From Synechococcus sp. PCC 7336 (GTDB lineage Bacteria > Cyanobacteriota > Cyanobacteriia > Thermostichales > PCC-7336), in contig NZ_CM001776.1 of the NCBI RefSeq assembly GCF_000332275.1, forward strand, positions 620,001 through 684,000: a DNA stretch of 64,000 nucleotides, read 5' to 3'. The notes beneath the pieces are model-generated. The model did not search any database and had not been told where the DNA came from. It worked only from the letters and a program-made list of their open reading frames with translations. Position numbers and translations under genes: made by a program. This document shows, piece by piece, positions 1 to 64,000 of this stretch; positions within the stretch are counted from its first letter, which is position 1; each line of letters starts with the position of its first letter.

Positions 1-1151
1 TCGTGTCCGCGCACCGTCTCGCCCGCGCGAATCATGGGCGAATCGGCGATCGCCGTGGCCGACCGGTAACCCAGCGTCAGTCTGTGGGTCATTTGTGTGG
101 AATAGGGCAATTGCCCTGCCATCGGATAGGTCTTGCCCTCGCGATCGTCCAACTGTTGACCCAGCACCATCAAGCCGCCGCATTCGGCATAGATAATCGG
201 CAGGTAATCGGGCAGCGGATGGGCTTGCAATTGTTCCGACAACTGCGCTGCAAACACTTCGGGAAAGCCACCCCCCAAATACAAACCGCTGCAATCGTCC
301 AACTTGCTAAACCCAGAGTCTAACGGCGAAAACTCCTGCAGGTTTGCACCCAGATGTTCCAGTAAATCTAGGTTGTCGGCGTAGTAGAAATTGAAGGCAG
401 CATCGCGGGCCACAGCGATCGTGGGATGTGCCCTCCCCGGCACCACATCGGGCCAGAGCGATCGCGGTTGGGGTAATGCCTGCACCAAGGGCAGCAGCAG
501 ATCCCAATTGAGTGACACTTCGGCCAGTTGAGCGAGGCGATCGAGCCTGCGGGAAAAATTCGCTTGTTCCCCTGCAGGCACCAACCCCAAATGGCGGCTG
601 GGCATGTGAATGTCTGGGGTGGAATAGACAATCCCTAGAACGGGAATGTGGAGGGGGGCGATCGCCTCCTGCAACAATTGGGCGTGACGGGGGGAACCGA
701 CCCGGTTGAAGATAATTCCGGCGATCGCCACGCGAGGGTCGAACTGCATCAGACCGTAGGCGATCGCCGCCACCGTCCGCCCCACTTTTTGGGCATCTAA
801 CACTAGGACGGTGGGGAGATCGAGCAGCCGCGATACGTGGGCAGTACTGGCAAAATCGTCGGCCCCCACCTTGCCATCGAATAAGCCCATCACCCCTTCG
901 ACTACAGCAGCATCTTTGCCCTGGCAGTGGTAAGCAAAACAGCGCCGCACGTAGTCTTCAGAGGTTAAAAACGGGTCCAGATTGCGGCAAGGCAGCTGGG
1001 TTGCCGCCCAATGGAGGCCGGGATCGATATAGTCCGGTCCCACCTTAAAGGACTGCACGCGCAAGCCGCGTCGCTGCAAAGCGGCCAGCAATGCCAGCGC
1101 AATCGTCGTTTTGCCACTGCCGCTAGCGGCAGCAGCGATCGCGATCGCCAC
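1..1151 (-). CDS. cbiA: Cobyrinate a,c-diamide synthase, 3'-truncated by window edge
   Basis: This enzyme amidates the a and c side chains of cobyrinate using glutamine and ATP, in corrinoid (vitamin B12) synthesis. About 383 codons are visible and the C-terminus lies beyond the left edge. The N-terminus reads AAAASGSGKTTIAL, the P-loop of the ATP-dependent synthetase domain, followed by KVGPDYIDPG. The glutamine amidotransferase domain shows IYAECGGLM, whose Cys is the nucleophile, then LGYR and RGHE near the edge, all typical of CbiA/CobB. The start is GTG at 1151; its G is the last base of the cobO TAG stop, so the two genes are translationally coupled. The frame is open throughout. Symbol could equally be cobB. 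Confidence 0.93.
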   Translation of the reverse strand, partial: MAIAIAAAASGSGKTTIALALLAALQRRGLRVQSFKVGPDYIDPGLHWAATQLPCRNLDPFLTSEDYVRRCFAYHCQGKDAAVVEGVMGLFDGKVGADDFASTAHVSRLLDLPTVLVLDAQKVGRTVAAIAYGLMQFDPRVAIAGIIFNRVGSPRHAQLLQEAIAPLHIPVLGIVYSTPDIHMPSRHLGLVPAGEQANFSRRLDRLAQLAEVSLNWDLLLPLVQALPQPRSLWPDVVPGRAHPTIAVARDAAFNFYYADNLDLLEHLGANLQEFSPLDSGFSKLDDCSGLYLGGGFPEVFAAQLSEQLQAHPLPDYLPIIYAECGGLMVLGQQLDDREGKTYPMAGQLPYSTQMTHRLTLGYRSATAIADSPMIRAGETVRGH

Positions 1152-1966
1152 TAGTACTCAATCCCCAGTTGCGCTTTAATGCCCTGCTCTCGAAACGGAT
1201 GCTTGACTGAGGTCATTTCCGTTACCAAATCTGCCATCTCGATTAACTCTGGCTTGGCTCCCCGCCCCGTCAAAATGGCGTGGGTGTCTGCAGTTTTTTG
1301 TTGCAACCCTGCTAAAACTGTTTCGATCGCGAGATATCCCAGTTTGACCGCAATATTGATTTCATCCAACAGCACAACGTGACAGTCGCCACTGGTGAGG
1401 AGGCGCAATCCAGTCTGCCAAGCCTTTTGGACGCTGACAATGTCGCGATCGCGATCCTGCGTCTCCCAGGTAAACCCTTCCCCCAAGGCATAAAACTCCA
1501 CTAACTCCGAGTTCATTGACTTAAGTAGCTTCGCTTCTCCGGGCTGCCAAGCTCCTTTAATAAACTGCACCACTCCCACCTTCAAGCCGTGGCCGAGGGT
1601 GCGAAACACTACCCCAAAGGCCGCAGAACTTTTGCCTTTGCCGTCGCCGGTATTGACGATGATGAGACCTTTGCGATCCTTCATCTGGGCCAAGCGTTGG
1701 TCTTGTACCTGCTTGCGGCGCTCCATTTTGAGGCGGTGCTTGTCGGCGACAGAATCGGCAGTCATGGGCGATCGATCGGGCGAAACGGTTTTGTTATTGT
1801 ATCCGCCCAATCGTTCCCCTACCGCTGAAGCCATGCGGGATCGCTCGATCCTAGACTGCAAGTAGCGCCAGTCCTCGGGTTCCAATCCCAACTTCCTGCG
1901 AGAGTTTTCCTGCCCTTGTTGAAATTTAACCAGTGTTTGGCTCCGACGCAGGCGTCGCTCGTCCAC
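1151..1966 (-). CDS. cobO: Cob(I)alamin adenosyltransferase (CobO/BtuR family)
   Basis: Transfers the adenosyl group of ATP to cob(I)alamin or cobinamide, in the adenosylcobalamin pathway. The P-loop TGDGKGKSS lies at residues 106-114, followed by VVQFIKG and the acidic VVLLDEIN strand; the C-terminal ILTGRG and the pattern up to KHPFREQGIKAQ are typical of CobO. The core matches the usual ~200 residues, but the frame has a 67-residue basic extension before an internal ATG (start at 1765). GTG 1966 is preceded by GAGGAAG, a usable ribosome binding site, so I keep the long form with doubt. It is upstream of and overlaps cbiA, and is divergent from purH. Confidence 0.9.
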   Translation of the reverse strand: MDERRLRRSQTLVKFQQGQENSRRKLGLEPEDWRYLQSRIERSRMASAVGERLGGYNNKTVSPDRSPMTADSVADKHRLKMERRKQVQDQRLAQMKDRKGLIIVNTGDGKGKSSAAFGVVFRTLGHGLKVGVVQFIKGAWQPGEAKLLKSMNSELVEFYALGEGFTWETQDRDRDIVSVQKAWQTGLRLLTSGDCHVVLLDEINIAVKLGYLAIETVLAGLQQKTADTHAILTGRGAKPELIEMADLVTEMTSVKHPFREQGIKAQLGIEY

Positions 1967-2118
1967 TACTTCCTCTGCAAATGACTGCTGAGGATCGATG
2001 GAGGGCTTGTGCCACTCTATTCCTATTGCTCGAACGATCGCCGCTTAACCCTTGTGGGGGACTCAATCGTGGCGCACAATAGCAAGGCACTTTTGAAGCC
2101 GATCGAGCGAAATCCGTC

Positions 2119-3669
2119 ATGGCGCGTCTGGCCCTTCTCAGCGTTTCCGATAAAACTGGCATCGTGGATTTAGCGCGATCGCTGGTCGAGCGATATGGAT
2201 TTCAGCTTGTTAGCAGCGGAGGCACCGCCAAAGCCCTGCAAGCCGCCGGTATTGCCGTCACCAAAGTCTCGGAGCATACCGGCGCACCCGAAATTCTCGG
2301 CGGTCGCGTCAAAACCCTACACCCCCGCATTCATGGCGGCATTCTCGGTCGCCCCACGCTCGACTCCGATCGCGCCGATCTAGAGGCCCAATCCATCCCC
2401 CCCATCGAGTTAGTCGCCTGCAACCTCTACCCCTTCGAACAAACGGTAGCTGAGCCGGAGACAACCTTAACAGAGGCGATCGAACAAATCGATATTGGCG
2501 GTCCCACCCTCGTCCGCGCTGCTGCCAAAAACTTCGATCGCGTCACCATCCTGACCGATCCCAGCCAGTACGAACCCTATCTAGCCGAACTGGAGACCCA
2601 CGGCAGCCCCAGCCTCGACTTTCGCTTTAGCTGTGCCCGTGCTGCCTTCGATCGCGTCCTCAGCTACGACTGCGCCATCTCCGCCTATTTAGCCGGCCAA
2701 TCTGTCGGGGAAACCCCTGCCCGAGAACCGCCGTTACTGATTCGCGCCATTCCCCATCAAACGCTGCGATATGGCGAAAACCCCCAACAACAGGCCCTGT
2801 GGTACCGCGAAATGGGCGAGCTGACTGGCTGGGCGGGGGCACAAAAGCTGCAAGGGAAAGACTTAAGCTACAACAATTTGGTGGATCTGGAGGCGGCCAG
2901 GGCGATCGCCGCCGAGTTTGCCGACGACCCCCAAGTCTGTGTGGCGATTCTCAAGCACACGAACCCTTGCGGTATGGCCCTAGCCGACACGGTAGAGGAG
3001 GCTTATCGATCGGCATTGGCAGGCGATCCCGTTTCGGCCTTTGGCGGCATTGTTGCCATCACTCGCCCGCTGGATGCCCCCACTGCCCGAGCCCTGACCG
3101 AAACCTTTTTGGAATGTGTCATTGCTCCGGCCTGCGGTGCCGAAGCCGCTGAAATCCTGCAGGCCAAACAGAATTTGCGGCTGTTGGTGTTGCCGAATTT
3201 TCAAGCGGGACCGCAGCAAACTGTGAAAGCGATCGCGGGGGGCTACCTCGTCCAGCAAGCGGACTCGACCCCTACCAATCCCGACAGTTGGACGATTCCC
3301 ACTGAAGTTCAACCCACGGCTGCTCAACTGCGGGATTTGACCTTTGCCTGGAAGGTGTGCAAGTTTGTGAAATCGAATGCGATCGTGGTGGCGAAGGACG
3401 GTCGCACCCTCGGCATCGGTGCGGGCCAAATGAACCGGGTTGGGGCTGCCAAAATTGCTTTAGAGCAAGCAGGCGATCGCGCGCAAGGAGCGGTTTTAGC
3501 GAGTGATGGCTTTTTCCCTTTTGGCGACAGCGTCACCCATGCGGCGGCGGCCGGGATTGCTGCGGTGATTCAGCCGGGAGGGAGTATTCGCGATCGAGAA
3601 TCGATCGATGCGGCCAATGTAGCGGGTATCCCGATGATTTGCACGGGCATTCGTCATTTCTTGCATTAA
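2119..3669 (+). CDS. purH: Bifunctional AICAR formyltransferase / IMP cyclohydrolase
   Basis: Catalyses the last two steps of de novo purine synthesis: formylation of AICAR with 10-formyl-tetrahydrofolate and ring closure to IMP. The 516 residues are full length. The N-terminal MGS-like cyclohydrolase domain starts at ALLSVSDKTGI with SSGGTA and LGGRVKTLHPRIHGGIL. The transformylase domain contains LRYGENPQQ and the catalytic KHTNPCG motif near residues 279-285, plus SDGFFPFGD and the C-terminal end ICTGIRHFLH. It is transcribed away from cobO, with about 150 bp between them holding both promoters. guaA, another purine gene, is far away at 58283. Confidence 0.97.
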   Translation: MARLALLSVSDKTGIVDLARSLVERYGFQLVSSGGTAKALQAAGIAVTKVSEHTGAPEILGGRVKTLHPRIHGGILGRPTLDSDRADLEAQSIPPIELVACNLYPFEQTVAEPETTLTEAIEQIDIGGPTLVRAAAKNFDRVTILTDPSQYEPYLAELETHGSPSLDFRFSCARAAFDRVLSYDCAISAYLAGQSVGETPAREPPLLIRAIPHQTLRYGENPQQQALWYREMGELTGWAGAQKLQGKDLSYNNLVDLEAARAIAAEFADDPQVCVAILKHTNPCGMALADTVEEAYRSALAGDPVSAFGGIVAITRPLDAPTARALTETFLECVIAPACGAEAAEILQAKQNLRLLVLPNFQAGPQQTVKAIAGGYLVQQADSTPTNPDSWTIPTEVQPTAAQLRDLTFAWKVCKFVKSNAIVVAKDGRTLGIGAGQMNRVGAAKIALEQAGDRAQGAVLASDGFFPFGDSVTHAAAAGIAAVIQPGGSIRDRESIDAANVAGIPMICTGIRHFLH

Positions 3670-4113
3670 AGGCCGAACGGCTGGGTATTCCTGTAACCGG
3701 AGTGGGGCATGACAGCAATCCTGGTGGCATGCTTCAAACGAAGGTAATACCTTTGATAAGTCATCATAAGCTTTTTGTGAGATCTATGCTCTGCCCAGAG
3801 TGTTACTCTACCGTTAAGCAGTATGAACTGTGCCAGCCTATTACGAGGCGGTCGGTGAAGATGTTCCTGAGGAGAAACCGATAGAGCACCCTTAATCAAC
3901 GGTGGCATTCAGGGAACAAGAAATCTGCAAGCTTTTCGGCGACAGTATGCTAAGTTTGAGAACCGAATCTTGTGATGCTTTGGGCCGAAAGGTGGGTGCA
4001 AGGCTGATTGGTTTAGAGTAACATTATAACGCGATAACGCGACGTAACTAGAGCTATGCTCCTATTGCCGAGCTGCTGCCTAGATAAATAATTGATTAGG
4101 TTCAGTTTTTATA
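3670..4113. other. Intergenic region at the left border of the accessory cassette
   Basis: I see no convincing gene here. Base composition shifts from the GC-rich purH side to the AT-rich cassette around 4000. Short open frames on both strands do not look like protein. It may hold decayed sequence left by insertion of the cassette, but I cannot identify a parent element or a terminal repeat. Confidence 0.5.
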
Positions 4114-4194
4114 ATGGAAGACTATCACTCTATATTTTTAGATAGGCAAGCTGATACTCAAATTTTAAACAAATCTGTTTGAAAAATAGCAGCT
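4114..4194 (+). other. In-frame upstream segment of the HEPN-like gene, ended by TGA
   Basis: ATG at 4114 opens a frame of 22 codons ending at TGA 4180-4182. The same frame then continues KIAA directly into the ATG at 4195 of the downstream gene. The 22 residues (MEDYHSIFLDRQ, then ADTQILNKSV) look like the first helix expected before the MHFGGITIECLLKS helix of a HEPN-like protein. The simplest reading is one original gene, 4114-4545, with a single nonsense codon; reinitiation at 4195 or a sequencing error are alternatives. Confidence 0.6.
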
Positions 4195-4545
4195 ATGCAT
4201 TTCGGAGGAATTACAATTGAGTGCCTTCTTAAGTCTATAGCAATGGCATCTATACCTAAAGGAGCTGCTCCAGAATGGAAAACAAATTCGAATAATCCTG
4301 GCCATACACTCACTAATCCTGGACATAGTTTTGTCGAAGCACTAAAGCGTAATAACCGTCTTTATTCGAGAGTTCAGAAGTATCCAAATGTGATGAAATG
4401 GATTCAAGCTGTTGAAAGGCCAAATCAACACTTTATAGAGATGCGATATTCCTGCCATGCCCCAGATGCGAAGTCTTACAAAGAATGGTGGGAAACATAT
4501 ACACGTCTTTTAGCTTGGCTGAGGTTGCAAGCAACTCAACTTTGA
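4195..4545 (+). CDS. HEPN-like small protein (probably N-terminally truncated)
   Basis: The helix MHFGGITIECLLKSIAMA resembles the helix-2 signature of HEPN proteins (A-x-H-x-G-x-x-x-E-C-x-L-K). A short loop follows, then NPGHSFVEAL, IEMRYS and a C-terminal Trp-rich helix. HEPN proteins are all-helical and many are RNases in toxin-antitoxin or other conflict systems; the H in PGH and R in MRYS could be functional residues, which is inference. As written the protein lacks helix 1, which is encoded just upstream in the same frame behind a TGA. It ends 15 bp before the large NTPase gene, so the two are probably one operon. AT-rich and free of HIP1 sites, unlike the surrounding genes. The fold assignment is by pattern only. 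Confidence 0.6.
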   Translation: MHFGGITIECLLKSIAMASIPKGAAPEWKTNSNNPGHTLTNPGHSFVEALKRNNRLYSRVQKYPNVMKWIQAVERPNQHFIEMRYSCHAPDAKSYKEWWETYTRLLAWLRLQATQL

Positions 4546-4560
4546 GGATACATACAAACA

Positions 4561-7266
4561 ATGCAGAACTGGAAAATTGCTCTTAAAGATAGGCTTGAGG
4601 AGGAGTTTATCAAAACCTCTCAAGAGTGGATTGACATTAATGTTTCTACTGCAGGTTTGCTAAATATCACTCTTATAAGCAATTGTTTTTTGGAGGCTTC
4701 ATTTTCTGAAAGAAAGGATAGAATTATAGAAATAGTCAATGAGATTAAATCTCCAGTATCTCTAGGCTTCCTATCACTATACACCTGCCAAGAAGCTGAT
4801 GAACTTCAAATTCAAGCCCCCATATCTTCGGTTTCTTCTTCAGTAAGGACATGGCAAGATCTTGCCCAGTGGGCTGAAAATCCCCAGAATCAATCACAAA
4901 CTCAATCTCTCAATGGGGTACAGTCACCAAGAACAGTCACTTTTTATTCTTATAAGGGAGGAGTTGGAAGGACAACTGCTCTAACTCATGTTGCGTGGGT
5001 ACTTGCAAGGCGAGGACGTAAAGTTGTTGCAGTTGACTTAGATTTAGAAGCTCCGGGATTAAGCACAGCTTTTAATCTAACTCCGAAGCCTGTCTATGGG
5101 ATCATTGATTACTTTTATGAACGAGCATTCTTACCGGAAGGGATGGCAAATAATATTTCAGTAACTCAAATATTTGGCGAAGTTAGGATTCCAGATGCTA
5201 CAGGTAGATTATTTGTCGTTCCTGCTGGAAATCTGGATTTTGACTACTTATCTAAAGTTGACGATCTCCAAACGACAAGGGTTATTGGCGATGATGGAAA
5301 CCTTTGGTCAGTTTTTAAGGACGAGATTTCTGAGCAGCTTAAACCTGATATTTTGCTGGTTGATTCTCGGACAGGCATTAATCAGTGGGGAGCGCTATCC
5401 TTGTTGCAGGCTGCTGATGAAGTTGTACTGTTTTTATTCCCTAACGAGCAAAATTTACTAGAGATTGACTTGTTGATTGAAGCGTTAAAATCATTAAAAC
5501 GATATTCAATTAACTTTGTTTTTACTCCTGTCCCTGATACAGCCGAGGCAGGAGCAGTTAAAGTCAGAAATATATGGTCTTCTCTGCAAGAAAAAATTGA
5601 TCGAGTAGAAGGTAAATTACAGGACGAGGACTGTGAAGCTACTTCAGAGGATAACGATAATTCTGATGTATTATCAAAAATTGAAGAGTACGAGCCACTT
5701 ATTATACCGTATATCCCCTCGATTGCTCTAGCAGATAGTTATCCGGTGACATCATTATTAGAATACTATGCACGAATTGCTAATCTGATTGACGAGGAGA
5801 CAGATGAACTTCAGCGTAGTAAAATACTATCTGAACCTGAACATCGTTGGGATATTATAGAAAGCTTGAGTTTTCCGGAAGTTAATGCAGCAGATCCAAA
5901 GCAAAACTTAGCTTTATTATTTCAGCGTACTACTGACTTTGAAAGATTTCTTGATAACACCACATGTCTAATAAGAGGACGAAAAGGCACTGGAAAAACT
6001 GCTCTTTATTGGTTATTATTAAAGCACTTTGAGCTGGCAAGAAAGCTTGCTTACGGACGTCTAGATGATGTTATTTGTTTTTCTGGTCATGGTAGATTTC
6101 ACGAGAGTAGACCATCTCGGGATGAATTCAAAGTAGTTCAGAGCGCTTTAGAATCTGAGGAGGCTAGCTGGGAGGCTTTTTGGAGAGCATATTTATTGCT
6201 ACGTGCTTATCAATCTGAACTATTCAAATTCCTACGTGGGAATAGAGGGAAAAAATTCATACGGCTAAAAGAAATTATTAGTGGACTGCCCGTCCATGAC
6301 TGGCGGCTTGAGCATACTAACGCCTTAATTAGATTATCTACAGAACCTGAGTTGATTCTTGTATCAAAGGATGCGCTAAATATTCTTGATGATTGTATTG
6401 CCAAAAAAGATAAGATAGCATGGTTTTTGTATGACGATCTAGATGAAGATTTTGCTTCTCAGTATGATGTTAGGAAACAAGCACTAACCGGACTGTTTCG
6501 TTTCCTTCAGTCATGTGATGCGCGTAGAATAAAATCTATAAGGTTCAAGATCTTCTTGAGGGAAGATATTTGGAGCCGCTTGATATTTGATAATAAAAGC
6601 CACTTTAATGGAAGAGATCTGCTCTTGCAGTGGACAAGAATAGATTTTTTAAGACTAGCTCTAAGACTAGCTCTACACTCTCAGAAGTTTAAAGAATTAG
6701 CTATTCAACTCTCTCCCGTCGAAAGCATCGATCAAGCTACTGAAGAGGCTATTAACCGTGCACTGGAATTACTCTGGGGAAGCCGCCGAAGAAGAGGTAG
6801 CAAAGCTAAGTATGTTTCTAGATGGGTTTATGAGCGGCTTACAGATTCTAGTAATACTACCTTCCCTCGAAGCTTAAGCATACTACTGGCAGGTGCTAAA
6901 GAGCAGGAGCTAAGCTATAAAGATCGGTCTTCAATTAAAGCTCCAATAGATAGATTACTACGGGGTAAGTCTTTAGAATTTGGACTAAGGGAAGCATCTG
7001 AAGAGCGATGCAGTGCGGTCAAAGAAGAGTACCCAGACCTACTTGAATTCTTGGAGACTCTTAAAGGTGTACCTGCCCTCGTTGAAAAACAACAGCTACA
7101 GCATCTTTGGGAAATATCAGTAAGTGAACAGATCCCAGCTTTTGATGATTTTGTTGAATTTATTAGTGAAGTCGGCATCATAGAGTGGCGTGCTAAAGAT
7201 GAGCGCTTTAGATTTGCAGATATTTATGTCCATGGCTTTGAAATGTCTCGTACTGGCGCTATTTAA
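4561..7266 (+). CDS. Conflict-type protein with KGGVGR MinD-like and second P-loop NTPase modules
   Basis: This 901-residue protein has four parts. Residues 1-85 are a small conserved-looking domain of unknown function, then a polar linker. Residues 127-410 form a ParA/MinD-like ATPase with the variant Walker A YKGGVGRTT (131-139), VVAVDLDLEAPGL and ILLVDSRTG. Residues 440-720 form a second P-loop NTPase with GRKGTGKT (473-480), the acidic strand WFLYDDLDED (621-630) and KIFLREDIW (663-671), like the Sll1717-type/STAND-like ATPases of cyanobacteria. The C-terminal ~180 residues are helical and unassigned. KGGVGR-variant ATPases are known from computational surveys of bacterial conflict systems, so a sensor or signalling role beside the HEPN-like gene is inferred. 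AT-rich and HIP1-free, suggesting horizontal transfer. Confidence 0.8.
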   Translation: MQNWKIALKDRLEEEFIKTSQEWIDINVSTAGLLNITLISNCFLEASFSERKDRIIEIVNEIKSPVSLGFLSLYTCQEADELQIQAPISSVSSSVRTWQDLAQWAENPQNQSQTQSLNGVQSPRTVTFYSYKGGVGRTTALTHVAWVLARRGRKVVAVDLDLEAPGLSTAFNLTPKPVYGIIDYFYERAFLPEGMANNISVTQIFGEVRIPDATGRLFVVPAGNLDFDYLSKVDDLQTTRVIGDDGNLWSVFKDEISEQLKPDILLVDSRTGINQWGALSLLQAADEVVLFLFPNEQNLLEIDLLIEALKSLKRYSINFVFTPVPDTAEAGAVKVRNIWSSLQEKIDRVEGKLQDEDCEATSEDNDNSDVLSKIEEYEPLIIPYIPSIALADSYPVTSLLEYYARIANLIDEETDELQRSKILSEPEHRWDIIESLSFPEVNAADPKQNLALLFQRTTDFERFLDNTTCLIRGRKGTGKTALYWLLLKHFELARKLAYGRLDDVICFSGHGRFHESRPSRDEFKVVQSALESEEASWEAFWRAYLLLRAYQSELFKFLRGNRGKKFIRLKEIISGLPVHDWRLEHTNALIRLSTEPELILVSKDALNILDDCIAKKDKIAWFLYDDLDEDFASQYDVRKQALTGLFRFLQSCDARRIKSIRFKIFLREDIWSRLIFDNKSHFNGRDLLLQWTRIDFLRLALRLALHSQKFKELAIQLSPVESIDQATEEAINRALELLWGSRRRRGSKAKYVSRWVYERLTDSSNTTFPRSLSILLAGAKEQELSYKDRSSIKAPIDRLLRGKSLEFGLREASEERCSAVKEEYPDLLEFLETLKGVPALVEKQQLQHLWEISVSEQIPAFDDFVEFISEVGIIEWRAKDERFRFADIYVHGFEMSRTGAI

Positions 7267-7311
7267 CTACTGCAGGCTTTCTGCTGTTATGCTCTCACCA
7301 CTCATGCACTC

Positions 7312-7881
7312 TTAAGGTAAAAGCGATGCAACAGAAAATTTAATCTCGGGAAAAGCCAAAAGCGATATTGACTCCCCAAGCGAATATTCTCGATAGTCGC
7401 CATATCGATCGCCGTTCGGCTGTCGATGCACCAGAATCTTCTCGGCCTTGACATCCAAAATCCAATATTCAGCAATATTAGCCCGGGCGTACAGAGGTAG
7501 TTTGACCATACGATCGTAATCCGAGGTTGAGTCAGAAACTTCAACCAGAGCGTAGATGTCCCGAGGGGTTGGGCGACGATCGCGGTATCTGTCTTCACAA
7601 TATTTGAGAATCGCCAGATCGGGTTCGGGCATTGAACGATCGCTTAAGCGCACTGCTCCTTGCACCCGAACAATGGCTTTCCCTGCTAGAGCTAGCACAA
7701 ACCGTTCGGTGAGTAGATCCGTGCAGGAATTATGAGGAGGACTGATGGGAGCCATCTCGACAATTTCTCCCTCGATGAGCTCGACGCGATCGCTTTGGGT
7801 CAGTACACCCCTTTCGGTCGTCAGTTCGTAGCGGGCTGCAGTGAATTTCAATCGTTCTCGTAGTTCAGTGGCTAACATCAT
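7312..7881 (-). CDS. Uma2 family (DUF820) putative restriction-fold nuclease
   Basis: This 189-residue protein belongs to the Uma2/DUF820 family, which is expanded in cyanobacteria and predicted to have a PD-(D/E)XK nuclease fold; its biological role is unknown. Visible family motifs are RVELIEGEIVEM near residues 32-43, the MPEPDLAIL motif that carries the acidic catalytic-type residues, LVEVSDST and the K in VKLPLYA, then ANIAEYWILD. The two N-terminal Met codons leave the exact start open. It lies convergent to the large NTPase gene, 45 bp away, but its GC and codon use match the host chromosome, so it is probably not part of that cassette. Confidence 0.88.
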   Translation of the reverse strand: MMLATELRERLKFTAARYELTTERGVLTQSDRVELIEGEIVEMAPISPPHNSCTDLLTERFVLALAGKAIVRVQGAVRLSDRSMPEPDLAILKYCEDRYRDRRPTPRDIYALVEVSDSTSDYDRMVKLPLYARANIAEYWILDVKAEKILVHRQPNGDRYGDYREYSLGESISLLAFPEIKFSVASLLP

Positions 7882-7971
7882 TCCATCCCGTTCTCTGACA
7901 GGTCCGAGCTGCTGCAGGTGTGCTTTCCGTTATGTCCCTAGTGTATCTGCAGGGGAGATGAGCCCAGAATT

Positions 7972-7999
7972 AAAGCCCCCGATCGCGATCGGGGGCTTT
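7972..7999 (-). terminator. Hairpin terminator behind hli, built on a HIP1 palindrome
   Basis: The 28 bases form a perfect inverted repeat, AAAGCCCCC plus GATCG and its complement, closing on the HIP1-like centre. It lies about 50 bp after the hli stop, so it probably ends that minus-strand transcript. It could also act on the plus strand because the run of A and T is symmetrical. Confidence 0.7.
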
Positions 8000-8045
8000 G
8001 CTACAGGCATCGGACTTCAAGGTCGTCAGCTTGACTGGATGAGGG

Positions 8046-8198
8046 TTAGACCAAGCCCAGCCAAGCCATGACTCCCTGACCGGTTGCAGCTTCAATCGCA
8101 ATCGCCAGCAGGAAACCGATCATGGCAGCACGACCGTTAATCCGCTCGCAATAGTCATTGAAGCCAAACTTAGGCTGGGTGATATTGGGGTTCGACAT
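8046..8198 (-). CDS. hli: High-light-inducible protein (HLIP, one-helix CAB-like)
   Basis: This 50-residue gene encodes a single-helix chlorophyll/carotenoid-binding thylakoid protein of the HLIP/SCP family, which protects and helps assemble photosystem II under high light. The family motif ERINGRAAMIGF sits at residues 18-29 (Glu, Asn and Arg bind pigment or form the salt bridge), followed by a hydrophobic helix LLAIAIEAATGQG. The short polar N-terminus MSNPNITQPKFGFN is typical. ATG 8198 has GAGG about 8 bases upstream. A strong hairpin follows the stop. psbQ lies just upstream on the same strand, another photosystem II accessory protein. Confidence 0.93.
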   Translation of the reverse strand: MSNPNITQPKFGFNDYCERINGRAAMIGFLLAIAIEAATGQGVMAWLGLV

Positions 8199-8279
8199 GG
8201 GAAACCTCGTTCGATATAGCTGGACGTTACGGGACTGGCAGTTAACTCAATTTTACAAAAATTTGCAAAACTGACGCAG

Positions 8280-8690
8280 CTAAAATGCACTGGCAATATT
8301 ATCAACAGCAGCTTCAAGCTTTTTTTGGGTTTGGCTCAGGCGGTCGCTACTGTAAGTTTCTGCCGCTGCATCCATTGCATCTAGCAGTTCCGGTACGGCT
8401 TTGAAATCGTCCTTCAGTTGAGCTCGCTTGGCTTTGGGCAAGTCTTGCGAGATGGAAAATAGCTGGCGGCGCACCAACCCCATCGGACCGTGAATGTAGG
8501 AGCGCACTTCAAGCCACTCTTGCTTGTTCACATAACCTTGCAGAGTATCGACTTGCTCTTGCAGTTGAGCGATGGGGGGCGGTACTTCGGCTGAGGCAGG
8601 CGGTTGCAGGCTAGGCAAACCCATATAGAGAGCGACGGCAAGCAGAGCGGCGATCGCCAGACGGCGGAGTTGAGTCAACATCGTAGGCAT
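8280..8690 (-). CDS. psbQ: PsbQ/CyanoQ-like photosystem II protein
   Basis: PsbQ is a lumenal extrinsic subunit that stabilises the oxygen-evolving side of photosystem II. The 136 residues comprise an N-terminal signal peptide (LRRLAIAALLAVALYMGL followed by PASA) and a four-helix bundle with EWLEVRSYIHGPMGLVRRQL, typical of CyanoQ, and a tail with LSQTQKKLEAAVDNIAS. Most cyanobacterial PsbQ proteins are lipoproteins with a Cys at the cleavage site; none is visible here, so a signal peptidase I type cut is likely. The open frame runs further upstream to 8909, but ATG 8690 (or 8681) starts the signal peptide. Confidence 0.88.
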   Translation of the reverse strand: MPTMLTQLRRLAIAALLAVALYMGLPSLQPPASAEVPPPIAQLQEQVDTLQGYVNKQEWLEVRSYIHGPMGLVRRQLFSISQDLPKAKRAQLKDDFKAVPELLDAMDAAAETYSSDRLSQTQKKLEAAVDNIASAF

Positions 8691-8794
8691 AATTCCAGAA
8701 TTTAAACGGACTGACAACGCAATATACTTCAACATTATTGCTTGAAGCGTTGCGATTCCAATGCCGCGATGCCTACTTTGGGCAGAGGTTTTCC

Positions 8795-10375
8795 CTAAAG
8801 CCACGCCGCCACGCCGCTGCGACGGCGATCGCCCGACCCCACAAACTGGCCGTTCGCGTCTCTCGCAATCGTGTGAACGCCGCCAAAAAACATATTTTGC
8901 TGCGGCCATTGCACGAGGGTTTCATCAGAGGCGATCGCTAGTTCATTGATATCGAGGGATTGAAACCCCGGCTCGATATTCAACACCCCTTCATTCCAAT
9001 GCAGCCTCGGGGCAGCCACCGCGTCGGTCACCGGCAGGCCGAAATCGAGCAAATTCGACAGCACTTGCACGATCGCCGTGCGAATGCGTTTCGACCCCCC
9101 CGATCCCAGCACAATGCTGGGCTTGCCTCCTTCCAACACCATCGTGGGAGCCATCATGGATGACAGCCGCACGTCGCTCTGCCATTGGTGGAAGCCGTGG
9201 GGGTTGAGATCGTCCTCCCCCAACATGTTATTGAGCATCACCCCCGTACCGGGAATGGCATAGGACGAGCCCTCGCCATTGGAAGCGGTAATGCTAGCTG
9301 CATTTCCGTCGCGATCGATCGCACTAATATGGGTCGTGCTGCCCCACTTACTGCCTCCAGTCCCGAGCGAAGCTGCGTACTGTTCGAGGGATTCGCAGGC
9401 GAGAAACTCGTCGGCGATCGCCTGCCGATAAATCTGGCCGTCCAAACGCTCGTTCCGTGCCAGATTGGTGGCGCGCATGATGTCAGTCAGAATCTTCACA
9501 TGCTGCTGCGACCCCAATTCCACTGCCTGCAAGTCAATCCGCTCTAACAACTTGAGCGAAAAGGCAATCAGCGTGCCCCCAAAACTCGGCGTTGGGTTGG
9601 TGAGTAGCGTGCGCCCGCGATAGCGAACGGATAGAGGTTTGCGCTCGATGGTGCGATAGTGCTGGAGATCGGCCAGTGCGAGATGCCCGCCGCGATCGCG
9701 GCAATCGGCCACTAACTTTTGGGCCATGTCCCCTCGATAAAACACTTGCGGTCCTTCTGCAACCCAATACTCTAATGTCGCGGCAAACTCTTTCATGAAA
9801 AGGCGATCGCCCACTTGCAATAACTCGCCACTGGGTGCATACACCCGACGCATCTCGGGGCAGGCGGTCAGAATGGGCTGGAGAATTGTGAAGACGTACT
9901 GCTGAAATTCATTCACCTCCACCCCCTGTTTGGCATAGCGAATGGCGGGCTCGGCCACCACGCGAAAGGGCAGCGATCCGAACCGCTGGTGAATGCAAAA
10001 CGCCCCATCGAGACTGCCCGGTACTGCCATAGAACCGAGCCCGACGTGGAACTCTTGCTGCACGCCGCCAAAATCCACCAGCACTGGATAAAAATTGCTC
10101 TTGCCCGCAGGCCGCTTCTGGCGCGGCGTTTGGGTGAAGAAGTCAAACAGGACATTGTCGCCTGCCTGAGTGTGGGCCAGACAGAAGCCTCCCCCACCGG
10201 CTGAAGTCAAGGCCGGTTCTGCCACCCAAGAAGCCAGCATGGCCGCGATCGCCGCATCGAAGGCATTCCCCCCCGAGCGAAACATTTCTAGCCCAGCGGC
10301 AACCGTTTTGGGATGCCCGGCAGCAATTGCACCTCGGTGTGGGGATGGCATAGCGACTCGCGCGATCGGGGTCAT
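8795..10375 (-). CDS. ggt: Gamma-glutamyltransferase
   Basis: An Ntn-hydrolase that cleaves and transfers the gamma-glutamyl group of glutathione and related peptides. It is made as a precursor that cuts itself before the catalytic Thr, here Thr347 in the motif STTHISAID. Other family marks are SGGNAFDAAIA and SAGGGGF near the N-terminus, PTPSFGGTL, and the small-subunit ITASNGEGSSYAIPGTGVMLNN and MMAPTMVLEGGKPSIVLGSGG. No clear signal peptide is seen, so it may be cytoplasmic. The 526 residues are close to the normal length. ATG 10375 is used; MPSPHRG, eight codons in, is an alternative start. Confidence 0.95.
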   Translation of the reverse strand: MTPIARVAMPSPHRGAIAAGHPKTVAAGLEMFRSGGNAFDAAIAAMLASWVAEPALTSAGGGGFCLAHTQAGDNVLFDFFTQTPRQKRPAGKSNFYPVLVDFGGVQQEFHVGLGSMAVPGSLDGAFCIHQRFGSLPFRVVAEPAIRYAKQGVEVNEFQQYVFTILQPILTACPEMRRVYAPSGELLQVGDRLFMKEFAATLEYWVAEGPQVFYRGDMAQKLVADCRDRGGHLALADLQHYRTIERKPLSVRYRGRTLLTNPTPSFGGTLIAFSLKLLERIDLQAVELGSQQHVKILTDIMRATNLARNERLDGQIYRQAIADEFLACESLEQYAASLGTGGSKWGSTTHISAIDRDGNAASITASNGEGSSYAIPGTGVMLNNMLGEDDLNPHGFHQWQSDVRLSSMMAPTMVLEGGKPSIVLGSGGSKRIRTAIVQVLSNLLDFGLPVTDAVAAPRLHWNEGVLNIEPGFQSLDINELAIASDETLVQWPQQNMFFGGVHTIARDANGQFVGSGDRRRSGVAAWL

Positions 10376-10386
10376 ACGGGGTCATA

Positions 10387-10420
10387 CAAGGATGGTAAGG
10401 CTGCAAGGATGGTAAGGCTG
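10387..10420. repeat. Two tandem copies of a 17-bp unit
   Basis: CAAGGATGGTAAGGCTG occurs twice head to tail between the transporter gene and ggt. It is non-coding and lies downstream of the transporter stop and upstream of the ggt start. No function is evident. Confidence 0.8.
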
Positions 10421-10428
10421 TGACGCCG

Positions 10429-12678
10429 CTATGCTAAAGCACTCTCTATGCCCGAATCGCTGGTAAAGATGCAGGAGGAGCCCGTCAGGGCCATCGCCTG
10501 TTGCACGAACCCGTACTCCGGTGTCGTCTGCAAACCCATGAAGTCCATATCCGATTGAGGCGCATTGGCCAAACAGTCTGCAAAGCTACCGACCATAACA
10601 ATCGTTCTGGCTCGGGCTGGAATGCGGCAATAATCCCGCAGTTCTTCAATAAACTCTCGGGCCGGTTTCGTCTCCTCTTTCGTCGCAACGGCTGCAATGA
10701 GGTTGAGTTGAGCCTGCCAAGCTTTTTGGAGTCGCAGGCTCATGAGCAAGCTGAGGTTAATACTGCCCTTTTGCAGGCGATCGGCGAGGGGAATGGGTTC
10801 CAATTGAGGCCGAATCCACAGGCTGATCACCTCAGCCCTACCCAGACCTGCAACGGGATGCAGCCCCAATAACATCACCCCCACCTTCAAGCGACGAGCT
10901 TCGTCAAACACGGGTAAGGTCTCAGTCCAATTGCTGGGATCTTCAGGGCCGCGAACAAACAGGACGTTGGGACGAAAGAAAGCACTCTGTAGGGTTTGTA
11001 GGGCGGCAATGATGCCAGTTGCAGCGGTATCGACTTCGATCGTGGAATGGGTGGTAAAAATCCCTCGCCGCTGCAGGGCGGCGCTGAGATCGCCAATACG
11101 CGGCGACAAATCCCGGACGGTGGCGCTGGAGGCCAAGCCCAATAAGTTAATCGTTCCTTCTGGCTGACATAAATCGAGCAGCAGGCGAAACTCTCCCAAT
11201 AACTGGGATTTATCTTCGACCGGCACTAACAAAGTGGGCTTCCAGGCCCGAGCACTCGCCACCGCCAACTCCATGGTTTTGGTGGCAGCCCATTGGGCCA
11301 AGGCTTCAAACAGACCGCTGCGGGCTTCCCCCGTCCGACGAATGGGGGTTTGAGTGGCAATGCGCAAGGAGATGGCGATCGCCACCACCAAAGCGCTCAG
11401 GCTAAAAAGGGGATCGATCGCAAACATCGCCACCGTGCAGCCGAATAAGCCGTATAGCGGCACCAGCAGCGGCAATCGCAGCGTCGGACGGAAGGTCATC
11501 AATCCCAGGCTGGTTTCGATCGCCACCACCAGATTGACAGTGGCGTAGGTGAGCAGGAAAAAAATGGTAATCAGGGAGGCGATCGCGTTGAGGTTGCGCA
11601 GTAGCAGCGAGATCGCGACGATCGACCCCGAGATCGCCAGGGCTCGACGGGGCTCGCCGTTGCGCGACAGGCTAGCCACCCACCGACCTGCGGGAATGGT
11701 GCGATCTCGGCCTAACGCCATCAGAATGCGGGGAGCGCCGACGAAGGAGGACAGGGCTGCCGAAAATGTTGCTGCTAGCAGCCCCGCTACAACAGCCGGT
11801 TGCCAGAGGGAACGTTCGGCCAAAATCGTGTAGTTGCGAACCAGTTGGAACGGCGTGCCCGATCGCGACAGCCACCAGCACAAGCCCAGATAAACGACAG
11901 CACTGACGCCAATGGCGGAGAGGGTGCCAATCGGGATGCTCCTGCGACTGTTTTCCAACTCTCCCGACAGATTCACCCCCGACAAGATACCGGTGACTGC
12001 CGGAAAAAACACCGCAAACACTCCCCAGAAATCGGTCCCGACAAAGCCAGTTTCCACTTGACCGGGAAACGTTCCCCACAGCTGGGGAGAGACCACCGGG
12101 TCCCAAGTGACGGGACTGGCGAAAACCGAGATCAGGGAGCCGATAATGAGGATTAAGACTAAATACTGCAGCCGAAAGGCCAAGCCCGCACTGATAAAGG
12201 CGACGGCAAACACGACGGCAAAAGCCCCGAAGTCCACCAGAATGGCAGGATGTTGGGGAAAAATCGACAGCCAGCCCTCGCGGAAACCGATCAGATAGAG
12301 GGTGGCTGCCAGAGACTGAGATAAAAATAGCGGGATACCGACTGCGGCTCCCACTTCCAGCCCCAGCGATTTGGCGATCGTGGCATAGGTGCCACCTGCA
12401 CCGAGGCGCGTATTGGTGGCAATGGAGGCGATCGACAAGCCTGTTGCCAGCGTGATGCTGATTGCAGCCAAGACTACGAGCATGCCCCCCAGCAAGCCAG
12501 CATTGCCCACGACCCACCCCACCCGCAGGTACATGATGGCCCCCAGGATGGTCAGCAAGGTTGGCTTGAACACCCCTTCGAAGGTGTTGTAGCGCTTGAC
12601 CTCGGGGAAATCTGATGAGTGGGGTTTTGACTGTTTTGTGCCAGCCTGTCGCCAGCCGCGAAAAATCCGCCAAGCCAT
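10429..12678 (-). CDS. SLC12-type amino acid/cation-chloride cotransporter-like permease
   Basis: A 749-residue membrane protein of the APC superfamily. Residues 25-470 contain about 12 hydrophobic segments, opening with FEGVFKPTLLTILGAIMYLR, the characteristic first helix of the SLC12 (Na-K-Cl and K-Cl cotransporter) branch; GAGGTYATIAKSLG and SFVGAPRILMALGRDRTIP also fit. The last ~280 residues are a soluble, cytoplasmic-type domain similar in layout to the C-terminal domain of cation-chloride cotransporters, ending with FTSDSGIESAL. The substrate cannot be told from sequence. The gene starts 12 bp after the SDR gene, with GGATAGGA before the ATG, so the two are one transcript. Confidence 0.85.
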   Translation of the reverse strand: MAWRIFRGWRQAGTKQSKPHSSDFPEVKRYNTFEGVFKPTLLTILGAIMYLRVGWVVGNAGLLGGMLVVLAAISITLATGLSIASIATNTRLGAGGTYATIAKSLGLEVGAAVGIPLFLSQSLAATLYLIGFREGWLSIFPQHPAILVDFGAFAVVFAVAFISAGLAFRLQYLVLILIIGSLISVFASPVTWDPVVSPQLWGTFPGQVETGFVGTDFWGVFAVFFPAVTGILSGVNLSGELENSRRSIPIGTLSAIGVSAVVYLGLCWWLSRSGTPFQLVRNYTILAERSLWQPAVVAGLLAATFSAALSSFVGAPRILMALGRDRTIPAGRWVASLSRNGEPRRALAISGSIVAISLLLRNLNAIASLITIFFLLTYATVNLVVAIETSLGLMTFRPTLRLPLLVPLYGLFGCTVAMFAIDPLFSLSALVVAIAISLRIATQTPIRRTGEARSGLFEALAQWAATKTMELAVASARAWKPTLLVPVEDKSQLLGEFRLLLDLCQPEGTINLLGLASSATVRDLSPRIGDLSAALQRRGIFTTHSTIEVDTAATGIIAALQTLQSAFFRPNVLFVRGPEDPSNWTETLPVFDEARRLKVGVMLLGLHPVAGLGRAEVISLWIRPQLEPIPLADRLQKGSINLSLLMSLRLQKAWQAQLNLIAAVATKEETKPAREFIEELRDYCRIPARARTIVMVGSFADCLANAPQSDMDFMGLQTTPEYGFVQQAMALTGSSCIFTSDSGIESALA

Positions 12679-12690
12679 AGTCCTATCCGT

Positions 12691-13668
12691 TCACGACATG
12701 CCGAGTAGCTGCATCTCGTGCATCAGGGTTTCGGCCAGACCGGTTTCCAGCGATCGCGGCTGGTAACTCAACTCCTGTTTTGCTTTTGAGTTGTCGCCCA
12801 GGTAGGTTGTTCCGGCTAAGACCCGCAAACTTTCAGCCGAAAAGGTTGGGGGGACTGCGATCGCGATTTCCACCACTCCCATCACAACTGACATCAGCTT
12901 CAAGAACATGGGAGGTATCTCTGTAGGCTTGGGTACGCCGGTAATTTGCTCTGCCACCATCATTGCCTCGGTCAGGGTATGAGCTGGTCCGGCAATGATA
13001 TAAGTCTCGCTGGGTTTTCCCTTCTCCATTGCCAAAATATGGGCCTGCGCGGTGTCCTCCACATGCGACCAGCAAAAAGCCGTTTGTTTGGGAATCACGG
13101 GCAACTCCCGCTGCAGGTATCGCACGAACGTGGTGCGCAAACTGCTGGTATCCCCCGATCCGTAAATCGCCCCCGGCATCACAATCGTGAGGGGGAGCCC
13201 CTCCGCAATTTTGTCTCGGGCAATCTCGTGGGCGGCGGCTTTGGTGCGATCGTATTCGCTCAGATGGCTGCCCGTATAGTGGAAAGATTCGTCTACGAGC
13301 TTGCCGTGGGTGTCGGAGTTTACCGCTAAGGTGCTGGTGTACACCCCCCGAGCAATGTCGAGTTCTTGCATCAACTCCAACACATTGCGCGTCCCCAGCA
13401 CGTTGATCCGCTCGCCAGCGCCCTGATGCCGAACGCCGAGCTTGTACCAGCCAGCAATGTGGAAAATACCATCCACTCCCGTCATGGGCGATCGCATACT
13501 CTCTTTGTCGGTAATATCGCCGACGTGAAGTTCTATACCCAGCTCCTCAAGTGCCTGCGCTTTAGCGCGATCGCGAATGAGTGCAACGACGGTATGCCCC
13601 TGCTCCACAAGCTGTCTGGCCACTCGTCCGCCAACAAACCCCGTAGCACCTGTGAGAAAGTATTTCAA
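12691..13668 (-). CDS. NAD-dependent epimerase/dehydratase (extended SDR)
   Basis: A 325-residue extended short-chain dehydrogenase/reductase. The dinucleotide-binding motif TGATGFVGG is at residues 7-15, followed by a DxxD-type region HVGDITDKESM and a cinnamoyl-reductase/dihydroflavonol-reductase-like pattern. The catalytic Tyr/Lys pair appears in SEYDRTKAAAH, and MPGAIYGSGD follows. The substrate is unknown; many cyanobacterial members act on isoprenoid or sugar derivatives. It is the first gene of a two-gene unit with the SLC12-like transporter. Confidence 0.85.
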   Translation of the reverse strand: MKYFLTGATGFVGGRVARQLVEQGHTVVALIRDRAKAQALEELGIELHVGDITDKESMRSPMTGVDGIFHIAGWYKLGVRHQGAGERINVLGTRNVLELMQELDIARGVYTSTLAVNSDTHGKLVDESFHYTGSHLSEYDRTKAAAHEIARDKIAEGLPLTIVMPGAIYGSGDTSSLRTTFVRYLQRELPVIPKQTAFCWSHVEDTAQAHILAMEKGKPSETYIIAGPAHTLTEAMMVAEQITGVPKPTEIPPMFLKLMSVVMGVVEIAIAVPPTFSAESLRVLAGTTYLGDNSKAKQELSYQPRSLETGLAETLMHEMQLLGMS

Positions 13669-13691
13669 AATCTCCTCCTATGGTTCTTAAA

Positions 13692-13750
13692 ATTAAGCAC
13701 GAATTCGATCGATTAAGCACGAATTCGATCGATTAAGCACGAATTCGATT
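13692..13750. repeat. Tandem 20-bp repeat upstream of the SDR gene
   Basis: ATTAAGCACGAATTCGATCG occurs twice exactly, followed by a third copy that is cut short. It lies 24 bp upstream of the SDR start on the promoter side, so it could affect expression if copy number varies. No protein is encoded across it. Confidence 0.85.
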
Positions 13751-13923
13751 GCGGAACTCGAGACATCGTGACAGTGGTATCGCAGTTCTCTAGCCAAAGT
13801 CTTGGAGGGATCTAGAACCATCAGGCATTGCCACATCATCTAAATTGGCACCTTCTCAACCGCGTTGAGACAGAAACCTGTCATTCTGAGGATATGCCTA
13901 AAAAGCTTGCAGGCCAATGACTC

Positions 13924-16767
13924 CTAGAACTCTCCTGCCAAAGCGCTCACACAGCGCTCGCATAATTCGGGATGTGCCTCAAAATGGCCCACCTGAGTGG
14001 AGTAATTCCAACACCGCAGGCACTTCGTCCCTTCAGCAGGTTGAATCTCGACGGCAATCCCTTTCCCCCCTTGCCTCAACTCCACTTGGGACGAGATCGA
14101 GAGGTAGCGCAAGAAGTCAGCCCGCTCGCTCAACAACTCGTACAGGTGAAAATCTCCTACTGCCAGCACGACTTTAGCTTCCGCCGATGCCCCAATTCGC
14201 TTCTCAGTGCGAGCCACTTCCAGAGCCTTATTCACCTCGTCGCGCACTTGCCGCAACAGCACCCAATCCTCCGCTAAGTCCGGCTGGTGCCATTGCTTTG
14301 GCAAATTCAGCCAACCCGCTTGAAAGACCGACTGGGCCTCGATCGCGTAGGGTAAGTGGCTCCAGATATCTTCAGCCATGTGGGAGAGAACGGGGGCGAT
14401 CGCCTTAGCCAAGTTCTCCAGTATTAAAGCCAGCACGGTCTGGCACTGACGGCGGCGGGAGGCCGTGGCATGGCTGATGTAAAGGCGATCTTTGCCGATG
14501 TCCAGGTAGAAGTTGGACAGATCCACCACGCAGAAGTTTTGTACCGCCTGGAAGAAGCGGAAAAATTGGTAGGTTTCGAAGGCGTCGGTAATTTCGAGAC
14601 AAACTTCGCGGTGGCGATGCAGGATATAGCGATCGAGCTCCGATAAATCCTCGTAGGCAACGGCATCTCGGGCGGGATCGAAATCGGCTAGGTTGCCCAG
14701 CAAAAATCGAGCCGTGTTGCGCACCTTGCGGTACACATCCGCCATTTGGCCGATGATGGTTTTGCCAATGGGCACATCGCCGCTGTAATCGACACTCGAC
14801 ACCCACAGCCGCAAAACGTCGGCACCATAGGCAGGCTCTTGCTTCAGGTTTTTGCCGCCATTGATAATCACCAGCGGATCGACGACATTACCGAGGGACT
14901 TGCTCATCTTTTGGCCCTTCTCGTCCAAGACAAACCCGTGGGTGAGGACCGACTGGTAGGGGGCACAGCCGTGGACGGCGACGGAGGTGAGCAAACTGGA
15001 TTGAAACCAGCCCCGATGTTGGTCGGAGCCTTCTAGATAGAGTTCGACGGGATAGTGCAGTTCCGGTCGCCGCTCGGCCACAGCCGCCCAAGAGGAACCG
15101 GAATCGAACCAGACGTCCATCGTGTCTGTGCCTTTGATGTAGGTTCGATCGGTGTTGCGATACTGCTCGGGCAACAGCGCTGCCACTGACAACTTCCACC
15201 AAGCATCGGACCCCTGCTCTCGAAAGATGTCGCGCACGTGGGCGATTGTCTCTTCGTTGAGTAATGCCTCGCCCGTTTCCGCGTCGTAAAACACGGGAAT
15301 GGGCACCCCCCAAGCGCGCTGGCGGGAGATACACCAATCGGAGCGATCGCCCACCATTGCCGTAATCCGGTTTTCCCCGATCGCCGGAAACCACTTCACC
15401 TGTTTGATGGCTCTCAGCGCCGCATCTCGGAAGCCTTCCACCGAGGCAAACCATTGGGTGGTGGCCCGAAAGATGGTGGGTTGCTTGGTGCGCCAGTCAT
15501 AGGGATATTTGTGGCCGTAGGGCTCTTGCTTCATTAACGCCCCCGCTTCTGACAGGGCCTCGATCGCCGCTTGGTTGCCGCTGGTGGCTTTGTCTTTCGA
15601 GAGTACGTCCAGACCGACAAAGCGCTCCCCGGCTTCTGCGGTAAACTTCCCCTGCGCATCGACAGGAGACAGGATCTCCAGACCGTATTTCTGGCCAGTA
15701 TTGAAGTCGTCTTGGCCGTGACCGGGGGCGGTGTGGACGATGCCGGTGCCCGATTCAGTGGTGACGTAGTCGCCGAGCACGCAGAGGCTGGGGCGATCGT
15801 AGAGGGGGTGTTGGCCCTCGCTCCGATCCATTACCTTGCCGGGGAAGGTCACTTTGACTTCGAGCGATTCCCCCAGTTTTTGCTCCAGCGCTTCGCGCAA
15901 ATCTGCCGCCACAATTAGATTGCCGAACGTCTCCGACTCCACCACCGCATAGGTGAGTTCGCCGTTGAAACACAGAGCCAAGTTGCCGGGGATGGTCCAG
16001 GGAGTGGTGGTCCAGATGGCCACCCGCAGATCGGGCATGTAGTCGGCTAAGTATGCGGCTGCCTCGGGTTGCAATGACTGGATGGGGAAAGCCACGTAGA
16101 TACTGCGGGAGATATGACCTCCGGGGTATTCCAGTTCGGCTTCGGCCAGGGCCGTTTGGGAACTGGGGCTCCAGTGGACAGCTTTGAGGCCGCGATAGAT
16201 ATAGCCTTTCAGGGCCATTTGGCCGAATACTTCAATCTGGGCGGCTTCGTATTCCGGTTGCAGGGTGAGATAGGGATGCTCCCAATCCCCCCAGATGCCC
16301 AGTCGTTGGAAGCCTGCTTTCTGGCGGGCGATCGCCTTTTTAGCAAAATCCCGTGCTTTGTAGCGCAGTTTGAGGGGAGTGAGCTGTTGCCGCTGTTCGG
16401 CGGTCATGCTCTGCAGCACCTTCAGTTCGATCGGCAGGCCGTGGCAATCCCAACCGGGCACGTAGCGCACCTTGCGCCCTTTGAGCATCTGGTATTTGTT
16501 GATGGTGTCTTTGAGGATTTTGTTGAGGGTGTGGCCCATGTGGATGTCGCCGTTGGCGTAGGGGGGGCCGTCGTGCAGGACGAAGGGCTTGCCAGGGTTG
16601 GTGTCTGCGAGCGTTTCGTAGATCTGGAGATCGGTCCAGAACTGTTGAATCTCGGGTTCTTTCCGAACAGCGTTGGCCCGCATGGAGAATTCCGTTTGGG
16701 GCAGGTTGAGGGTGCTCTTGTAGTCAACAGCGGTGGGGGTAGCTTCGCTCACGGGAGATTTCTTCAC
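13924..16767 (-). CDS. ileS: Isoleucyl-tRNA synthetase
   Basis: Charges tRNA-Ile with isoleucine; a class I synthetase with an editing domain. Near the N-terminus are NLPQTEFSMRANAVRKEPE and the HIGH-type motif GDIHMGHTLNK; WDCHGLPIE and the editing region with TTPWTIPGN follow. The KMSKS motif is present as QKMSKSLGN, and the C-terminus carries a zinc-type cysteine set (KCLRCW and HPELCERC). The open frame extends to an ATG at 16875, but residues 1-36 of that form do not resemble the family; GTG 16767 gives 947 residues, close to normal. No strong Shine-Dalgarno sequence is seen at either start. Confidence 0.95.
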   Translation of the reverse strand: MKKSPVSEATPTAVDYKSTLNLPQTEFSMRANAVRKEPEIQQFWTDLQIYETLADTNPGKPFVLHDGPPYANGDIHMGHTLNKILKDTINKYQMLKGRKVRYVPGWDCHGLPIELKVLQSMTAEQRQQLTPLKLRYKARDFAKKAIARQKAGFQRLGIWGDWEHPYLTLQPEYEAAQIEVFGQMALKGYIYRGLKAVHWSPSSQTALAEAELEYPGGHISRSIYVAFPIQSLQPEAAAYLADYMPDLRVAIWTTTPWTIPGNLALCFNGELTYAVVESETFGNLIVAADLREALEQKLGESLEVKVTFPGKVMDRSEGQHPLYDRPSLCVLGDYVTTESGTGIVHTAPGHGQDDFNTGQKYGLEILSPVDAQGKFTAEAGERFVGLDVLSKDKATSGNQAAIEALSEAGALMKQEPYGHKYPYDWRTKQPTIFRATTQWFASVEGFRDAALRAIKQVKWFPAIGENRITAMVGDRSDWCISRQRAWGVPIPVFYDAETGEALLNEETIAHVRDIFREQGSDAWWKLSVAALLPEQYRNTDRTYIKGTDTMDVWFDSGSSWAAVAERRPELHYPVELYLEGSDQHRGWFQSSLLTSVAVHGCAPYQSVLTHGFVLDEKGQKMSKSLGNVVDPLVIINGGKNLKQEPAYGADVLRLWVSSVDYSGDVPIGKTIIGQMADVYRKVRNTARFLLGNLADFDPARDAVAYEDLSELDRYILHRHREVCLEITDAFETYQFFRFFQAVQNFCVVDLSNFYLDIGKDRLYISHATASRRRQCQTVLALILENLAKAIAPVLSHMAEDIWSHLPYAIEAQSVFQAGWLNLPKQWHQPDLAEDWVLLRQVRDEVNKALEVARTEKRIGASAEAKVVLAVGDFHLYELLSERADFLRYLSISSQVELRQGGKGIAVEIQPAEGTKCLRCWNYSTQVGHFEAHPELCERCVSALAGEF

Positions 16768-16964
16768 ACTGAACAGCCGAACATTCCCTATATTGTAGAA
16801 ACCTATGGGCAAGTCAGCGATATTGAGATAAGTGTAGGAATTTAGGTCGAAGAATCGGGAATGAGAGAGCCTCATTCAGTTACAGACGAAACGGCAATCG
16901 AGGCCAACTTTCCATCGTCCCACAACACGTGTCGATTTTAGTACAGTCGCGATGGCGCCGCCGA

Positions 16965-17642
16965 CTATACTGCTTTGGAATTCGAATGCTTGCGCCGATA
17001 AGCCCAACCCAATCCACCGGCGATCGCCGTGCCCAATAAGGTGATGGGCTCGGGAATGGGAACAACCACTAATTCAGACAGTTGGAAATTGTCATTGGCT
17101 CCCGTTGCAGTAAAGATGAACTGTTGGCCGGACAAGCCAAAAGTAACCGTGGGGGTGTTGGCAGGGGCAAGTAGAAATTGGTCAACACTCAAGACTCCAT
17201 CGACAAACAGCGTGAAATTGTCATTTTGAGCGCCAGTACCGAGGGGGTTGCTGCCGGTGAAGAAGGTTGCCGATGTGAGTCGTACAGCCTGCTCGAAATC
17301 TAAAACCAAAAATTCGCCAGCATTGTCGCTGTCAGGTCCATCAATGACGCTGTCGCCAACCCCAGAGTTAGGCGCATCGCCATTGTCAATACCGAGGCCG
17401 TTGGGAGTCGGGTTGACCAATGCCAGACTGGGAGAGCCCAAAGGTCCTAAAAAAGCAGTGGCTACTACGTCCAGAGTTCCGCTAGTGTCGGCAAACGTCA
17501 CACTTGTTTGGTCGGGCTGCTGCACTCTAAAGTCAAAGGTCAATTGCGCAGCCCGGGCAGTTTTGATAGACATTGGGCTCGTCAGGGCCAAACCAGCGAT
17601 CGCGCCTATGTATCCTAAACGACAGAAATTTTGAAGTGACAT
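16965..17642 (-). CDS. Secreted PEP-CTERM domain protein
   Basis: A 225-residue exported protein. It has an N-terminal signal peptide (through TSPMSIKTARAA), a beta-rich middle region with no recognised enzyme motif, and a C-terminal sorting signal: PIPEP, a hydrophobic stretch LLGTAIAGGLGWAY, then a basic tail RRKH. PEP-CTERM signals are read by exosortases and are linked to surface or exopolysaccharide functions; no exosortase gene is seen in this window. The role of the protein is unknown. Confidence 0.85.
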   Translation of the reverse strand: MSLQNFCRLGYIGAIAGLALTSPMSIKTARAAQLTFDFRVQQPDQTSVTFADTSGTLDVVATAFLGPLGSPSLALVNPTPNGLGIDNGDAPNSGVGDSVIDGPDSDNAGEFLVLDFEQAVRLTSATFFTGSNPLGTGAQNDNFTLFVDGVLSVDQFLLAPANTPTVTFGLSGQQFIFTATGANDNFQLSELVVVPIPEPITLLGTAIAGGLGWAYRRKHSNSKAV

Positions 17643-17966
17643 AATCTACGAGGGAGTAAGCCGTACGACAGCATTGTATGCCCAGTCAGCAAAATATTTA
17701 CGTGCAGAGTGATAGCTTATTCAAAGTTCAGTAAATATACGTACTTTTCGTAGGTGTCTTCCACTAGATATGCCAAGGTAAATTTTGAGCTCTTCGAATT
17801 TTAAGTATGTAAGTTTACAAAACACGGATTGACTGTACGGAGTCTCGACTGGGGGCAATCGAAAGAAAATCCTGCGGAGAGGAGCGGCGGTCACAGAGGG
17901 TCGCTAAGATTTCGAATAGAGCCCTCGCCCACTTGCGGCGATCGGGGCGGACAAAGGAGGCAGCTT
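17643..17966. other. Divergent intergenic region
   Basis: This stretch separates the PEP-CTERM gene from the YbjQ-like pair and must hold promoters for both directions. The left half is AT-rich. The frame of the first YbjQ-like gene stays open back to 17829, but those residues do not resemble the family and the ribosome binding site points to 17967. Confidence 0.6.
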
Positions 17967-18281
17967 GTGATTCTGACAACTCTTGAAGGGGTTCCCGGCA
18001 AGCGGATTGCGGAGCATTACGGTCTGGTACAGGGCAATACGATTCGAGCCAAAAATGTCGGCAAGGATATTTTGGCGGGATTTAAGAACTTGGTCGGGGG
18101 AGAACTCAGAGCTTATACGGAGCTATTGCAAGAGTCTCGTCAAGAGGCCACCGATCGCATGGTGGCGCAGGCCCAGCAACTGGGGGCAAATGCGGTGGTC
18201 AACATTCGGTTTGCCACCTCCTCGATTGCGGCTGGAGCAGCGGAGTTATATGCCTACGGCACTGCAGTGCGGGTCGAGTAG
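17967..18281 (+). CDS. YbjQ family (DUF74) protein
   Basis: A 104-residue cytoplasmic protein of the YbjQ/UPF0145 family, sometimes labelled heavy-metal-binding domain. The opening ILTTLEGVPGKRIAEHYGLV and the core GNTIRAKNVGKDILAGF, LVGGELRAYTELL and AQQLGANAVVNIRF cover the full domain. The start is GTG 17967: AAAGGAGG stands 6 bases upstream, a near-perfect ribosome binding site that decides against the longer frame. Its function is not established in any organism I know. A related gene follows 31 bp downstream. Confidence 0.88.
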   Translation: MILTTLEGVPGKRIAEHYGLVQGNTIRAKNVGKDILAGFKNLVGGELRAYTELLQESRQEATDRMVAQAQQLGANAVVNIRFATSSIAAGAAELYAYGTAVRVE

Positions 18282-18312
18282 TCGCGATTGATAGAAGGCT
18301 TGGGAAATCGAT

Positions 18313-18786
18313 ATGGATGCACTCGTCGGACTGATTGCGTTTGCAATCTTGATGCTGTTAGGGCTGCTGGCGGGCGGCGCAATCGAACGCAAGCACTATG
18401 ACAATATTCGGCAGCGGGAGCGTCAAACCCGTCACATCCCGATGGTGACCTTTGGTGCAAAGCAGGCTTTGTCTGCCAATACAGAAGGCAAGCTGTTTGT
18501 GGGGAGTGTGGTGATTTCCGCCGATTACTTCAAAATTGTGGTGGCGGGGCTGCGCAATTTAGTCGGCGGTCGAGTGATGGTGTACGAGACCGTGCTCGAT
18601 CGGGCTCGGCGGGAGGCGATCTTGCGACTCAAAGAGCAGGCGGTGGACTGGGGGGCCAGCCAAATTGCCAATGTGCGTCTAGAAACAGCCAATGTGGGCA
18701 GTTCCAACAATCAGGGAATTGTGGCGATCGAGGTGGCAGCCTACGGGACGGGGATTCGGCAAGAGCCTGCTAGCTTGCCCCGCTAA
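18313..18786 (+). CDS. Membrane-anchored YbjQ-like protein
   Basis: A 157-residue paralogue of the preceding gene. Residues 3-23 are a transmembrane anchor (LVGLIAFAILMLLGLLAGG), followed by a short basic linker and a YbjQ-type domain with VGSVVISADYFKIVVAGL, LVGGRVMVYETVL and the helix EAILRLKEQAVDWGASQI. The two genes are probably one operon made by duplication, one soluble and one membrane-bound. The function is unknown. Confidence 0.8.
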   Translation: MDALVGLIAFAILMLLGLLAGGAIERKHYDNIRQRERQTRHIPMVTFGAKQALSANTEGKLFVGSVVISADYFKIVVAGLRNLVGGRVMVYETVLDRARREAILRLKEQAVDWGASQIANVRLETANVGSSNNQGIVAIEVAAYGTGIRQEPASLPR

Positions 18787-18806
18787 GATCGGAGCGGTCG
18801 TTTTTT
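18787..18806 (+). terminator. Short hairpin with T-run after the YbjQ pair
   Basis: GATCG and CGGTC (one G-T pair) flank a three-base loop and are followed by G and six T residues. The position right after the stop of the second YbjQ-like gene fits a weak intrinsic terminator before the M48 protease gene. Confidence 0.45.
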
Positions 18807-18867
18807 ATGGCTCGCCGAGTGGGAAGGCGACAAAGGACTCATCAACAATAGGCTGCGATATTCCCTC

Positions 18868-19698
18868 ATGAACTCAAACTACGTTCCGAAAGACATCGCC
18901 GAAGAGGTGAATGTCACACCTATCAATCCTTTGGGCAATTTTGCCTATTTGTTGGGGGTCGTAGTGTCGGTGACGCTGGCACTCTATCTGGGATTGGGTT
19001 GGGTGGCCGAGCAATTGGTCGGGCGCATTAGCCCTGAAATGGAGGTGGAGATCGGACGGCGGGTAATACCCGTGCAAGCCTTGGAACGCGCCGATCGCGA
19101 CGAGCCACGTCTCGACTATGTTGAGGATCTGCTCAATTCATTGCGCGATCGCGATTCTGCGCAGCGAGCCCCACTGACTGTTCGTGTTTTGGACGAATCC
19201 ATCCCCAATGCCGGTCTGTTTCCGGGGGGGCATGTGGTGGTGACCGAGGGCTTGCTGGATTCGGTGCAGTCGGAAAACGCGCTGGCGTTTGTGTTGGCCC
19301 ACGAGTTGGGACATTTTGAGGAACGAGATGCCTTGCGGGGACTGGGGCGATCGTTGGTGTTTGTCATGCTAGCATCCGCACTGGGTATCGGGGGTTCGAC
19401 GGCGAATTCGTCGGCGCAGGTGGTGTCTGTCACCAGTCAGTTAGCGGCATTGAGGCACAGTCGCAGGCAAGAGTTTACAGCCGATGAATTTGCCCTGGCG
19501 GCGGTGGTCGATCGCTACGGCCACGGCGATCGCAGTCTCGATTTTTTCGAGCATCTATTAGAGCAGGGGCACGACAAGCGGGTGGCCGACTACTTTTCCA
19601 CTCATCCCCTCACCCGCGATCGTATCGAGCGGCTGTATCGACTGGCAGAAGAACGGGGTTGGTCGATGTCGGGGGAAGTCGAGCCATTGCCCTACTAA
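18868..19698 (+). CDS. M48 family zinc metallopeptidase
   Basis: A 276-residue membrane-attached protease. One transmembrane segment at residues 26-47 (FAYLLGVVVSVTLALYLGLG) precedes the peptidase domain. The zinc site is HELGH at residues 145-149, preceded by AFVLA; the third ligand region is RQEFTADEFAL. The substrate-cleft region NAGLFPGGHVVVTEGLL and the distal YFSTHPLTRDRIERL are typical of M48B/Oma1-like and BepA-like proteases, which act in envelope protein quality control. The gene follows the YbjQ-like pair in the same direction. Confidence 0.9.
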   Translation: MNSNYVPKDIAEEVNVTPINPLGNFAYLLGVVVSVTLALYLGLGWVAEQLVGRISPEMEVEIGRRVIPVQALERADRDEPRLDYVEDLLNSLRDRDSAQRAPLTVRVLDESIPNAGLFPGGHVVVTEGLLDSVQSENALAFVLAHELGHFEERDALRGLGRSLVFVMLASALGIGGSTANSSAQVVSVTSQLAALRHSRRQEFTADEFALAAVVDRYGHGDRSLDFFEHLLEQGHDKRVADYFSTHPLTRDRIERLYRLAEERGWSMSGEVEPLPY

Positions 19699-19705
19699 AG
19701 TCTGT

Positions 19706-20074
19706 TCAGGCTTCCTGCGGCTGTCTGACGAGGCTGGCCACAGCATAGATGGTGTAAGCCAGAGAGACGATCGCCACCACCGCTTTAGAAACCACGGCTG
19801 GCACTCGTTCCACATCGCCGCCAGTCAGCAAAGTTAGAGCACCTGGCAAGCCACTGGCTGTTCCTAAAAAGGCCAGTACAGCGATGCCAATGGCTGCAGC
19901 CAATAATTTTTTGGGGAATTTGGGTTTGGGCCAAGCGGCGATCGCCAATAGCAGGATGGGAATTCCGAATGCACAGGGAATTAGGGCTGTCTTACTGGCT
20001 TGCCCGCTGGCAAAATAGCCGATCGCCCCGAGGGCGGTGAGGAACGCACCGTAAATTGCTGAAACGATCGCCAT
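19706..20074 (-). CDS. Small integral membrane protein
   Basis: A 122-residue protein with four hydrophobic segments (about residues 3-22, 29-48, 58-80 and 94-114) and very little outside the membrane. The layout resembles TMEM14-like small membrane proteins, but I cannot assign it by motif. It ends convergently 7 bp from the M48 protease stop. Function unknown. Confidence 0.65.
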   Translation of the reverse strand: MAIVSAIYGAFLTALGAIGYFASGQASKTALIPCAFGIPILLLAIAAWPKPKFPKKLLAAAIGIAVLAFLGTASGLPGALTLLTGGDVERVPAVVSKAVVAIVSLAYTIYAVASLVRQPQEA

Positions 20075-20202
20075 ACCTGAGTTCCCGCTGCAGAGTGAAG
20101 ATACTCCATACCTTAGATGATGTTTGGGAGATGCGATCGCTAGATCTCGATGTAGCTGCGAAAATCGACAGAGCGCCTGCAGGCCGCGTCTCTATCCCGC
20201 CG

Positions 20203-21189
20203 TTATTGAATGGGACGATCCCAGACAAAACTAACGCTGACTGCATCCCAGTTTTGTTCGGTTTTGATCACTTCTGCGGTAGCGGTGACGCCAGGGTCGA
20301 CCGTGCCGGGAGTAAAGGCAACGGTGCGGGTATCGACCACCTCGTTATTGAAGGTGAATTCAAACCGAGCGCGAGCGGATAGCACGGATAGCGTGCTGGT
20401 ATTGATGGCTTGCACCACCAGCTTGCTGCCGCCCGCTACGGCCTCTTCGCGAATCTCTCCCACAATGACCAATTCCGGCTGAGGGGCAGGACTGGCTGCG
20501 ACAGGGGCGGGTGTTGCAATCGGTTCGGGGGCTGTAGGGGGAGCAACAGGGTCTGGGCCGGGATTCGCTGCCACGGGATTCGCAGACTCATTTGGATTGG
20601 TTGGAGGGGCAGTACTGGGTGCGGGATTAGCAGCAGTGGCTGGGGCGGTCGGTGGAGTCGAATTCCCCGTATAGAAGGCCACGGCTTTGGCCACTTCGTC
20701 TTGGAAGGTGAGGTAAATCTCGCGGGATTGATTGGCGACTCGGGCGAGGGCGAGGCGATCGCCTGCGGTCGTAGGAATTTCGACGAGCTGATTGTCGAGG
20801 GTGAGCAGGAGGGTTTCTACTTGCTGGTTGATCAGGCGATCGAGATAGGGAAAGAGCGGTAAGGTACAGTCGCTATCCAGACTGCCGATGGAGAGGGTGC
20901 TGCCGTCGCTGAGGGCGAGTGCTGCGAGACCGCAGGTTTGAGCGCCGCTGATTTCGAGGGGGACTTGCAGGCGACTGCGGGTACTGTTGGTGACAGTGAC
21001 GGTATAGGTGTCTTGAGTGTGGTTCCAGCCTCGGACAATATCGACTGCAGAGCTGGTGGTTTCTTCGGTGAAATATTCGCCCGCGCGGCTGCTGAGAGCG
21101 GGGACGAACGCGAGGATGCCAGCGCATAAAGCGAGGGGAATGACGCGGGTGGCGAATCCCTCGTTCGATCGCCGTTCGATATTCTCCAT
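20203..21189 (-). CDS. Exported proline-rich protein of unknown function
   Basis: A 328-residue protein with an N-terminal signal sequence (VIPLALCAGILAFVPALSSRA), a first globular part of about 150 residues, a linker of roughly 60 residues made almost only of Pro, Ala, Thr and Asn, and a C-terminal beta-sandwich-like domain (ELVIVGEIREEA to SFVWDRPIQ) resembling FxLYD-type domains of exported proteins. No catalytic motif is visible. It is divergent from cbiD. Confidence 0.65.
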   Translation of the reverse strand: MENIERRSNEGFATRVIPLALCAGILAFVPALSSRAGEYFTEETTSSAVDIVRGWNHTQDTYTVTVTNSTRSRLQVPLEISGAQTCGLAALALSDGSTLSIGSLDSDCTLPLFPYLDRLINQQVETLLLTLDNQLVEIPTTAGDRLALARVANQSREIYLTFQDEVAKAVAFYTGNSTPPTAPATAANPAPSTAPPTNPNESANPVAANPGPDPVAPPTAPEPIATPAPVAASPAPQPELVIVGEIREEAVAGGSKLVVQAINTSTLSVLSARARFEFTFNNEVVDTRTVAFTPGTVDPGVTATAEVIKTEQNWDAVSVSFVWDRPIQ

Positions 21190-21375
21190 GGCAGCATCCC
21201 CAGACTGACGGAACTGTTTCTAGCGTCTGGGTGAAAAGTCATCGAGTCCCAGACATTTAGTGTTTGACTTATGTTTTATCTTAGTCGGTGCGCTAGTCCC
21301 TGCGGCGATCGCGTCAAAGCGATTGCGCTCCACCGCCGCCCCTCGTCCAAGCTTGCCACTCCCCCAGGTCTCGAC

Positions 21376-22464
21376 ATGGCTCGTTCCGGCTACACACTGC
21401 CTGTATTTGCGGTTGCTGCTGCCAAAGCAGCGCTGAGCCATCTTTTAGCGTCTCCCCATCGGCCAGATGCCTCAGTTGAAGTCAATCTAATGCCCGAAGT
21501 GGTGGAGATTCCGATCGAGCAGGTGGCCGAGCTGGGGGAGGGCGCTGCACTGGCGATCGCCCGCAGCGATCCGGGAGACAACTTAGACCTGACGCGCAAT
21601 ACCCCCATCTGGGCCTACGTTCAGCTCGTAGATCGCCAACAGGATGCCCTGCAGCTCGAAGCCGGTGAAGGACTGGGAAGAACCGCTGCGGGAAAACCGG
21701 CAATTTATCGGTACGCGCGAGAATTGTTTCGGGCAAATGTGGAGCCGTCAGTACCTGAGGGAGTCACGGCGAGGGTGAGGATTGTCTTGCCCCAAGGACG
21801 CCAGTTGGCACAGCGGACCTCGAATGAGGCGTTTGGGGTGCTGGAAGGGTTAGCGCTATTGGGCACCAGCGGCATTTCGCAGCCCTTAGCAGCCAGCGAG
21901 AGTTTGGAGGGGTTTCGCGATCGCCTGCGGCAGGCAGCGCAGCAGCACGACCATTTGGTGTTTTGTTTGGGGAGTAACGGGCAGCGGGTGGCGACGCGGC
22001 TGGGCATTGAGGGCGATCGCATTGTCCAGACCGCCAATTGGATTGGAGCAATGCTGGTGGAAGCAGCGCTGTTGCAGGTGGAATCGGTGCTGTTGATTGG
22101 CTATCACGGCAAGTTGCTCAAATTGGCGGGCGGGATTTTTCACACCTCCAGTCATGTGGCCGACGCCAAGCTGGAGATACTGGCGGCGGCGGCGGTGCGG
22201 GTGGGGGTACCGATGGGGGAGATCGAGCAGATTTTGGCAGCGGCGACGGCGGAGGAAGCGCGATCGCATCTCGTGCGGGCGGGATGGTCCGAAACTGTGT
22301 TTGGCTCGCTAGCAGAACGCATTACTCAAAACGCACAAGCCTATGCCCGCAAATATGCCGATCGTACGCCCGCGATCGGTACCATCCTGTTCGATCGCCA
22401 AGGGCAGATCGTCAGTCGCGATCGGGCTGCAGACGAGGAGTTAAACTGCTGGCGGAAGAGTTAG
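21376..22464 (+). CDS. cbiD: Cobalt-precorrin-5B (C1)-methyltransferase
   Basis: CbiD methylates C1 of cobalt-precorrin-5B using SAM, in the anaerobic (cobalt-early) branch of corrin synthesis. The ORF contains RSGYTLPVFA, the usual cyanobacterial CbiD start, then GEGLGR, GTSGISQPL, FCLGSNGQRVA, LLIGYHGKLLKLAGGIFHTSSH and the C-terminal region. The frame is open back to 21271, but homologous sequence begins at ATG 21376, giving 362 residues, the normal size. Together with cbiA and cobO at the left edge it shows the cell makes its own corrin. No cobalamin riboswitch is visible upstream. Confidence 0.93.
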   Translation: MARSGYTLPVFAVAAAKAALSHLLASPHRPDASVEVNLMPEVVEIPIEQVAELGEGAALAIARSDPGDNLDLTRNTPIWAYVQLVDRQQDALQLEAGEGLGRTAAGKPAIYRYARELFRANVEPSVPEGVTARVRIVLPQGRQLAQRTSNEAFGVLEGLALLGTSGISQPLAASESLEGFRDRLRQAAQQHDHLVFCLGSNGQRVATRLGIEGDRIVQTANWIGAMLVEAALLQVESVLLIGYHGKLLKLAGGIFHTSSHVADAKLEILAAAAVRVGVPMGEIEQILAAATAEEARSHLVRAGWSETVFGSLAERITQNAQAYARKYADRTPAIGTILFDRQGQIVSRDRAADEELNCWRKS

Positions 22465-22671
22465 AGGCTGTCACCCGTTCGCTGAATTTTGTGGAAGTGC
22501 AGTACGCTCTCGAAGGCGAATGCGGGGATGGATAGCAGACCAGCCGAAACGAAGCGGAGTCTCGCAACTGATACAATCGGTCCATAGCCAAACGGCGGCA
22601 GCGTACCCGCAAGGGAATGGGAAGAGACCCCAAAAATAGTCTGCTACTCTTTCACCTCATGGGAGAGATGG

Positions 22672-22860
22672 ATGCAAGGAACAGCTAAGGATGTGGCTAG
22701 GCGGTTGATTGACCGATTGCCAGAGCAGGCAACGTTGGACGACATTATGTACGAGTTATATATCCGGCAGAAGATCGAGGCCGGACTAGAGGCTGCTGAG
22801 GAAGGTCGTACACTGTCTCACGAGCAGGTGAAGCAACGGTTATTGAATCGTGAGAATTGA
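22672..22860 (+). CDS. Antitoxin of a RelE/ParE-type module
   Basis: A 62-residue acidic-helical protein with the pattern LPEQATLDDIMYELYIRQKI, then EAAEEGRTLSHEQV, common among cyanobacterial antitoxins paired with ParE/RelE toxins. GGGAGAG lies just before the ATG. Its last codons overlap the toxin start by 11 bases, the usual coupled arrangement. Antitoxins of this kind bind the toxin and repress their own promoter; that is family knowledge. Confidence 0.85.
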   Translation: MQGTAKDVARRLIDRLPEQATLDDIMYELYIRQKIEAGLEAAEEGRTLSHEQVKQRLLNREN

Positions 22861-23152
22861 CTGGTCGGCAGTTGCGGTTGAGGACCTGCTCGATATTCGC
22901 GATTATCTTGCTCGGGATTCGCCGCTATATGCCCAGCAGTTTGTGGAGCAGGTGATGGTGGCAGTGGAGGGGTTGGTCGATTTACCTCTGATGGGTCGGC
23001 AAGTGCCAGAAGCGGATGATATAGAGGTGCGCGAGCTGATTTTTCAGGGATATCGCATGATGTATCTAGTTGAGCGATCGGCTGAAAGAGTTGCGATCGT
23101 TACGGTTGTTCACGGCAGCCGCGATCTCGAGCATCAGAGTGATGTGTCTTGA
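22850..23152 (+). CDS. RelE/ParE family toxin
   Basis: A 100-residue protein beginning at GTG 22850 inside the antitoxin gene. It has the ParE/RelE fold pattern: MRIDWSAVAVEDLLDIRDYL (helix 1), SPLYAQQFVEQV, LPLMGRQVPE, VRELIFQGYRMMYLV (the beta hairpin YRMMY) and VTVVHGSRDL. Members either poison DNA gyrase or cleave mRNA; the sequence alone does not decide between these. Nothing suggests inactivation. Confidence 0.88.
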   Translation: MRIDWSAVAVEDLLDIRDYLARDSPLYAQQFVEQVMVAVEGLVDLPLMGRQVPEADDIEVRELIFQGYRMMYLVERSAERVAIVTVVHGSRDLEHQSDVS

Positions 23153-23644
23153 AGATTGATTGAATTAACCTCAAACCGATAGCAACTGCATTGCATTGGC
23201 AACCCAGGCCACAATCACCCTATTGGATCGATGCAAAGCCAGACTGCGGAAGCTCATCGCCAGCACAGTGGTAGATGTTCAACTCGATCGGGTCCCCGAT
23301 ATAGAAAGACTCGGGAACGTGAAGGTGATTCTGGCGATCGCCATGGCAATCTCTAACTTCTACATCTGTTCTGCCACCAGCGAGTCCACCTACCAGCATC
23401 AACTCTTTTCCCACACTCGCGAGTTGGACGAACAAAGTCGATGGAAAAGTCTCGAATAGCCGCCAGGTTAAACCATCATCAAGTAAACTTGCGCCAAAAA
23501 ACTTTCTCCAAGGTAAAATTTAGCCTAAAATAAAATACATACGCTCTTCATGCAAATATAAAAGTGCAATCAAAATCAGGTGAATGGGCTAGCTCCCGAT
23601 AAGCGATGTCGTGAAAAAACGCTATCGCCGAACGCCCTAAAACT
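23153..23644. other. Intergenic region between the toxin and the pentapeptide array
   Basis: No supported gene. Two overlapping open frames around 23196-23459, one on each strand, have no recognisable motif and no good ribosome binding site. The right part becomes AT-rich towards the array. Confidence 0.5.
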
Positions 23645-23779
23645 GACTGGCCAGATTGCTTCGATCCACCCCTTCCAGGAATACCTACGGATTTCAATCC
23701 ACAGCAATTAAGGGAGTTCGCGAATCTTTTTTCTGAATGTACAAATGTAGTCCAGTTTTACCTCTCCTCCTTCTTGAAA
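23645..23779 (+). pseudogene. Decayed 3' end and spacer of another pentapeptide-repeat gene copy
   Basis: The stretch aligns with the last ~50 bases plus spacer of the downstream genes: GACTGGCCAGATTGCTTCGATCC, split here as GACTGGCCAG and ATTGCTTCGATCC, matches the coding tail, and the following AATTAAGG, TTTTCTGAATGTA and AATGTAG match the spacer. The copy has substitutions and small indels that shift the frame and remove the stop, so the frame now runs open into the first intact gene. It shows the array once had at least four members. Confidence 0.75.
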
Positions 23780-24475
23780 ATGAAACTACATCTTCCCGTC
23801 GCTCTTGCAGTCCTCGCTATATTTGGGGTGACATTCGCGATCGCACCCATTCATACAACGCTGACTAGATGGCATCTTTTATCGAAGCTTGAGGGTATCG
23901 ACCTTAGCGATCGCTACCTCAGTTATTTAGATCTCAGAGGAGGAGATTTCCGTGGGAATAACTTGCAAGACGCCGATCTATTCGGAGCAAACCTCAAAGG
24001 GGCTAATTTATCTGGCGCTAACCTTACTGGCGCCATGCTTGAATTCGCAGTGCTAAACGAAGCCGATCTCATTGGTGCAGACATACAGTCCGGCCAACTC
24101 GCTTCTGCCATCCTTATCTCGGTCAACCTCAGTGGAGCGAGGCTTAATGGTGCCACTCTCTCCAACGCAAAGCTCAACGCTGCCAATCTTACTGCTGCCG
24201 ATCTCACTGATGCCAATCTCCGAAATGCCAATCTCAGTCATGCCAATCTCAGTCATGCCAATCTCAGCAATGTTGATTTCACCAGTGCTAATTTCACTGA
24301 TGCCGATTTGAGGCTTGCTATACTTTCGAATGCCAATTTGAATGATGTAAACCTTAGTGGAGCCAGACTTGAGGGTGTCAATCTTGAAAATATTCAGTAC
24401 AACGCTAATACGGATTGGCCAGAAGGTTTCGATCCACCTCCTTCCAGAGATAGCTACGACTTCAATCTACAGTAA
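23780..24475 (+). CDS. Pentapeptide-repeat protein, copy 1
   Basis: A 231-residue protein. Residues 1-25 are a hydrophobic signal or anchor (MKLHLPVALAVLAIFGVTFA), followed by a short linker and about 30 pentapeptide repeats of the A(D/N)LXX type from SDRYLSYLDLRGGDF on, ending with GARLEGVNLENIQYN and a tail TDWPEGFDPPPS. The repeats form a right-handed quadrilateral beta-helix. I take ATG 23780 because it aligns with copies 2 and 3; TTG 23774 is two codons earlier. It contains two LSHAN repeats and one LRNAN. The role is unknown; in cyanobacteria such proteins are abundant and mostly exported or membrane-attached. Confidence 0.88.
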   Translation: MKLHLPVALAVLAIFGVTFAIAPIHTTLTRWHLLSKLEGIDLSDRYLSYLDLRGGDFRGNNLQDADLFGANLKGANLSGANLTGAMLEFAVLNEADLIGADIQSGQLASAILISVNLSGARLNGATLSNAKLNAANLTAADLTDANLRNANLSHANLSHANLSNVDFTSANFTDADLRLAILSNANLNDVNLSGARLEGVNLENIQYNANTDWPEGFDPPPSRDSYDFNLQ

Positions 24476-24546
24476 TTAAGGTAGTTTGCAAATAGTTTTC
24501 TGAATGTAAAAATGTAGTTCAAGTTTCCATTTCATCCTTTTCTAAC

Positions 24547-25242
24547 ATGAAACTATATCTTCCCATTACTCTTGCAGTCATCGCTATATTTGGGGTGACA
24601 TTCTCGATCCCACACATTCATACAACGCTGACTAGATGGCATCGTTTATCGAAGCTTGAGGGGACCGACCTTAGCGATCGCTACCTCAGTTATTTAGATC
24701 TCAGAGGAGGAGATTTCCGTGGGAATAACTTGCAAGGCGTCGATCTATTCGGAGCAAACCTCAAAGGGGCTAATTTATCTGGTGCTAACCTTACTGACGC
24801 TCTTCTTCGACATGCAGTGCTAAACGAAGCCGATCTCATTGGTGCAGACATACAGTCCGGCCAACTCGCTTCTGCCATCTTTATCTCAGCTAACCTCAGT
24901 GGAGCGAGGCTTAATGGTGCCACTCTCTCCAACGCAAAGCTCAACGCTGCCAATCTTACTGCTGCCGATCTCACTGATGCCAATCTCAGTCATGCCAATC
25001 TCAGTCATGCCAATCTCAGTCATGCCAATCTCAGCAATGTTGATTTCACCAGTGCTAATTTCACTGATGCCGATTTGAGGCTTGCTATACTTTCGAATGC
25101 CAATTTGAATGATGTAAACCTTAGTGGAGCCAGACTTGAGGGTGTCAATCTTGAAAATATTCAGTACAACGCTAATACGGATTGGCCAGAAGGTTTCGAT
25201 CCACCTCCTTCCAGAGATAGCTACGACTTCAATCTACAGTAA
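24547..25242 (+). CDS. Pentapeptide-repeat protein, copy 2
   Basis: A 231-residue paralogue, almost identical to copy 1 over long stretches; starts are 767 bp apart. The N-terminal hydrophobic segment reads MKLYLPITLAVIAIFGVTFS. It has three consecutive LSHAN repeats encoded by identical 15-bp units. The C-terminal tail is the same as in copy 1. The 71-bp spacer after it is identical to the spacer after copy 1, showing a recent whole-unit duplication. Confidence 0.88.
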   Translation: MKLYLPITLAVIAIFGVTFSIPHIHTTLTRWHRLSKLEGTDLSDRYLSYLDLRGGDFRGNNLQGVDLFGANLKGANLSGANLTDALLRHAVLNEADLIGADIQSGQLASAIFISANLSGARLNGATLSNAKLNAANLTAADLTDANLSHANLSHANLSHANLSNVDFTSANFTDADLRLAILSNANLNDVNLSGARLEGVNLENIQYNANTDWPEGFDPPPSRDSYDFNLQ

Positions 25243-25313
25243 TTAAGGTAGTTTGCAAATAGTTTTCTGAATGTAAAAATGTAGTTCAAGTTTCCATTTC
25301 ATCCTTTTCTAAC

Positions 25314-26036
25314 ATGAAACTATATCTTCCCATTACTCTTGCAGTCATCGCTATATTTGGGGTGACATTCTCGATCCCACACATTCATACAACGCTGACT
25401 AGATGGCATCGTTTATCGAAGCTTGAGGGGACCGACCTTAGCGATCGCTACCTCAGTTATTTAGATCTCAGAGGAGGAGATTTCCGTGGGAATAACTTGC
25501 AAGGCGTCGATCTATTCGGAGCAAACCTCAAAGGGGCTAATTTATCTGGTGCTAACCTCACTGACGCTCTGCTTGGACTTGCAGTACTAAACGAAGCCGA
25601 TCTCAGTGGTGCTGACATAAAGTCTGGCCAGCTTTTTTCTGCAATCTTTATCTCGGCTAACCTCAGTGGAGCTAGGCTAAACGGTGCCACTCTCTCCAAC
25701 GCGAAGCTCAACGCTGCCAATCTTACTGCTGCCAATCTCAGTCATGCCAATCTCAGTCATGCCAATCTCAGTCATGCCAATCTCAGTCATGCCAATCTCA
25801 GTCATGCCAATCTCAGTCATGCCAATCTCAGCAATGTTGATTTCACCAGTGCTAATTTCACTGATGCCGATTTGAGGCTTGCTATACTTTCGAATGCCAA
25901 TTTGAATGATGTAAACCTTAGTGGAGCCAGACTTGAGGGTGTCAATCTTGAAAATATTCAGTACAACGCTAATACGGACTGGCCAGAAGGTTTCGATCCA
26001 CCTCCTTCCAGAGATAGCTACGATCGCGATCCATAA
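25314..26036 (+). CDS. Pentapeptide-repeat protein, copy 3 (expanded repeat tract)
   Basis: A 240-residue paralogue starting 767 bp after copy 2. The N-terminal 80 residues are nearly identical to copy 2. The middle carries six identical LSHAN repeats in place of two or three, and lacks the LTAADLTDAN pair, giving a net gain of nine residues. The C-terminus ends SYDRDP rather than YDFNLQ, because sequence identity with the other copies stops at the array border. The gene is convergent with the RTX gene. Confidence 0.88.
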   Translation: MKLYLPITLAVIAIFGVTFSIPHIHTTLTRWHRLSKLEGTDLSDRYLSYLDLRGGDFRGNNLQGVDLFGANLKGANLSGANLTDALLGLAVLNEADLSGADIKSGQLFSAIFISANLSGARLNGATLSNAKLNAANLTAANLSHANLSHANLSHANLSHANLSHANLSHANLSNVDFTSANFTDADLRLAILSNANLNDVNLSGARLEGVNLENIQYNANTDWPEGFDPPPSRDSYDRDP

Positions 26037-26063
26037 ATGCCTGAGAACATGAGTAAGCCTTGC

Positions 26064-26098
26064 AACATCAACATCGATCGTGAGCGGACGTTGATGTT
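26064..26098. terminator. Hairpin between the convergent array and RTX gene
   Basis: AACATCAAC and GTTGATGTT form a nine-base stem around a 17-base loop, 28 bp after the last pentapeptide gene. There is no long T-run, so termination is only probable. Confidence 0.4.
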
Positions 26099-26204
26099 AC
26101 AGCAGATATATTGATGAAAATTTTAGAAGCTAATAATCTAGCTTCTGTACTACCATTTTACTCAACTCCAACAATAAGTTGTCTTTTACTCTTGCTCACT
26201 TAAA

Positions 26205-29200
26205 TTAATCTCCAAATCTAAACTGATTGCTAGCTAAATCCAAGCCAGATTGTGAATCTAAGCCATCAAAGAATGCAATAACAACTTCTCCCAGATCGAG
26301 TCCTACAGGAAATTCGAAACCCGGAAAGATACCGACTCCTGAAAAGGATCTCTGGTAGGTGAGTGCCAGATAAGGTCTCCCTCCATCAAGAATCGCCTCT
26401 GTCAACCTGAAGTCAGACTGACGACCTTGTGTCAAGACAACAGTATCTTCTCCTATCGTGAAGTCTGTAATCACAGCAACTTCTTGGCCATCGTAGAAAC
26501 TTCCAGAGACTGAAGTCGTTGCACGAAGTATAAATTCATCTCGGTCGGCACCACCTGTAAGGATGTCTCGCCCTTGCCGAGATGATTCTGTAAAGTTAAC
26601 ACCCAAAGCTTCAAGCATGTCATTGCCGGCACCACCGTTGAGAATGTCGTTTCCACCGGGAAACAAAAAGTCATCGACAGTATCTGCCACCAGTCTGTCA
26701 TTACCTCCTCCACCGAATAGCATATCCGAACCAGATCCTCCAAAAAGGTCATCTGTCTGGTCGCCGCCAAATAAGAGATCGTCACCTCTGCCTCCGAATG
26801 CAGTATTTAGACCGTTTCCTGCAAATATAGTGTCATTTCCTTGCTCTCCAAAAATTGAGTCATCGCCCAAACCACCGTATATCGAATCTTTACCATTACC
26901 ACCGAACAAAGTGTCATTACCTATCGTATCTGAGGAAGAATCACTTAAGTCAAAAATTACAAAATCACCAAACAGTACATCGTCACCTCCTCCACCAACA
27001 ACAATATCGTCACCTTCTTCTCCTGCAATTGTATTAATTGCTTGACGATCGCCGCCACCTCCTATATTGAAAAACATTATGGTATCAAGCTGCTCAATCA
27101 ATACTACTCCAGAATTGGCTTCATCAAGAAAATCTGAAACTTGAGTAGTTCGATCGCTGGCACCAAACAAGCGATCGTCACCCATTCCTCCAGTAATATT
27201 ATCGGCTCCTCTACTGCCAATAATTACATCGATGCCATCCCCACCGTCTAATTCATCATCGCCGTCTCTTCCACCCAAAAAATCATCATCATTTCCACCC
27301 TGAATCGTATCCGCTCCTCCATTAGTTCCAACTAGGGTGTCGTTACCACCAAACCCTCTCAAAAACGAAACCCCATCAAAACTTGCGACATTAATTCGAT
27401 TACTACTTGCTCCACCGTTTAGATATAATTCTTCAAGTCCGCTCAGGCTATCTGTACCCAAGCCAAACAATATTGTTTCATTCAATCCTGCAGAGCTTGG
27501 ATCGCTAGTAGCAAAGTTAACGACACTAAGAACTTCGAAGTTTACATCAGCTTTCTCAATTAGGCGATCTGTACCTGCTCCACCAATGAATTCGTCGTTG
27601 AGAGCACCTCCCGAAAGCGTGTCATCGCCACCACCTCCAATGAGGGTGTCTCGCCCTGCGTTCGAGATCAATAGATCTCCACCATTTCCGCCTGTAAGCC
27701 CTGAATTGCCAAGATTAAACTCAGTTACATCGATAATTGCGCCAACACTTCCTTCGACCTGAATATCGAGTCTTTCAATACTGGATAGAGTATCTTTCTC
27801 ATCAATTTCAGTCAGAGCAATATCGCTAGGAATCTCCTGAAGGTCATCAACATCAACATCGGAGACATCACCAACTTGAAAAGTTGTATTGCTAACAACT
27901 ACATCACCAGTGCCTATCCGTTTTACAGTATCGATATTCGAACCACCAATCAGCAAATCATCCTGCGAGCCACCAGAAAGAGTATCTTGTCCGCCTAGAC
28001 CACTCAAAATTACCCCTGTCAGGCTAAAGTCAGATGCATCCAGCACATTTCCATTTCCTCCTCCAATAAGCTCGAAGCGCTCGATGCTATTATGGGTAAT
28101 TAAGTTGTTGTTCCCGACTTGGATTTGAAAATTATCTAGGATTCGATCTTGGTTGATTTCATTCGTAAGTGTATCCTCTCCAGTCAAACCGAAGACTGTA
28201 GTGTTTCCTCTACCAGAAACGATAAAATCATCATCTTCAAGACCTCCAACTAAAGCAAGTTCTCGCGCAAACTCTCGAACATCAAAAGTAATACTATTAT
28301 TATTGTTAAACCCTTGCAGTTCTATATTTTCAATACCAGAGAAACTAGTTGTCAGGACTTCGCCATTTAATGTCCGATCGAGGGTATCTCTGGTCAAAGT
28401 ATAGCTTTCAAAATCTCCAACAATTGAGAGTGTATCTTCCCCTAATCCACCCTCAATACGGTCGGCGGCATCGAAGTCATCAATGATAAAATCATTGCCA
28501 CTTCCAGCACTCAAGATGGCATCGCGATCGAATCCCACCAGAGTATCGTTTCCCGAGCCGCCAAACAGGGAATCTCTTCCGATACCCCCATCAAGCAGAT
28601 CGTTATCACCTTGCCCTCGTATCAGCTCAATACCGTCCCCGCCCAGGATCGTATCGTTTCCTAAGCCCCCAAATCCTTCGGAAAATTCGTCGAGCAAAGC
28701 TACATCAGTAAAGATACTAAGGAGGATTTGGTCGTTACCACCTTCACCAAAGACTCGATCGTTACCCAACCCAGCATTAATGGTGTCGTTCCCTATTCCC
28801 CCAAATACCAAGTCATCACCTGATAAGGCCAATACCTCGTTCCTTTCGGCCTCAGGATCTAGCTCTAGAGATGAGTCGAGTTCTCCAACACGGATGACAT
28901 CATTGCCGATACCCCCTTGTAGAAAGTCAAACCCCAATCCGCCAATAATCGTATTGCTATCACTACCTCCAAGAATGTTGTCATCACCAATACCTCCATT
29001 AAGGAAGTTGAGTCCACTAGGATCGAATATGAGGTCATTTCCGGTCCCGCCATCTATGCGATCGTCGCCAGCACCCCCATCAATAACGTCATTTCCTGCG
29101 GCAGCAAAGACAACGTCATTTCCTGCACCTGCAACAATAAAATCGAAGAGTAGTGTATCATCATCCAGGCCAAAAATAGTTTCACTATTACCCGAAAGAG

Positions 29201-29798
29201 CATCAATCTCTAAGGCTATAGCGAAACCTTCCGGTGAAGCCTCTTCAAAAAGTAGACCACTGGACACAAACCCTCTAACATCAATCAATTCAACTTCAGC
29301 TCCTATCGAAGTAAGTTGAAGAGTTAATATATTTTCGATGGTATTTACAGATTCATTGCCAAATGGATCGATAGCTCGTATCTCATTCTCACTAATGATA
29401 ATGTCACCAACTAATGCCGTAGAAACTATACCGTTAATTAAGGTATTGTTTCCTGTAAAACCACTCAAGAATGTGATGACTGATGTAGAGCCGATTAAGG
29501 TGTCATCGCCGTTTTGGCTTGTGAGGATGATACGGCCCTCACCATCAGAGAAATTAGCTCCTGTGACCCCAGAAGCATCAATAGTATTATTGCTGTTAGC
29601 TGGACCATTAATTTGAAGACTTGTAAAAGGGAAAAAACCACCTACCAACGAGAAAGTCATACTATTAATAGGATCGCCTGAAACCTCATCAAAGATCCCG
29701 ACATCTGTAACTCGTACTACTGTGACATCAAATATGGAACTAAAGTCGTCTTCACCTCTCAGATCTACAGAAAAGGTGTCGTTAGCTAATTGAGGCAT
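26205..29798 (-). CDS. Large RTX calcium-binding (hemolysin-type repeat) protein
   Basis: A 1197-residue secreted-type protein. It lacks an N-terminal signal peptide. From about residue 210 it contains many nonapeptide repeats of the form GGxGxDxLx, for example GGAGDDRIDGGTGND, arranged in blocks separated by beta-rich spacers (for example near residues 470-650). Such repeats fold into calcium-binding beta-rolls after export. The C-terminal ~100 residues (GGADRDEFILR, VITDFTIGEDTVVL) match the usual uncleaved type I secretion signal region of cyanobacterial RTX proteins. No protease or lipase motif is seen, so a surface-layer, adhesin or motility role is possible. ABC exporter genes are not in the window. 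ATG 29798 follows AAAGGAAAAG. Confidence 0.9.
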   Translation of the reverse strand: MPQLANDTFSVDLRGEDDFSSIFDVTVVRVTDVGIFDEVSGDPINSMTFSLVGGFFPFTSLQINGPANSNNTIDASGVTGANFSDGEGRIILTSQNGDDTLIGSTSVITFLSGFTGNNTLINGIVSTALVGDIIISENEIRAIDPFGNESVNTIENILTLQLTSIGAEVELIDVRGFVSSGLLFEEASPEGFAIALEIDALSGNSETIFGLDDDTLLFDFIVAGAGNDVVFAAAGNDVIDGGAGDDRIDGGTGNDLIFDPSGLNFLNGGIGDDNILGGSDSNTIIGGLGFDFLQGGIGNDVIRVGELDSSLELDPEAERNEVLALSGDDLVFGGIGNDTINAGLGNDRVFGEGGNDQILLSIFTDVALLDEFSEGFGGLGNDTILGGDGIELIRGQGDNDLLDGGIGRDSLFGGSGNDTLVGFDRDAILSAGSGNDFIIDDFDAADRIEGGLGEDTLSIVGDFESYTLTRDTLDRTLNGEVLTTSFSGIENIELQGFNNNNSITFDVREFARELALVGGLEDDDFIVSGRGNTTVFGLTGEDTLTNEINQDRILDNFQIQVGNNNLITHNSIERFELIGGGNGNVLDASDFSLTGVILSGLGGQDTLSGGSQDDLLIGGSNIDTVKRIGTGDVVVSNTTFQVGDVSDVDVDDLQEIPSDIALTEIDEKDTLSSIERLDIQVEGSVGAIIDVTEFNLGNSGLTGGNGGDLLISNAGRDTLIGGGGDDTLSGGALNDEFIGGAGTDRLIEKADVNFEVLSVVNFATSDPSSAGLNETILFGLGTDSLSGLEELYLNGGASSNRINVASFDGVSFLRGFGGNDTLVGTNGGADTIQGGNDDDFLGGRDGDDELDGGDGIDVIIGSRGADNITGGMGDDRLFGASDRTTQVSDFLDEANSGVVLIEQLDTIMFFNIGGGGDRQAINTIAGEEGDDIVVGGGGDDVLFGDFVIFDLSDSSSDTIGNDTLFGGNGKDSIYGGLGDDSIFGEQGNDTIFAGNGLNTAFGGRGDDLLFGGDQTDDLFGGSGSDMLFGGGGNDRLVADTVDDFLFPGGNDILNGGAGNDMLEALGVNFTESSRQGRDILTGGADRDEFILRATTSVSGSFYDGQEVAVITDFTIGEDTVVLTQGRQSDFRLTEAILDGGRPYLALTYQRSFSGVGIFPGFEFPVGLDLGEVVIAFFDGLDSQSGLDLASNQFRFGD

Positions 29799-29913
29799 CG
29801 GGCTTTTCCTTTAAGAGTGAACGTGAATGCTAGTGCAGGCGAGGTGGTAAATTCTATGAAGGTTGACAAACCCTATCCAGATTGAGATCTGAAGTTTTCA
29901 GGCATTGCACTCG

Positions 29914-30063
29914 GCCCCCTAAATTCCCCACCAGTGGGGGACTTCCGAGAGGCTATTGGCTTCGTTCTACAACTTTAATCATCACGATCTCCATTACATT
30001 CTCTGCCTCCCAACCCTCAACTGGAACTGTACTCAAGTCCCCCAGAATGGGGGATTTAGGGGG
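29914..30063. mobile_element. MITE-like element with CCCCCTAAAT terminal inverted repeats
   Basis: The left end GCCCCCTAAATTCCCCACCA continues into GTGGGGGACTT; the right end, read on the opposite strand, is GCCCCCTAAATCCCCCATTC continuing TGGGGGACTT. The two ~31-bp ends are inverted copies, each itself containing a small hairpin, and they enclose about 90 bp without a gene. CCCCCTAAATCCCCC repeats are widespread in cyanobacterial intergenic DNA and behave like non-autonomous elements. I see no clear target duplication. Confidence 0.75.
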
Positions 30064-30508
30064 CTAATGCAGCGAGCCACAGCGCTAGTGAGAGGGTCTA
30101 ATAGACACATTCTCAAAACTATGGGTCTCTGCTTAGACGGGGTTCACCTAGGAATATCAATTTCGATCGCTAGCTAAAGCCTCAGACCGATTCACGACAA
30201 ACGGTTCGTGGAGGTGAGACCACCTATGCAACCTTAAGTTTTCAAATCTACGTTTTGTATTAAATCAATTCTAGATATTTTAAAGAACGTGTAAATGCAC
30301 CGATAAATATCATGTTGTTATTATATTTAAGCGTTTTTACGTACTATCCAAATCTGAATTCCGAGCTTAAAATTGCATCGCTTCGAACCCCAAACTCCCT
30401 TCGAACCCCCTTACGGACGGTTGGGGCTGTAGGATTAAATCGGTCCAGCTCCGATCTTTGCTGCTGCAGTCTCAGAGTGGGTCTACCCGATACTGCGTGA
30501 AGGTTTGC
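30064..30508. other. AT-rich leader upstream of the rhamnose operon
   Basis: No gene is supported. The DNA is AT-rich from 30230 to 30360, with runs such as TTATTATATTTAAG, and probably holds the rfbC promoter. An open frame reaching back to 30458 in phase with rfbC is not part of the protein. Confidence 0.5.
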
Positions 30509-31060
30509 ATGAAGGTCACTCCCTGCCAGATTCCCGATGTGATTGCCATCGAGCCGCGCGTGTTTGGCGATCGCCGGGGGTTCTTTTACGAAAGTTTCAA
30601 CCAACAGGTCTTTGCCGATCGCGTCTCGCCCGAGGTTCAGTTCGTACAGGACAACCATTCCCGCTCCAAACAATGGATTCTGCGGGGACTGCACTATCAA
30701 ATTCAACAGGTGCAGGGCAAGTTGGTGCGCGCGGTGGCAGGGGAAATTTTTGATGTAGCCGTAGACATTCGCCGCAGCTCTCCCAGCTTCGGGCAGTGGG
30801 TAGGAGACCGCTTGAGTGCCGAAAACAAGCGTCAATTGTGGGTGCCGCCTGGGTTTGCCCACGGGTTTTTGGTGCTGTCCGAAGTGGCGGAGGTGCTCTA
30901 TAAAACCACGGATTTTTACGCCCCTGCACAGGAACGCAGTATTCGCTGGGACGATCCCGAGCTGGCGATCGACTGGCCCCTCAATGCTGGGGTCGAGCCG
31001 GTGCTCTCCGAGAAAGACTTAGCAGCACCCGCCTTTCGCGATGCCGAGGTGTTTGAGTAA
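30509..31060 (+). CDS. rfbC: dTDP-4-dehydrorhamnose 3,5-epimerase
   Basis: Epimerises dTDP-4-keto-6-deoxyglucose at C3 and C5, the third step of dTDP-L-rhamnose synthesis. The 183 residues contain the cupin signature: PRVFGDRRGFFYESF, the catalytic His in LRGLHYQ, GEIFDVAVDIRRSSPSFG, and WVPPGFAHGFLVLSE. ATG 30509 follows GAAGG at a suitable distance; the longer frame from 30458 adds unrelated residues. The stop overlaps the rfbD start (TAATG), marking the first gene of a four-gene operon. Confidence 0.95.
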   Translation: MKVTPCQIPDVIAIEPRVFGDRRGFFYESFNQQVFADRVSPEVQFVQDNHSRSKQWILRGLHYQIQQVQGKLVRAVAGEIFDVAVDIRRSSPSFGQWVGDRLSAENKRQLWVPPGFAHGFLVLSEVAEVLYKTTDFYAPAQERSIRWDDPELAIDWPLNAGVEPVLSEKDLAAPAFRDAEVFE

Positions 31061-31935
31061 TGCGCATTTTGCTGTTGGGCAGTAACGGTCAGGTGGGCCG
31101 AGAACTGCAACAGCCCTTGGCTGCTTTAGGGACTGTCACTTGCTGGGGGCGACAGCAACTGGATTTAACTCAGGTAGAGACGATTCGACCGGCCATCGAG
31201 CAGCTACGGCCAGATGCGATCGTCAATGCCGCAGCCTATACGGCGGTCGATCGGGCTGAAAGCGAGCTGGCTGTGGCCCAAACTGTGAATGGCGAAGCTC
31301 CGGGACAACTGGCGCTAGCCGCGGCGGCAGTGGGAGCGACACTGGTGCATCTATCTACCGACTACGTCTTTGCTGGCGATCGCGGCAGCCCCTATCTCGA
31401 AACCGACCCGACGGGGCCATTAGGAGCTTACGGACAGACGAAATGGGCGGGAGAGGAGGCGATACGCCAGCACTGCGATCGCCATTGCATCCTCCGCACT
31501 GCTTGGGTGTATGGGGCCAAAGGGCAGAGTAACTTTGTCAAAACCATGTTGCGGTTGGGTCAGAGTCGGGAGGAGTTGAGGGTCGTTGCAGACCAGGTGG
31601 GTAGTCCGACGTGGGCCAAAGATATTGCTGAGGCGATCGCCGCTTGCCTGCCTAAACTCGGTCCCGACACCTACGGCACCTACCACTACACCAACAGCGG
31701 CGTCGCCAGTTGGTACGATCTGGCAGTTGCGATCTTTGAGGAAGCGCGCGCGATCGACCATGGTCCCTTGCAAATCCGGCGGGTAGAACCGATCGCCACG
31801 GCCGATTATCCCACCCCTGCCCGCCGTCCGTCCTACTCAGTTTTGGCAACGGCCAAGATTGCCCGACTCTTGGGCCAAGCCCCCCCCCACTGGCGAGCTA
31901 GCTTGAGACAAATGTTACAAGAGTACCTGACATGA
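31060..31935 (+). CDS. rfbD: dTDP-4-dehydrorhamnose reductase
   Basis: Reduces dTDP-4-keto-L-rhamnose to dTDP-L-rhamnose with NAD(P)H, the last step of the pathway. The 291-residue SDR protein opens with MRILLLGSNGQVGREL (nucleotide binding), followed by DAIVNAAAYTAVDRAE, HLSTDYVFAG, and the catalytic pattern YGQTKWAGEEA. It overlaps rfbC by one base and rfbA by four bases (ATGA), so translation is coupled. Confidence 0.95.
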   Translation: MRILLLGSNGQVGRELQQPLAALGTVTCWGRQQLDLTQVETIRPAIEQLRPDAIVNAAAYTAVDRAESELAVAQTVNGEAPGQLALAAAAVGATLVHLSTDYVFAGDRGSPYLETDPTGPLGAYGQTKWAGEEAIRQHCDRHCILRTAWVYGAKGQSNFVKTMLRLGQSREELRVVADQVGSPTWAKDIAEAIAACLPKLGPDTYGTYHYTNSGVASWYDLAVAIFEEARAIDHGPLQIRRVEPIATADYPTPARRPSYSVLATAKIARLLGQAPPHWRASLRQMLQEYLT

Positions 31936-33005
31936 AAGCACTGATTCTCTCGGGCGGTAAAGGGACTCGATTGCGCCCCCTCACCCACACGGGGGCCAAG
32001 CAGCTAGTCCCCGTCGCCAACAAGCCCATCCTCTGGTATGGGATTGAAAGTATTGTGGCAGCAGGTATTACCGATATCGGCATTATTCTCAATCCCGAGA
32101 CGGGGGACGAGATCCAAGCAAAGACGGGGGATGGCGATCGCTTCGGGGCTCGCATTACCTACATCATTCAAGACAGCCCCGATGGCTTGGCCCATGCCGT
32201 GAAGGTGGCCCAACCGTTTCTGGGTGAAGATCCCTTTGTCATGTATTTGGGGGACAACCTAATTCAAGATCGCTTGGACGAATTCCTCGATGTCTTTAAA
32301 GGGCAGCAATTGGATGGGGTCATTCTACTCAAGCAAGTACCCAACCCCACTGCGTTTGGGGTGGCGGAGGTGGATGCACGGGGGCGAGTGCTGCAACTGG
32401 TGGAAAAACCGCCAGTCCCCCCGTCCGATTTAGCCTTGGTGGGGGTCTACTTTTTCTCCCCTGCCATTCACGAGGCGATCGCCCAAATTCAACCCTCAAC
32501 TCGCGGCGAGTTGGAGATTACCGACGCCATTCAGCAATTGATTCGCACGGATCGAGCGGTGGAAGCGCGGCAACTGCAAGGGTGGTGGCTGGATACCGGT
32601 AAGAAGGACGATTTGCTGGCCGCCAACCGCATTATCTTGGATACGCAGTTGGAAGCCGATATTGCGATCGCGGTGGAGGAGGGCAGTCAGGTGTTGGGCC
32701 GCGTCCGCATTGGCGAGGGCTCGGTGCTTCGCAACAGTACGGTGCGGGGGCCGGCGGCGATCGGTCGCAACTGCCACTTGGAAAACTGTTTTATCGGTCC
32801 CTATAGCAGTATTGGGGATGGGGTCACGCTCATCGATGCAGATATCGAGCACAGCGTGATTTTGGAACAGGCCAAGATTGAAGGGATCGACCAACGCATT
32901 GTGGATAGCCTCATTGGCGAGCGATCGCATTTAAAACTCGCCCCCAACCGCCCTAAAGCCCTAAGATTTGCCTTGGGGAAAGATTCCCAAGTCGAATTGG
33001 TGTGA
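31932..33005 (+). CDS. rfbA: Glucose-1-phosphate thymidylyltransferase, long form
   Basis: Makes dTDP-glucose from dTTP and glucose-1-phosphate, the entry step of the pathway. The N-terminal nucleotidyltransferase domain has [13 protein letters not shown] at residues 6-18, [11 protein letters not shown] and [10 protein letters not shown]. At 357 residues it is the long type: after about residue 240 there is a left-handed beta-helix tail ([19 protein letters not shown] and [13 protein letters not shown]). This type is usual in cyanobacteria and archaea. Its start and stop overlap rfbD and rfbB. Confidence 0.92.
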
Positions 33006-34111
33006 GATCGTTGGTGGAAATCAGTCCCGACAACAACAAACGGACCGCTCGGCACATTTTGATCACCGGCGGGGCCGGGTTTATCGGGTCCAATTTTGTC
33101 CGCCATTGGTGCGATCGCTATCCCGGCGATCGCGTTGTGGTGCTCGACGCCCTCACCTACGCAGGCAATCGTGCCAATTTGGACGGGCTAGATATTCGCT
33201 TTGTGCAGGGAGATATTGGCGATCGCCCACTGGTCGATCGCCTCCTCGCCGAAGCAGACATCGATACTGTGGCCCATTTTGCCGCCGAATCTCATGTCGA
33301 TCGCTCCATTTTGGGACCGGCGGCTTTCGTGCAGACCAACGTAGTCGGTACCTTCACACTCTTAGAAGCCTTCCGGCAGTGGTGGGAAGCAAAAGGCCGA
33401 CCTGCAGGCGATCGGTTTTTGCACGTTTCCACTGACGAGGTGTACGGCAGCTTGGGACCAGACGATCCCGCCTTTCGCGAAACCACTGCCTACGCCCCCA
33501 ACAGCCCCTATTCTGCCTCCAAAGCAGGTAGCGACCACCTGGTGCGAGCCTACTTCCACACCTACGGCCTACCGACTCTGATCACCCATTGCTCCAATAA
33601 CTACGGCCCCTATCACTTCCCCGAGAAACTGATTCCCCTGTTTTGCATCAATATTCTGTTAGGTAAGCCGTTGCCGGTGTATGGCGACGGTCAAAATGTG
33701 CGGGATTGGCTCTACGTCAAGGATCACTGCAGCGCTCTCGACACTGCGATTCGTGCCGGGAAGCCAGGGGAGACTTATAACATTGGCGGTCACAACGAGG
33801 TCGCAAACATCGATTTGGTGACAACATTGTGCGATTTGATGGATCGGCTGGCTCCCGTCCTGCCCATTCGTCCGGCGAGAAACCTGATTCAGTACGTCAA
33901 GGATCGACCCGGCCACGATCGCCGTTATGCGATCGACGCCACTAAAATTCGGACAGAGTTGGGCTGGGAGCCATCGGTGACGTGGCAGGTGGGATTGGAG
34001 CAGACGGTGCAGTGGTATTTAGAGAATTCTGATTGGTGGCAGCCGCTGCTGTCTGAAGAATATCGGCGCTATTACCAAACTTGGTATGCCGAAAGGGCAA
34101 CAGCGACTTAA
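33002..34111 (+). CDS. rfbB: dTDP-glucose 4,6-dehydratase
   Basis: Converts dTDP-glucose to dTDP-4-keto-6-deoxyglucose, the second step of the pathway. The 369-residue extended SDR shows [18 protein letters not shown] at residues 19-36, [33 protein letters not shown], the catalytic [15 protein letters not shown], and [17 protein letters not shown]. The start is GTG 33002, overlapping the rfbA TGA. With rfbC, rfbD and rfbA it completes dTDP-L-rhamnose synthesis, supplying rhamnose for O-antigen, capsule or S-layer glycans. Confidence 0.95.
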
Positions 34112-34305
34112 ATTGGGGCGGGACTGCACCTTGAGGGTGACTCCGCGTGGTGCGCTCCATTGACCCAGCCCGAATGAACTGCAACCTAAATGCATAAAAA
34201 AATATGTATTGCCACCGAAAAAACACTGGAAAAACACCACAAATGAACTACGATGTCAAAATAAACTCCTAGAAGTTACGCAAAATTCGCAGGCGTGCAC
34301 ATTTC

Positions 34306-35277
34306 GTGTTTAATTTTCTACAGTCTGACCGGTCTCTGCTCTCTATTGCTGCTACTGCTACCTGGCTGAGCGCTCACCTGACTGCCCCTGCGGCAATGGC
34401 GATCGAATTTAAGTTAGGGCACACTAGTCCTTTGCGAGTGGAGGAGGCCACTCGAATTGAGGTCGAATTTGTCGAGTCCCACGGCGCTTACCAGTCCAGT
34501 TTTGGGATTGTGGATCTGGAAACGGGCGAGGTGAAAATCTTACTCGCACCTGAAAGCACTGCAAGCCAGTCAGAGAGCGTGTTTGCACCGTCGACCTACA
34601 TCAATGACTTCGGCACTTCGCTAGACTTTTTAGGCAGCCCAGGCGTGACGGTAGAACGCACTCTGGGAGAATTTATTCTAGAACCGGGCCGCGACTACAC
34701 ATTTGTCTTGGAGTCTATGTTTGCAGGCCGAGATGCCGGTTCGGTTTATCTTTTAGATGAACTAAACCCCAATGGCGAGCGACTTGCTGTTTTAGAGAAT
34801 GAGGTCGAGCCTGCATCAGACAGTGGCAGCAGTGAGGAAGAAGAAGACTCCTGCGAGCCAGTGCTGATCTTTTGGGAAGACACCGGAGCGCTATTGGTGG
34901 CAGAACCCGATCAGGATCGCGACTTTGATGACTATATCGTCAAAGTTCAGGAAGACTGTCCCATTGTAGGGGTACTTCCGGCGGTACCTCTGGTCGCTGC
35001 TGCCGGCCCTAGTTTGGCTGGCCTAGGTGCTTTGGGGCTGCTGCCTCTCGGTATCCTTCCCTTTGCGATCGGCACAGATGACGATGATGAAACACCAGAT
35101 CCGATGCCTACCCCGATGCCCACTCCGATGCCTACCCCGATGCCCACTCCGATGCCCACTCCGATGCCCACTCCGATGCCCACCCCAATCCCGTTCGAAC
35201 ACCATACAGGAATGGGAATCTTAGTCCTAGGTGCATTTGTTTGGATGAGACACGGGCGGCATCGCTACAGAGGTTAA
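34306..35277 (+). CDS. Exported surface protein with PMPT repeats
   Basis: A 323-residue protein of unknown function. It has an N-terminal signal peptide (SIAATATWLSAHLTAPAAMA), an extracellular-looking domain to about residue 190 (IEFKLGHTSPLRV onward), an acidic stretch GSSEEEEDS, a hydrophobic segment near 225-255 (LAGLGALGLLPLGILPFA), seven Pro-Met-Pro-Thr repeats, and a final hydrophobic helix MGILVLGAFVWM with a basic tail. The end recalls a sortase- or CTERM-like anchoring signal but lacks a known motif. The start is GTG 34306. It follows the rhamnose operon in the same direction. Confidence 0.65.
   Translation: MFNFLQSDRSLLSIAATATWLSAHLTAPAAMAIEFKLGHTSPLRVEEATRIEVEFVESHGAYQSSFGIVDLETGEVKILLAPESTASQSESVFAPSTYINDFGTSLDFLGSPGVTVERTLGEFILEPGRDYTFVLESMFAGRDAGSVYLLDELNPNGERLAVLENEVEPASDSGSSEEEEDSCEPVLIFWEDTGALLVAEPDQDRDFDDYIVKVQEDCPIVGVLPAVPLVAAAGPSLAGLGALGLLPLGILPFAIGTDDDDETPDPMPTPMPTPMPTPMPTPMPTPMPTPMPTPIPFEHHTGMGILVLGAFVWMRHGRHRYRG
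35101..35184 (+). repeat. Seven in-frame copies of a 12-bp unit (PMPT)
   Basis: CCGATGCCCACT and its one- or two-base variants repeat seven times within the preceding gene, encoding Pro-Met-Pro-Thr each time. Being a multiple of three, copy-number change would keep the frame and alter the length of the stalk only. Confidence 0.9.
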
Positions 35278-35796
35278 GGCCACAAGTTTTCAGAGGTGTA
35301 TCGACCTTTGCGGTAGAAGGGTGCCGAGAACCGTAGCAGTTCGCTAAAATCGAGCTAACTGTTTCTGGGAAATTCCAGAAGTCATCAGACATATCGTGTT
35401 CCATGCGCTCTTCCTAGCTCGACAGACCCGTTGGGAATTGGAAGGCGCCATTGCAGAAACAATGGGAGAAGGATTATTCACACCACCTAGCTTGAGGGGA
35501 GAACTCCAAATCGACTGTGAAATTCAGCGATCTTGGATTCTGTTTGAGGCTGAATCCCGAGGCTGAGTTCGAGATATTGCAGTCGGCATCGCGGAGATGT
35601 TTGCTACGAACATTCAATTCCATCAGCTTCTCGATAGTGTTGCTTTAATTCGCCTCACCGGTTCAAGGACATACGCGCAGTGTCAGACAAAACTGTAATA
35701 TTCTGTTACATTAGGTAAATACTACTATTGCCTACCTTAAACCTGACATCTTGTTGCCCGCGCACGTTTCGCAAACGCGATATCTGGAGGAGTGGA
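35278..35796. other. Intergenic region with one short unassigned open frame
   Basis: No recognised gene. An open frame on the plus strand from 35348 to the TGA at 35564-35566 (GTG at 35396, 56 codons: IVFHALFLARQTRWELEGA and onward) looks protein-like in composition but has no clear ribosome binding site or known motif. The segment nearest 35797 carries the promoter of the DUF1815 gene. Confidence 0.4.
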
Positions 35797-36135
35797 ATGT
35801 TTACTAGACTCGCCCAACAAAACCGTCATTTCGTTCGCGATTTGATTATGAGCTTGCAGGCATTAGCCATTGTTCTAGAACGGCGGGGGTATATGGCATC
35901 TTGCTACACCTGCGGGAATGATTCCGAAAGTGCCTCGTTTATGGTGAGCCTGCAAGACGGTCACCTGATCCGGTTCTTGGTATCTGAATGTGCCACTAGC
36001 TGGACGGAAATGCGCGACGATCGCGAATTGATGAAATTGGAAGGGGGCGAAGCGATCGAGCAACTGCAGGAGTTGGCCGATCTGGTCAAAGAGTCGACGA
36101 TCGCCTCTGAAGCAACCGAGGTCGTAAGGGTTTAG
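35797..36135 (+). CDS. DUF1815 family protein
   Basis: A 112-residue soluble protein of a family restricted to cyanobacteria. The core reads FVRDLIMSLQALAIVLERRG, SCYTCGNDSESASFMVSL, HLIRFLVSE and SWTEMRDDRELMKLEGGEA, as in DUF1815. The two Cys of SCYTCG are conserved in the family as I remember it. GGAGGAG stands 5-11 bases before ATG 35797, which decides against the longer frame from 35728. Function unknown. Confidence 0.85.
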   Translation: MFTRLAQQNRHFVRDLIMSLQALAIVLERRGYMASCYTCGNDSESASFMVSLQDGHLIRFLVSECATSWTEMRDDRELMKLEGGEAIEQLQELADLVKESTIASEATEVVRV

Positions 36136-36194
36136 CCGGTCCCCGACCCCGAGTCCGCTCGCGATAGACTGAAATCACATGTCGAGGATAGTCT

Positions 36195-37616
36195 ATGCCT
36201 GAGTGGGCTTCACTGCAGGACGATCTCAATTTTCAACGGGCGAAACAGAGCCTGCGCCAGTTAGTGGTTTCGCTGGATTTAAGCGATCGCGAAAAAGCTG
36301 GACTAGAGCGAGATCTGGACGATCTGGAAGAGTTTTCGACCAAGTTAGAAAACAACATCTTACAGATTGCAGCGTTTGGGCGCGTGGGAACGGGTAAGTC
36401 TTCGTTGCTGAATGCTTTAGCAGGCCGATCGATCTTCCAAACAGGCCCCATCCACGGAGTAACTCAGCACCATCAGATCGTCGATTGGCAAGTTAGCCGG
36501 GAACCGGTGACAGGCGATCGCCCCATGCGTTCGACCTTCAGCAGTACAGCCATCGTCCGGGTCAGTCCCCCTCCAATTGGCGGGGTGCAACTGCAATTGA
36601 TCGACACCCCCGGCATCGATGAAGTGGATGGGGAGGAGCGGGCTGAGTTAGCCCGCCAAGTCGCCCGCCAAGCAGAACTGATCCTGTTTGTGATTTCGGG
36701 CGACATGACGCGGGTGGAGTTTGAGGCGCTGGCACAATTGCGAGAAGCCAATAAGCCCATCTTGTTGGTGTTCAACAAGGTAGATCGATTCCCCGACGCC
36801 GATCGACAGACAGTCTACGACAAAATTCGCAACGATCGCGTCAAGCAATTGCTTTCCCCCGATGAAGTGGTTATGGCAGCTTCTGCACCGCGCATCGCTA
36901 AACCGGTCGTCAACCGAGATGGCACCCTCAGCGCCAAATTGGTGGACGGACCGCCACAGGTGGAGCAACTCAAGCTCAAGATTTTGAATATTTTGCATCG
37001 AGAAGGGCGATCGCTGATGGCCCTCAATACCTTGCTATTTGCCGACGAGATCAACGAACAGATCGTGCAGCGCAAACTCGAAATTCGCGGCGAATATGCC
37101 GATCGCTTAGTGTGGAATGCCGCTCGCATTAAGGCTGCCGCCGTCGCCCTCAATCCCGTCACCATTCTCGACACGATTGGCGGTGCCGTGGTGGATGTAG
37201 TGCTGATTCTCAAACTGTCGCAGCTCTACGGCATTCCCATGACCCGCGCGGGAGCCACGAAGCTGTTGCGCACTATTGCTTTGAGTATGGGCAGCATCGG
37301 TGCGGGGGAAATGTTGGCCACCCTCGGGTTGGGATCGCTCAAATCGTTATTTGGGGGGGCCGCTTCTGTGACCGGCGGCCTCTCGCTAGGAGCCTATGCC
37401 TCTGTTGCTGTGACTCAGGCGGGGGTCGCTGGTGTCTCCTCTTATGCCATCGGCAAAGCAGCCAAATACTATCTCGCGCGCGGCGCATCGTGGGGACCAC
37501 AAGGCCCGAAATCTGCTATCTCCCAAATTTTAGACAGCATTGACGATGCCTCAATTGTGGCCCGCATTAAATCCGACCTGAAGGGACGATTGGAGCTGGA
37601 TGCTCAGGCGGATTGA
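36195..37616 (+). CDS. Era-like GTPase with membrane-associated C-terminal domain
   Basis: A 473-residue GTP-binding protein. G1 is GRVGTGKSS at residues 62-70, G3 is DTPGID at 137-142 and G4 is NKVD at 194-197; the effector region carries a Thr between. The C-terminal ~200 residues contain several hydrophobic stretches (VVDVVLILKLSQLYG, GGLSLGAYASVAVTQAG), as in DUF697/YcjF-type GTPases of cyanobacteria. These are thought to act at membranes or in ribosome or envelope maintenance, but the role is not settled. It overlaps the tail of the convergent gene by 13 bp. Confidence 0.88.
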   Translation: MPEWASLQDDLNFQRAKQSLRQLVVSLDLSDREKAGLERDLDDLEEFSTKLENNILQIAAFGRVGTGKSSLLNALAGRSIFQTGPIHGVTQHHQIVDWQVSREPVTGDRPMRSTFSSTAIVRVSPPPIGGVQLQLIDTPGIDEVDGEERAELARQVARQAELILFVISGDMTRVEFEALAQLREANKPILLVFNKVDRFPDADRQTVYDKIRNDRVKQLLSPDEVVMAASAPRIAKPVVNRDGTLSAKLVDGPPQVEQLKLKILNILHREGRSLMALNTLLFADEINEQIVQRKLEIRGEYADRLVWNAARIKAAAVALNPVTILDTIGGAVVDVVLILKLSQLYGIPMTRAGATKLLRTIALSMGSIGAGEMLATLGLGSLKSLFGGAASVTGGLSLGAYASVAVTQAGVAGVSSYAIGKAAKYYLARGASWGPQGPKSAISQILDSIDDASIVARIKSDLKGRLELDAQAD

Positions 37617-38038
37617 CAGGCTGCTTCCTGTTGGATTTGCCAAGCTCGTCTTAAAAATTGGTGCAAGCGCTGTTTTGCTTCCTCTAAAGAGCGATCGCTG
37701 GCACGATCCCAGTACTGCAATACATCTTCGGCATAAGCCGGTTGGAAGTGAATGGCTGGCCACAGCAAGTCAGAGGTGTGTGGCAATGAGATGGCCTCGA
37801 AGGAATCTGGCGATCGCGTCACGAGCAATTGCGGGCGTACCCACACCATCGCTACTGGACTCGACAGCGTGGCTTCCTGCACTAGCTCCACCAGCAGAAT
37901 TTGTTCCCCGGCGTTCAGACTCAAGACTGGCCTAGGTTGCAGGTGAGTTGGAACGGTTCGCCCGATCGGGGGGTTGGATTGGGGGCGCTCTCGATCTCGC
38001 TCGGGCGTCGGACAGCGGCTGGGTAGCAGGGGCAGCAT
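37604..38038 (-). CDS. Conserved cyanobacterial hypothetical protein
   Basis: A 144-residue protein. The first ~30 residues are Pro/Arg-rich and may be disordered. The core TVPTHLQPRPVLSLNAGEQILLVELVQEATLSSPVAMVWVRPQLL, cited here as positions 29-73, looks like a conserved cyanobacterial protein, followed by an alpha-helical end (DRSLEEAKQRLHQFLRRAWQ). No catalytic motif is visible. It is convergent and overlapping with the GTPase gene. Function unknown. Confidence 0.65.
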   Translation of the reverse strand: MLPLLPSRCPTPERDRERPQSNPPIGRTVPTHLQPRPVLSLNAGEQILLVELVQEATLSSPVAMVWVRPQLLVTRSPDSFEAISLPHTSDLLWPAIHFQPAYAEDVLQYWDRASDRSLEEAKQRLHQFLRRAWQIQQEAACQSA

Positions 38039-38216
38039 GGCAAGAACGCACTGAATGAACGGGTCTATGGCGCATTCTAAGTGATTTTATCGCCTGTTAA
38101 ATGCGTAAATCCACTGTCAGTATGCTGTTTGGGGAACTCTACAACAGCCGAGGGGATCGACTGGGAGGAGGTAGGTTCGGGTTTGAAGTGAAATGTTGTG
38201 GAGTTTGGACTGGAGG

Positions 38217-38354
38217 CTAAATGATATAGGCGTAGTTGAGTGCCCACCAAATTAGAGTCCCGACGACTCCCAGCACAATGCTGGTCGAGATGGCGATGGC
38301 GATCGGACTGTCAGCACCCTGGAATTTCACGATGCCTCGGTTAAAATTAGCCAC
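38217..38354 (-). CDS. Small single-helix membrane protein (45 residues)
   Basis: An open frame starting GTG 38354 encodes a polar N-terminus (NFNRGIVKFQGADSP) and one transmembrane helix (IAIAISTSIVLGVVGTLIWWAL). The arrangement is that of the many small subunits of cyanobacterial photosynthetic or NDH complexes, and the sequence looks conserved, but I cannot name the family. GAAG lies just before the GTG. It is isolated, 160 bp before the tRNA-Val gene and on the opposite strand. Confidence 0.6.
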   Translation of the reverse strand: MANFNRGIVKFQGADSPIAIAISTSIVLGVVGTLIWWALNYAYII

Positions 38355-38517
38355 GGCTTCATATCTCTAAAACGACACCGCTGATAGTCTATCTCATTCA
38401 ACTGTGGCTGGAGGTGCGTGGATTTGGTGGCGTCGAGCTGGCGATTGAGAGAGTGAGGTCTCCGTCCGCTGGGCTGTATTGAGGGGGGAAACTCCTGTGA
38501 TATGCTAGCGATCCGTT

Positions 38518-38591
38518 GGACGCATAGCTCAGTTGGTTAGAGCACCACGTTGACATCGTGGGGGTCACTGGTTCGAGTCCAGTTGTGTCCA
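38518..38591 (+). tRNA. tRNA-Val (anticodon GAC)
   Basis: A complete 74-base cloverleaf. The acceptor stem is GGACGCA with TGTGTCC, the D arm starts GCTCAG, the anticodon stem is CCACG/CGTGG around the loop TTGACAT (GAC), and the T arm is ACTGG TTCGAGT CCAGT. The discriminator base is A and CCA is not encoded. Confidence 0.97.
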
Positions 38592-38844
38592 TTCTTTCAA
38601 AACCCATGCCACATAAGGGGTCTAGCCTTGGCGCAACAACTGCGACTGCACGTCTATCGAGGGATTGGCTATTTACACGGCGATCGCAACTTTACAAATC
38701 ACCGAAAACTTCATCGAGCTCGCGCTCAATACTGCCGAATCTGACGCCAGTCATGCAGTCCCCTCAAATCCTTGACGACAGACATCGCCGTGATTACTCT
38801 GTAATGACAATGCTGGGCTAAAACTATAATACTGGGCTAAAATC

Positions 38845-38928
38845 ATGCCAGACTCACAACTCCCAACTACCAAAGTGCGTAAATCAGGCAACTCCGCCTC
38901 AGTGACGCTCTCCAAGGAAATCCTCTAA
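38845..38928 (+). pseudogene. Remnant of a MazE/AbrB-type antitoxin gene
   Basis: ATG 38845 opens MPDSQLPTTKVRKSGNSAS followed by VTLSKEIL and a TAA. The pattern K-V-R-K-x-G-N-S is the start of the SpoVT/AbrB swapped-hairpin domain of MazE-like antitoxins. After the stop the frame continues QSGIQLKANS, which fits the family's next strand, so the gene has been cut by a nonsense codon and then decays. No toxin gene follows. Confidence 0.65.
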
Positions 38929-38994
38929 CAATCCGGCATTCAGCTTAAGGCTAATTCTTGCCTTAACAGTTTTTAGCAATCGCCGATTTTCTGC

Positions 38995-40350
38995 ATGACT
39001 TTGCCACTTGCCGCTTTGACTGTCCCCTCTTCTGACCTTGAGTCCTGTGGCGATCGCCTCGATTGCGACGTGCTGATTGTGGGGGGCGGCATGGTGGGGG
39101 CGACGCTGGCGGCGGCGTTGGGGCAGACGGAGTTGACGGTCAAAGTGATTGAGGCTCGTGCGCTCGACCTGCAGCGATCGGGGTCGGTAGAGTTGGGTGC
39201 CGACGGACGGGCCAGTGCGCTGGCGTTAGGCACCGTTCGGATGTTTCAGGCGATGGGCATCTGGTCGCAGATGAGTCAGTTGGGGGTCTCGCCCATTCAT
39301 CGCATTCAGGTCTCGGACGGTCAGTTTTCACAGGTGGCAACGCTCCATCGCGACGAGATTCAGGCAGAGGCGTTGGGGTATGTGGTGCCCAACTGGGTGA
39401 CGCAGATGGGGGTGTTGGACTCTCTCGATCGCTGCGACAACGTGCAACTGCTCTCATCCACCCGCGTGCAACAGGTGGTGCATCAGCAGGATGCGGTAGC
39501 AGTGGCGATCGCCCCTGCAGGAGAAGAGGTGCGCTGGCTGCGATCGCGATTGTTGGTGGCGGCGGATGGAGCGAGATCGCGTCTGCGGCAGAATGCTAAT
39601 ATTCCCGTTTCGAGCTGGGGCTACGGTCAAGCTTGTATTGTGGCTACTGTGACTACCGCTCGCCCGCACAGCCAAACTGCGTTCGAACGCTTTCAACCCA
39701 GCGGGCCATTTGCCATTTTGCCCGTGCGCGAGGCTGCCGGCAAAGTAAAGTCTTGCCGCAGTTGCGTTGTGTGGACGATTCGGGAGACGGAGCGCGATCG
39801 CCTCATGGCTCTCGGCGATGCCGATTTCATCGCAGCACTGTCCCCCTCGTTTGGACCGCAGTTGGGGGCGATCGAGTCGGTCGGCCCTCGTGCCTGTTAC
39901 ACCCCACAGCGATCGCACAGTCGCACCTATGTGAAACCCCGGTTTGCTTTGGTGGGCGATGCCGCCCATTCCACTCACCCCGTTGGCGGGCAAGGGGTGA
40001 ATTTAGGGATGCGGGATGTGGCAGCCCTAGCACAGGTGTTGGTGGAGGCGAGGGCGGCTGGAGAGGATATTGGCGATCTGGCGGTATTGCAGCGCTACGA
40101 GCACTGGCGGCGGTTCGATAATGGAGCCGTTTTATTCGCCACCGATGCAGCCAATCGGCTCTTTTCCAATCAACTTTGGCCCCTGCAGTGGCTGCGGAGA
40201 TTGGGGTTACTGGCACTGCCTCTGTTACCGCCCCTCAAACGCTGGCTGATGCGACAGGCGATGGGGTTGGGGGGGCGACGGGCTCACTTGATTGACGGTC
40301 GGCCTTTGGGGCGATCGCTAGAGCCGGTTCGCGAGGGTGTGGTGTCTTAA
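38995..40350 (+). CDS. FAD-dependent monooxygenase, UbiH/VisC family
   Basis: A 451-residue flavoprotein hydroxylase. The FAD-binding GGGMVG is at residues 30-35, LVAADGARSRLR is the second (DG) motif, and GDAAHSTHPVGGQGVNLGMRD from residue 321 is the third, as in UbiH, UbiF and VisC. In cyanobacteria, which make plastoquinone rather than ubiquinone, the substrate is unknown; an aromatic ring of a quinone is a reasonable guess. Near the C-terminus are several leucine-rich hydrophobic stretches. The first Met codon is used; a shorter start is possible. Confidence 0.88.
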   Translation: MTLPLAALTVPSSDLESCGDRLDCDVLIVGGGMVGATLAAALGQTELTVKVIEARALDLQRSGSVELGADGRASALALGTVRMFQAMGIWSQMSQLGVSPIHRIQVSDGQFSQVATLHRDEIQAEALGYVVPNWVTQMGVLDSLDRCDNVQLLSSTRVQQVVHQQDAVAVAIAPAGEEVRWLRSRLLVAADGARSRLRQNANIPVSSWGYGQACIVATVTTARPHSQTAFERFQPSGPFAILPVREAAGKVKSCRSCVVWTIRETERDRLMALGDADFIAALSPSFGPQLGAIESVGPRACYTPQRSHSRTYVKPRFALVGDAAHSTHPVGGQGVNLGMRDVAALAQVLVEARAAGEDIGDLAVLQRYEHWRRFDNGAVLFATDAANRLFSNQLWPLQWLRRLGLLALPLLPPLKRWLMRQAMGLGGRRAHLIDGRPLGRSLEPVREGVVS

Positions 40351-40391
40351 GGCTGGGTCGAGGGTGGCTGGGTATCCTCTCTCACCAGCAA

Positions 40392-41012
40392 TCAGGTGTT
40401 AATCAGCAAACGGATGACCCAATCCGCCAAATCCCATAGACCGCTAAACAATCCGGTGAAAAAGAGTATAAAGAGGGCTGCAAAGGCAAAGGGTGTCCCT
40501 TCAATCGATCGCAGTTCGGGAAAGAACTTACTGAAGACGTGATAGCCATCTAAGGGGGGGATCGGCAGCAGGTTGAACAGGCACAGAACGATGTTGACCT
40601 GTGCAGCAAAGGCGAGGAAGTTCAGTGTGGGCACCAATGCGTTGGGGTAGCCGAAGGCGAGAGCCAGATTGACGATGAAGGCACAGACTAAGGCGATCGC
40701 CAGGTTGGTGGCAGGCCCTGCAGCAGATACGATGACATCGCCGTAAGCCGAGCGGAATTTTGAGGGGTTGACTGGCATTGCGCCCCAAGCAATCCCCGCC
40801 ACGAGCAAAAACACCAGCGACTGCACCCCCATGTGAACGACCGGGTTCCAGGTCATATGTCCCATGCGGATAGGGGTGTCGTCTCCTTCATAGATCGCAG
40901 CCAAGCCATGCCCCAACTCGTGCAGGCAAATCGATACTACGATGATGATTGCCCACTGAAAAAAATGGGTGGGATTCTCAACCAACGTCAACAAAAAGGG
41001 TTCGCCACGCAT
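40392..41012 (-). CDS. Site-2 protease family (M50) membrane metalloprotease
   Basis: A 206-residue polytopic membrane protein. The zinc motif is HELGH within SICLHELGHGLAAIYEGD near residues 26-43, and the third ligand lies in NLLPIPPLDGYHVF. Between are the transmembrane segments expected for intramembrane proteases of the M50 family (FLLVAGIAWGAMPVNP; AAGPATNLAIALVCA). Substrates are unknown. It ends close to the convergent UbiH-like gene. Confidence 0.88.
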   Translation of the reverse strand: MRGEPFLLTLVENPTHFFQWAIIIVVSICLHELGHGLAAIYEGDDTPIRMGHMTWNPVVHMGVQSLVFLLVAGIAWGAMPVNPSKFRSAYGDVIVSAAGPATNLAIALVCAFIVNLALAFGYPNALVPTLNFLAFAAQVNIVLCLFNLLPIPPLDGYHVFSKFFPELRSIEGTPFAFAALFILFFTGLFSGLWDLADWVIRLLINT

Positions 41013-41221
41013 GGGTTTCGATCTCGCTTCAGAACAATTGAGCTGTAGATTGAACGCCAGTTCCAGACGTTGACTCTCGTTCTGAGCAGAGGATACACAC
41101 TGTCTCGCGTTTGCCTAAGCGACCTTCTGCGTACTTTTACGGATTTTTCGGGTTAACAGGAAATCTAAGTTGAGAGATGCTCCGATCTTGCCGGTGGAAA
41201 TCCCGATTTCAAATCCCGGAC

Positions 41222-42070
41222 TTAAAACACTTGCCGGCGGAAAAACGGGGCCACAATCTCGCCCACCGCCTCGGGCTCGTCCAGTTGGGGATAGTGTCCG
41301 GCCCCTGCAATCCGTTTGAATTCAGCCTTGGGCAGCGATCGCGCCGCTCGTTCTGCCAGCTCGACCGGGAGCCACGCATCCTTCTCCCCCCACAGCACCA
41401 AGCTGGGCTGCCGCCAATTGGCCAGAACGGCTTCAGTCTCCCTCATGCTGTCGCGCAATTGCAGGTTGCGTACGGTGGCTAAAAGCGATCGCCCCGCTTT
41501 CGAGCTTCTCAAATAGGGATTGCGATAAACTTCAAGATCGCTTTCGCTGACGATTTTGCCGCCGCCCCCCTCCAGGGTGCGATCGACACAGAGGGGATCT
41601 TGCGTCAGCATTTCCCCGATCAGGGGCAGGCCCAGTTGCTGCAGCTTCCAGGGTAGTTTGGCGGCGGTGAAGAAGGGGGCATTGAGAATAACGAGGCGAT
41701 CGATGCGATCGCGATTCTGCGCCAGATACTGCAGTCCGATCGAACCGACAAAACCTTGGACCACTAACGAAAATTGCTTCAAGCCGAGACCGTCGACAAA
41801 ACCGGAGAAGGCTTTAATAAAGGCTTGAGAGGTATAGGCAAACTCACTCGCATCTGGCTGGTCTGACAGACCGAAGCCCAGCCAGTCAGGCGCGATCGCG
41901 CGATGTCCCTGTGCGGCCAGCAGGGGTAAGAGTGGTTGCCAGCCGAAGCTCTGACAGAGGATGCCGTGCAACAGAACAATGGGCAAGCGATCTTCTGCTC
42001 CCTTGGGCTGGGCTTCCCGATAACACCAATTGAGTTGTTCGACGGTCAATCGGCGCTTTTGCACAGTCAC
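41222..42070 (-). CDS. Alpha/beta hydrolase
   Basis: A 282-residue alpha/beta-fold hydrolase. LPIVLLHGILCQSFGW is the oxyanion-strand HG motif; APDWLGFGLSDQP is the usual second motif. The nucleophile elbow position reads VVQGFVGSIG, where G-x-S-x-G is replaced by Q-G-F-V-G, so the nucleophile Ser is missing and the protein may be catalytically different or inactive. Asp in LWGEKDAWLP and His in GAGHYPQLDEPE are present. The start is GTG 42070. Confidence 0.82.
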   Translation of the reverse strand: MTVQKRRLTVEQLNWCYREAQPKGAEDRLPIVLLHGILCQSFGWQPLLPLLAAQGHRAIAPDWLGFGLSDQPDASEFAYTSQAFIKAFSGFVDGLGLKQFSLVVQGFVGSIGLQYLAQNRDRIDRLVILNAPFFTAAKLPWKLQQLGLPLIGEMLTQDPLCVDRTLEGGGGKIVSESDLEVYRNPYLRSSKAGRSLLATVRNLQLRDSMRETEAVLANWRQPSLVLWGEKDAWLPVELAERAARSLPKAEFKRIAGAGHYPQLDEPEAVGEIVAPFFRRQVF

Positions 42071-42143
42071 GGTTCCCGCTCTCTCTGAGGTTTGGGGAGA
42101 GCTTAACGTGTTTGTTGGGGAGGCGGCAAACCGAGCTGGCGAT

Positions 42144-42629
42144 TTAGGGATTGGCTTGCGAATTTAACTGGACTCGGCCATTTTGAATCACATGCAGTGT
42201 CTGCGATAACCGCTCTTCCAACTCCTGCAACATGCGATCGGCATAGCGATCCATTTCCGATCGCATTTGGTCGGCCTCGCCCATGGCATGGCGCAACAGC
42301 TCTTCCCGCTCGTGTTGAGCATAGCTGCGAATCTCTGACGCCTGCTTCTCTGCCTGCTGCACGATACCGGTGTGATTCAACATCTGCTCTCGCTTGAACT
42401 GAGCCGCCGCAATAATTTCATCGGCATAACGGTGGGCCTGAGCCACAATTTCGTTTTGACGCTTGACGATCTCCTCCGCCTCGGCGATCGCCTGAGGCAA
42501 ATTCACGCGAATATCGTCCAACCGTTCGAGCATCACCTCCTCATCCAGCAACGTCTGTCGGGTGAGAGGGATGTGGAGGCCAGAAAGGATGGTCTCTTCC
42601 AGTTGGTCGATCGCCTTACGCAAATTCAT
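42144..42629 (-). CDS. DivIVA-like coiled-coil protein
   Basis: A 161-residue protein that is almost entirely predicted coiled coil. The pattern LDEEVMLERLDDIRVNLPQAIAEAEEIVKRQNEIV, taken as positions 28-62, and the Ala/Glu-rich helix YADEIIAAAQFKREQM resemble cyanobacterial DivIVA-like or ATP synthase b-like proteins. It has no transmembrane segment. A role in cell shape or division is possible but not shown. It is upstream of the alpha/beta hydrolase gene on the same strand. Confidence 0.65.
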   Translation of the reverse strand: MNLRKAIDQLEETILSGLHIPLTRQTLLDEEVMLERLDDIRVNLPQAIAEAEEIVKRQNEIVAQAHRYADEIIAAAQFKREQMLNHTGIVQQAEKQASEIRSYAQHEREELLRHAMGEADQMRSEMDRYADRMLQELEERLSQTLHVIQNGRVQLNSQANP

Positions 42630-42809
42630 ATTGGTTGGGATTCACAGGCTCCATAATGTGAGCGCGCAAGTAAAATTTACATTGAGTAGAATTTACATTA
42701 AAGCAAGTGCCTCAACTGACTTTATCAAAAGTTTATTTTACTCGGCGGCGTTCCCCAAGGCACCTGCGGCAGTGCGCAGTTCTGCCGCAGTGCTGTGGCA
42801 AGTAAGGAT

Positions 42810-43964
42810 TCACGGGGTGGCGACACGGGGTAGGAATCGCCGCCCACTCAACACCGTCAGATCGGTCTCTGCAAGCGTTCCGCTGACAATCCAGTCCGCC
42901 AGCAATTGCCCGAACAGGGGGCCAAATTTAAAGCCGTGGCCGCTGCCCCCGCAGCAGGCGTAGAAGCCTTCTGGCCCTAGGCGATCGACAATCGGCATCC
43001 AGTCGGGGGTTACGTCGTAAAGGCCGCACCAGCCTCCCCAAGTCACCGATCGCGCACCGCAGGGATAGCGATGTTTCCAAGCGTCCGCTAATCTCTTGAC
43101 TGACTCCCCCGGCACCGTTTCGTCAAAGTCATCGGGTCCAACAGGATCTTCGGTCTGGCGGCGATCGAACCGGCCTACATAGGTGGCCTGTCCCTCCGAG
43201 CGAAACGAGATCCCCCCGATGAAATCATTGACAATGGGATGGGGACTGCCAAAGTCCGGCGATCGCTGCAAAACTGCCATCACCTGCCGACAGGAAACCA
43301 GTGGCAAGGCGGTACCCGCGCTAGAGGCGATCGCTGCCGCCCAAGGCCCCGCTGCATCCACCACCACCGCAGCTGAAATCGCTCCGGCCTCCGTCACAAC
43401 GCCCCGTACCGCACTGTCTCCCACTGACACCTCGATCGCCGCCACCCCCTCGCAGATCTGGACTCCTGCTGCAATTGCCGCCTGTTGGAGGGTGTGCAGG
43501 GTTTGTTGGGGATTGGCATATCCGGCGGTGGGTTGATAGCTGGCGATCGCCACATCCTCCCGTTCGAGACGGGGGTCCAGTTCGGGCAGGCGCTCGGCTG
43601 GCACCCGTTCGACCGCGATCGATTGGGCCTGCTGCATTGCCACAGCCTGCTGCAATTCTGCTGCTTTTGTCGCTCCCACCAACACCAACAACCCCGCTTC
43701 CACCCAACCGCACCCGCCATCGTAATGTGCTTCGAAGTTGCGGAAAATCTCGAGGCTCGTGCGGGCTAATCTCGCGAGGGCGGGGCGGGTGTAGTGCTGG
43801 GAGATAACCGCTAGCGATCGCCCCGTCGGACCGCCACCGATAAAGTTTTTTTCCAACAAGACAACCTTGCAACCTCGTCGAGCCAAATGCAGAGCAATGC
43901 AGAGGCCGTTGATGCCACCCCCGATCGCGACAATATCGGCAGTAGTGGGAATCGTTTCAGGCAT
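42810..43964 (-). CDS. FAD-dependent amine oxidase-type oxidoreductase (DAO family)
   Basis: A 384-residue flavoprotein of the D-amino-acid/sarcosine oxidase family. The Rossmann motif VAIGGGINGLCIALHLARRG is at residues 12-31, VVLLEKNFIGGGPTGRS follows, and VVVDAAGPWAA and GGWCGLYDVTPDWMPIVD, with CCGGSGHGFKFGP near the C-terminus, complete the fold. The substrate is unknown; sarcosine oxidase beta-like proteins oxidise secondary amines. The gene starts 18 bp after the amidohydrolase stop, so the two form an operon. Confidence 0.88.
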   Translation of the reverse strand: MPETIPTTADIVAIGGGINGLCIALHLARRGCKVVLLEKNFIGGGPTGRSLAVISQHYTRPALARLARTSLEIFRNFEAHYDGGCGWVEAGLLVLVGATKAAELQQAVAMQQAQSIAVERVPAERLPELDPRLEREDVAIASYQPTAGYANPQQTLHTLQQAAIAAGVQICEGVAAIEVSVGDSAVRGVVTEAGAISAAVVVDAAGPWAAAIASSAGTALPLVSCRQVMAVLQRSPDFGSPHPIVNDFIGGISFRSEGQATYVGRFDRRQTEDPVGPDDFDETVPGESVKRLADAWKHRYPCGARSVTWGGWCGLYDVTPDWMPIVDRLGPEGFYACCGGSGHGFKFGPLFGQLLADWIVSGTLAETDLTVLSGRRFLPRVATP

Positions 43965-43982
43965 CGTTCGAGGGAGTGAAGG

Positions 43983-45422
43983 TCAGTTGGGCAAATCCAT
44001 CGCACTGCGATAAAGCTTCTCCAGGCGATCGCGCCTGGTGGAGTCTCGATCGGGAACCCCGAGCCAGCCATCGTAACTGCGCAGCTTTTGCATGAGTTCA
44101 GTGCGATCGACGCCCAGCACTCGTCCATTCCTCAATATCCGGCGTCCGCGCACCCAAACACTATCCACCACATCCCCCGGTCGGCCCCAAATGAGCTGCC
44201 CTAGGGGATCGGTGGCGGGCAGCAGGGAGAGATCGTCAGGTCGGTAGAGCACTAAATCGGCCTCTTGCCCGACGGCCAACTGGCCGAAGCGATCGCAGTT
44301 TAGCCCGCGTGCGCCGCCCGCACTGGCCATCTGACAAACCTGTTGCGGCGAGATCCAGTGGCGATAATCAAAATCTGTGATGTTGTGCAGCATGGAGCCA
44401 ATCTTGAGCACTTCAAACAGGCTCTGCCCATCGTTGCTAGCCGCTCCATCGCAGCCAAACGACACATTCACCCCCCGCTCGCGCAGCTTGAGCAACGGGG
44501 CAATGCCACTGCCCAAACGCAGGTTACTCAAGGGGTTGTGGATGGCAGTCGTGCCCGTTTCCGCCATCAGTTCGATATCGCGATCGCTCAACCAAACACA
44601 ATGAGCCATCGAGGTGGTCGGCCCCAGCCAACTCAAATCGGCCAAATGTTCCACCGCCGACCGGCCCAACTTCTCGCGGGCTAATTTCACCTGGGCCAGC
44701 GTTTCGAGTAAATGGCCGTGGCGGCAGAGGTTGTGGCGATCGCTCAATGCCGCGCAGCCCTGAAACAAGTCATCGCTACACAGTTGAATGCCCGTGGGGG
44801 CGATCGCGATCTGCATGCCCTCTTCAGGGTGGTGGAAGGTTTGGACGATCTCCTCCATCAAAGCCAGCACGTCAGTAGTAAGCATCGCGGCAGACGGCTC
44901 TAGGGTCCGCCCTCCGGGCAGGCTGTATTCGAAGGGCTCGTCTTGAAGTAGGGGGGCAATGTACGCTCTGATGCCGGTGGCTCGGTAGGCGCGATCGGCC
45001 GCCGCCAGAGACTCGATCTCGTGCCCGGGAATTAAGACTAGGTGATCGACTACTGTGGTGCCGCCCGAGGTCAGGGTTTCAACCGCAGTCAGCAATGCAG
45101 CTAAGTAGATCTGCTCCACCTCTTGAATGGGATGGGTATAGAGTTCGGCCAGCCACAGTTCCAACGGCAGGGGAGGAATCAGGCCGCGAGTCCACATTTC
45201 CATCGAATGGGTGTGGGCGTTGACCCATCCCGGCAGGAGTAGCCGGTCGGCAGCATCTATTACGGTCGATCCGGCAGGAGGAGCTTGACTGCTAGCGGGT
45301 TGAATGGCAGCAATATGGCGATCGGCAATGCCTACATCCACCGTCTCGTACTGGCAGGGGGTGCCGTATTCTCCAGTAGCAGTTTCGACTGGAACTCGGG
45401 CGGAACGAATCCAATAATTCAT
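43983..45422 (-). CDS. Amidohydrolase, guanine/8-oxoguanine deaminase-like
   Basis: A 479-residue metal-dependent amidohydrolase. The metal-binding motif NAHTHSMEMWTRGL has the HxH pair, GGTTVVDH and HGHLLETLAQVKLAREKLG carry later ligands, AHCVWLSDRD is the next His region, and SFGCDGAASNDGQSLF holds the Asp. This matches the TrzN/AtzA and cytosine/guanine deaminase group; the true substrate is not evident. The frame is open to 45545, but that extension is the complement of the tRNA-Lys gene, so ATG 45422 is used. It forms an operon with the FAD oxidase. Confidence 0.88.
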   Translation of the reverse strand: MNYWIRSARVPVETATGEYGTPCQYETVDVGIADRHIAAIQPASSQAPPAGSTVIDAADRLLLPGWVNAHTHSMEMWTRGLIPPLPLELWLAELYTHPIQEVEQIYLAALLTAVETLTSGGTTVVDHLVLIPGHEIESLAAADRAYRATGIRAYIAPLLQDEPFEYSLPGGRTLEPSAAMLTTDVLALMEEIVQTFHHPEEGMQIAIAPTGIQLCSDDLFQGCAALSDRHNLCRHGHLLETLAQVKLAREKLGRSAVEHLADLSWLGPTTSMAHCVWLSDRDIELMAETGTTAIHNPLSNLRLGSGIAPLLKLRERGVNVSFGCDGAASNDGQSLFEVLKIGSMLHNITDFDYRHWISPQQVCQMASAGGARGLNCDRFGQLAVGQEADLVLYRPDDLSLLPATDPLGQLIWGRPGDVVDSVWVRGRRILRNGRVLGVDRTELMQKLRSYDGWLGVPDRDSTRRDRLEKLYRSAMDLPN

Positions 45423-45472
45423 TGTCAAAACCCCAACACCAGTTGTTATAGTGGTTAATGCGCAAAGCACGC

Positions 45473-45544
45473 GGGTTGGTAGCTCAGTGGTAGAGCATTC
45501 GGCTTTTAACCGACTGGCCGCGGGTTCGAATCCCTCCCAACCCA
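45473..45544 (+). tRNA. tRNA-Lys (anticodon TTT)
   Basis: A 72-base cloverleaf. The acceptor stem is GGGTTGG with CCAACCC, the D arm GCTCAGTGGTAGAGC, and the anticodon loop CTTTTAA (TTT). The T loop is TTCGAAT. Two stem positions do not pair: the outermost pair of the anticodon stem (T with C) and the second pair of the T stem (C with T). Discriminator A; no encoded CCA. Confidence 0.92.
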
Positions 45545-45601
45545 TTTCAACCCCTCATACACTACCCTAAGTCTCAGTTGCGGCTGGTAGAGACATTCAA
45601 T

Positions 45602-46303
45602 ATGGCGACAGTAGATGTAGGGTTGGGGGGACAGCTCGCTTGCTACGGGATTTGGTTGGGCTTGGTATTTGCGATCGCCGAGGGGTTGCGCAGCCGCCAA
45701 GTGGATGGCGAGCTGGTACGCAAAGTCATTCACATCGGTATTGGCAATATCATTATCTTGGCCTGGTTGTTCGACATCCCTCGCACAGTGGCTGTTATCG
45801 TCTCGGCTGCATTTAGCCTGATAGCCCTGCTGTCCTATCGCGTCAAGATTTTGCAAAGCCTCAACGGGGTCGATCGCCAGAGCTACGGTACTTTTTTTTA
45901 CGCTGCCAGCATTGCCATCCTATTCGCTGTCTTTTGGCATTCCGGCTGGCATGCCTATGCCGCCATCGGCGTGTTGGTGATGACATGGGGAGACGCCCTC
46001 GCCGCCCTGATCGGTCGCCATTGGGGCCGCCACCGCTACACTGTTGCAGGCATGACCAAAAGTTGGGAAGGGTCGCTCGCGATGTGGCTGGCGAGTGCCG
46101 TGGCAATTGCAGCAGTGGCCGCAGTCCACAGTTACTGGGGCAGCGGGGCCTGGATGCCCGTCTGGGCGATCGCCCTCGGTTCCAGCGCCATTGCGGCGAT
46201 CGCCACCGCGTTAGAAGTCTTTTCCTGGCGCGGCCTCGATAATATTACAGTGCCCTTAGCCAGTGCCGCCCTCAGCTTCTGGCTGTTTCGAGCCCTCAAT
46301 TGA
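45602..46303 (+). CDS. Phytol kinase-like / dolichol kinase family membrane protein
   Basis: A 233-residue protein with about seven hydrophobic helices. The pattern RKVIHIGIGNIIILAW, TWGDALAALIGRHWGRHRY and GLDNITVPL is that of the VTE5/phytol kinase and CDP-diglyceride-like lipid kinase family; in cyanobacteria homologues phosphorylate phytol released from chlorophyll for tocopherol synthesis. ATG 45602 is a better start than TTG 45578, which lies eight codons upstream. The gene sits just after tRNA-Lys. Confidence 0.82.
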   Translation: MATVDVGLGGQLACYGIWLGLVFAIAEGLRSRQVDGELVRKVIHIGIGNIIILAWLFDIPRTVAVIVSAAFSLIALLSYRVKILQSLNGVDRQSYGTFFYAASIAILFAVFWHSGWHAYAAIGVLVMTWGDALAALIGRHWGRHRYTVAGMTKSWEGSLAMWLASAVAIAAVAAVHSYWGSGAWMPVWAIALGSSAIAAIATALEVFSWRGLDNITVPLASAALSFWLFRALN

Positions 46304-46311
46304 TCTCAAAG

Positions 46312-47100
46312 CTAAGAGGGAAACACCCGAACCGTCGTGCCCTCTTCAGGCAACTGGCTGGCAGATAGAGTCAGGCGGTTGCTGCCCAGGGCAGAGACAT
46401 TCAAACCATTGAGAGATTGCAAAAAGGTCTCGATCCCCTCCAGATCGCACTCTTCCCCCGACAATTCCGTGCGATACATCGTGGGTACCACCATTTTGGG
46501 CTGCAAGGCATCGATCGCCGCCATCGCTTCGCTGGCATCGTAGTTCTTCGGGCCGCCACCGACGGGCACAAACATCAAGTCGGGCTTGCTCAGCAAAATC
46601 TCCTGTTCGCGAGAAATTCTATCTGCGGCGCCGCCCAAGTGGACGATATCGATGCCGCCCATCGTCCAGCGCCAAGCGATGTTGGGGGGAAATTGACGGC
46701 CGCTGGACAGTCCCTTGCGGGCCATACGCACCCCTTGAATGCGCAGCCCGTTGACGCGATAGTCTCCCGCTTCGAATAGAACGCGAGGGTTGCCTGCCAC
46801 GGAGGTGATGGCCCCTTCATCCAACAGGCGACTGCTCAACAGGACGAGATCGGCGATGCGATCGGGGGTAGGATAACCTGCCGTGCAACCAATTGGCCGG
46901 AAGGGGTTGACCAGAATATTGAGATTGTTCGCCTGAAATAAGACACAACTGTGATACAGCCACTCAATTGTCAGAGAGCCCCCTGCTGTTGGCGGAAGAC
47001 TGGCGTTCTCTTGAGCCCAACTGCGAGGTAAGACGACACTGCCTGCCCCCAAGCCTCCCAAGATCGAACCAGCAATTTGAAGAAATTTTCGTCGCTGCAT
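46312..47100 (-). CDS. Exported MBL-fold (UlaG-like) protein with altered metal site
   Basis: A 262-residue protein with a twin-arginine-like signal (MQRRKFLQIAGSILGG) and a metallo-beta-lactamase-like fold: LTIEWLYHSCVLFQ at the start, then NILVNPFRP, ADLVLLSSRLLDEGA and IVHLGGAAD. In active UlaG-like enzymes the third position reads HxHxDH; here it is SSRLLDE, so the canonical metal-binding histidines are absent, while Asp and the later His (HLGGAAD) remain. The protein may be a non-enzymatic or atypical member. Convergent with the phytol-kinase-like gene, 8 bp apart. Confidence 0.75.
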   Translation of the reverse strand: MQRRKFLQIAGSILGGLGAGSVVLPRSWAQENASLPPTAGGSLTIEWLYHSCVLFQANNLNILVNPFRPIGCTAGYPTPDRIADLVLLSSRLLDEGAITSVAGNPRVLFEAGDYRVNGLRIQGVRMARKGLSSGRQFPPNIAWRWTMGGIDIVHLGGAADRISREQEILLSKPDLMFVPVGGGPKNYDASEAMAAIDALQPKMVVPTMYRTELSGEECDLEGIETFLQSLNGLNVSALGSNRLTLSASQLPEEGTTVRVFPS

Positions 47101-47398
47101 GCTTATGTCATACTCCCAAGTGCCAGCGAACTAAGAAGATACGCCTGAGATCGTTCGTTAAGTACTTTATCCTAAAACGATTGCCTGCTGCTGGAGGGGT
47201 GCGCGCATCTCAGGCTAGGTGTTGTCGCCGCGAGCGATGCTCGGGAGAGAATTGGCGATCGCCACAAACTAGGCAGTTTCTCCCTGCAGGCGATCCATAC
47301 AGGCTGCAAACCTCTCAGTACAGTGCTTCGGGAAGTTCGGGAGGGCGATCGCAGGAATTGAGACATAGAATCAAAGCGGAACCATTTACAAAATAGAT

Positions 47399-47602
47399 AT
47401 GCTGAAAACGCTTTGGGCTACGATTCGCCAAGGAAAGATTGAGCTTTTGGAGGCAACAGAACTGCCAGAAGGGACAAAAGTGTTGGTAACGCTGCTTCCT
47501 GATGGTGAAGCCGAGTTTTGGCTGCAAGCAAGTCAAGTATCGTTAGATGCAGTGTGGGATAACACCGAGGATGATGTGTATGCCCAACTTCTCCAAACAT
47601 GA
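47399..47602 (+). CDS. Antitoxin of a MazEF-type module (toxin lost)
   Basis: A 67-residue protein: IRQGKIELLEATELPEGTKVLV is the strand-rich start of a cyanobacterial antitoxin family, and the helix EAEFWLQASQVSLDAVWDN and DDVYAQLLQ complete it. Such antitoxins are followed by a MazF/PemK-type endoribonuclease gene. Here the toxin start codon overlaps at 47580 but only twelve codons survive, so this antitoxin is probably an orphan. Confidence 0.8.
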   Translation: MLKTLWATIRQGKIELLEATELPEGTKVLVTLLPDGEAEFWLQASQVSLDAVWDNTEDDVYAQLLQT

Positions 47603-47615
47603 CGTCATCTTGATT
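47580..47615 (+). pseudogene. Decapitated MazF/PemK-type toxin gene (first 12 codons)
   Basis: ATG 47580 encodes MPNFSKHDVILI, the typical opening of cyanobacterial MazF-type toxins paired with the upstream antitoxin. Immediately afterwards the sequence stops resembling the family and runs into the end of ureF on the other strand. The rest of the toxin has been deleted. Confidence 0.7.
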
Positions 47616-47670
47616 TGGCGCTTGTGCTGGAGTGGACGATCGCCCTTCAGACACCCTTCCCCCAGTATCC

Positions 47671-48357
47671 TCAAGACTGAAACAGACGGGTGTAGAGATG
47701 CCGGTGGGCTTGGCAGTCCCGCTCCAGCAGAGGAGCGAAGTTATGCAGGCGATCGCCAGACTCCGCCGCCAAACAGTTGGGCACAACCGCCGCAATCTCG
47801 CTGTGCAATTGAGCCAACACCTGCTGCCCGCAAGAATGTCCCAACGGAATCAGTCGCACTGCCGCCGAAACTAAATTTGTCATCGAACCGAGCAAATAAG
47901 CTCGAACTGCGTCCGCACCTCCGACACCTGCCTCCGCACACAACCAGCCAAAGGCTGCACAGTGATGCAGCGACTCAGTTTCGGGACAAGACAAGTTCCA
48001 AGTGGACTGCGCCCAGCGGTGCAAGCGTTGCCCCAAATCCAAGCTGGCCTTCAAAGGTTCTTCGGCCCAGCGGGCGGCGGTGAGGTGGGCCTGCAAGGCA
48101 ATAAAAGCGCGATCGTCGTGGCGGAGGGCATAGGCGTGAGCCAGAGCGCAGGCAGCCCCCTCCTGGGGGGCGATCGCCTGATGGAGCAGCCCCGCGAGAT
48201 ACTGTCGAGCTTGCTCCGCCGACACAATGCGATCGCCCTGAATAGCCGTCTCTAGCCCCCACGAATGGGAATAGCTGCCAATCGGCAAAGCAGAATCCGA
48301 GATCTGCAGCAGCCACAACAGTGGATCGATGGCCGGGCGATCGCCTATCGGAGACAA
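47671..48357 (-). CDS. ureF: Urease accessory protein UreF
   Basis: UreF works with UreD/H and UreG to deliver nickel to urease. The 228 residues show ISDSALPIGSYSHSWGLETAI near the N-terminus, the signature of UreF, and the all-helical body with GWLCAEAGVGGADAVRAYLLGSMTNLVSAAVRLIPLG, taken as positions 135-171. No other urease gene lies in the window, so the urease locus is scattered. The stop is next to the truncated toxin remnant. Confidence 0.92.
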   Translation of the reverse strand: MSPIGDRPAIDPLLWLLQISDSALPIGSYSHSWGLETAIQGDRIVSAEQARQYLAGLLHQAIAPQEGAACALAHAYALRHDDRAFIALQAHLTAARWAEEPLKASLDLGQRLHRWAQSTWNLSCPETESLHHCAAFGWLCAEAGVGGADAVRAYLLGSMTNLVSAAVRLIPLGHSCGQQVLAQLHSEIAAVVPNCLAAESGDRLHNFAPLLERDCQAHRHLYTRLFQS

Positions 48358-48369
48358 CCCAAAGCCCCT

Positions 48370-49869
48370 CTAAGTGCCCGGATTCTCAGCTTCGGCGGCG
48401 ATCGCCTCAACCGGCTCCAACTCTTGCGCTGCCGCATCCTGAGCCACCACAGAAGCCTTCAACTCGTCGAGTGACGGAGCTTCCCCTTCAGCCAGCACTG
48501 CAGGCTCGGCGGCCCCGCCCTTAAAGGCCGAGCGCAGCCATAAGGGTGCGACAAAGGTGGTCACAATAACCATCACAATAATGGCGGAATCTAGGGCAGG
48601 AGGTAGCGCTCCGCTAGCGGCCCCCACACCGGCAAATACTAAACCCACTTCGCCCCGGGGAATCATCCCCACGCCGATGGCATAGCGATTCACCTTCTTC
48701 CCGCCAAACGCCCCCAAGCCAGCCGCAATCTTACCGAGGATGGCAACAGCCACGAGGAATGAAGCTACGATTAAGCCTTCGCCATTATTGGGATCGAAGG
48801 GATTGAGCACTGCCAAATTGGTCTTAGCACCCACAACCACAAAAAAGATGGGGGTGAGAAAATCCGAGATCGGTTTGATCTGCTCTTCAAACTCGTGATG
48901 CTTGTCGGTTTCAGCCAAAATCAAGCCGGCAGCAAACGCCCCCAAAATCGCCTCTAGCTGCAAAATTTGGCCGATATAGCCCAACACGAAGGCCACAATC
49001 AGTCCTGGAATTAAAAAGGTTCCCCGCGTTTGCATGCCGTCGAGCATTGATACCAGGTAAGGGGACAGAAAGCGACCCAGAATAATTGCCCCCACCAAGA
49101 AAAGCACGGCACTGACGATGATGATGCCGACATTGGCTAAATCCACCTCGCCAGTTTTGGCCAAGCCCGCCACCACAGCCAGAATGACGATGCCCAAGAT
49201 ATCGTCGAGTACCGCAGCCCCAATAATGATTTGGCCTTCACCGGAACTGAGTTGCTGCAGTTCTGCCAAGACGCGGGCGGTAATGCCAATACTGGTGGCG
49301 GTGAGGGCCGCCCCGGCAAAAATGGCGGCCACTGTGGGGATATGAAAGAAATACAGCAGGCCCAGCGTACCGATCGCAAAAGGAACTGTGACCCCTACGA
49401 CAGCCACTGCGGCCGCTTGCGGTCCCACTTTCAAGAGCTCCGTCAAATCGGATTCCAAGCCAATCTCGAACAGCAGAATAATGACCCCCAATTCCGACAG
49501 AAATTCGATCACTTCCGATTGGGAGACAAACAGTGGCCCCAAAGCCTCGGCACTGACGCCGCCGGTTGACTGCAGCAATTGCATCACGCGGGAGGACTGC
49601 GCCAACTCCGCCAGTTCCCCAGGGGCGATCGCCCCTTCCGGAAAGACCAGTAGGTGCAGAATCGAGCCGCCCACCAGGACGCCACCGAGCAATTCGCCTA
49701 AAACAGCAGGTAAATTAAACCGAGCGCACAGCTCGCCCATGACTTTGCTGGCGAGGTAAATGACTACGAGAGAAAGCAAAACAGAGACCAGCATGAGGGT
49801 GCCGTCTGGCGCGGAGATTGCCTCCGCTGACGCGACATCGCTGGCCAAACAAGGGTTGAATAGCAGCAA
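48370..49869 (-). CDS. Na+/H+ antiporter, CPA2 family (NapA/NhaS3-like)
   Basis: A 499-residue membrane protein with about 12 transmembrane helices between residues 25 and 440. FNLPAVLGELLGGVLVGG is the typical first-motif helix, and GAAVLDDILGIVILAVVAGLA carries the ion-binding Asp-Asp pair of electrogenic CPA2 exchangers; LTPIFFVVVGAK and GMIPRGEVGLVFAGVG follow. It exchanges Na+ or K+ for H+, in cyanobacteria often in the thylakoid or plasma membrane. The C-terminal ~60 residues are acidic and soluble. The start is TTG 49869 and is uncertain. Confidence 0.9.
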   Translation of the reverse strand: MLLFNPCLASDVASAEAISAPDGTLMLVSVLLSLVVIYLASKVMGELCARFNLPAVLGELLGGVLVGGSILHLLVFPEGAIAPGELAELAQSSRVMQLLQSTGGVSAEALGPLFVSQSEVIEFLSELGVIILLFEIGLESDLTELLKVGPQAAAVAVVGVTVPFAIGTLGLLYFFHIPTVAAIFAGAALTATSIGITARVLAELQQLSSGEGQIIIGAAVLDDILGIVILAVVAGLAKTGEVDLANVGIIIVSAVLFLVGAIILGRFLSPYLVSMLDGMQTRGTFLIPGLIVAFVLGYIGQILQLEAILGAFAAGLILAETDKHHEFEEQIKPISDFLTPIFFVVVGAKTNLAVLNPFDPNNGEGLIVASFLVAVAILGKIAAGLGAFGGKKVNRYAIGVGMIPRGEVGLVFAGVGAASGALPPALDSAIIVMVIVTTFVAPLWLRSAFKGGAAEPAVLAEGEAPSLDELKASVVAQDAAAQELEPVEAIAAEAENPGT

Positions 49870-49916
49870 GGGAACAGTTCTCTAAACGGCAGAGGGATGA
49901 AATCAATGCACGTGGC

Positions 49917-50168
49917 GTGCAAGTAAAACTGCGAGAGATGCCAAATCGCACAATTGAGGTGAGGTTCGACCTCGATCGACTCGGATTTGACAGGTTAATC
50001 AATAGGGTACTGCTTAATGAAAATTCAAGGTTTGCTTTTAAGTTTAGACTCGAAAAGGACGACCGGTTCGCAGATGTGCGATATGTGGCACTGCTCTCGC
50101 TAGAAGCCGCCATTTGCGCTGGGGACTGGCGAGAAGCAGACATTGCTCCCCGCGCGCAATTCCAGTGA
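49917..50168 (+). CDS. Small hypothetical protein
   Basis: An 83-residue open frame on the plus strand, divergent from the antiporter gene and convergent with ftsX. The reading PNRTIEVRFDLDRLGFDRL and then FAFKFRLEKDDRFADVRY is hydrophilic and plausible as protein. The start is GTG 49917 or ATG 49938; neither has a good ribosome binding site. No family recognised. Confidence 0.4.
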   Translation: MQVKLREMPNRTIEVRFDLDRLGFDRLINRVLLNENSRFAFKFRLEKDDRFADVRYVALLSLEAAICAGDWREADIAPRAQFQ

Positions 50169-50275
50169 GTCCCTATCATTGTCTAGGGGCGGGATCGGAA
50201 TCTGCCACGAGAGATACGACAAGATTGAGCCATCAATGCTAGGCCGCTTGGGGCGATCGCAGAACTCTGCAATCT

Positions 50276-51208
50276 CTATCGCACCGCGGTTTTGCGCACG
50301 GCGATTAAACTACCCGTGGCCCCCAAGACCGTGCCGATGGCCAAGAGCGTCAGGGGCAGCGTACCGAAGGTGGAGTAGGAGGAGGGATCGGCAATTTTGA
50401 GGAATGGCATGGCTAAGAGGTGAGAGAGCACGTCTCCCAGCAGCTGTTGCGAGCCGAGCACCAACCCCCAAGCGGCGATCGCCCCCACCACGCCAAAAAA
50501 GATCCCTTGCAAAATAAATGGCAGATAAATCCAAGTGGACGTGGCCCCCACCAACGCCATGACTTCAATTTCGCGGCGACGAGCCATCACAATCAGGCGA
50601 ATCGTCGTCGTAATCACAGCCACCGTGGTCAGGGTGAGGCCGCCGGAAATGGCGATCGTCCCCACCTGCAGGCCATCGTGAAGCTGCCCCAACCGTTCCA
50701 CCACTTCGCTGCCGTAGTAAACCTCATCAACTCCAGAGAATCGCTTCACTGCCGTGGCGATCGCCGGTAAATACTCGGCTGATTGAGCTTGGATGCGCAG
50801 ACTGTCCACCAAGGGATTGGAACCCAGTTCGGCGGCAGTGGTTTGGGGATCGGCGGTCCCCATTGCATCTAATAAATCTTTCCAGGCTTCATTTTTGTCA
50901 ATGACTCGAAGCTGGGCGACGCCATCCAGCCCCAAAATGGGGTCTGCGAGACTGCTGCCCTCCACATCCGAGCGCAAAAACGCAGAAATCTCCACTTGAC
51001 TGCCCAGGGACTGCAACGTCTGTTCCAGCCCCCAAGAGAGCTGCAGGCTAATGCCCACCAAAAACAGCAACACCATCAGCGTGCTCACAGCCGCCCAGTT
51101 CAACCAGCCGCCGCGCCGCAAACCCAACAGGGTTTCTCGCATCAGATAGTCAATTTTGGTAAAAAACCGAGACGTGAAATTGGTCAGTCCCGACAGTTCA
51201 CTCGTCAC
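50276..51208 (-). CDS. ftsX: Cell division protein FtsX
   Basis: FtsX is the membrane partner of the ATPase FtsE; the complex controls peptidoglycan hydrolases at the division site. The 310 residues have one N-terminal transmembrane helix (WAAVSTLMVLLFLVGISLQL), a periplasmic domain of about 120 residues and three C-terminal helices. IRLIVMARRREIEVMALVGATSTWIYLPF and the following FGVVGAIAAWGLVLGS are family motifs. The start is GTG 51208. ftsE is 140 bp upstream in the same direction. Confidence 0.9.
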   Translation of the reverse strand: MTSELSGLTNFTSRFFTKIDYLMRETLLGLRRGGWLNWAAVSTLMVLLFLVGISLQLSWGLEQTLQSLGSQVEISAFLRSDVEGSSLADPILGLDGVAQLRVIDKNEAWKDLLDAMGTADPQTTAAELGSNPLVDSLRIQAQSAEYLPAIATAVKRFSGVDEVYYGSEVVERLGQLHDGLQVGTIAISGGLTLTTVAVITTTIRLIVMARRREIEVMALVGATSTWIYLPFILQGIFFGVVGAIAAWGLVLGSQQLLGDVLSHLLAMPFLKIADPSSYSTFGTLPLTLLAIGTVLGATGSLIAVRKTAVR

Positions 51209-51350
51209 GCTGCCATCCTCCTCACTCGTGGGGCGACCCCAATTTCCAACTTAGCCCCTAGATGTAGGGGAATTAGACCGAATATAGCCGAACTCAACCA
51301 GTATATGTAGGGTATATAGGATCGGCGCAAAAGTATTGCAGATTGTTACG

Positions 51351-52208
51351 TTAGAACGGTGCTAGTCCCCCTCCTTCCATAAGCTGCCCCCCTTCGATGT
51401 GAATGCGGCGGTGGGAGGTGCGATCGATCAAGACGCGATCGTGGGTGGTCATGATGATGGTGACGCCAAAGGAGTTGAGGCGCTCCAAAATTTGCAGTAC
51501 TAAATAGGAGTTTTCGGGATCGAGGTTGCCGGTGGGCTCGTCAGCCAAGAGTAGGGGCGGGGTGTTGACGATCGCCCTCGCCAAGCTGGCCCGCTGCTGT
51601 TCGCCTCCCGATAGTTGATGGGGGAAGCGATCGCGTTTATCCATCAATCCCACCATTTTGAGGGCTGGAGGCAAGCGACGCTTCACCTCTGCCCGCGATA
51701 GCCCCTGTGCCCGCAACACAAAAGCAACATTTTCCCCCACAGTGCGGTTGGGCAAGAGCTTGTAATCCTGAAAGACCACACCAACGCGACGGCGCAACAT
51801 CGCCAGCGATCGCGATCGAATGTGGCTGAGATCCATACCGGCCACCATCACCTCCCCCTGCGTCACCCGTTCGGCTCCGTAGAGCAGCCGCAAGAGAGTG
51901 GACTTCCCGGCTCCAGAGGCTCCGGTGATAAAGACAAACTCGCGGGGGACAACCTGCAGGTTCACATCCTGCAATACAGGCATCTGTTGGCCGTAGCCCT
52001 TACTCACCTGCTGCAATCGCACCATTTCCTGACCGCTAGTCCGGGGGACCGGCTGGCGTTGAGGCGAAGTCGCAGCCTGCAGGGGATGTCGAGCTGCAGC
52101 CGCACGACCGCGAGCCTTCGGTGTGGCAGGCATTCGCGGTAAGCTTTGGGCTTGAGGTAGGCTTTGAGCTTGAGGTAGGCTTTGCGCCCGAGGTAAGCTT
52201 TGAGTCAT
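51351..52208 (-). CDS. ftsE: Cell division ATP-binding protein FtsE, with repeat-containing N-terminal extension
   Basis: ATPase of the FtsEX complex. The ABC domain has Walker A GASGAGKST, the Q loop VVFQDYKLLPNRTVGENVAF, the signature LSGGEQQRASLARAI and Walker B LLLADEPTGNLD. The normal start corresponds to the MVRLQQVSKGYGQ segment, about 60 codons in. Ahead of it is a Ser/Leu/Pro/Gln- and Arg-rich extension beginning MTQSLPRAQ that contains three 18-bp repeats. ATG 52208 overlaps the stop of the upstream glycosyltransferase (ATGA), which supports the extended start. Confidence 0.9.
   Translation of the reverse strand: MTQSLPRAQSLPQAQSLPQAQSLPRMPATPKARGRAAAARHPLQAATSPQRQPVPRTSGQEMVRLQQVSKGYGQQMPVLQDVNLQVVPREFVFITGASGAGKSTLLRLLYGAERVTQGEVMVAGMDLSHIRSRSLAMLRRRVGVVFQDYKLLPNRTVGENVAFVLRAQGLSRAEVKRRLPPALKMVGLMDKRDRFPHQLSGGEQQRASLARAIVNTPPLLLADEPTGNLDPENSYLVLQILERLNSFGVTIIMTTHDRVLIDRTSHRRIHIEGGQLMEGGGLAPF
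52147..52200 (-). repeat. Three 18-bp direct repeats in the 5' end of ftsE
   Basis: On the minus strand three consecutive 18-base units, differing at a few positions, encode the six-residue period S-L-P-Q/R-A-Q. The unit length keeps the frame, so copy number can vary without breaking ftsE. They lie just after the overlap with the glycosyltransferase stop. Confidence 0.85.
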
Positions 52209-52987
52209 TTTGCCAATACTCCATTCACCACTACGTGCCAAGCAAATTGAGGCAGCACCAACATGCGCTGCCAGCGCCAGGGCTCTTTGTAGAGCCGGTA
52301 CAACCACTCCATATGGCGATCGCGCAGCCATTGAGGAGCCCGTTGTTTGGTGCCCGCCCAAATGTCCAAACTGCCGCCAATGCCAATCCAAGTAGCCTGG
52401 GGGACAGCATTTCTATGCGATCGAATCCAATATTCCTGTCGGGGAGATCCCAAACCGATAAAAATTAACTGCGGCTGTTGTACTCGCATCTGCGCCACAA
52501 TCTCCCTCTCCCCTTCAGCATCGAAATACCCGTGATGTCCTTCTACATCTAAGTCGGGATAGCGAGCGCGCCATTGCTGCAACACCCGCTCGCAGACCTG
52601 CGGCTGGCCTCCGACAACCGCCACAGACCACCTCTGACGGGCGGCGAGCGACACCAGCCGCTCGGACAGCTCGATGCCGGGGCAGCGCAAAATCTTCACC
52701 CCCTGCAGCCGCAGAGCCAATACAATCCCCGCGCCATCGGGTGCGAGCAGATCGGCGGTCTGCAAGATCCGAGCAAATTGCTCGTCTCTGCGTCCCAACA
52801 TCACCATCTCGGCATTCACCGTAACGGTGTGGGTGGGCTGCTGCTGTTCGATCCGCTGCTGAATCCAATTTAAGTAGCTGTCAAAGGGAGCGCAGGTGCT
52901 TGCCCCATTCCGAGCGGGAATGTGGACTGGAAACCCCAAGACGTGGCGGATCGTTAGTTCTGACGCAAACACTTGGCTTTCACACAA
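52205..52987 (-). CDS. WecB/TagA/CpsF family glycosyltransferase
   Basis: A 260-residue enzyme of the WecG/TagA family, which transfers N-acetylmannosamine-type sugars to lipid-linked precursors of cell surface polymers. Family motifs are TVNAEMVMLGRRDE, LLAPDGAGIVLAL, IFIGLGSPRQEYWI and WIGIGGSLDIWAGTKQRAPQWL. The start, TTG 52987, is uncertain. It is translationally coupled to ftsE by an ATGA overlap, an uncommon pairing that links envelope polymer synthesis to division. Confidence 0.88.
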   Translation of the reverse strand: MCESQVFASELTIRHVLGFPVHIPARNGASTCAPFDSYLNWIQQRIEQQQPTHTVTVNAEMVMLGRRDEQFARILQTADLLAPDGAGIVLALRLQGVKILRCPGIELSERLVSLAARQRWSVAVVGGQPQVCERVLQQWRARYPDLDVEGHHGYFDAEGEREIVAQMRVQQPQLIFIGLGSPRQEYWIRSHRNAVPQATWIGIGGSLDIWAGTKQRAPQWLRDRHMEWLYRLYKEPWRWQRMLVLPQFAWHVVVNGVLAK

Positions 52988-53070
52988 ACACTTAGCTCTA
53001 ACACAACAGATAGTGTGCGATCGCGATCGTTAACCACCATACGTTCGATATCTAGAGATTTCAATGGCAA

Positions 53071-53096
53071 AGCCGCCGAATCGGCGATCGGCGGCT
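53071..53096 (-). terminator. Hairpin after the CpcD-like gene
   Basis: AGCCGCCGA and TCGGCGGCT form a nine-base stem around an eight-base loop, 36 bp past the stop of the CpcD-like gene. No strong T-run follows. Confidence 0.5.
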
Positions 53097-53131
53097 GCTT
53101 GCGGCTGCTATGGCTGGACCTCGAGTCCTAG

Positions 53132-53584
53132 TTAAAGAGCGGTGATGCTCTCGATTTTGCCGCCCATGCGGTTCAGCCGTTTCATTTCAGTAGAGAGGCG
53201 GGAGAAGGGCACCTCGATCGTCTGCACGCTTTGCCGTACGACAGCACCTTGGGCCCCAGACACCCGAATGGCAAATCTCTTGGCTGAGTTGTTACCGTCA
53301 TCGGCAGCCGTTGGACTGGCAGCAACGCCGGACGGCGCGCTGTCCGATGCCACGCCATTGAGGTAAAACCGCCAGCCCCGGGGAGCGGCAGGGGATAAAG
53401 CCCGCACAACCTCGTATTGCCCCTCGATGGAACCGTCTCCTTTTAATTCCACCCGCGCCCCCACCGGGATGACCCGACCCTCTCCAGTGGCTGCCATCAC
53501 CTTTGTCTCGGAGCTACTGGGGAGAGTGTCGTCAAGCCGCTCCACGCCAAATTCTCGACCTTCGTAGGCAAGCAAAATACCCAT
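53132..53584 (-). CDS. CpcD-domain protein, phycobilisome linker-like
   Basis: A 150-residue protein. The C-terminal ~55 residues (KRFAIRVSGAQGAVVRQ, PFSRLSTEMKRLNRMGGKI, ESITAL) match the CpcD/ApcC linker domain that caps phycobilisome rods or attaches FNR. The N-terminal ~80 residues (ILLAYEGREFGVERL onward) are a different beta-rich part with no clear relative, joined by an Ala/Ser-rich linker. It is not near phycocyanin or allophycocyanin genes, so it is a stand-alone linker-like protein. Confidence 0.75.
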   Translation of the reverse strand: MGILLAYEGREFGVERLDDTLPSSSETKVMAATGEGRVIPVGARVELKGDGSIEGQYEVVRALSPAAPRGWRFYLNGVASDSAPSGVAASPTAADDGNNSAKRFAIRVSGAQGAVVRQSVQTIEVPFSRLSTEMKRLNRMGGKIESITAL

Positions 53585-53706
53585 AGCAAATCTTTTTAAA
53601 ATCTTAAAACGCCATCAACCATTGTACCGCTGGGTGTTGCCTGCGATTGTTTGGGGTGGAGGGCGATCGTCGGTCGAGCGATCGCCAAGGTCCTCAGTGC
53701 TTGAGG

Positions 53707-54009
53707 TTAAAAGCGGACGATAATTGTCGATCCCCCGCGATCGAACCGGCTGAAACGGCGATGGCGGCTGAAACGGCGACGCCGACTGAAACGGAGATCG
53801 CGATGGCGATCGATGCCAATCAATGGGGTTCGCCTGAAGCCCGCACGCCGATTGCGGTAGCAGGGATACGTTTGCGAAGAAACAGGCCCGATCACTCTCG
53901 TTCGATCGCGACCAATGTAGGATTGTGCCTCGGCTGGTTGGGCGGCGATTGCGCTTGTCAATGCAGTCAGCACGAGAACTGCGGGCAGCAAGATTTGGGT
54001 AAGTTTCAC
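53707..54009 (-). CDS. Small secreted arginine-rich protein
   Basis: A 100-residue protein with a signal peptide (VKLTQILLPAVLVLTALTSA then QPAEAQS) and a mature part rich in Arg, including RRRRFSRHRRFSRFDRGGS near the C-terminus. The cationic repeats suggest nucleic-acid or polysaccharide binding outside the cytoplasm, or an antimicrobial-like role; all inference. GTG 54009 with GGAG eight bases upstream is preferred over the longer frame. Confidence 0.55.
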   Translation of the reverse strand: MKLTQILLPAVLVLTALTSAIAAQPAEAQSYIGRDRTRVIGPVSSQTYPCYRNRRAGFRRTPLIGIDRHRDLRFSRRRRFSRHRRFSRFDRGGSTIIVRF

Positions 54010-54255
54010 GATATTGCTCCAGATGGACTGTGCGTGGAGCGCAAACAGCCTCAGCTTTAGCATTTCTGGCAATGAGTTCGGTCGGATCGAGGGCGAATTT
54101 TATCATGGGTTCGTCAGGGATCGAGGGCGAGAGCGGCGAGACCGAACATCCGTCTATCGCCAGAGACTCAAAGACTATACAGTTTGCCTCTCCTCTATGC
54201 TGACACAAATTCACTTGTGTCCGTGACTCGGATAGCCTGCGGGGGGCGAGCCAGT

Positions 54256-54510
54256 TTATTGAGACTGCGAATCTCGCTCGTTGCGATCGCCAATACCCAG
54301 CTCTTTTTTACTAATTTTCAACTCTTTCCACAGGGCTTTAATTTGCCGGTAAGACTCTTCCGAGGTGAGCTTGCCATTGCTCTGTAGCGAAACAATATAA
54401 CCAATCTTTAAGGCAAACTCTTGTAAGTTAGCGTTGAAGACAAAATCTTCCGGCGTAAAGTCTCCTCGAAAAGGAAAACGGGGATAGATTATGTCATCTT
54501 TATCTGCCAT
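54256..54510 (-). CDS. Conserved cyanobacterial hypothetical protein
   Basis: An 84-residue soluble protein. The sequence DDIIYPRFPFRGDFTPEDFV, then FNANLQEFALKIGYI and LWKELKISKKELGIG, resembles a small protein family common in cyanobacteria. ATG 54510 follows AAGGAG, which decides against the longer frame starting at 54567. Function unknown. Confidence 0.75.
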   Translation of the reverse strand: MADKDDIIYPRFPFRGDFTPEDFVFNANLQEFALKIGYIVSLQSNGKLTSEESYRQIKALWKELKISKKELGIGDRNERDSQSQ

Positions 54511-54629
54511 CGATCGCACTCCTTCAGACAAATACTGCAACCGATCGATCCCTGCTCCACGAGACAATCGCGAACGCCGCCGGAGGAAGCTCCCTCTGCA
54601 AAAGCAAAGACAGAATCAGTAACACCAGT

Positions 54630-55706
54630 CTAGACCGCTGCAACGTGTAGAGTGGGACGACCCTCGGCAACCGCATCGGCCAGCGATCGCAACATCACCT
54701 CAGTGGTCTCAAAATCCACGCAGGCATCTGTAATACTCTGCCCGTAAGTCAGCTCTGACAGGTCGTGGGGGATAGGCTGCTTGCCTTCCACCAAATGGCT
54801 CTCAATCATACAACCCATAATGAACTCGGAGCCATTCGCCACCTGTGCGGCAATCGCCTCCAGCACCCGTGGCTGATTGCGGTGGTCTTTATTGCTGTTG
54901 CCGTGGCTGCAGTCGATCATCATGCGAGAGGGCAAGTTGTGGGTCTGCAAATCTGCCGCAGCCTTTGCCACACTATCGGGATCGAAATTTGTCCCCTTGC
55001 GACCGCCCCGCAGGATCAAGTGTCCGTCTGGATTGCCGGTCGTTGCCACAATACTGGCCATCCCCTGGTGGTTTACCCCTAAAAAATGATGGGGAGATTT
55101 TGCTGAAGTGATGGCATTGACCGCCGAGGTAATGCTGCTGTCCGTGCTGTTCTTATATCCCACGGGCATCGACAGACCCGAGGCCATCTGGCGGTGAATC
55201 TGACTCTCGGTGGTGCGCGCCCCGATCGCCGTCCAAGCAATAATGTCTGCCAAATACTGCGGCGTGATCGGATCTAACAGCTCCGTTGCTGCCGGAACTT
55301 CCATTTCAGCGAGGTCGATCAGCAGCTTGCGAGCTAGCCGCAACCCCTGGTTGATATCAAACGTGCCATCTAAATGGGGATCGTTAATCAACCCCTTCCA
55401 ACCCACCGTCGTGCGCGGCTTCTCGAAGTAAACCCGCATCTGAATTTCGAGCCGATCGCTCAACTCCTGCCGCAGGGGAAGCAGCTTCTGGGCGTAGTCT
55501 GCAGCCGCATTGACATCGTGGATGGAGCAGGGACCGACGATCGCGAGCAGGCGGCGGTCGTCACCGGTCAGAATATTGCGAATTTGCGATCGCGACGTCT
55601 GCACTAAATCTGCAGCCGCCTCGGATAAAGGCAGTTCTTCGTGCATCATCGCGGGACTCAAGAGAGGACGAGTGTCGACAACGTGCAAATTGTAAGTTCG
55701 GTGCAT
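54630..55706 (-). CDS. 3-deoxy-7-phosphoheptulonate synthase (DAHP synthase, class I)
   Basis: Condenses phosphoenolpyruvate and erythrose-4-phosphate, the first step of the shikimate pathway for aromatic amino acids. The 358 residues are full length for the AroFGH type: LAIVGPCSIHD at residues 53-63, MRVYFEKPRTTVGWKGL, GYKNSTDSS, GRKGTNFD and MIDCSHGNSNKDHRNQ, the metal and substrate sites. Which amino acid inhibits it cannot be read from sequence. Confidence 0.96.
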   Translation of the reverse strand: MHRTYNLHVVDTRPLLSPAMMHEELPLSEAAADLVQTSRSQIRNILTGDDRRLLAIVGPCSIHDVNAAADYAQKLLPLRQELSDRLEIQMRVYFEKPRTTVGWKGLINDPHLDGTFDINQGLRLARKLLIDLAEMEVPAATELLDPITPQYLADIIAWTAIGARTTESQIHRQMASGLSMPVGYKNSTDSSITSAVNAITSAKSPHHFLGVNHQGMASIVATTGNPDGHLILRGGRKGTNFDPDSVAKAAADLQTHNLPSRMMIDCSHGNSNKDHRNQPRVLEAIAAQVANGSEFIMGCMIESHLVEGKQPIPHDLSELTYGQSITDACVDFETTEVMLRSLADAVAEGRPTLHVAAV

Positions 55707-55748
55707 ACTGCTGCAATTAACCTCGTACTCTCAAGCCAAGCTGTCAGG

Positions 55749-55770
55749 AAAACCCATTCTATTATGGGCT
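55749..55770 (-). terminator. Short hairpin between DAHP synthase and PsiE genes
   Basis: On the minus strand GCCCAT, a six-base loop and ATGGG are followed by four T residues. It lies after the PsiE stop, so it could terminate that transcript before the DAHP synthase gene. Confidence 0.4.
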
Positions 55771-55800
55771 CGTCCCTGTCCAAAAACGACTAAGAATCGA

Positions 55801-56313
55801 TTAAAGCTCGCAAAATGGCCCTTGGACAATTCCCAAACTGGCCTCGTTCCGGTGTTTCATATAATTGCGTACCGACAGCAGTCCGCCCAAGACCAAGAGA
55901 AAAACACTCGCACATAAAATCTGAGCCGAGGCTGTTTCCAAAATCCCTCGTACGATGATCTCCCGCAGCACGGACACAATCGAGACTTCCATGGCCACCT
56001 CAATCGAAATTTCGTGCTCTTGCAGATACATCACCAGCAGGCGAAATAACTCGACAAAAATGAGCAGGGTTAAAATATCGGAGGTAGCCTGTCCGAAATT
56101 CACTTGGGGATACATCGAGCGGAACATCTCCACCAGTTCCATGGCCATCACCCCGAGCAAGCCGATGCAAAGGGATACAACAATTAGGTCTTGAGTGGCT
56201 TCCAGAGTCCGCACGATCCAACTGCGGTTAAACCAGGAATACCAGTGGCTAGTCGGATAGCGATTGGAACTTGACGAAAAGCTAGAGGAAGAGCGCGAGG
56301 ATAGTTGGGTCAC
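55801..56313 (-). CDS. PsiE family membrane protein
   Basis: A 170-residue protein of the phosphate-starvation-inducible PsiE family. After a Ser-rich N-terminus, about four transmembrane helices follow (LIVVSLCIGLLGVMAMELVE; ILTLLIFVELFRLLVMYL; VSIVSVLREIIVRGIL; QILCASVFLLVLGGLLSV). The acidic and His residues of the YLQEHEISIEVAMEV segment are typical. The frame is open to 56433, but those residues are repeat-derived; GTG 56313 with AAAGGAG upstream is preferred. The family's function is unknown. Confidence 0.78.
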   Translation of the reverse strand: MTQLSSRSSSSFSSSSNRYPTSHWYSWFNRSWIVRTLEATQDLIVVSLCIGLLGVMAMELVEMFRSMYPQVNFGQATSDILTLLIFVELFRLLVMYLQEHEISIEVAMEVSIVSVLREIIVRGILETASAQILCASVFLLVLGGLLSVRNYMKHRNEASLGIVQGPFCEL

Positions 56314-56395
56314 CGGACAAAAGACTCCTTTAAGATCGCAATTGCATGTCAAAAAACAAAAACATCGATCGCGTTCAATCGATCGATTGCAGTTT

Positions 56396-56456
56396 GCAAA
56401 GATACGCAGTTTGTGCAGATACGCAGGTTGCAAAGATACGCAGGTTGCACAGATAG
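56396..56456. repeat. Degenerate tandem repeat of about 17 bp
   Basis: Variants of GCAAAGATACGCAGGTT occur three to four times in a row upstream of the PsiE-like gene. The repeat is non-coding if PsiE starts at 56313; it may lie in the promoter or leader. Confidence 0.75.
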
Positions 56457-56678
56457 GGAATAGCGGTCATTTGCTAACGATGCTCGAGCCTCGGCCCATC
56501 AATTGCACGAGCAGCGATTGCCACAAGTGGCAGCCAGTCGAGCCTCAATTATCTCGAGGAGCCCAAGCGATGAGTACGTACAAAACCACACTCGTCATTT
56601 CGTTTTGTAAATCTATGGTTCGAATTATTGCGAGTCTGGATGAGAAAGCGCTGAGGAACACTTAAGAAGCCTGTCGGT

Positions 56679-58208
56679 TTAAGAAGCAGATATTTTACAG
56701 GTCATATAATCACTGGGGCGATCGGGGTAGTGTTTGGCCTGCCATTGCTCCAACCAGCGTTTGAGATGATAGGTGGCGCGACAGTCGTCTTCGTTATAAA
56801 TTGCCGCTGCCTCTAAAAAGGAGCGATCGCCGGTCTGTAGCCACTGAGTATACCAATATACCGCTTGAGCGCCGCCCGCATTGGCCTGCCGCCAGCGAAA
56901 ACCCAGCCATTGCGCCACATGTTTGAGGGAATAGCTTTCCACGGGCATGACCACACATTCGCGGGCAATTTCGTGCAGGTCCACCATGCGCTTGAGGATT
57001 TGTTGCAGAGTGGCGCGAGGGGTGCCGTATTGTTCGGCAAGTTGGCGGCAGGCATGCACTTCAAAGGCATGAAAGTGATAAATTGGGGCGCTGGGATAGC
57101 GCTGGGTCAGCTGCACGAATGCTGCCCAGCCAGCAGCCTCGTCAGCAGGGGTTTCGGCCAGATGGGGATAAAACTGACTGTCGGGATGTTGGCGGTTGAC
57201 CGCGAGTACCCCCAATAGAAAAGAAACATTTTGTTGGGGTTCGGCCTCGATGTCGAAATACAGTTCGATCGGCGATCGCGGCAAGCTGAAGGCACGAGCG
57301 GGCAGGGCAGCTTGGGTTGCAGTGGCACGAGCCTGTCGAACCAGGCGGCGGGCAGCAGTCAGGCCAATGCCGGGTAGATGTTGGATGGCTTCTGGACTGA
57401 CTTCCGCCAGAGTATCGACCGCAATCAGCCCCACCTCCTGCAGGGCTGCATAGGCAGTGGCGGTGACGCCGGGAAGCAGGGTGAGGGGGTGCTGCTGGCG
57501 GGCCAGATCGCGGCAGTGTTCCTGCCAGGTACAGAGATTGCAGCGACTGCGGGTGACATACACGTCCGGCAAGCTGTCTGCGCTCATGGCAGCAACGTAC
57601 TCGCGCAGCAGTTGGCGGGCCTGCTGGCGGGCAGCCGTTAAGTTGACCGTGCGCCATTTGTTGTCGCGCAAAATGGCGATCGCCGATTCAGAGGTGTGAC
57701 CCCACAACAATTGCAAGACTTCCGCGTGTAGGGCCAGTACCAGCGCATAGCCAGGTTTGACCCGCTTGCCGGTGCGAACATCCGCCGGTTGGTAAGTCCA
57801 GTGGCGATGCCGGGGGTGGATAGTAGAGGCGATCCCCACCGTCCCGCAGTCCGGTAGCGGCGATCGCACCAAGACATCGGGGCAGCTCACTAGGAGTGGC
57901 TGCCCCGGCAGGTTGAGGGGATGGCAGAGAACGCCGCCATAAATGCGATTGTCTCCCGCCTCCATCAGCTCCAAAGTGTGCAAAACCCGAGCGTAGAGCT
58001 CGGGCCAAGCCTGGGTATAGGCAGCACCGACATCTATACCGGGGGCATTGGTTTGGAGGGCTTGCCGCTGCTGTTTTCGCCCCTGCCGCAGTTGCAAGAG
58101 AAAATCACTGGGGGAACTCTGCTGTTCCTGCAAGCCGAAGTGCCGCAGATAGGGCTGTCGGCGACAGCGTCTAAAGCTGAGTAAATCTTCAGCCGCAATC
58201 CACTTCAT
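56679..58208 (-). CDS. TM0106 family RecB-like putative nuclease
   Basis: A 509-residue protein combining a Cas4/RecB-type nuclease domain, a helix-hairpin-helix pair and an RNase H-like exonuclease domain. Cys15 (SFRRCRRQPYL) and Cys223, Cys226 and Cys232 (RCNLCTWQEHC) give the one-plus-three arrangement of Cas4-type iron-sulfur nucleases. The HhH region is LPGVTATAYAALQEVG and LPGIGLTAARRLVRQA. The C-terminal part has LYFDIEAEP and YNEDDCRATYHL, the acidic motifs of a DnaQ/RNase H-like nuclease. A role in DNA repair is likely but unproven. ATG 58208. Confidence 0.88.
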   Translation of the reverse strand: MKWIAAEDLLSFRRCRRQPYLRHFGLQEQQSSPSDFLLQLRQGRKQQRQALQTNAPGIDVGAAYTQAWPELYARVLHTLELMEAGDNRIYGGVLCHPLNLPGQPLLVSCPDVLVRSPLPDCGTVGIASTIHPRHRHWTYQPADVRTGKRVKPGYALVLALHAEVLQLLWGHTSESAIAILRDNKWRTVNLTAARQQARQLLREYVAAMSADSLPDVYVTRSRCNLCTWQEHCRDLARQQHPLTLLPGVTATAYAALQEVGLIAVDTLAEVSPEAIQHLPGIGLTAARRLVRQARATATQAALPARAFSLPRSPIELYFDIEAEPQQNVSFLLGVLAVNRQHPDSQFYPHLAETPADEAAGWAAFVQLTQRYPSAPIYHFHAFEVHACRQLAEQYGTPRATLQQILKRMVDLHEIARECVVMPVESYSLKHVAQWLGFRWRQANAGGAQAVYWYTQWLQTGDRSFLEAAAIYNEDDCRATYHLKRWLEQWQAKHYPDRPSDYMTCKISAS

Positions 58209-58282
58209 GACAGCAAGAGAATCGTTGCCTCCACTTTAGAGGGGAACGGATGTTTTGTCTTGCGGAAACAGAGTCTAACTCG

Positions 58283-59917
58283 TCATTCCCACTCAATCGT
58301 CCCGGGGGGCTTGGAGGTAATATCGTAGGTCACCCGATTGATGCCCTCCACCTCATTCACGATGCGGTTCGACATGCGCTCTAGGACTTCGTAGGGCAAT
58401 TTGGACCAGTCTGCGGTCATGCCATCTTCGCTACTGACAATGCGAATCACGGCGGGACAGGCATAGGTGCGCTTGTCTCCCATGACCCCAACCGAGCGAA
58501 CGGTGGGCAGCAGCACTGCAAACGCCTGCCAAACCTCGAAATACAGATCGGCGCGCTGAATTTCTTCCCGCACGATAAAGTCCACATCCCGCAGAATATT
58601 GAGACGTTCGGCAGTGACTTCGCCAATAATGCGAATGGCTAGGCCCGGGCCGGGGAAGGGGTGGCGCATAACAATTTCTTCGGGCAGCCCTAAGGCACGA
58701 CCCACCTGGCGCACCTCATCCTTAAACAGCTTGCGCAAAGGCTCCACCAACTTAAACCGCAAGTCTTCGGGCAAACCGCCCACATTGTGGTGGCTCTTAA
58801 TCTTCACCGCCACCCGCTCGCCCGTTTTGGGATCGATATTGGTATTGGCAGATTCGATCACGTCGGGGTAGAGAGTGCCTTGGGCCAGATAGTCAAACGG
58901 TCCCAACCGCTTCGACTCCACTTCAAAAGTTTGGATAAACTCTGCCCCAATAATCTTGCGCTTGCGCTCGGGATCGGTGACCCCTTCGAGTTTGGCCAGA
59001 AATTGCTTGCGGGCTTTGACAAATTCCACCGGAATGTGGAACTTGTCTTCGAACAGTTCTACGAGGCGCTCGGGTTCCCCTTTACGCATGAACCCTTGGT
59101 CGATAAACATGCAGGTGAGATTGTCGCCGATCGCCTGGTGCAACAGAAAGGCCAGCGTCGAGCTATCCACCCCCCCAGAGAGGGCTAGCAAGACCCGCTT
59201 GTCCCCCACTTTGGCCCGTACTTCGCGAATCGCTTCATCCACAAAAGCTTCGACTGTCCAAGTGGGGTCGCACTTGCAGATGTGATAGACAAAATTGCAG
59301 AGGGTGGCTTGCCCGTCTACAGAGTGAACCACTTCGGGATGGAACTGGACGCCGTAGAATTTGCGATCGCAATCGGCGATCGCTGCATGGGGAGTATTTT
59401 GCGTTTCGGCCAGGATATCAAACCCCTCTGGCAGCCGAGTCACCGAATCGCCGTGACTCATCCACATAATGCCGCCATCTTCGACATTGGTGAGCAGATC
59501 GGTGGGGTCCACAATCGACAGTTCGGCCCGACCGTATTCCGGTTTTTCAGCAGGCTCCACCCTGCCCCCCAGAGCTTGCACCATCAGTTGCATGCCGTAG
59601 CAAACCCCCAATATGGGAATGCCCAAATTCCAGATTTCTGGATCGCAAACGGGTGCATAGTCGTCGTAGACGGAGTTGGGTCCGCCGGAGAGGATAATGC
59701 CGCGCGGCTTCAGCTTGGCCAATTGCTCGGCCGTCGTGCGATAAGACAGCACCTCCGAATACACTTTGGTCTCGCGGATGCGTCGCGCAATCAGTTCTGA
59801 GTATTGCGAGCCAAAGTCGAGAATGGCAATCATCTGGCGATCGCCGATCTGGCCAGAGGCTGGGGCTTTATTCTCCTGAACTCGGACATCCGGTTCGGAT
59901 AATGTCGGAGCGGTCAC
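58283..59917 (-). CDS. guaA: GMP synthase (glutamine-hydrolysing)
   Basis: Aminates XMP to GMP with glutamine and ATP. The 544 residues carry the glutamine amidotransferase domain ([18 protein letters not shown] at the start, catalytic Cys in GVCYGMQL, and His/Glu in VQFHPEV), then the PP-loop synthetase motif [18 protein letters not shown] and the dimerisation domain ending KPPGTIEWE. The first ~27 residues before [11 protein letters not shown] are an unusual short extension. Full-length and apparently intact. Confidence 0.97.
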
Positions 59918-60148
59918 AGCTGTCCCTCGTTACAGATTGCCTGCACTATCGTTCGCGTCCTACGCTGGAAGTCTTGCCCTAGCTGGTGTCCCGCGCATAT
60001 CTTCAGCTAGGCGACTGCACCGTATTCAGGCCATCGTAGCACTTTCATCTCCCCCTATCCCCCCGTGCTGCCAGCCAAAGATGTGCGCGATCGCTGTCTG
60101 CCGAACTAGGATCGGTATCGTCTGCGAGCCACGTACTGTTGCCATCCG

Positions 60149-61699
60149 ATGACCCTCACCCAAGCAATTCTCTCAACCTTACCGGGAAACACTTATAGCA
60201 ACTTGCAGCGAGCAGATGCCCGCTGGACAGCTCTGCGGCAAGGGGCACTGACCGTGCCCGAGGTTGTGACCAACAGTTCCGCACCACTCGGCGAACCGGA
60301 TTGGGATGTTGTCATTGCTGGCGGTACGCTGGGCATTTCGATCGGGGCTGCCTTGGCTCGGCGGAGCTGGAAGGTTGCGGTTATCGAGCGCGGTCCATTA
60401 AAAGGGCGGGAGCAGGAGTGGAATATCTCGCGGCGCGAGCTGGAGGTATTGGTCGAGCTGGAGCTGTTGACGCCAGCGGAATTGGAACAGGCGATCGCCA
60501 CCGAATTTAATCCCGTGCGCCTCAGCTTTCTAGGGGGAGAAGATATCTGGGTGCGCGACGTGCTCAATCTTGGCGTCGATCCCGTCTTTCTGTTAGAAAC
60601 CCTCAAAACTCGCTTCCTGGCCAGTGGCGGGACGCTCTTGGAACGGACTCCCTTCGACCGTGCCACCATTCACCCCGATGGCGTCTGCGTGCAAGCGGGC
60701 GAAACCCCTCTCAAAACCCGACTCCTGCTCGATGCGATGGGCCACTTTTCCCCGATCGCCCGCCAGGCCCGTTGCGGCCAGACACCAGACGCTGTGTGTG
60801 TTGTTGTCGGCACCTGCGCGCGAGGTTACGCCGCCAACGAAAGCGGCGATCTGCTAGTCTCCTTCACCCCCCTGCAGCGCCAATGTCAGTACTTTTGGGA
60901 AGCATTTCCCGCCCGCGATGGCCGCACGACCTACCTGTTCACCTACCTGGACGCCCACCCAGAGCGCCCCAGTTTGGAAGCATTTTTCGACGAGTATTTG
61001 CGCTTGCTGCCAGACTATCAGGCGATCGAGCTGGCCCAACTCACTTGGAAGCGCGCTCTGTTCGGTTTTTTCCCTTGCTACCGCCAGAGTCCTCTCTCAG
61101 CCCCCAGCGATCGCGTTTTGCCCATCGGCGATAGCAGCGGCAGCCAGTCTCCCCTCAGTTTCGGCGGTTTTGGAGCCATGCTGCGCCACCTCGCGAGGTT
61201 AGATAAGGGGATTGACGAAGCCCTGTCTAGCGACAGCCTCAGTCAGAGCGATCTGGCGCTGCTGCAACCGTATCAGCCCAACTTGTCCGTCACCTGGTTG
61301 TTTCAGCGATCGATGAGCGCCAGAGTGAACCAAAAGCTCCCCCCCGATCGCATCAACACCCTTCTCATCGCTGTCTTCCAAGCCATGCAACAAGCTGGTG
61401 ACGATGTTCTCAAGCCATTCTTACAAGATGTCGTTCAATTCCCCGCCCTCGCCCAAGCCCTGCTGCGCACTTCGGCCATCGACCCGGCGATCGCCCTCAA
61501 AATCCTTCCCCAAGTGGGCCTGCCCGCTTTTCTGGATTGGACCCGCCACTACGCGGCTCTGGGCACCTACAGCCTCCTCAATCCGCTGGGCCAAGCCCTA
61601 CTCCCCCAGATCGACTCGCTCCCGCCTAAATCCCGATATCGCTGGCACCAGCGCCTACAAGCCTGGAAATACGGCTCTGGCGGAGACTTTCATAGTTGA
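60149..61699 (+). CDS. cruP: CruP-type lycopene cyclase paralogue (FAD-dependent)
   Basis: A 516-residue flavoprotein of the CruA/CruP family, involved in carotenoid metabolism. The FAD-binding motif is DVVIAGGTLGISIGAALAR, followed by VAVIERGPLKGREQEWNISRRE, and the second motif is IGDSSGSQSPLSFGGFGAMLRHL. The central FWEAFPARDGRTTYLFTYLD is typical of CruP. CruA homologues cyclise lycopene; the role of CruP is debated and has been linked to limiting carotene epoxides under stress. It ends 53 bp before the DUF262 gene. Confidence 0.88.
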   Translation: MTLTQAILSTLPGNTYSNLQRADARWTALRQGALTVPEVVTNSSAPLGEPDWDVVIAGGTLGISIGAALARRSWKVAVIERGPLKGREQEWNISRRELEVLVELELLTPAELEQAIATEFNPVRLSFLGGEDIWVRDVLNLGVDPVFLLETLKTRFLASGGTLLERTPFDRATIHPDGVCVQAGETPLKTRLLLDAMGHFSPIARQARCGQTPDAVCVVVGTCARGYAANESGDLLVSFTPLQRQCQYFWEAFPARDGRTTYLFTYLDAHPERPSLEAFFDEYLRLLPDYQAIELAQLTWKRALFGFFPCYRQSPLSAPSDRVLPIGDSSGSQSPLSFGGFGAMLRHLARLDKGIDEALSSDSLSQSDLALLQPYQPNLSVTWLFQRSMSARVNQKLPPDRINTLLIAVFQAMQQAGDDVLKPFLQDVVQFPALAQALLRTSAIDPAIALKILPQVGLPAFLDWTRHYAALGTYSLLNPLGQALLPQIDSLPPKSRYRWHQRLQAWKYGSGGDFHS

Positions 61700-61752
61700 A
61701 TAGAAGGTGTTGGACTGTAAACATCTCAACTCAGAATGCATTATCTCAATAT

Positions 61753-63453
61753 ATGGCTCGCGTAAACCTCTTAGACACTCGAACGACCAGCTTTGGCGAT
61801 CTCATTAGCAATGGGAAAATTTATCGAGTGCCGCCTTTTCAAAGAGATTATTCCTGGCAAGAGGAAAACTGGGAAGATCTTTGGCAAGACATTCTCTCAT
61901 TGCATCGCGATCCTAGTATTAGCCACTACATGGGAGCCATCGTTTTACAGAGCTCGGGCACATCTGACAAAGAATTTACCGTCATCGACGGCCAACAGCG
62001 ATTGGCCACCCTCAGCATCATTGCTATTGCTGTCATCGAAAAAATTCGGCTTCTCGTACAACAGGGTATTGAGGAAGATGCCAATCGAGATCGCCAAGAA
62101 ATTCTCAAACGAACTTACTTAGGAGATAAAGACCCTCGCTCTTTACGTTACTCTAGCAAACTACTCTTGAATGAAAACAACAATGATTTTTATCAAAGCA
62201 ACTTAATCAACCTTAGAGAACCATTGAATATTCGCTCTCTTTCAAAATCCAATCAACTACTTTGGAAGACATTTCAATATTCCACTCGTCAACTAGATGA
62301 GCTTACTGAGATCTTAAAAGAAGGAGTTCTATTGGCTGAATTTCTGACAGATACTATCGCACAAAGACTCTTATTTATACAAATCAATGTTGAGGATGAA
62401 CTCAATGCATACACTGTATTTGAGACCTTGAATGCTCGCGGAATCGAGCTCAGTTCTACAGATCTATTAAAAAACTATCTCTTTTCTCTTTTTCGCGGGC
62501 CAGACGATCTACACGAAGCCCAAAGGCAATGGAGACGAATTGCCAATACGGTTCAGATGGAGAAGTTTCCAGAGTTTTTGAGATATTATCTCAGCCTCAA
62601 ACATACCAGGGTAAGGCGAGGGCGTTTGTTTAAGATGGTTCGGCGATCGGTGACAGATGCACGTTCGGCATTTGAATTGCTCGACCAGCTTGAGAACTAC
62701 AGCAGTCTCTTCATCGCTCTGGGGAACCCTAATGATGAATTCTGGATCGATAGGCCAGAAAGCAGGCAATATGTGCGCGAGCTGGCTCTTTTTCGCGTCA
62801 AGCAAGCATATCCAGCTCTATTCGCGGCATATCAAAAATTTTCCGCCGAAGATTACATCCGCCTTCTAAAACTTACTTCTATAATTTCGTTTCGATATAG
62901 TGTTGTCAGTGGATTAAATCCCAACGAATTAGAGTCTTTATATAATAGCGTCGCCATTAAGATCGCGTCTGAAGAAATTACTCGTCCCAGACAGGTTTTT
63001 GAGATTTTACGCCCAGCTTATGTAGCCGACGAGAAGTTCCAGCAAGACTTCAGCTTTCTTGCCATCTCTACAAAAGGCAAAAAGAAAAAACTGGTTAGAT
63101 ATATTCTCACCAAGCTGGAGGCAGATCGATCGAGCAGAGTTGATAATGAAGACAGCTTTTCAATTGAGCATATTCTACCCGAATCTCCTTCCAACGAATG
63201 GAGACTCAATTTTACCGATGATGAAATCGAGGATATGGTATATCGACTTGGCAATCTCACCCCCTTAGAGCCAAACTTTAATCGTAGAGTCGGGAATGAC
63301 GCATATCAAGCCAAACAGGATGTATACGCCAAAAGTGCATATAACTTGACTCAAGAGATTGCGGCTGAAGAGTGGACGCCAGACAGTATTCTCAATCGTC
63401 AGCAAGATATGGCCAAAAGAGCGATCGAGATCTGGAGATCTGATTTTTTGTAG
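61753..63453 (+). CDS. DUF262/DUF1524 protein (GmrSD-like restriction endonuclease family)
   Basis: A 566-residue protein. The N-terminal DUF262 domain has YRVPPFQRDYSWQEENWEDL and the nucleotide-handling motif VIDGQQRLATLSII, as in GmrS and DndB/ParB-like NTPases. The C-terminal DUF1524 domain has EHILPESPSNEW near residue 472 and the later LGNLTPLEPNFNRRVGN, the His-Asn layout of an HNH nuclease. GmrSD enzymes cut DNA with modified cytosines, so a defence role is likely. It is AT-rich and without the HIP1 palindrome. ATG 61753 begins the homologous region; the frame reaches back to 61696, overlapping the cruP stop. Confidence 0.88.
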   Translation: MARVNLLDTRTTSFGDLISNGKIYRVPPFQRDYSWQEENWEDLWQDILSLHRDPSISHYMGAIVLQSSGTSDKEFTVIDGQQRLATLSIIAIAVIEKIRLLVQQGIEEDANRDRQEILKRTYLGDKDPRSLRYSSKLLLNENNNDFYQSNLINLREPLNIRSLSKSNQLLWKTFQYSTRQLDELTEILKEGVLLAEFLTDTIAQRLLFIQINVEDELNAYTVFETLNARGIELSSTDLLKNYLFSLFRGPDDLHEAQRQWRRIANTVQMEKFPEFLRYYLSLKHTRVRRGRLFKMVRRSVTDARSAFELLDQLENYSSLFIALGNPNDEFWIDRPESRQYVRELALFRVKQAYPALFAAYQKFSAEDYIRLLKLTSIISFRYSVVSGLNPNELESLYNSVAIKIASEEITRPRQVFEILRPAYVADEKFQQDFSFLAISTKGKKKKLVRYILTKLEADRSSRVDNEDSFSIEHILPESPSNEWRLNFTDDEIEDMVYRLGNLTPLEPNFNRRVGNDAYQAKQDVYAKSAYNLTQEIAAEEWTPDSILNRQQDMAKRAIEIWRSDFL

Positions 63454-63531
63454 TCTTCAAAAATATCTTGTTTTCAATTCAAGTATTGAAAAGTTTTGAA
63501 TTCGAGATGCTCAACATGTTATATCTGCCGA

Positions 63532-64000
63532 TCAGCGAGACCAAGCAGACAAATCCCTTCCCAAAAAACAAGAAAGCTCTTGATTTGAACCAGAAAAAAG
63601 GTTCAGAAGATGTTGGCGAGTCTCTGGGAGCATGGGAAAGGGAATGAATCTCTGTTTTTCAATTAGATTTCCATAGAAGCTATTTTTTACAAACTCATAA
63701 ATGCGATCTTTTACTTCTTTAGGAAAGAAATTGAGAATTTGCCTGTATCCAGGCATCGATCTTAAAGGTTGAAGAGCTTTAGACCGAGTTACACTTTCGT
63801 TTAGGATGGTTTTTGAATAGTGTTTTTCCACGGCCATGTCAAGCTGTTTCGGATATTTATCTATTCCCAGAAAATCATAAATAGCAACCAATTCTTCATC
63901 TATATTTCCAATAAAATCATCAGTCAAAGCAAAATGAAACGAGCTTCTAGAGAATACAGACAGATAACGATTGATTTGTTTGATATAATGACTGAAGTCC
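63532..64000 (-). CDS. Sulfotransferase family protein, 5' end beyond window edge
   Basis: About 156 codons of the C-terminal half are visible on the minus strand; the start lies past position 64000. The visible part, YIKQINRYLSVFSRSSFHF, then LTDDFIGNIDEELVAIYDFLGID and the C-terminal PETRQHLLNLF and CFLGRDLSAW, follows the sulfotransferase pattern of a lengthwise YL..F..., FLGI and LGRDL-x-W motifs. These enzymes move sulfate from PAPS to sugars or small molecules. The N-terminal PAPS-binding loop is not in the window. Confidence 0.75.
   Translation of the reverse strand, partial: DFSHYIKQINRYLSVFSRSSFHFALTDDFIGNIDEELVAIYDFLGIDKYPKQLDMAVEKHYSKTILNESVTRSKALQPLRSMPGYRQILNFFPKEVKDRIYEFVKNSFYGNLIEKQRFIPFPMLPETRQHLLNLFSGSNQELSCFLGRDLSAWSR

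What the first reader, a model, noticed from the sequence alone, without database searches (positions are those of the whole stretch)
4114..7266. Candidate conflict system: HEPN-like protein paired with a dual P-loop NTPase
Seen: two closely spaced genes (15 bp apart) in an AT-rich island. The first resembles a HEPN protein; the second joins a KGGVGR-variant MinD-like ATPase to a second P-loop NTPase of the Sll1717/STAND-like type, with an N-terminal unassigned domain. Known: KGGVGR ATPases and HEPN RNases both recur in bacterial conflict systems. Inference: the NTPase is sensor/regulator and the HEPN-like protein the effector or its partner. I do not know this exact pair as a described system.
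Basis: partly seen in the sequence, partly recalled or inferred. Interest (0 to 1): 0.75.

Follow-up and report, generated by a model that had tools for sequence, protein, structure and literature searches.

The report
Broken HEPN beside dual-NTPase defence gene
This is a horizontally acquired bacterial gene pair, a small HEPN-fold protein and a large double ATPase, that recurs together in cyanobacteria, on plasmids and on proviral contigs; it belongs to a database-listed but untested phage-defence candidate, and in this genome the small gene is interrupted by a stop codon.

Summary
The large gene (4561-7266, 901 aa) is real. It has an N-terminal BolA-like domain, a KGGVGR MinD/ParA-type ATPase and an Sll1717-type ORC/STAND P-loop ATPase. 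The small gene is real as a reading frame (4114-4545) but broken: an in-frame TGA at 4180-4182 leaves at most a 116-aa ORF. All 36 other inspected cyanobacterial loci with a close NTPase carry the small gene directly upstream (two copies damaged). A predicted structure and PDB comparison show a HEPN fold. It lacks the classical Rx4-6H motif but keeps Ex3K, a separate His and Arg-Tyr in 61-62 of 62 relatives, like the non-canonical site described for AF0298/AbiV-type HEPN proteins. The pair is the fused form of PADLOC's candidate PDC-M28 (A = HEPN, B = KGGVGR, C = Sll1717), which I found in no paper text. The unfused three-gene form sits on IMG/VR contigs, some with portal, terminase or integrase genes, and on plasmids. 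The N-terminal domain differs between groups; the rest stays constant. Best reading: NTP-gated, HEPN-effector abortive defence, inferred and not shown, probably disabled at this locus. The same genome has a second, open paralogous pair.

The parts
4114..4545 (+). HEPN-family small gene (PDC-M28A type), full-length frame, interrupted by an in-frame stop
   Evidence: frame with TGA read through; alignment to 36 relatives; HEPN fold
4180..4182 (+). in-frame TGA that breaks the small gene; intact copies exist in relatives
   Evidence: the genome search also reports 1 TGA inside this match
4195..4545 (+). remaining open frame, 116 aa, lacking the first helix of the HEPN fold; no Pfam, PADLOC or NCBIfam match above threshold on its own
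4219..4233 (+). Ex3K motif of the small protein (E36, K40), invariant in 62 of 62 partners
4324..4326 (+). invariant histidine H71 of the small protein (62 of 62)
4444..4449 (+). Arg-Tyr pair R111-Y112 of the small protein (R in 61 of 62, Y in 62 of 62)
4561..7266 (+). fused NTPase, 901 aa: BolA-like + KGGVGR ATPase + Sll1717 ATPase (PDC-M28B and PDC-M28C in one chain)
4561..4845 (+). N-terminal BolA-like domain, residues 1-95
   Evidence: hhalign 95%, P 3.5e-8; controls at most 1.2%; Pfam BolA in 15 of 33 family members, best E 0.01
4927..5487 (+). KGGVGR MinD/ParA-like ATPase domain, residues 123-309; Walker A KGGVGRTT at residues 132-139
   Evidence: NF047398; MinD/ParA structures, Foldseek probability 1.00; Arg in place of the Walker Lys in all proteins checked
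5881..7215 (+). Sll1717-type P-loop ATPase domain, residues 441-885; intact Walker A GRKGTGKT at 5977-6000

Best explanation
The locus is a horizontally acquired copy of the fused form of the candidate anti-phage system PDC-M28. Shown by sequence and fold comparison: a HEPN-fold protein is encoded directly upstream of, and has diverged together with, a chain made of a BolA-like domain, a KGGVGR MinD-type ATPase and an ORC/STAND-type Sll1717 ATPase; the unfused three-gene form also sits on proviral contigs and plasmids. Inferred: the two ATPases form an NTP-dependent switch. The group-specific N-terminal domain, and possibly the C-terminal part, senses an infection cue. The active switch then licenses the HEPN protein, which uses the non-canonical Ex3K / His / Arg-Tyr site to cut or bind RNA, so that translation stops and the infected cell does not produce phage. 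In this genome the HEPN gene carries a nonsense codon, so this copy is most likely inactive. A second, open paralogous pair lies at genome position about 1.77 Mb.
For: PADLOC: window NTPase matches PDC-M28B (4.3e-37) and PDC-M28C (8.5e-26); relatives of the small gene match PDC-M28A (best 1.6e-13) and Pfam HEPN PF05168 (best 1.4e-6). Small gene directly upstream in all inspected close loci, in 11 of 12 divergent fused loci and in 12 of 12 IMG/VR loci with adjacent full-length B and C genes or the fused form. Distances of the two proteins correlate (r 0.96 over all, 0.53 within group A, 0.82 within group B, p 0.0001). HEPN fold: pLDDT 89.8; 1ufb Z 11.2, sacsin 10.9, 1o3u 10.0, AF0298 2hsb 9.8. 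Invariant E36, K40, H71, Y112, and R111 in 61 of 62, matching the alternative active site proposed for AF0298/AbiV-type HEPN proteins (PMC3710099); three members match the NCBIfam AbiV model (best 5e-4). Portal, terminase or integrase genes on the IMG/VR contigs. Cyanobacterial plasmid copies near hsdR and type III restriction genes. The N-terminal domain differs between groups while the rest is constant.
Against: No activity has been measured. The classical Rx4-6H motif is missing, so RNase activity is uncertain. The window's own small gene is broken. A comparison of defence genes in flanks and control regions was only weakly suggestive.
Confidence: 0.5

Rival explanations
1. The HEPN protein is a non-catalytic adaptor or RNA-binding subunit, and the NTPase chain or an unlinked protein is the effector.
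For: No Rx4-6H motif. The HEPN survey describes motif-less HEPN domains as likely RNA-binding or regulatory parts (PMC3710099). No nuclease domain was found in the NTPase chain.
Against: Charged residues typical of an active site are invariant over very distant partners, which fits a site under strong selection better than a mere scaffold; a ligand-binding site could also explain this.
Confidence: 0.25
2. Toxin-antitoxin-like pair: the HEPN protein is a toxin kept silent by the NTPase.
For: HEPN proteins are common toxins (PMC3710099). HEPN genes are disrupted in three group A loci whose NTPase is intact (window, L047, L036).
Against: Locus L048 has an intact HEPN gene next to an NTPase broken by a stop and an insertion, and L051-L053 have an intact HEPN gene with the Sll1717 half gone and PD-T4-2 genes following. 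A free toxin should not be tolerated there unless the remaining part suffices to hold it.
Confidence: 0.1
3. The window copy is only a decaying remnant with no present function.
For: In-frame TGA that removes the first helix with the well-conserved D14; similar damage in two other genomes.
Against: The NTPase frame is fully open over 901 codons with intact motifs; restart at 4195 or a partner acting in trans cannot be excluded. This reading is compatible with the best explanation of what the system does when intact.
Confidence: 0.6
4. A housekeeping or partition role unrelated to phage defence, given the MinD/ParA-type domain.
For: MinD/ParA fold; some copies are annotated as ParA family proteins.
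Against: Patchy distribution (44 of 390 genomes of the class have a match to the small-gene profile), foreign composition, carriage on proviral contigs next to portal or integrase genes, and fusion to a STAND/ORC-type ATPase.
Confidence: 0.08

Closest known systems
PADLOC candidate PDC-M28 (PDCs come from the Payne et al. 2024 preprint, doi 10.1101/2024.01.29.577857, as cited in PMC12988326)
   Same: same three components in the same order: A (HEPN), B (KGGVGR ATPase), C (Sll1717 ATPase)
   Different: B and C are fused here, a BolA-like N-terminal domain is present, and A is interrupted by a stop codon; no mechanism or test of PDC-M28 was found in the paper library
HEPN-T AF0298 / AbiV-type HEPN proteins
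   Same: HEPN fold, Arg kept, second conserved His outside the classical motif, Ex3K; weak AbiV model match in three relatives
   Different: partner is a dual ATPase, not an MNT nucleotidyltransferase or the AbiV partner; very low sequence identity
STAND (AP-ATPase) proteins with a MinD/ParA-like domain in NTP-dependent conflict systems (Kaur et al. 2020, PMC7159879)
   Same: coupling of a STAND-class ATPase with a MinD/ParA-like domain
   Different: there the MinD/ParA domain is predicted inactive and is coupled to peptide-processing or MoxR-vWA parts; here the partner is HEPN
HEPN-MNT toxin-antitoxin systems
   Same: PF05168-type HEPN protein in a two-gene operon
   Different: no MNT gene; an NTPase takes the partner's place
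PD-T4-2
   Same: its genes stand in the place of the Sll1717 half next to the HEPN-KGGVGR genes in L051-L053
   Different: unrelated GmrSD-type and HEPN_RiboL-PSP-type proteins; not present in the window pair

Membership tests
PDC-M28 (PADLOC) | B component: KGGVGR ATPase profile match | tested here: met
   4.3e-37 to PDLC04559
PDC-M28 (PADLOC) | C component: Sll1717-type ATPase profile match | tested here: met
   8.5e-26 to PDLC04561, fused to B
PDC-M28 (PADLOC) | A component: HEPN gene next to B, matching the A profile | tested here: inconclusive
   the window's 116-aa ORF has no match; its intact relatives match PDC-M28A, e.g. 2.3e-7 for L037
PDC-M28 (PADLOC) | protects against phage | not testable with these tools
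   no experiment; no paper in the library names PDC-M28
HEPN superfamily | four-helix HEPN fold | tested here: met
   model pLDDT 89.8, top PDB matches are HEPN domains, best Z 11.2
HEPN superfamily | classical Rx4-6H RNase motif | tested here: not met
   no His 4-6 residues after R111 is conserved in the alignment
HEPN superfamily, AF0298/AbiV-type site | Arg kept, alternative conserved His upstream, Ex3K | tested here: met
   R111 61/62, H71 62/62, E36 and K40 62/62; definition from PMC3710099
KGGVGR ATPase (NF047398) | score above curated cut-off | tested here: met
   163.1 bits, cut-off 90
Sll1717 ATPase (NF047389) | score above curated cut-off | tested here: met
   130.4 bits, cut-off 75
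BolA (PF01722) | match to the Pfam model at its cut-off | tested here: not met
   no match of the window protein up to E 5; only weak matches in 15 of 33 relatives, best E 0.01
BolA (PF01722) | profile similarity over the domain | tested here: met
   hhalign 95%, P 3.5e-8, shuffled controls at most 0.8%; predicted element order H-E-E-H-E-H
BolA (PF01722) | conserved His of the (R/Q)H signature | tested here: not met
   no His at the aligned position in the window protein or in alignment A2
HEPN-MNT toxin-antitoxin | adjacent MNT nucleotidyltransferase gene | tested here: not met
   the genes on either side are the NTPase, purH and Uma2

The most novel reading that the evidence does not exclude
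An undescribed immune mechanism in which a MinD-type ATPase with an Arg-substituted P-loop and an ORC/STAND-type ATPase together gate a HEPN RNase that uses a non-canonical Ex3K/His/Arg-Tyr site, with exchangeable N-terminal sensor domains, one of them a BolA-like domain recruited as sensor of infection.
Probability: 0.3. Interest if true: 0.7.

Novelty: new variant of a known kind. Interest (0 to 1): 0.45.

Why it matters
It gives a catalogued but unexplained defence candidate an anatomy that can be tested: which HEPN residues matter, which part is constant, and which part varies like a sensor. It also assigns the N-terminal domain of the fused form as BolA-like, a link I found in none of the defence papers searched. 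Carriage on proviral contigs suggests that proviruses may use it against other phages.

Tried and rejected
Rejected: that the small protein is a classical Rx4-6H HEPN RNase (motif absent). Rejected: that the pair is unknown to all databases (PADLOC has it). Rejected: that the BolA-like domain defines the whole system; groups C, E and the viral and plasmid group show no such similarity. Inconclusive: defence-gene content of flanks against control regions of the same genomes; flanks held restriction, PD-T4-2, PD-T4-6 and PDC-S03 matches, while control matches were mostly generic-looking (cysteine desulfurase, helicases), but numbers are small. No help: papers for PDC-M28, KGGVGR and Sll1717 (no hits); sequence search of the HEPN profile against PDB; deposited phage genomes (only weak MinD-like hits); flanking repeats that would mark an insertion (nothing convincing). 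The Foldseek rows shown for the NTPase are filled by the MinD domain, so the folds of the Sll1717 part and of the BolA-like part were not tested separately by structure search. My first ORF listing missed the HEPN gene in L141, L144 and L146 because of overlapping false starts; a stop-to-stop search recovered it.

Full report
Observation. The window lies in a 5.07 Mb single-contig genome; its gene content and nearest relatives point to a cyanobacterium. The NTPase gene at 4561-7266 is an open frame of 901 codons in an island of 39% GC, with 28-29% GC at third codon positions against 63-70% in purH, ggt and ileS nearby. It is therefore foreign in composition. Only 4195-4545 (116 aa) is open, and it lacks the first helix of the fold.

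Homologues. A search of 386 genomes of the phylum found some 37 close or moderately close NTPases. Inspection of 37 such loci (the window, L001 and L032-L066) showed a 130-160 aa gene directly upstream in the same direction in every one. The spacing is a few to about 80 nt, or a short overlap. In three of them that gene is damaged: the window (TGA), L047 (TAG) and L036 (5' part missing). In L048 the small gene is intact but the NTPase is broken by a stop and an insertion. In L051-L053 the second half of the NTPase is gone and genes of PD-T4-2, a known defence system in PADLOC, follow. A more divergent fused group (912-938 aa) has a similar small gene in 11 of 12 loci; in the twelfth the NTPase begins at the contig end. 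A split form with separate B and C genes is present in L068-L070 and in a Calothrix plasmid where the small gene is annotated 'HEPN domain protein'.

Mobile elements. Eighteen loci in IMG/VR contigs encode NTPase relatives. All 12 that hold adjacent full-length B and C genes, or the fused form, have the HEPN-like gene directly upstream. Of nine contigs checked, seven have an integrase, four match the terminase profile (one of them marginally, one with many stops) and three match the portal profile; in G640 the portal gene follows the cassette directly. Plasmids of Paraburkholderia and Burkholderia carry the same gene order. A Nostoc plasmid has the fused pair near hsdR.

What the proteins are. 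Intact relatives of the small protein match Pfam HEPN PF05168 (L069 1.4e-6, L064 1.9e-4) and PADLOC PDC-M28A. The AlphaFold2 model (pLDDT 89.8) matches HEPN structures first: 1ufb Z 11.2, sacsin 3o10 10.9, 1o3u 10.0, 1wol 9.9, AF0298 2hsb 9.8; Foldseek's list is led by the same kinds, though at weak E-values. Over 62 partners from all groups E36, K40, H71 and Y112 are invariant and R111 is kept in 61. The classical Rx4-6H motif is absent. The HEPN survey describes such proteins (AF0298, AbiV): the basic residue is kept, the His of the motif is lost, a second conserved His lies upstream and could form an alternative active site, and many families have Ex3[KR] (PMC3710099). Three members match the NCBIfam AbiV model weakly.

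The NTPase carries the KGGVGR domain (163 bits, cut-off 90) and the Sll1717 domain (130 bits, cut-off 75), and MinD/ParA structures match the first. In every group checked the Walker A lysine of the first domain is arginine, while the second domain keeps a canonical Walker A. The N-terminal 95 residues are BolA-like: hhalign probability 95%, P 3.5e-8, against at most 1.2% for shuffled or unrelated profiles, with weak Pfam BolA matches in 15 of 33 members. The BolA signature His is not kept. The N-terminal domains of groups C, E and the viral and plasmid group do not detectably resemble it, so this part is the variable one.

Link between the two genes. Pairwise distances of small protein and NTPase correlate (r 0.96 over all 31 pairs, 0.53 within group A, 0.82 within group B; Mantel p 0.0001). 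The two have diverged as a unit.

Filing. PADLOC's PDC-M28 consists of these parts; the window NTPase matches B and C in one chain and intact relatives of the small gene match A. PDCs are candidates from the 'guilt-by-embedding' preprint of Payne et al. [quoted passage not shown] No paper in the library names PDC-M28. The window pair is therefore a fused, BolA-bearing variant of a known candidate, with an interrupted A gene.

Mechanism. Shown: fold, motifs, linkage, and carriage on proviral contigs and plasmids. Inferred: the double ATPase senses infection and licenses the HEPN protein to attack or bind RNA, stopping phage production. The main rival is a non-catalytic HEPN adaptor. A toxin-antitoxin reading is less likely because intact HEPN genes persist beside broken or rebuilt NTPases (L048, L051-L053). 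At this locus the system is probably disabled, but the same genome has a second, paralogous pair with an open small gene and NTPase (L061, 888 aa).

Limits. No interaction model, no experiment, no close relative for an empty-site comparison. The defence-island comparison used a mixed set of neighbours and is only suggestive. The stop codon rests on one assembly; it was not checked against reads.

Noticed in passing
window 61696-63453 +: A 585-aa protein with the sequence look of a GmrSD-type (DUF262/DUF1524) restriction protein, in a second AT-rich island (39-41% GC); seen from the sequence, not searched.
   Followed up: no
L061 (G000:C1:1766000-1780000): A second, paralogous HEPN-NTPase pair in the same genome, with open small gene (8470-8910) and NTPase (5799-8465), 32% identical to the window NTPase.
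   Followed up: partly
L051, L052, L053: In three related genomes the Sll1717 half of the NTPase is missing and two genes follow the HEPN-KGGVGR genes in its place; in L051 they match PD-T4-2 A and B.
   Followed up: partly
window 8052-8205 -: A 50-aa ORF that reads like a high-light-inducible protein, below the ORF listing cut-off; a perfect 14+14 nt inverted repeat lies at 7972-7999.
   Followed up: no
window 23774-26036 +: Three tandem, nearly identical pentapeptide-repeat protein genes, followed on the other strand by a 1197-aa glycine/aspartate-repeat (RTX-like) protein at 26205-29798.
   Followed up: no
L136 and L137: Two IMG/VR contigs hold an ORF of 245 aa that is 54% identical to the window NTPase from residue 449 on, without the other parts of the system.
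   Followed up: no
L071 and L109: KGGVGR-domain genes preceded by a HTH-like protein instead of HEPN: a different context of the same ATPase domain.
   Followed up: no
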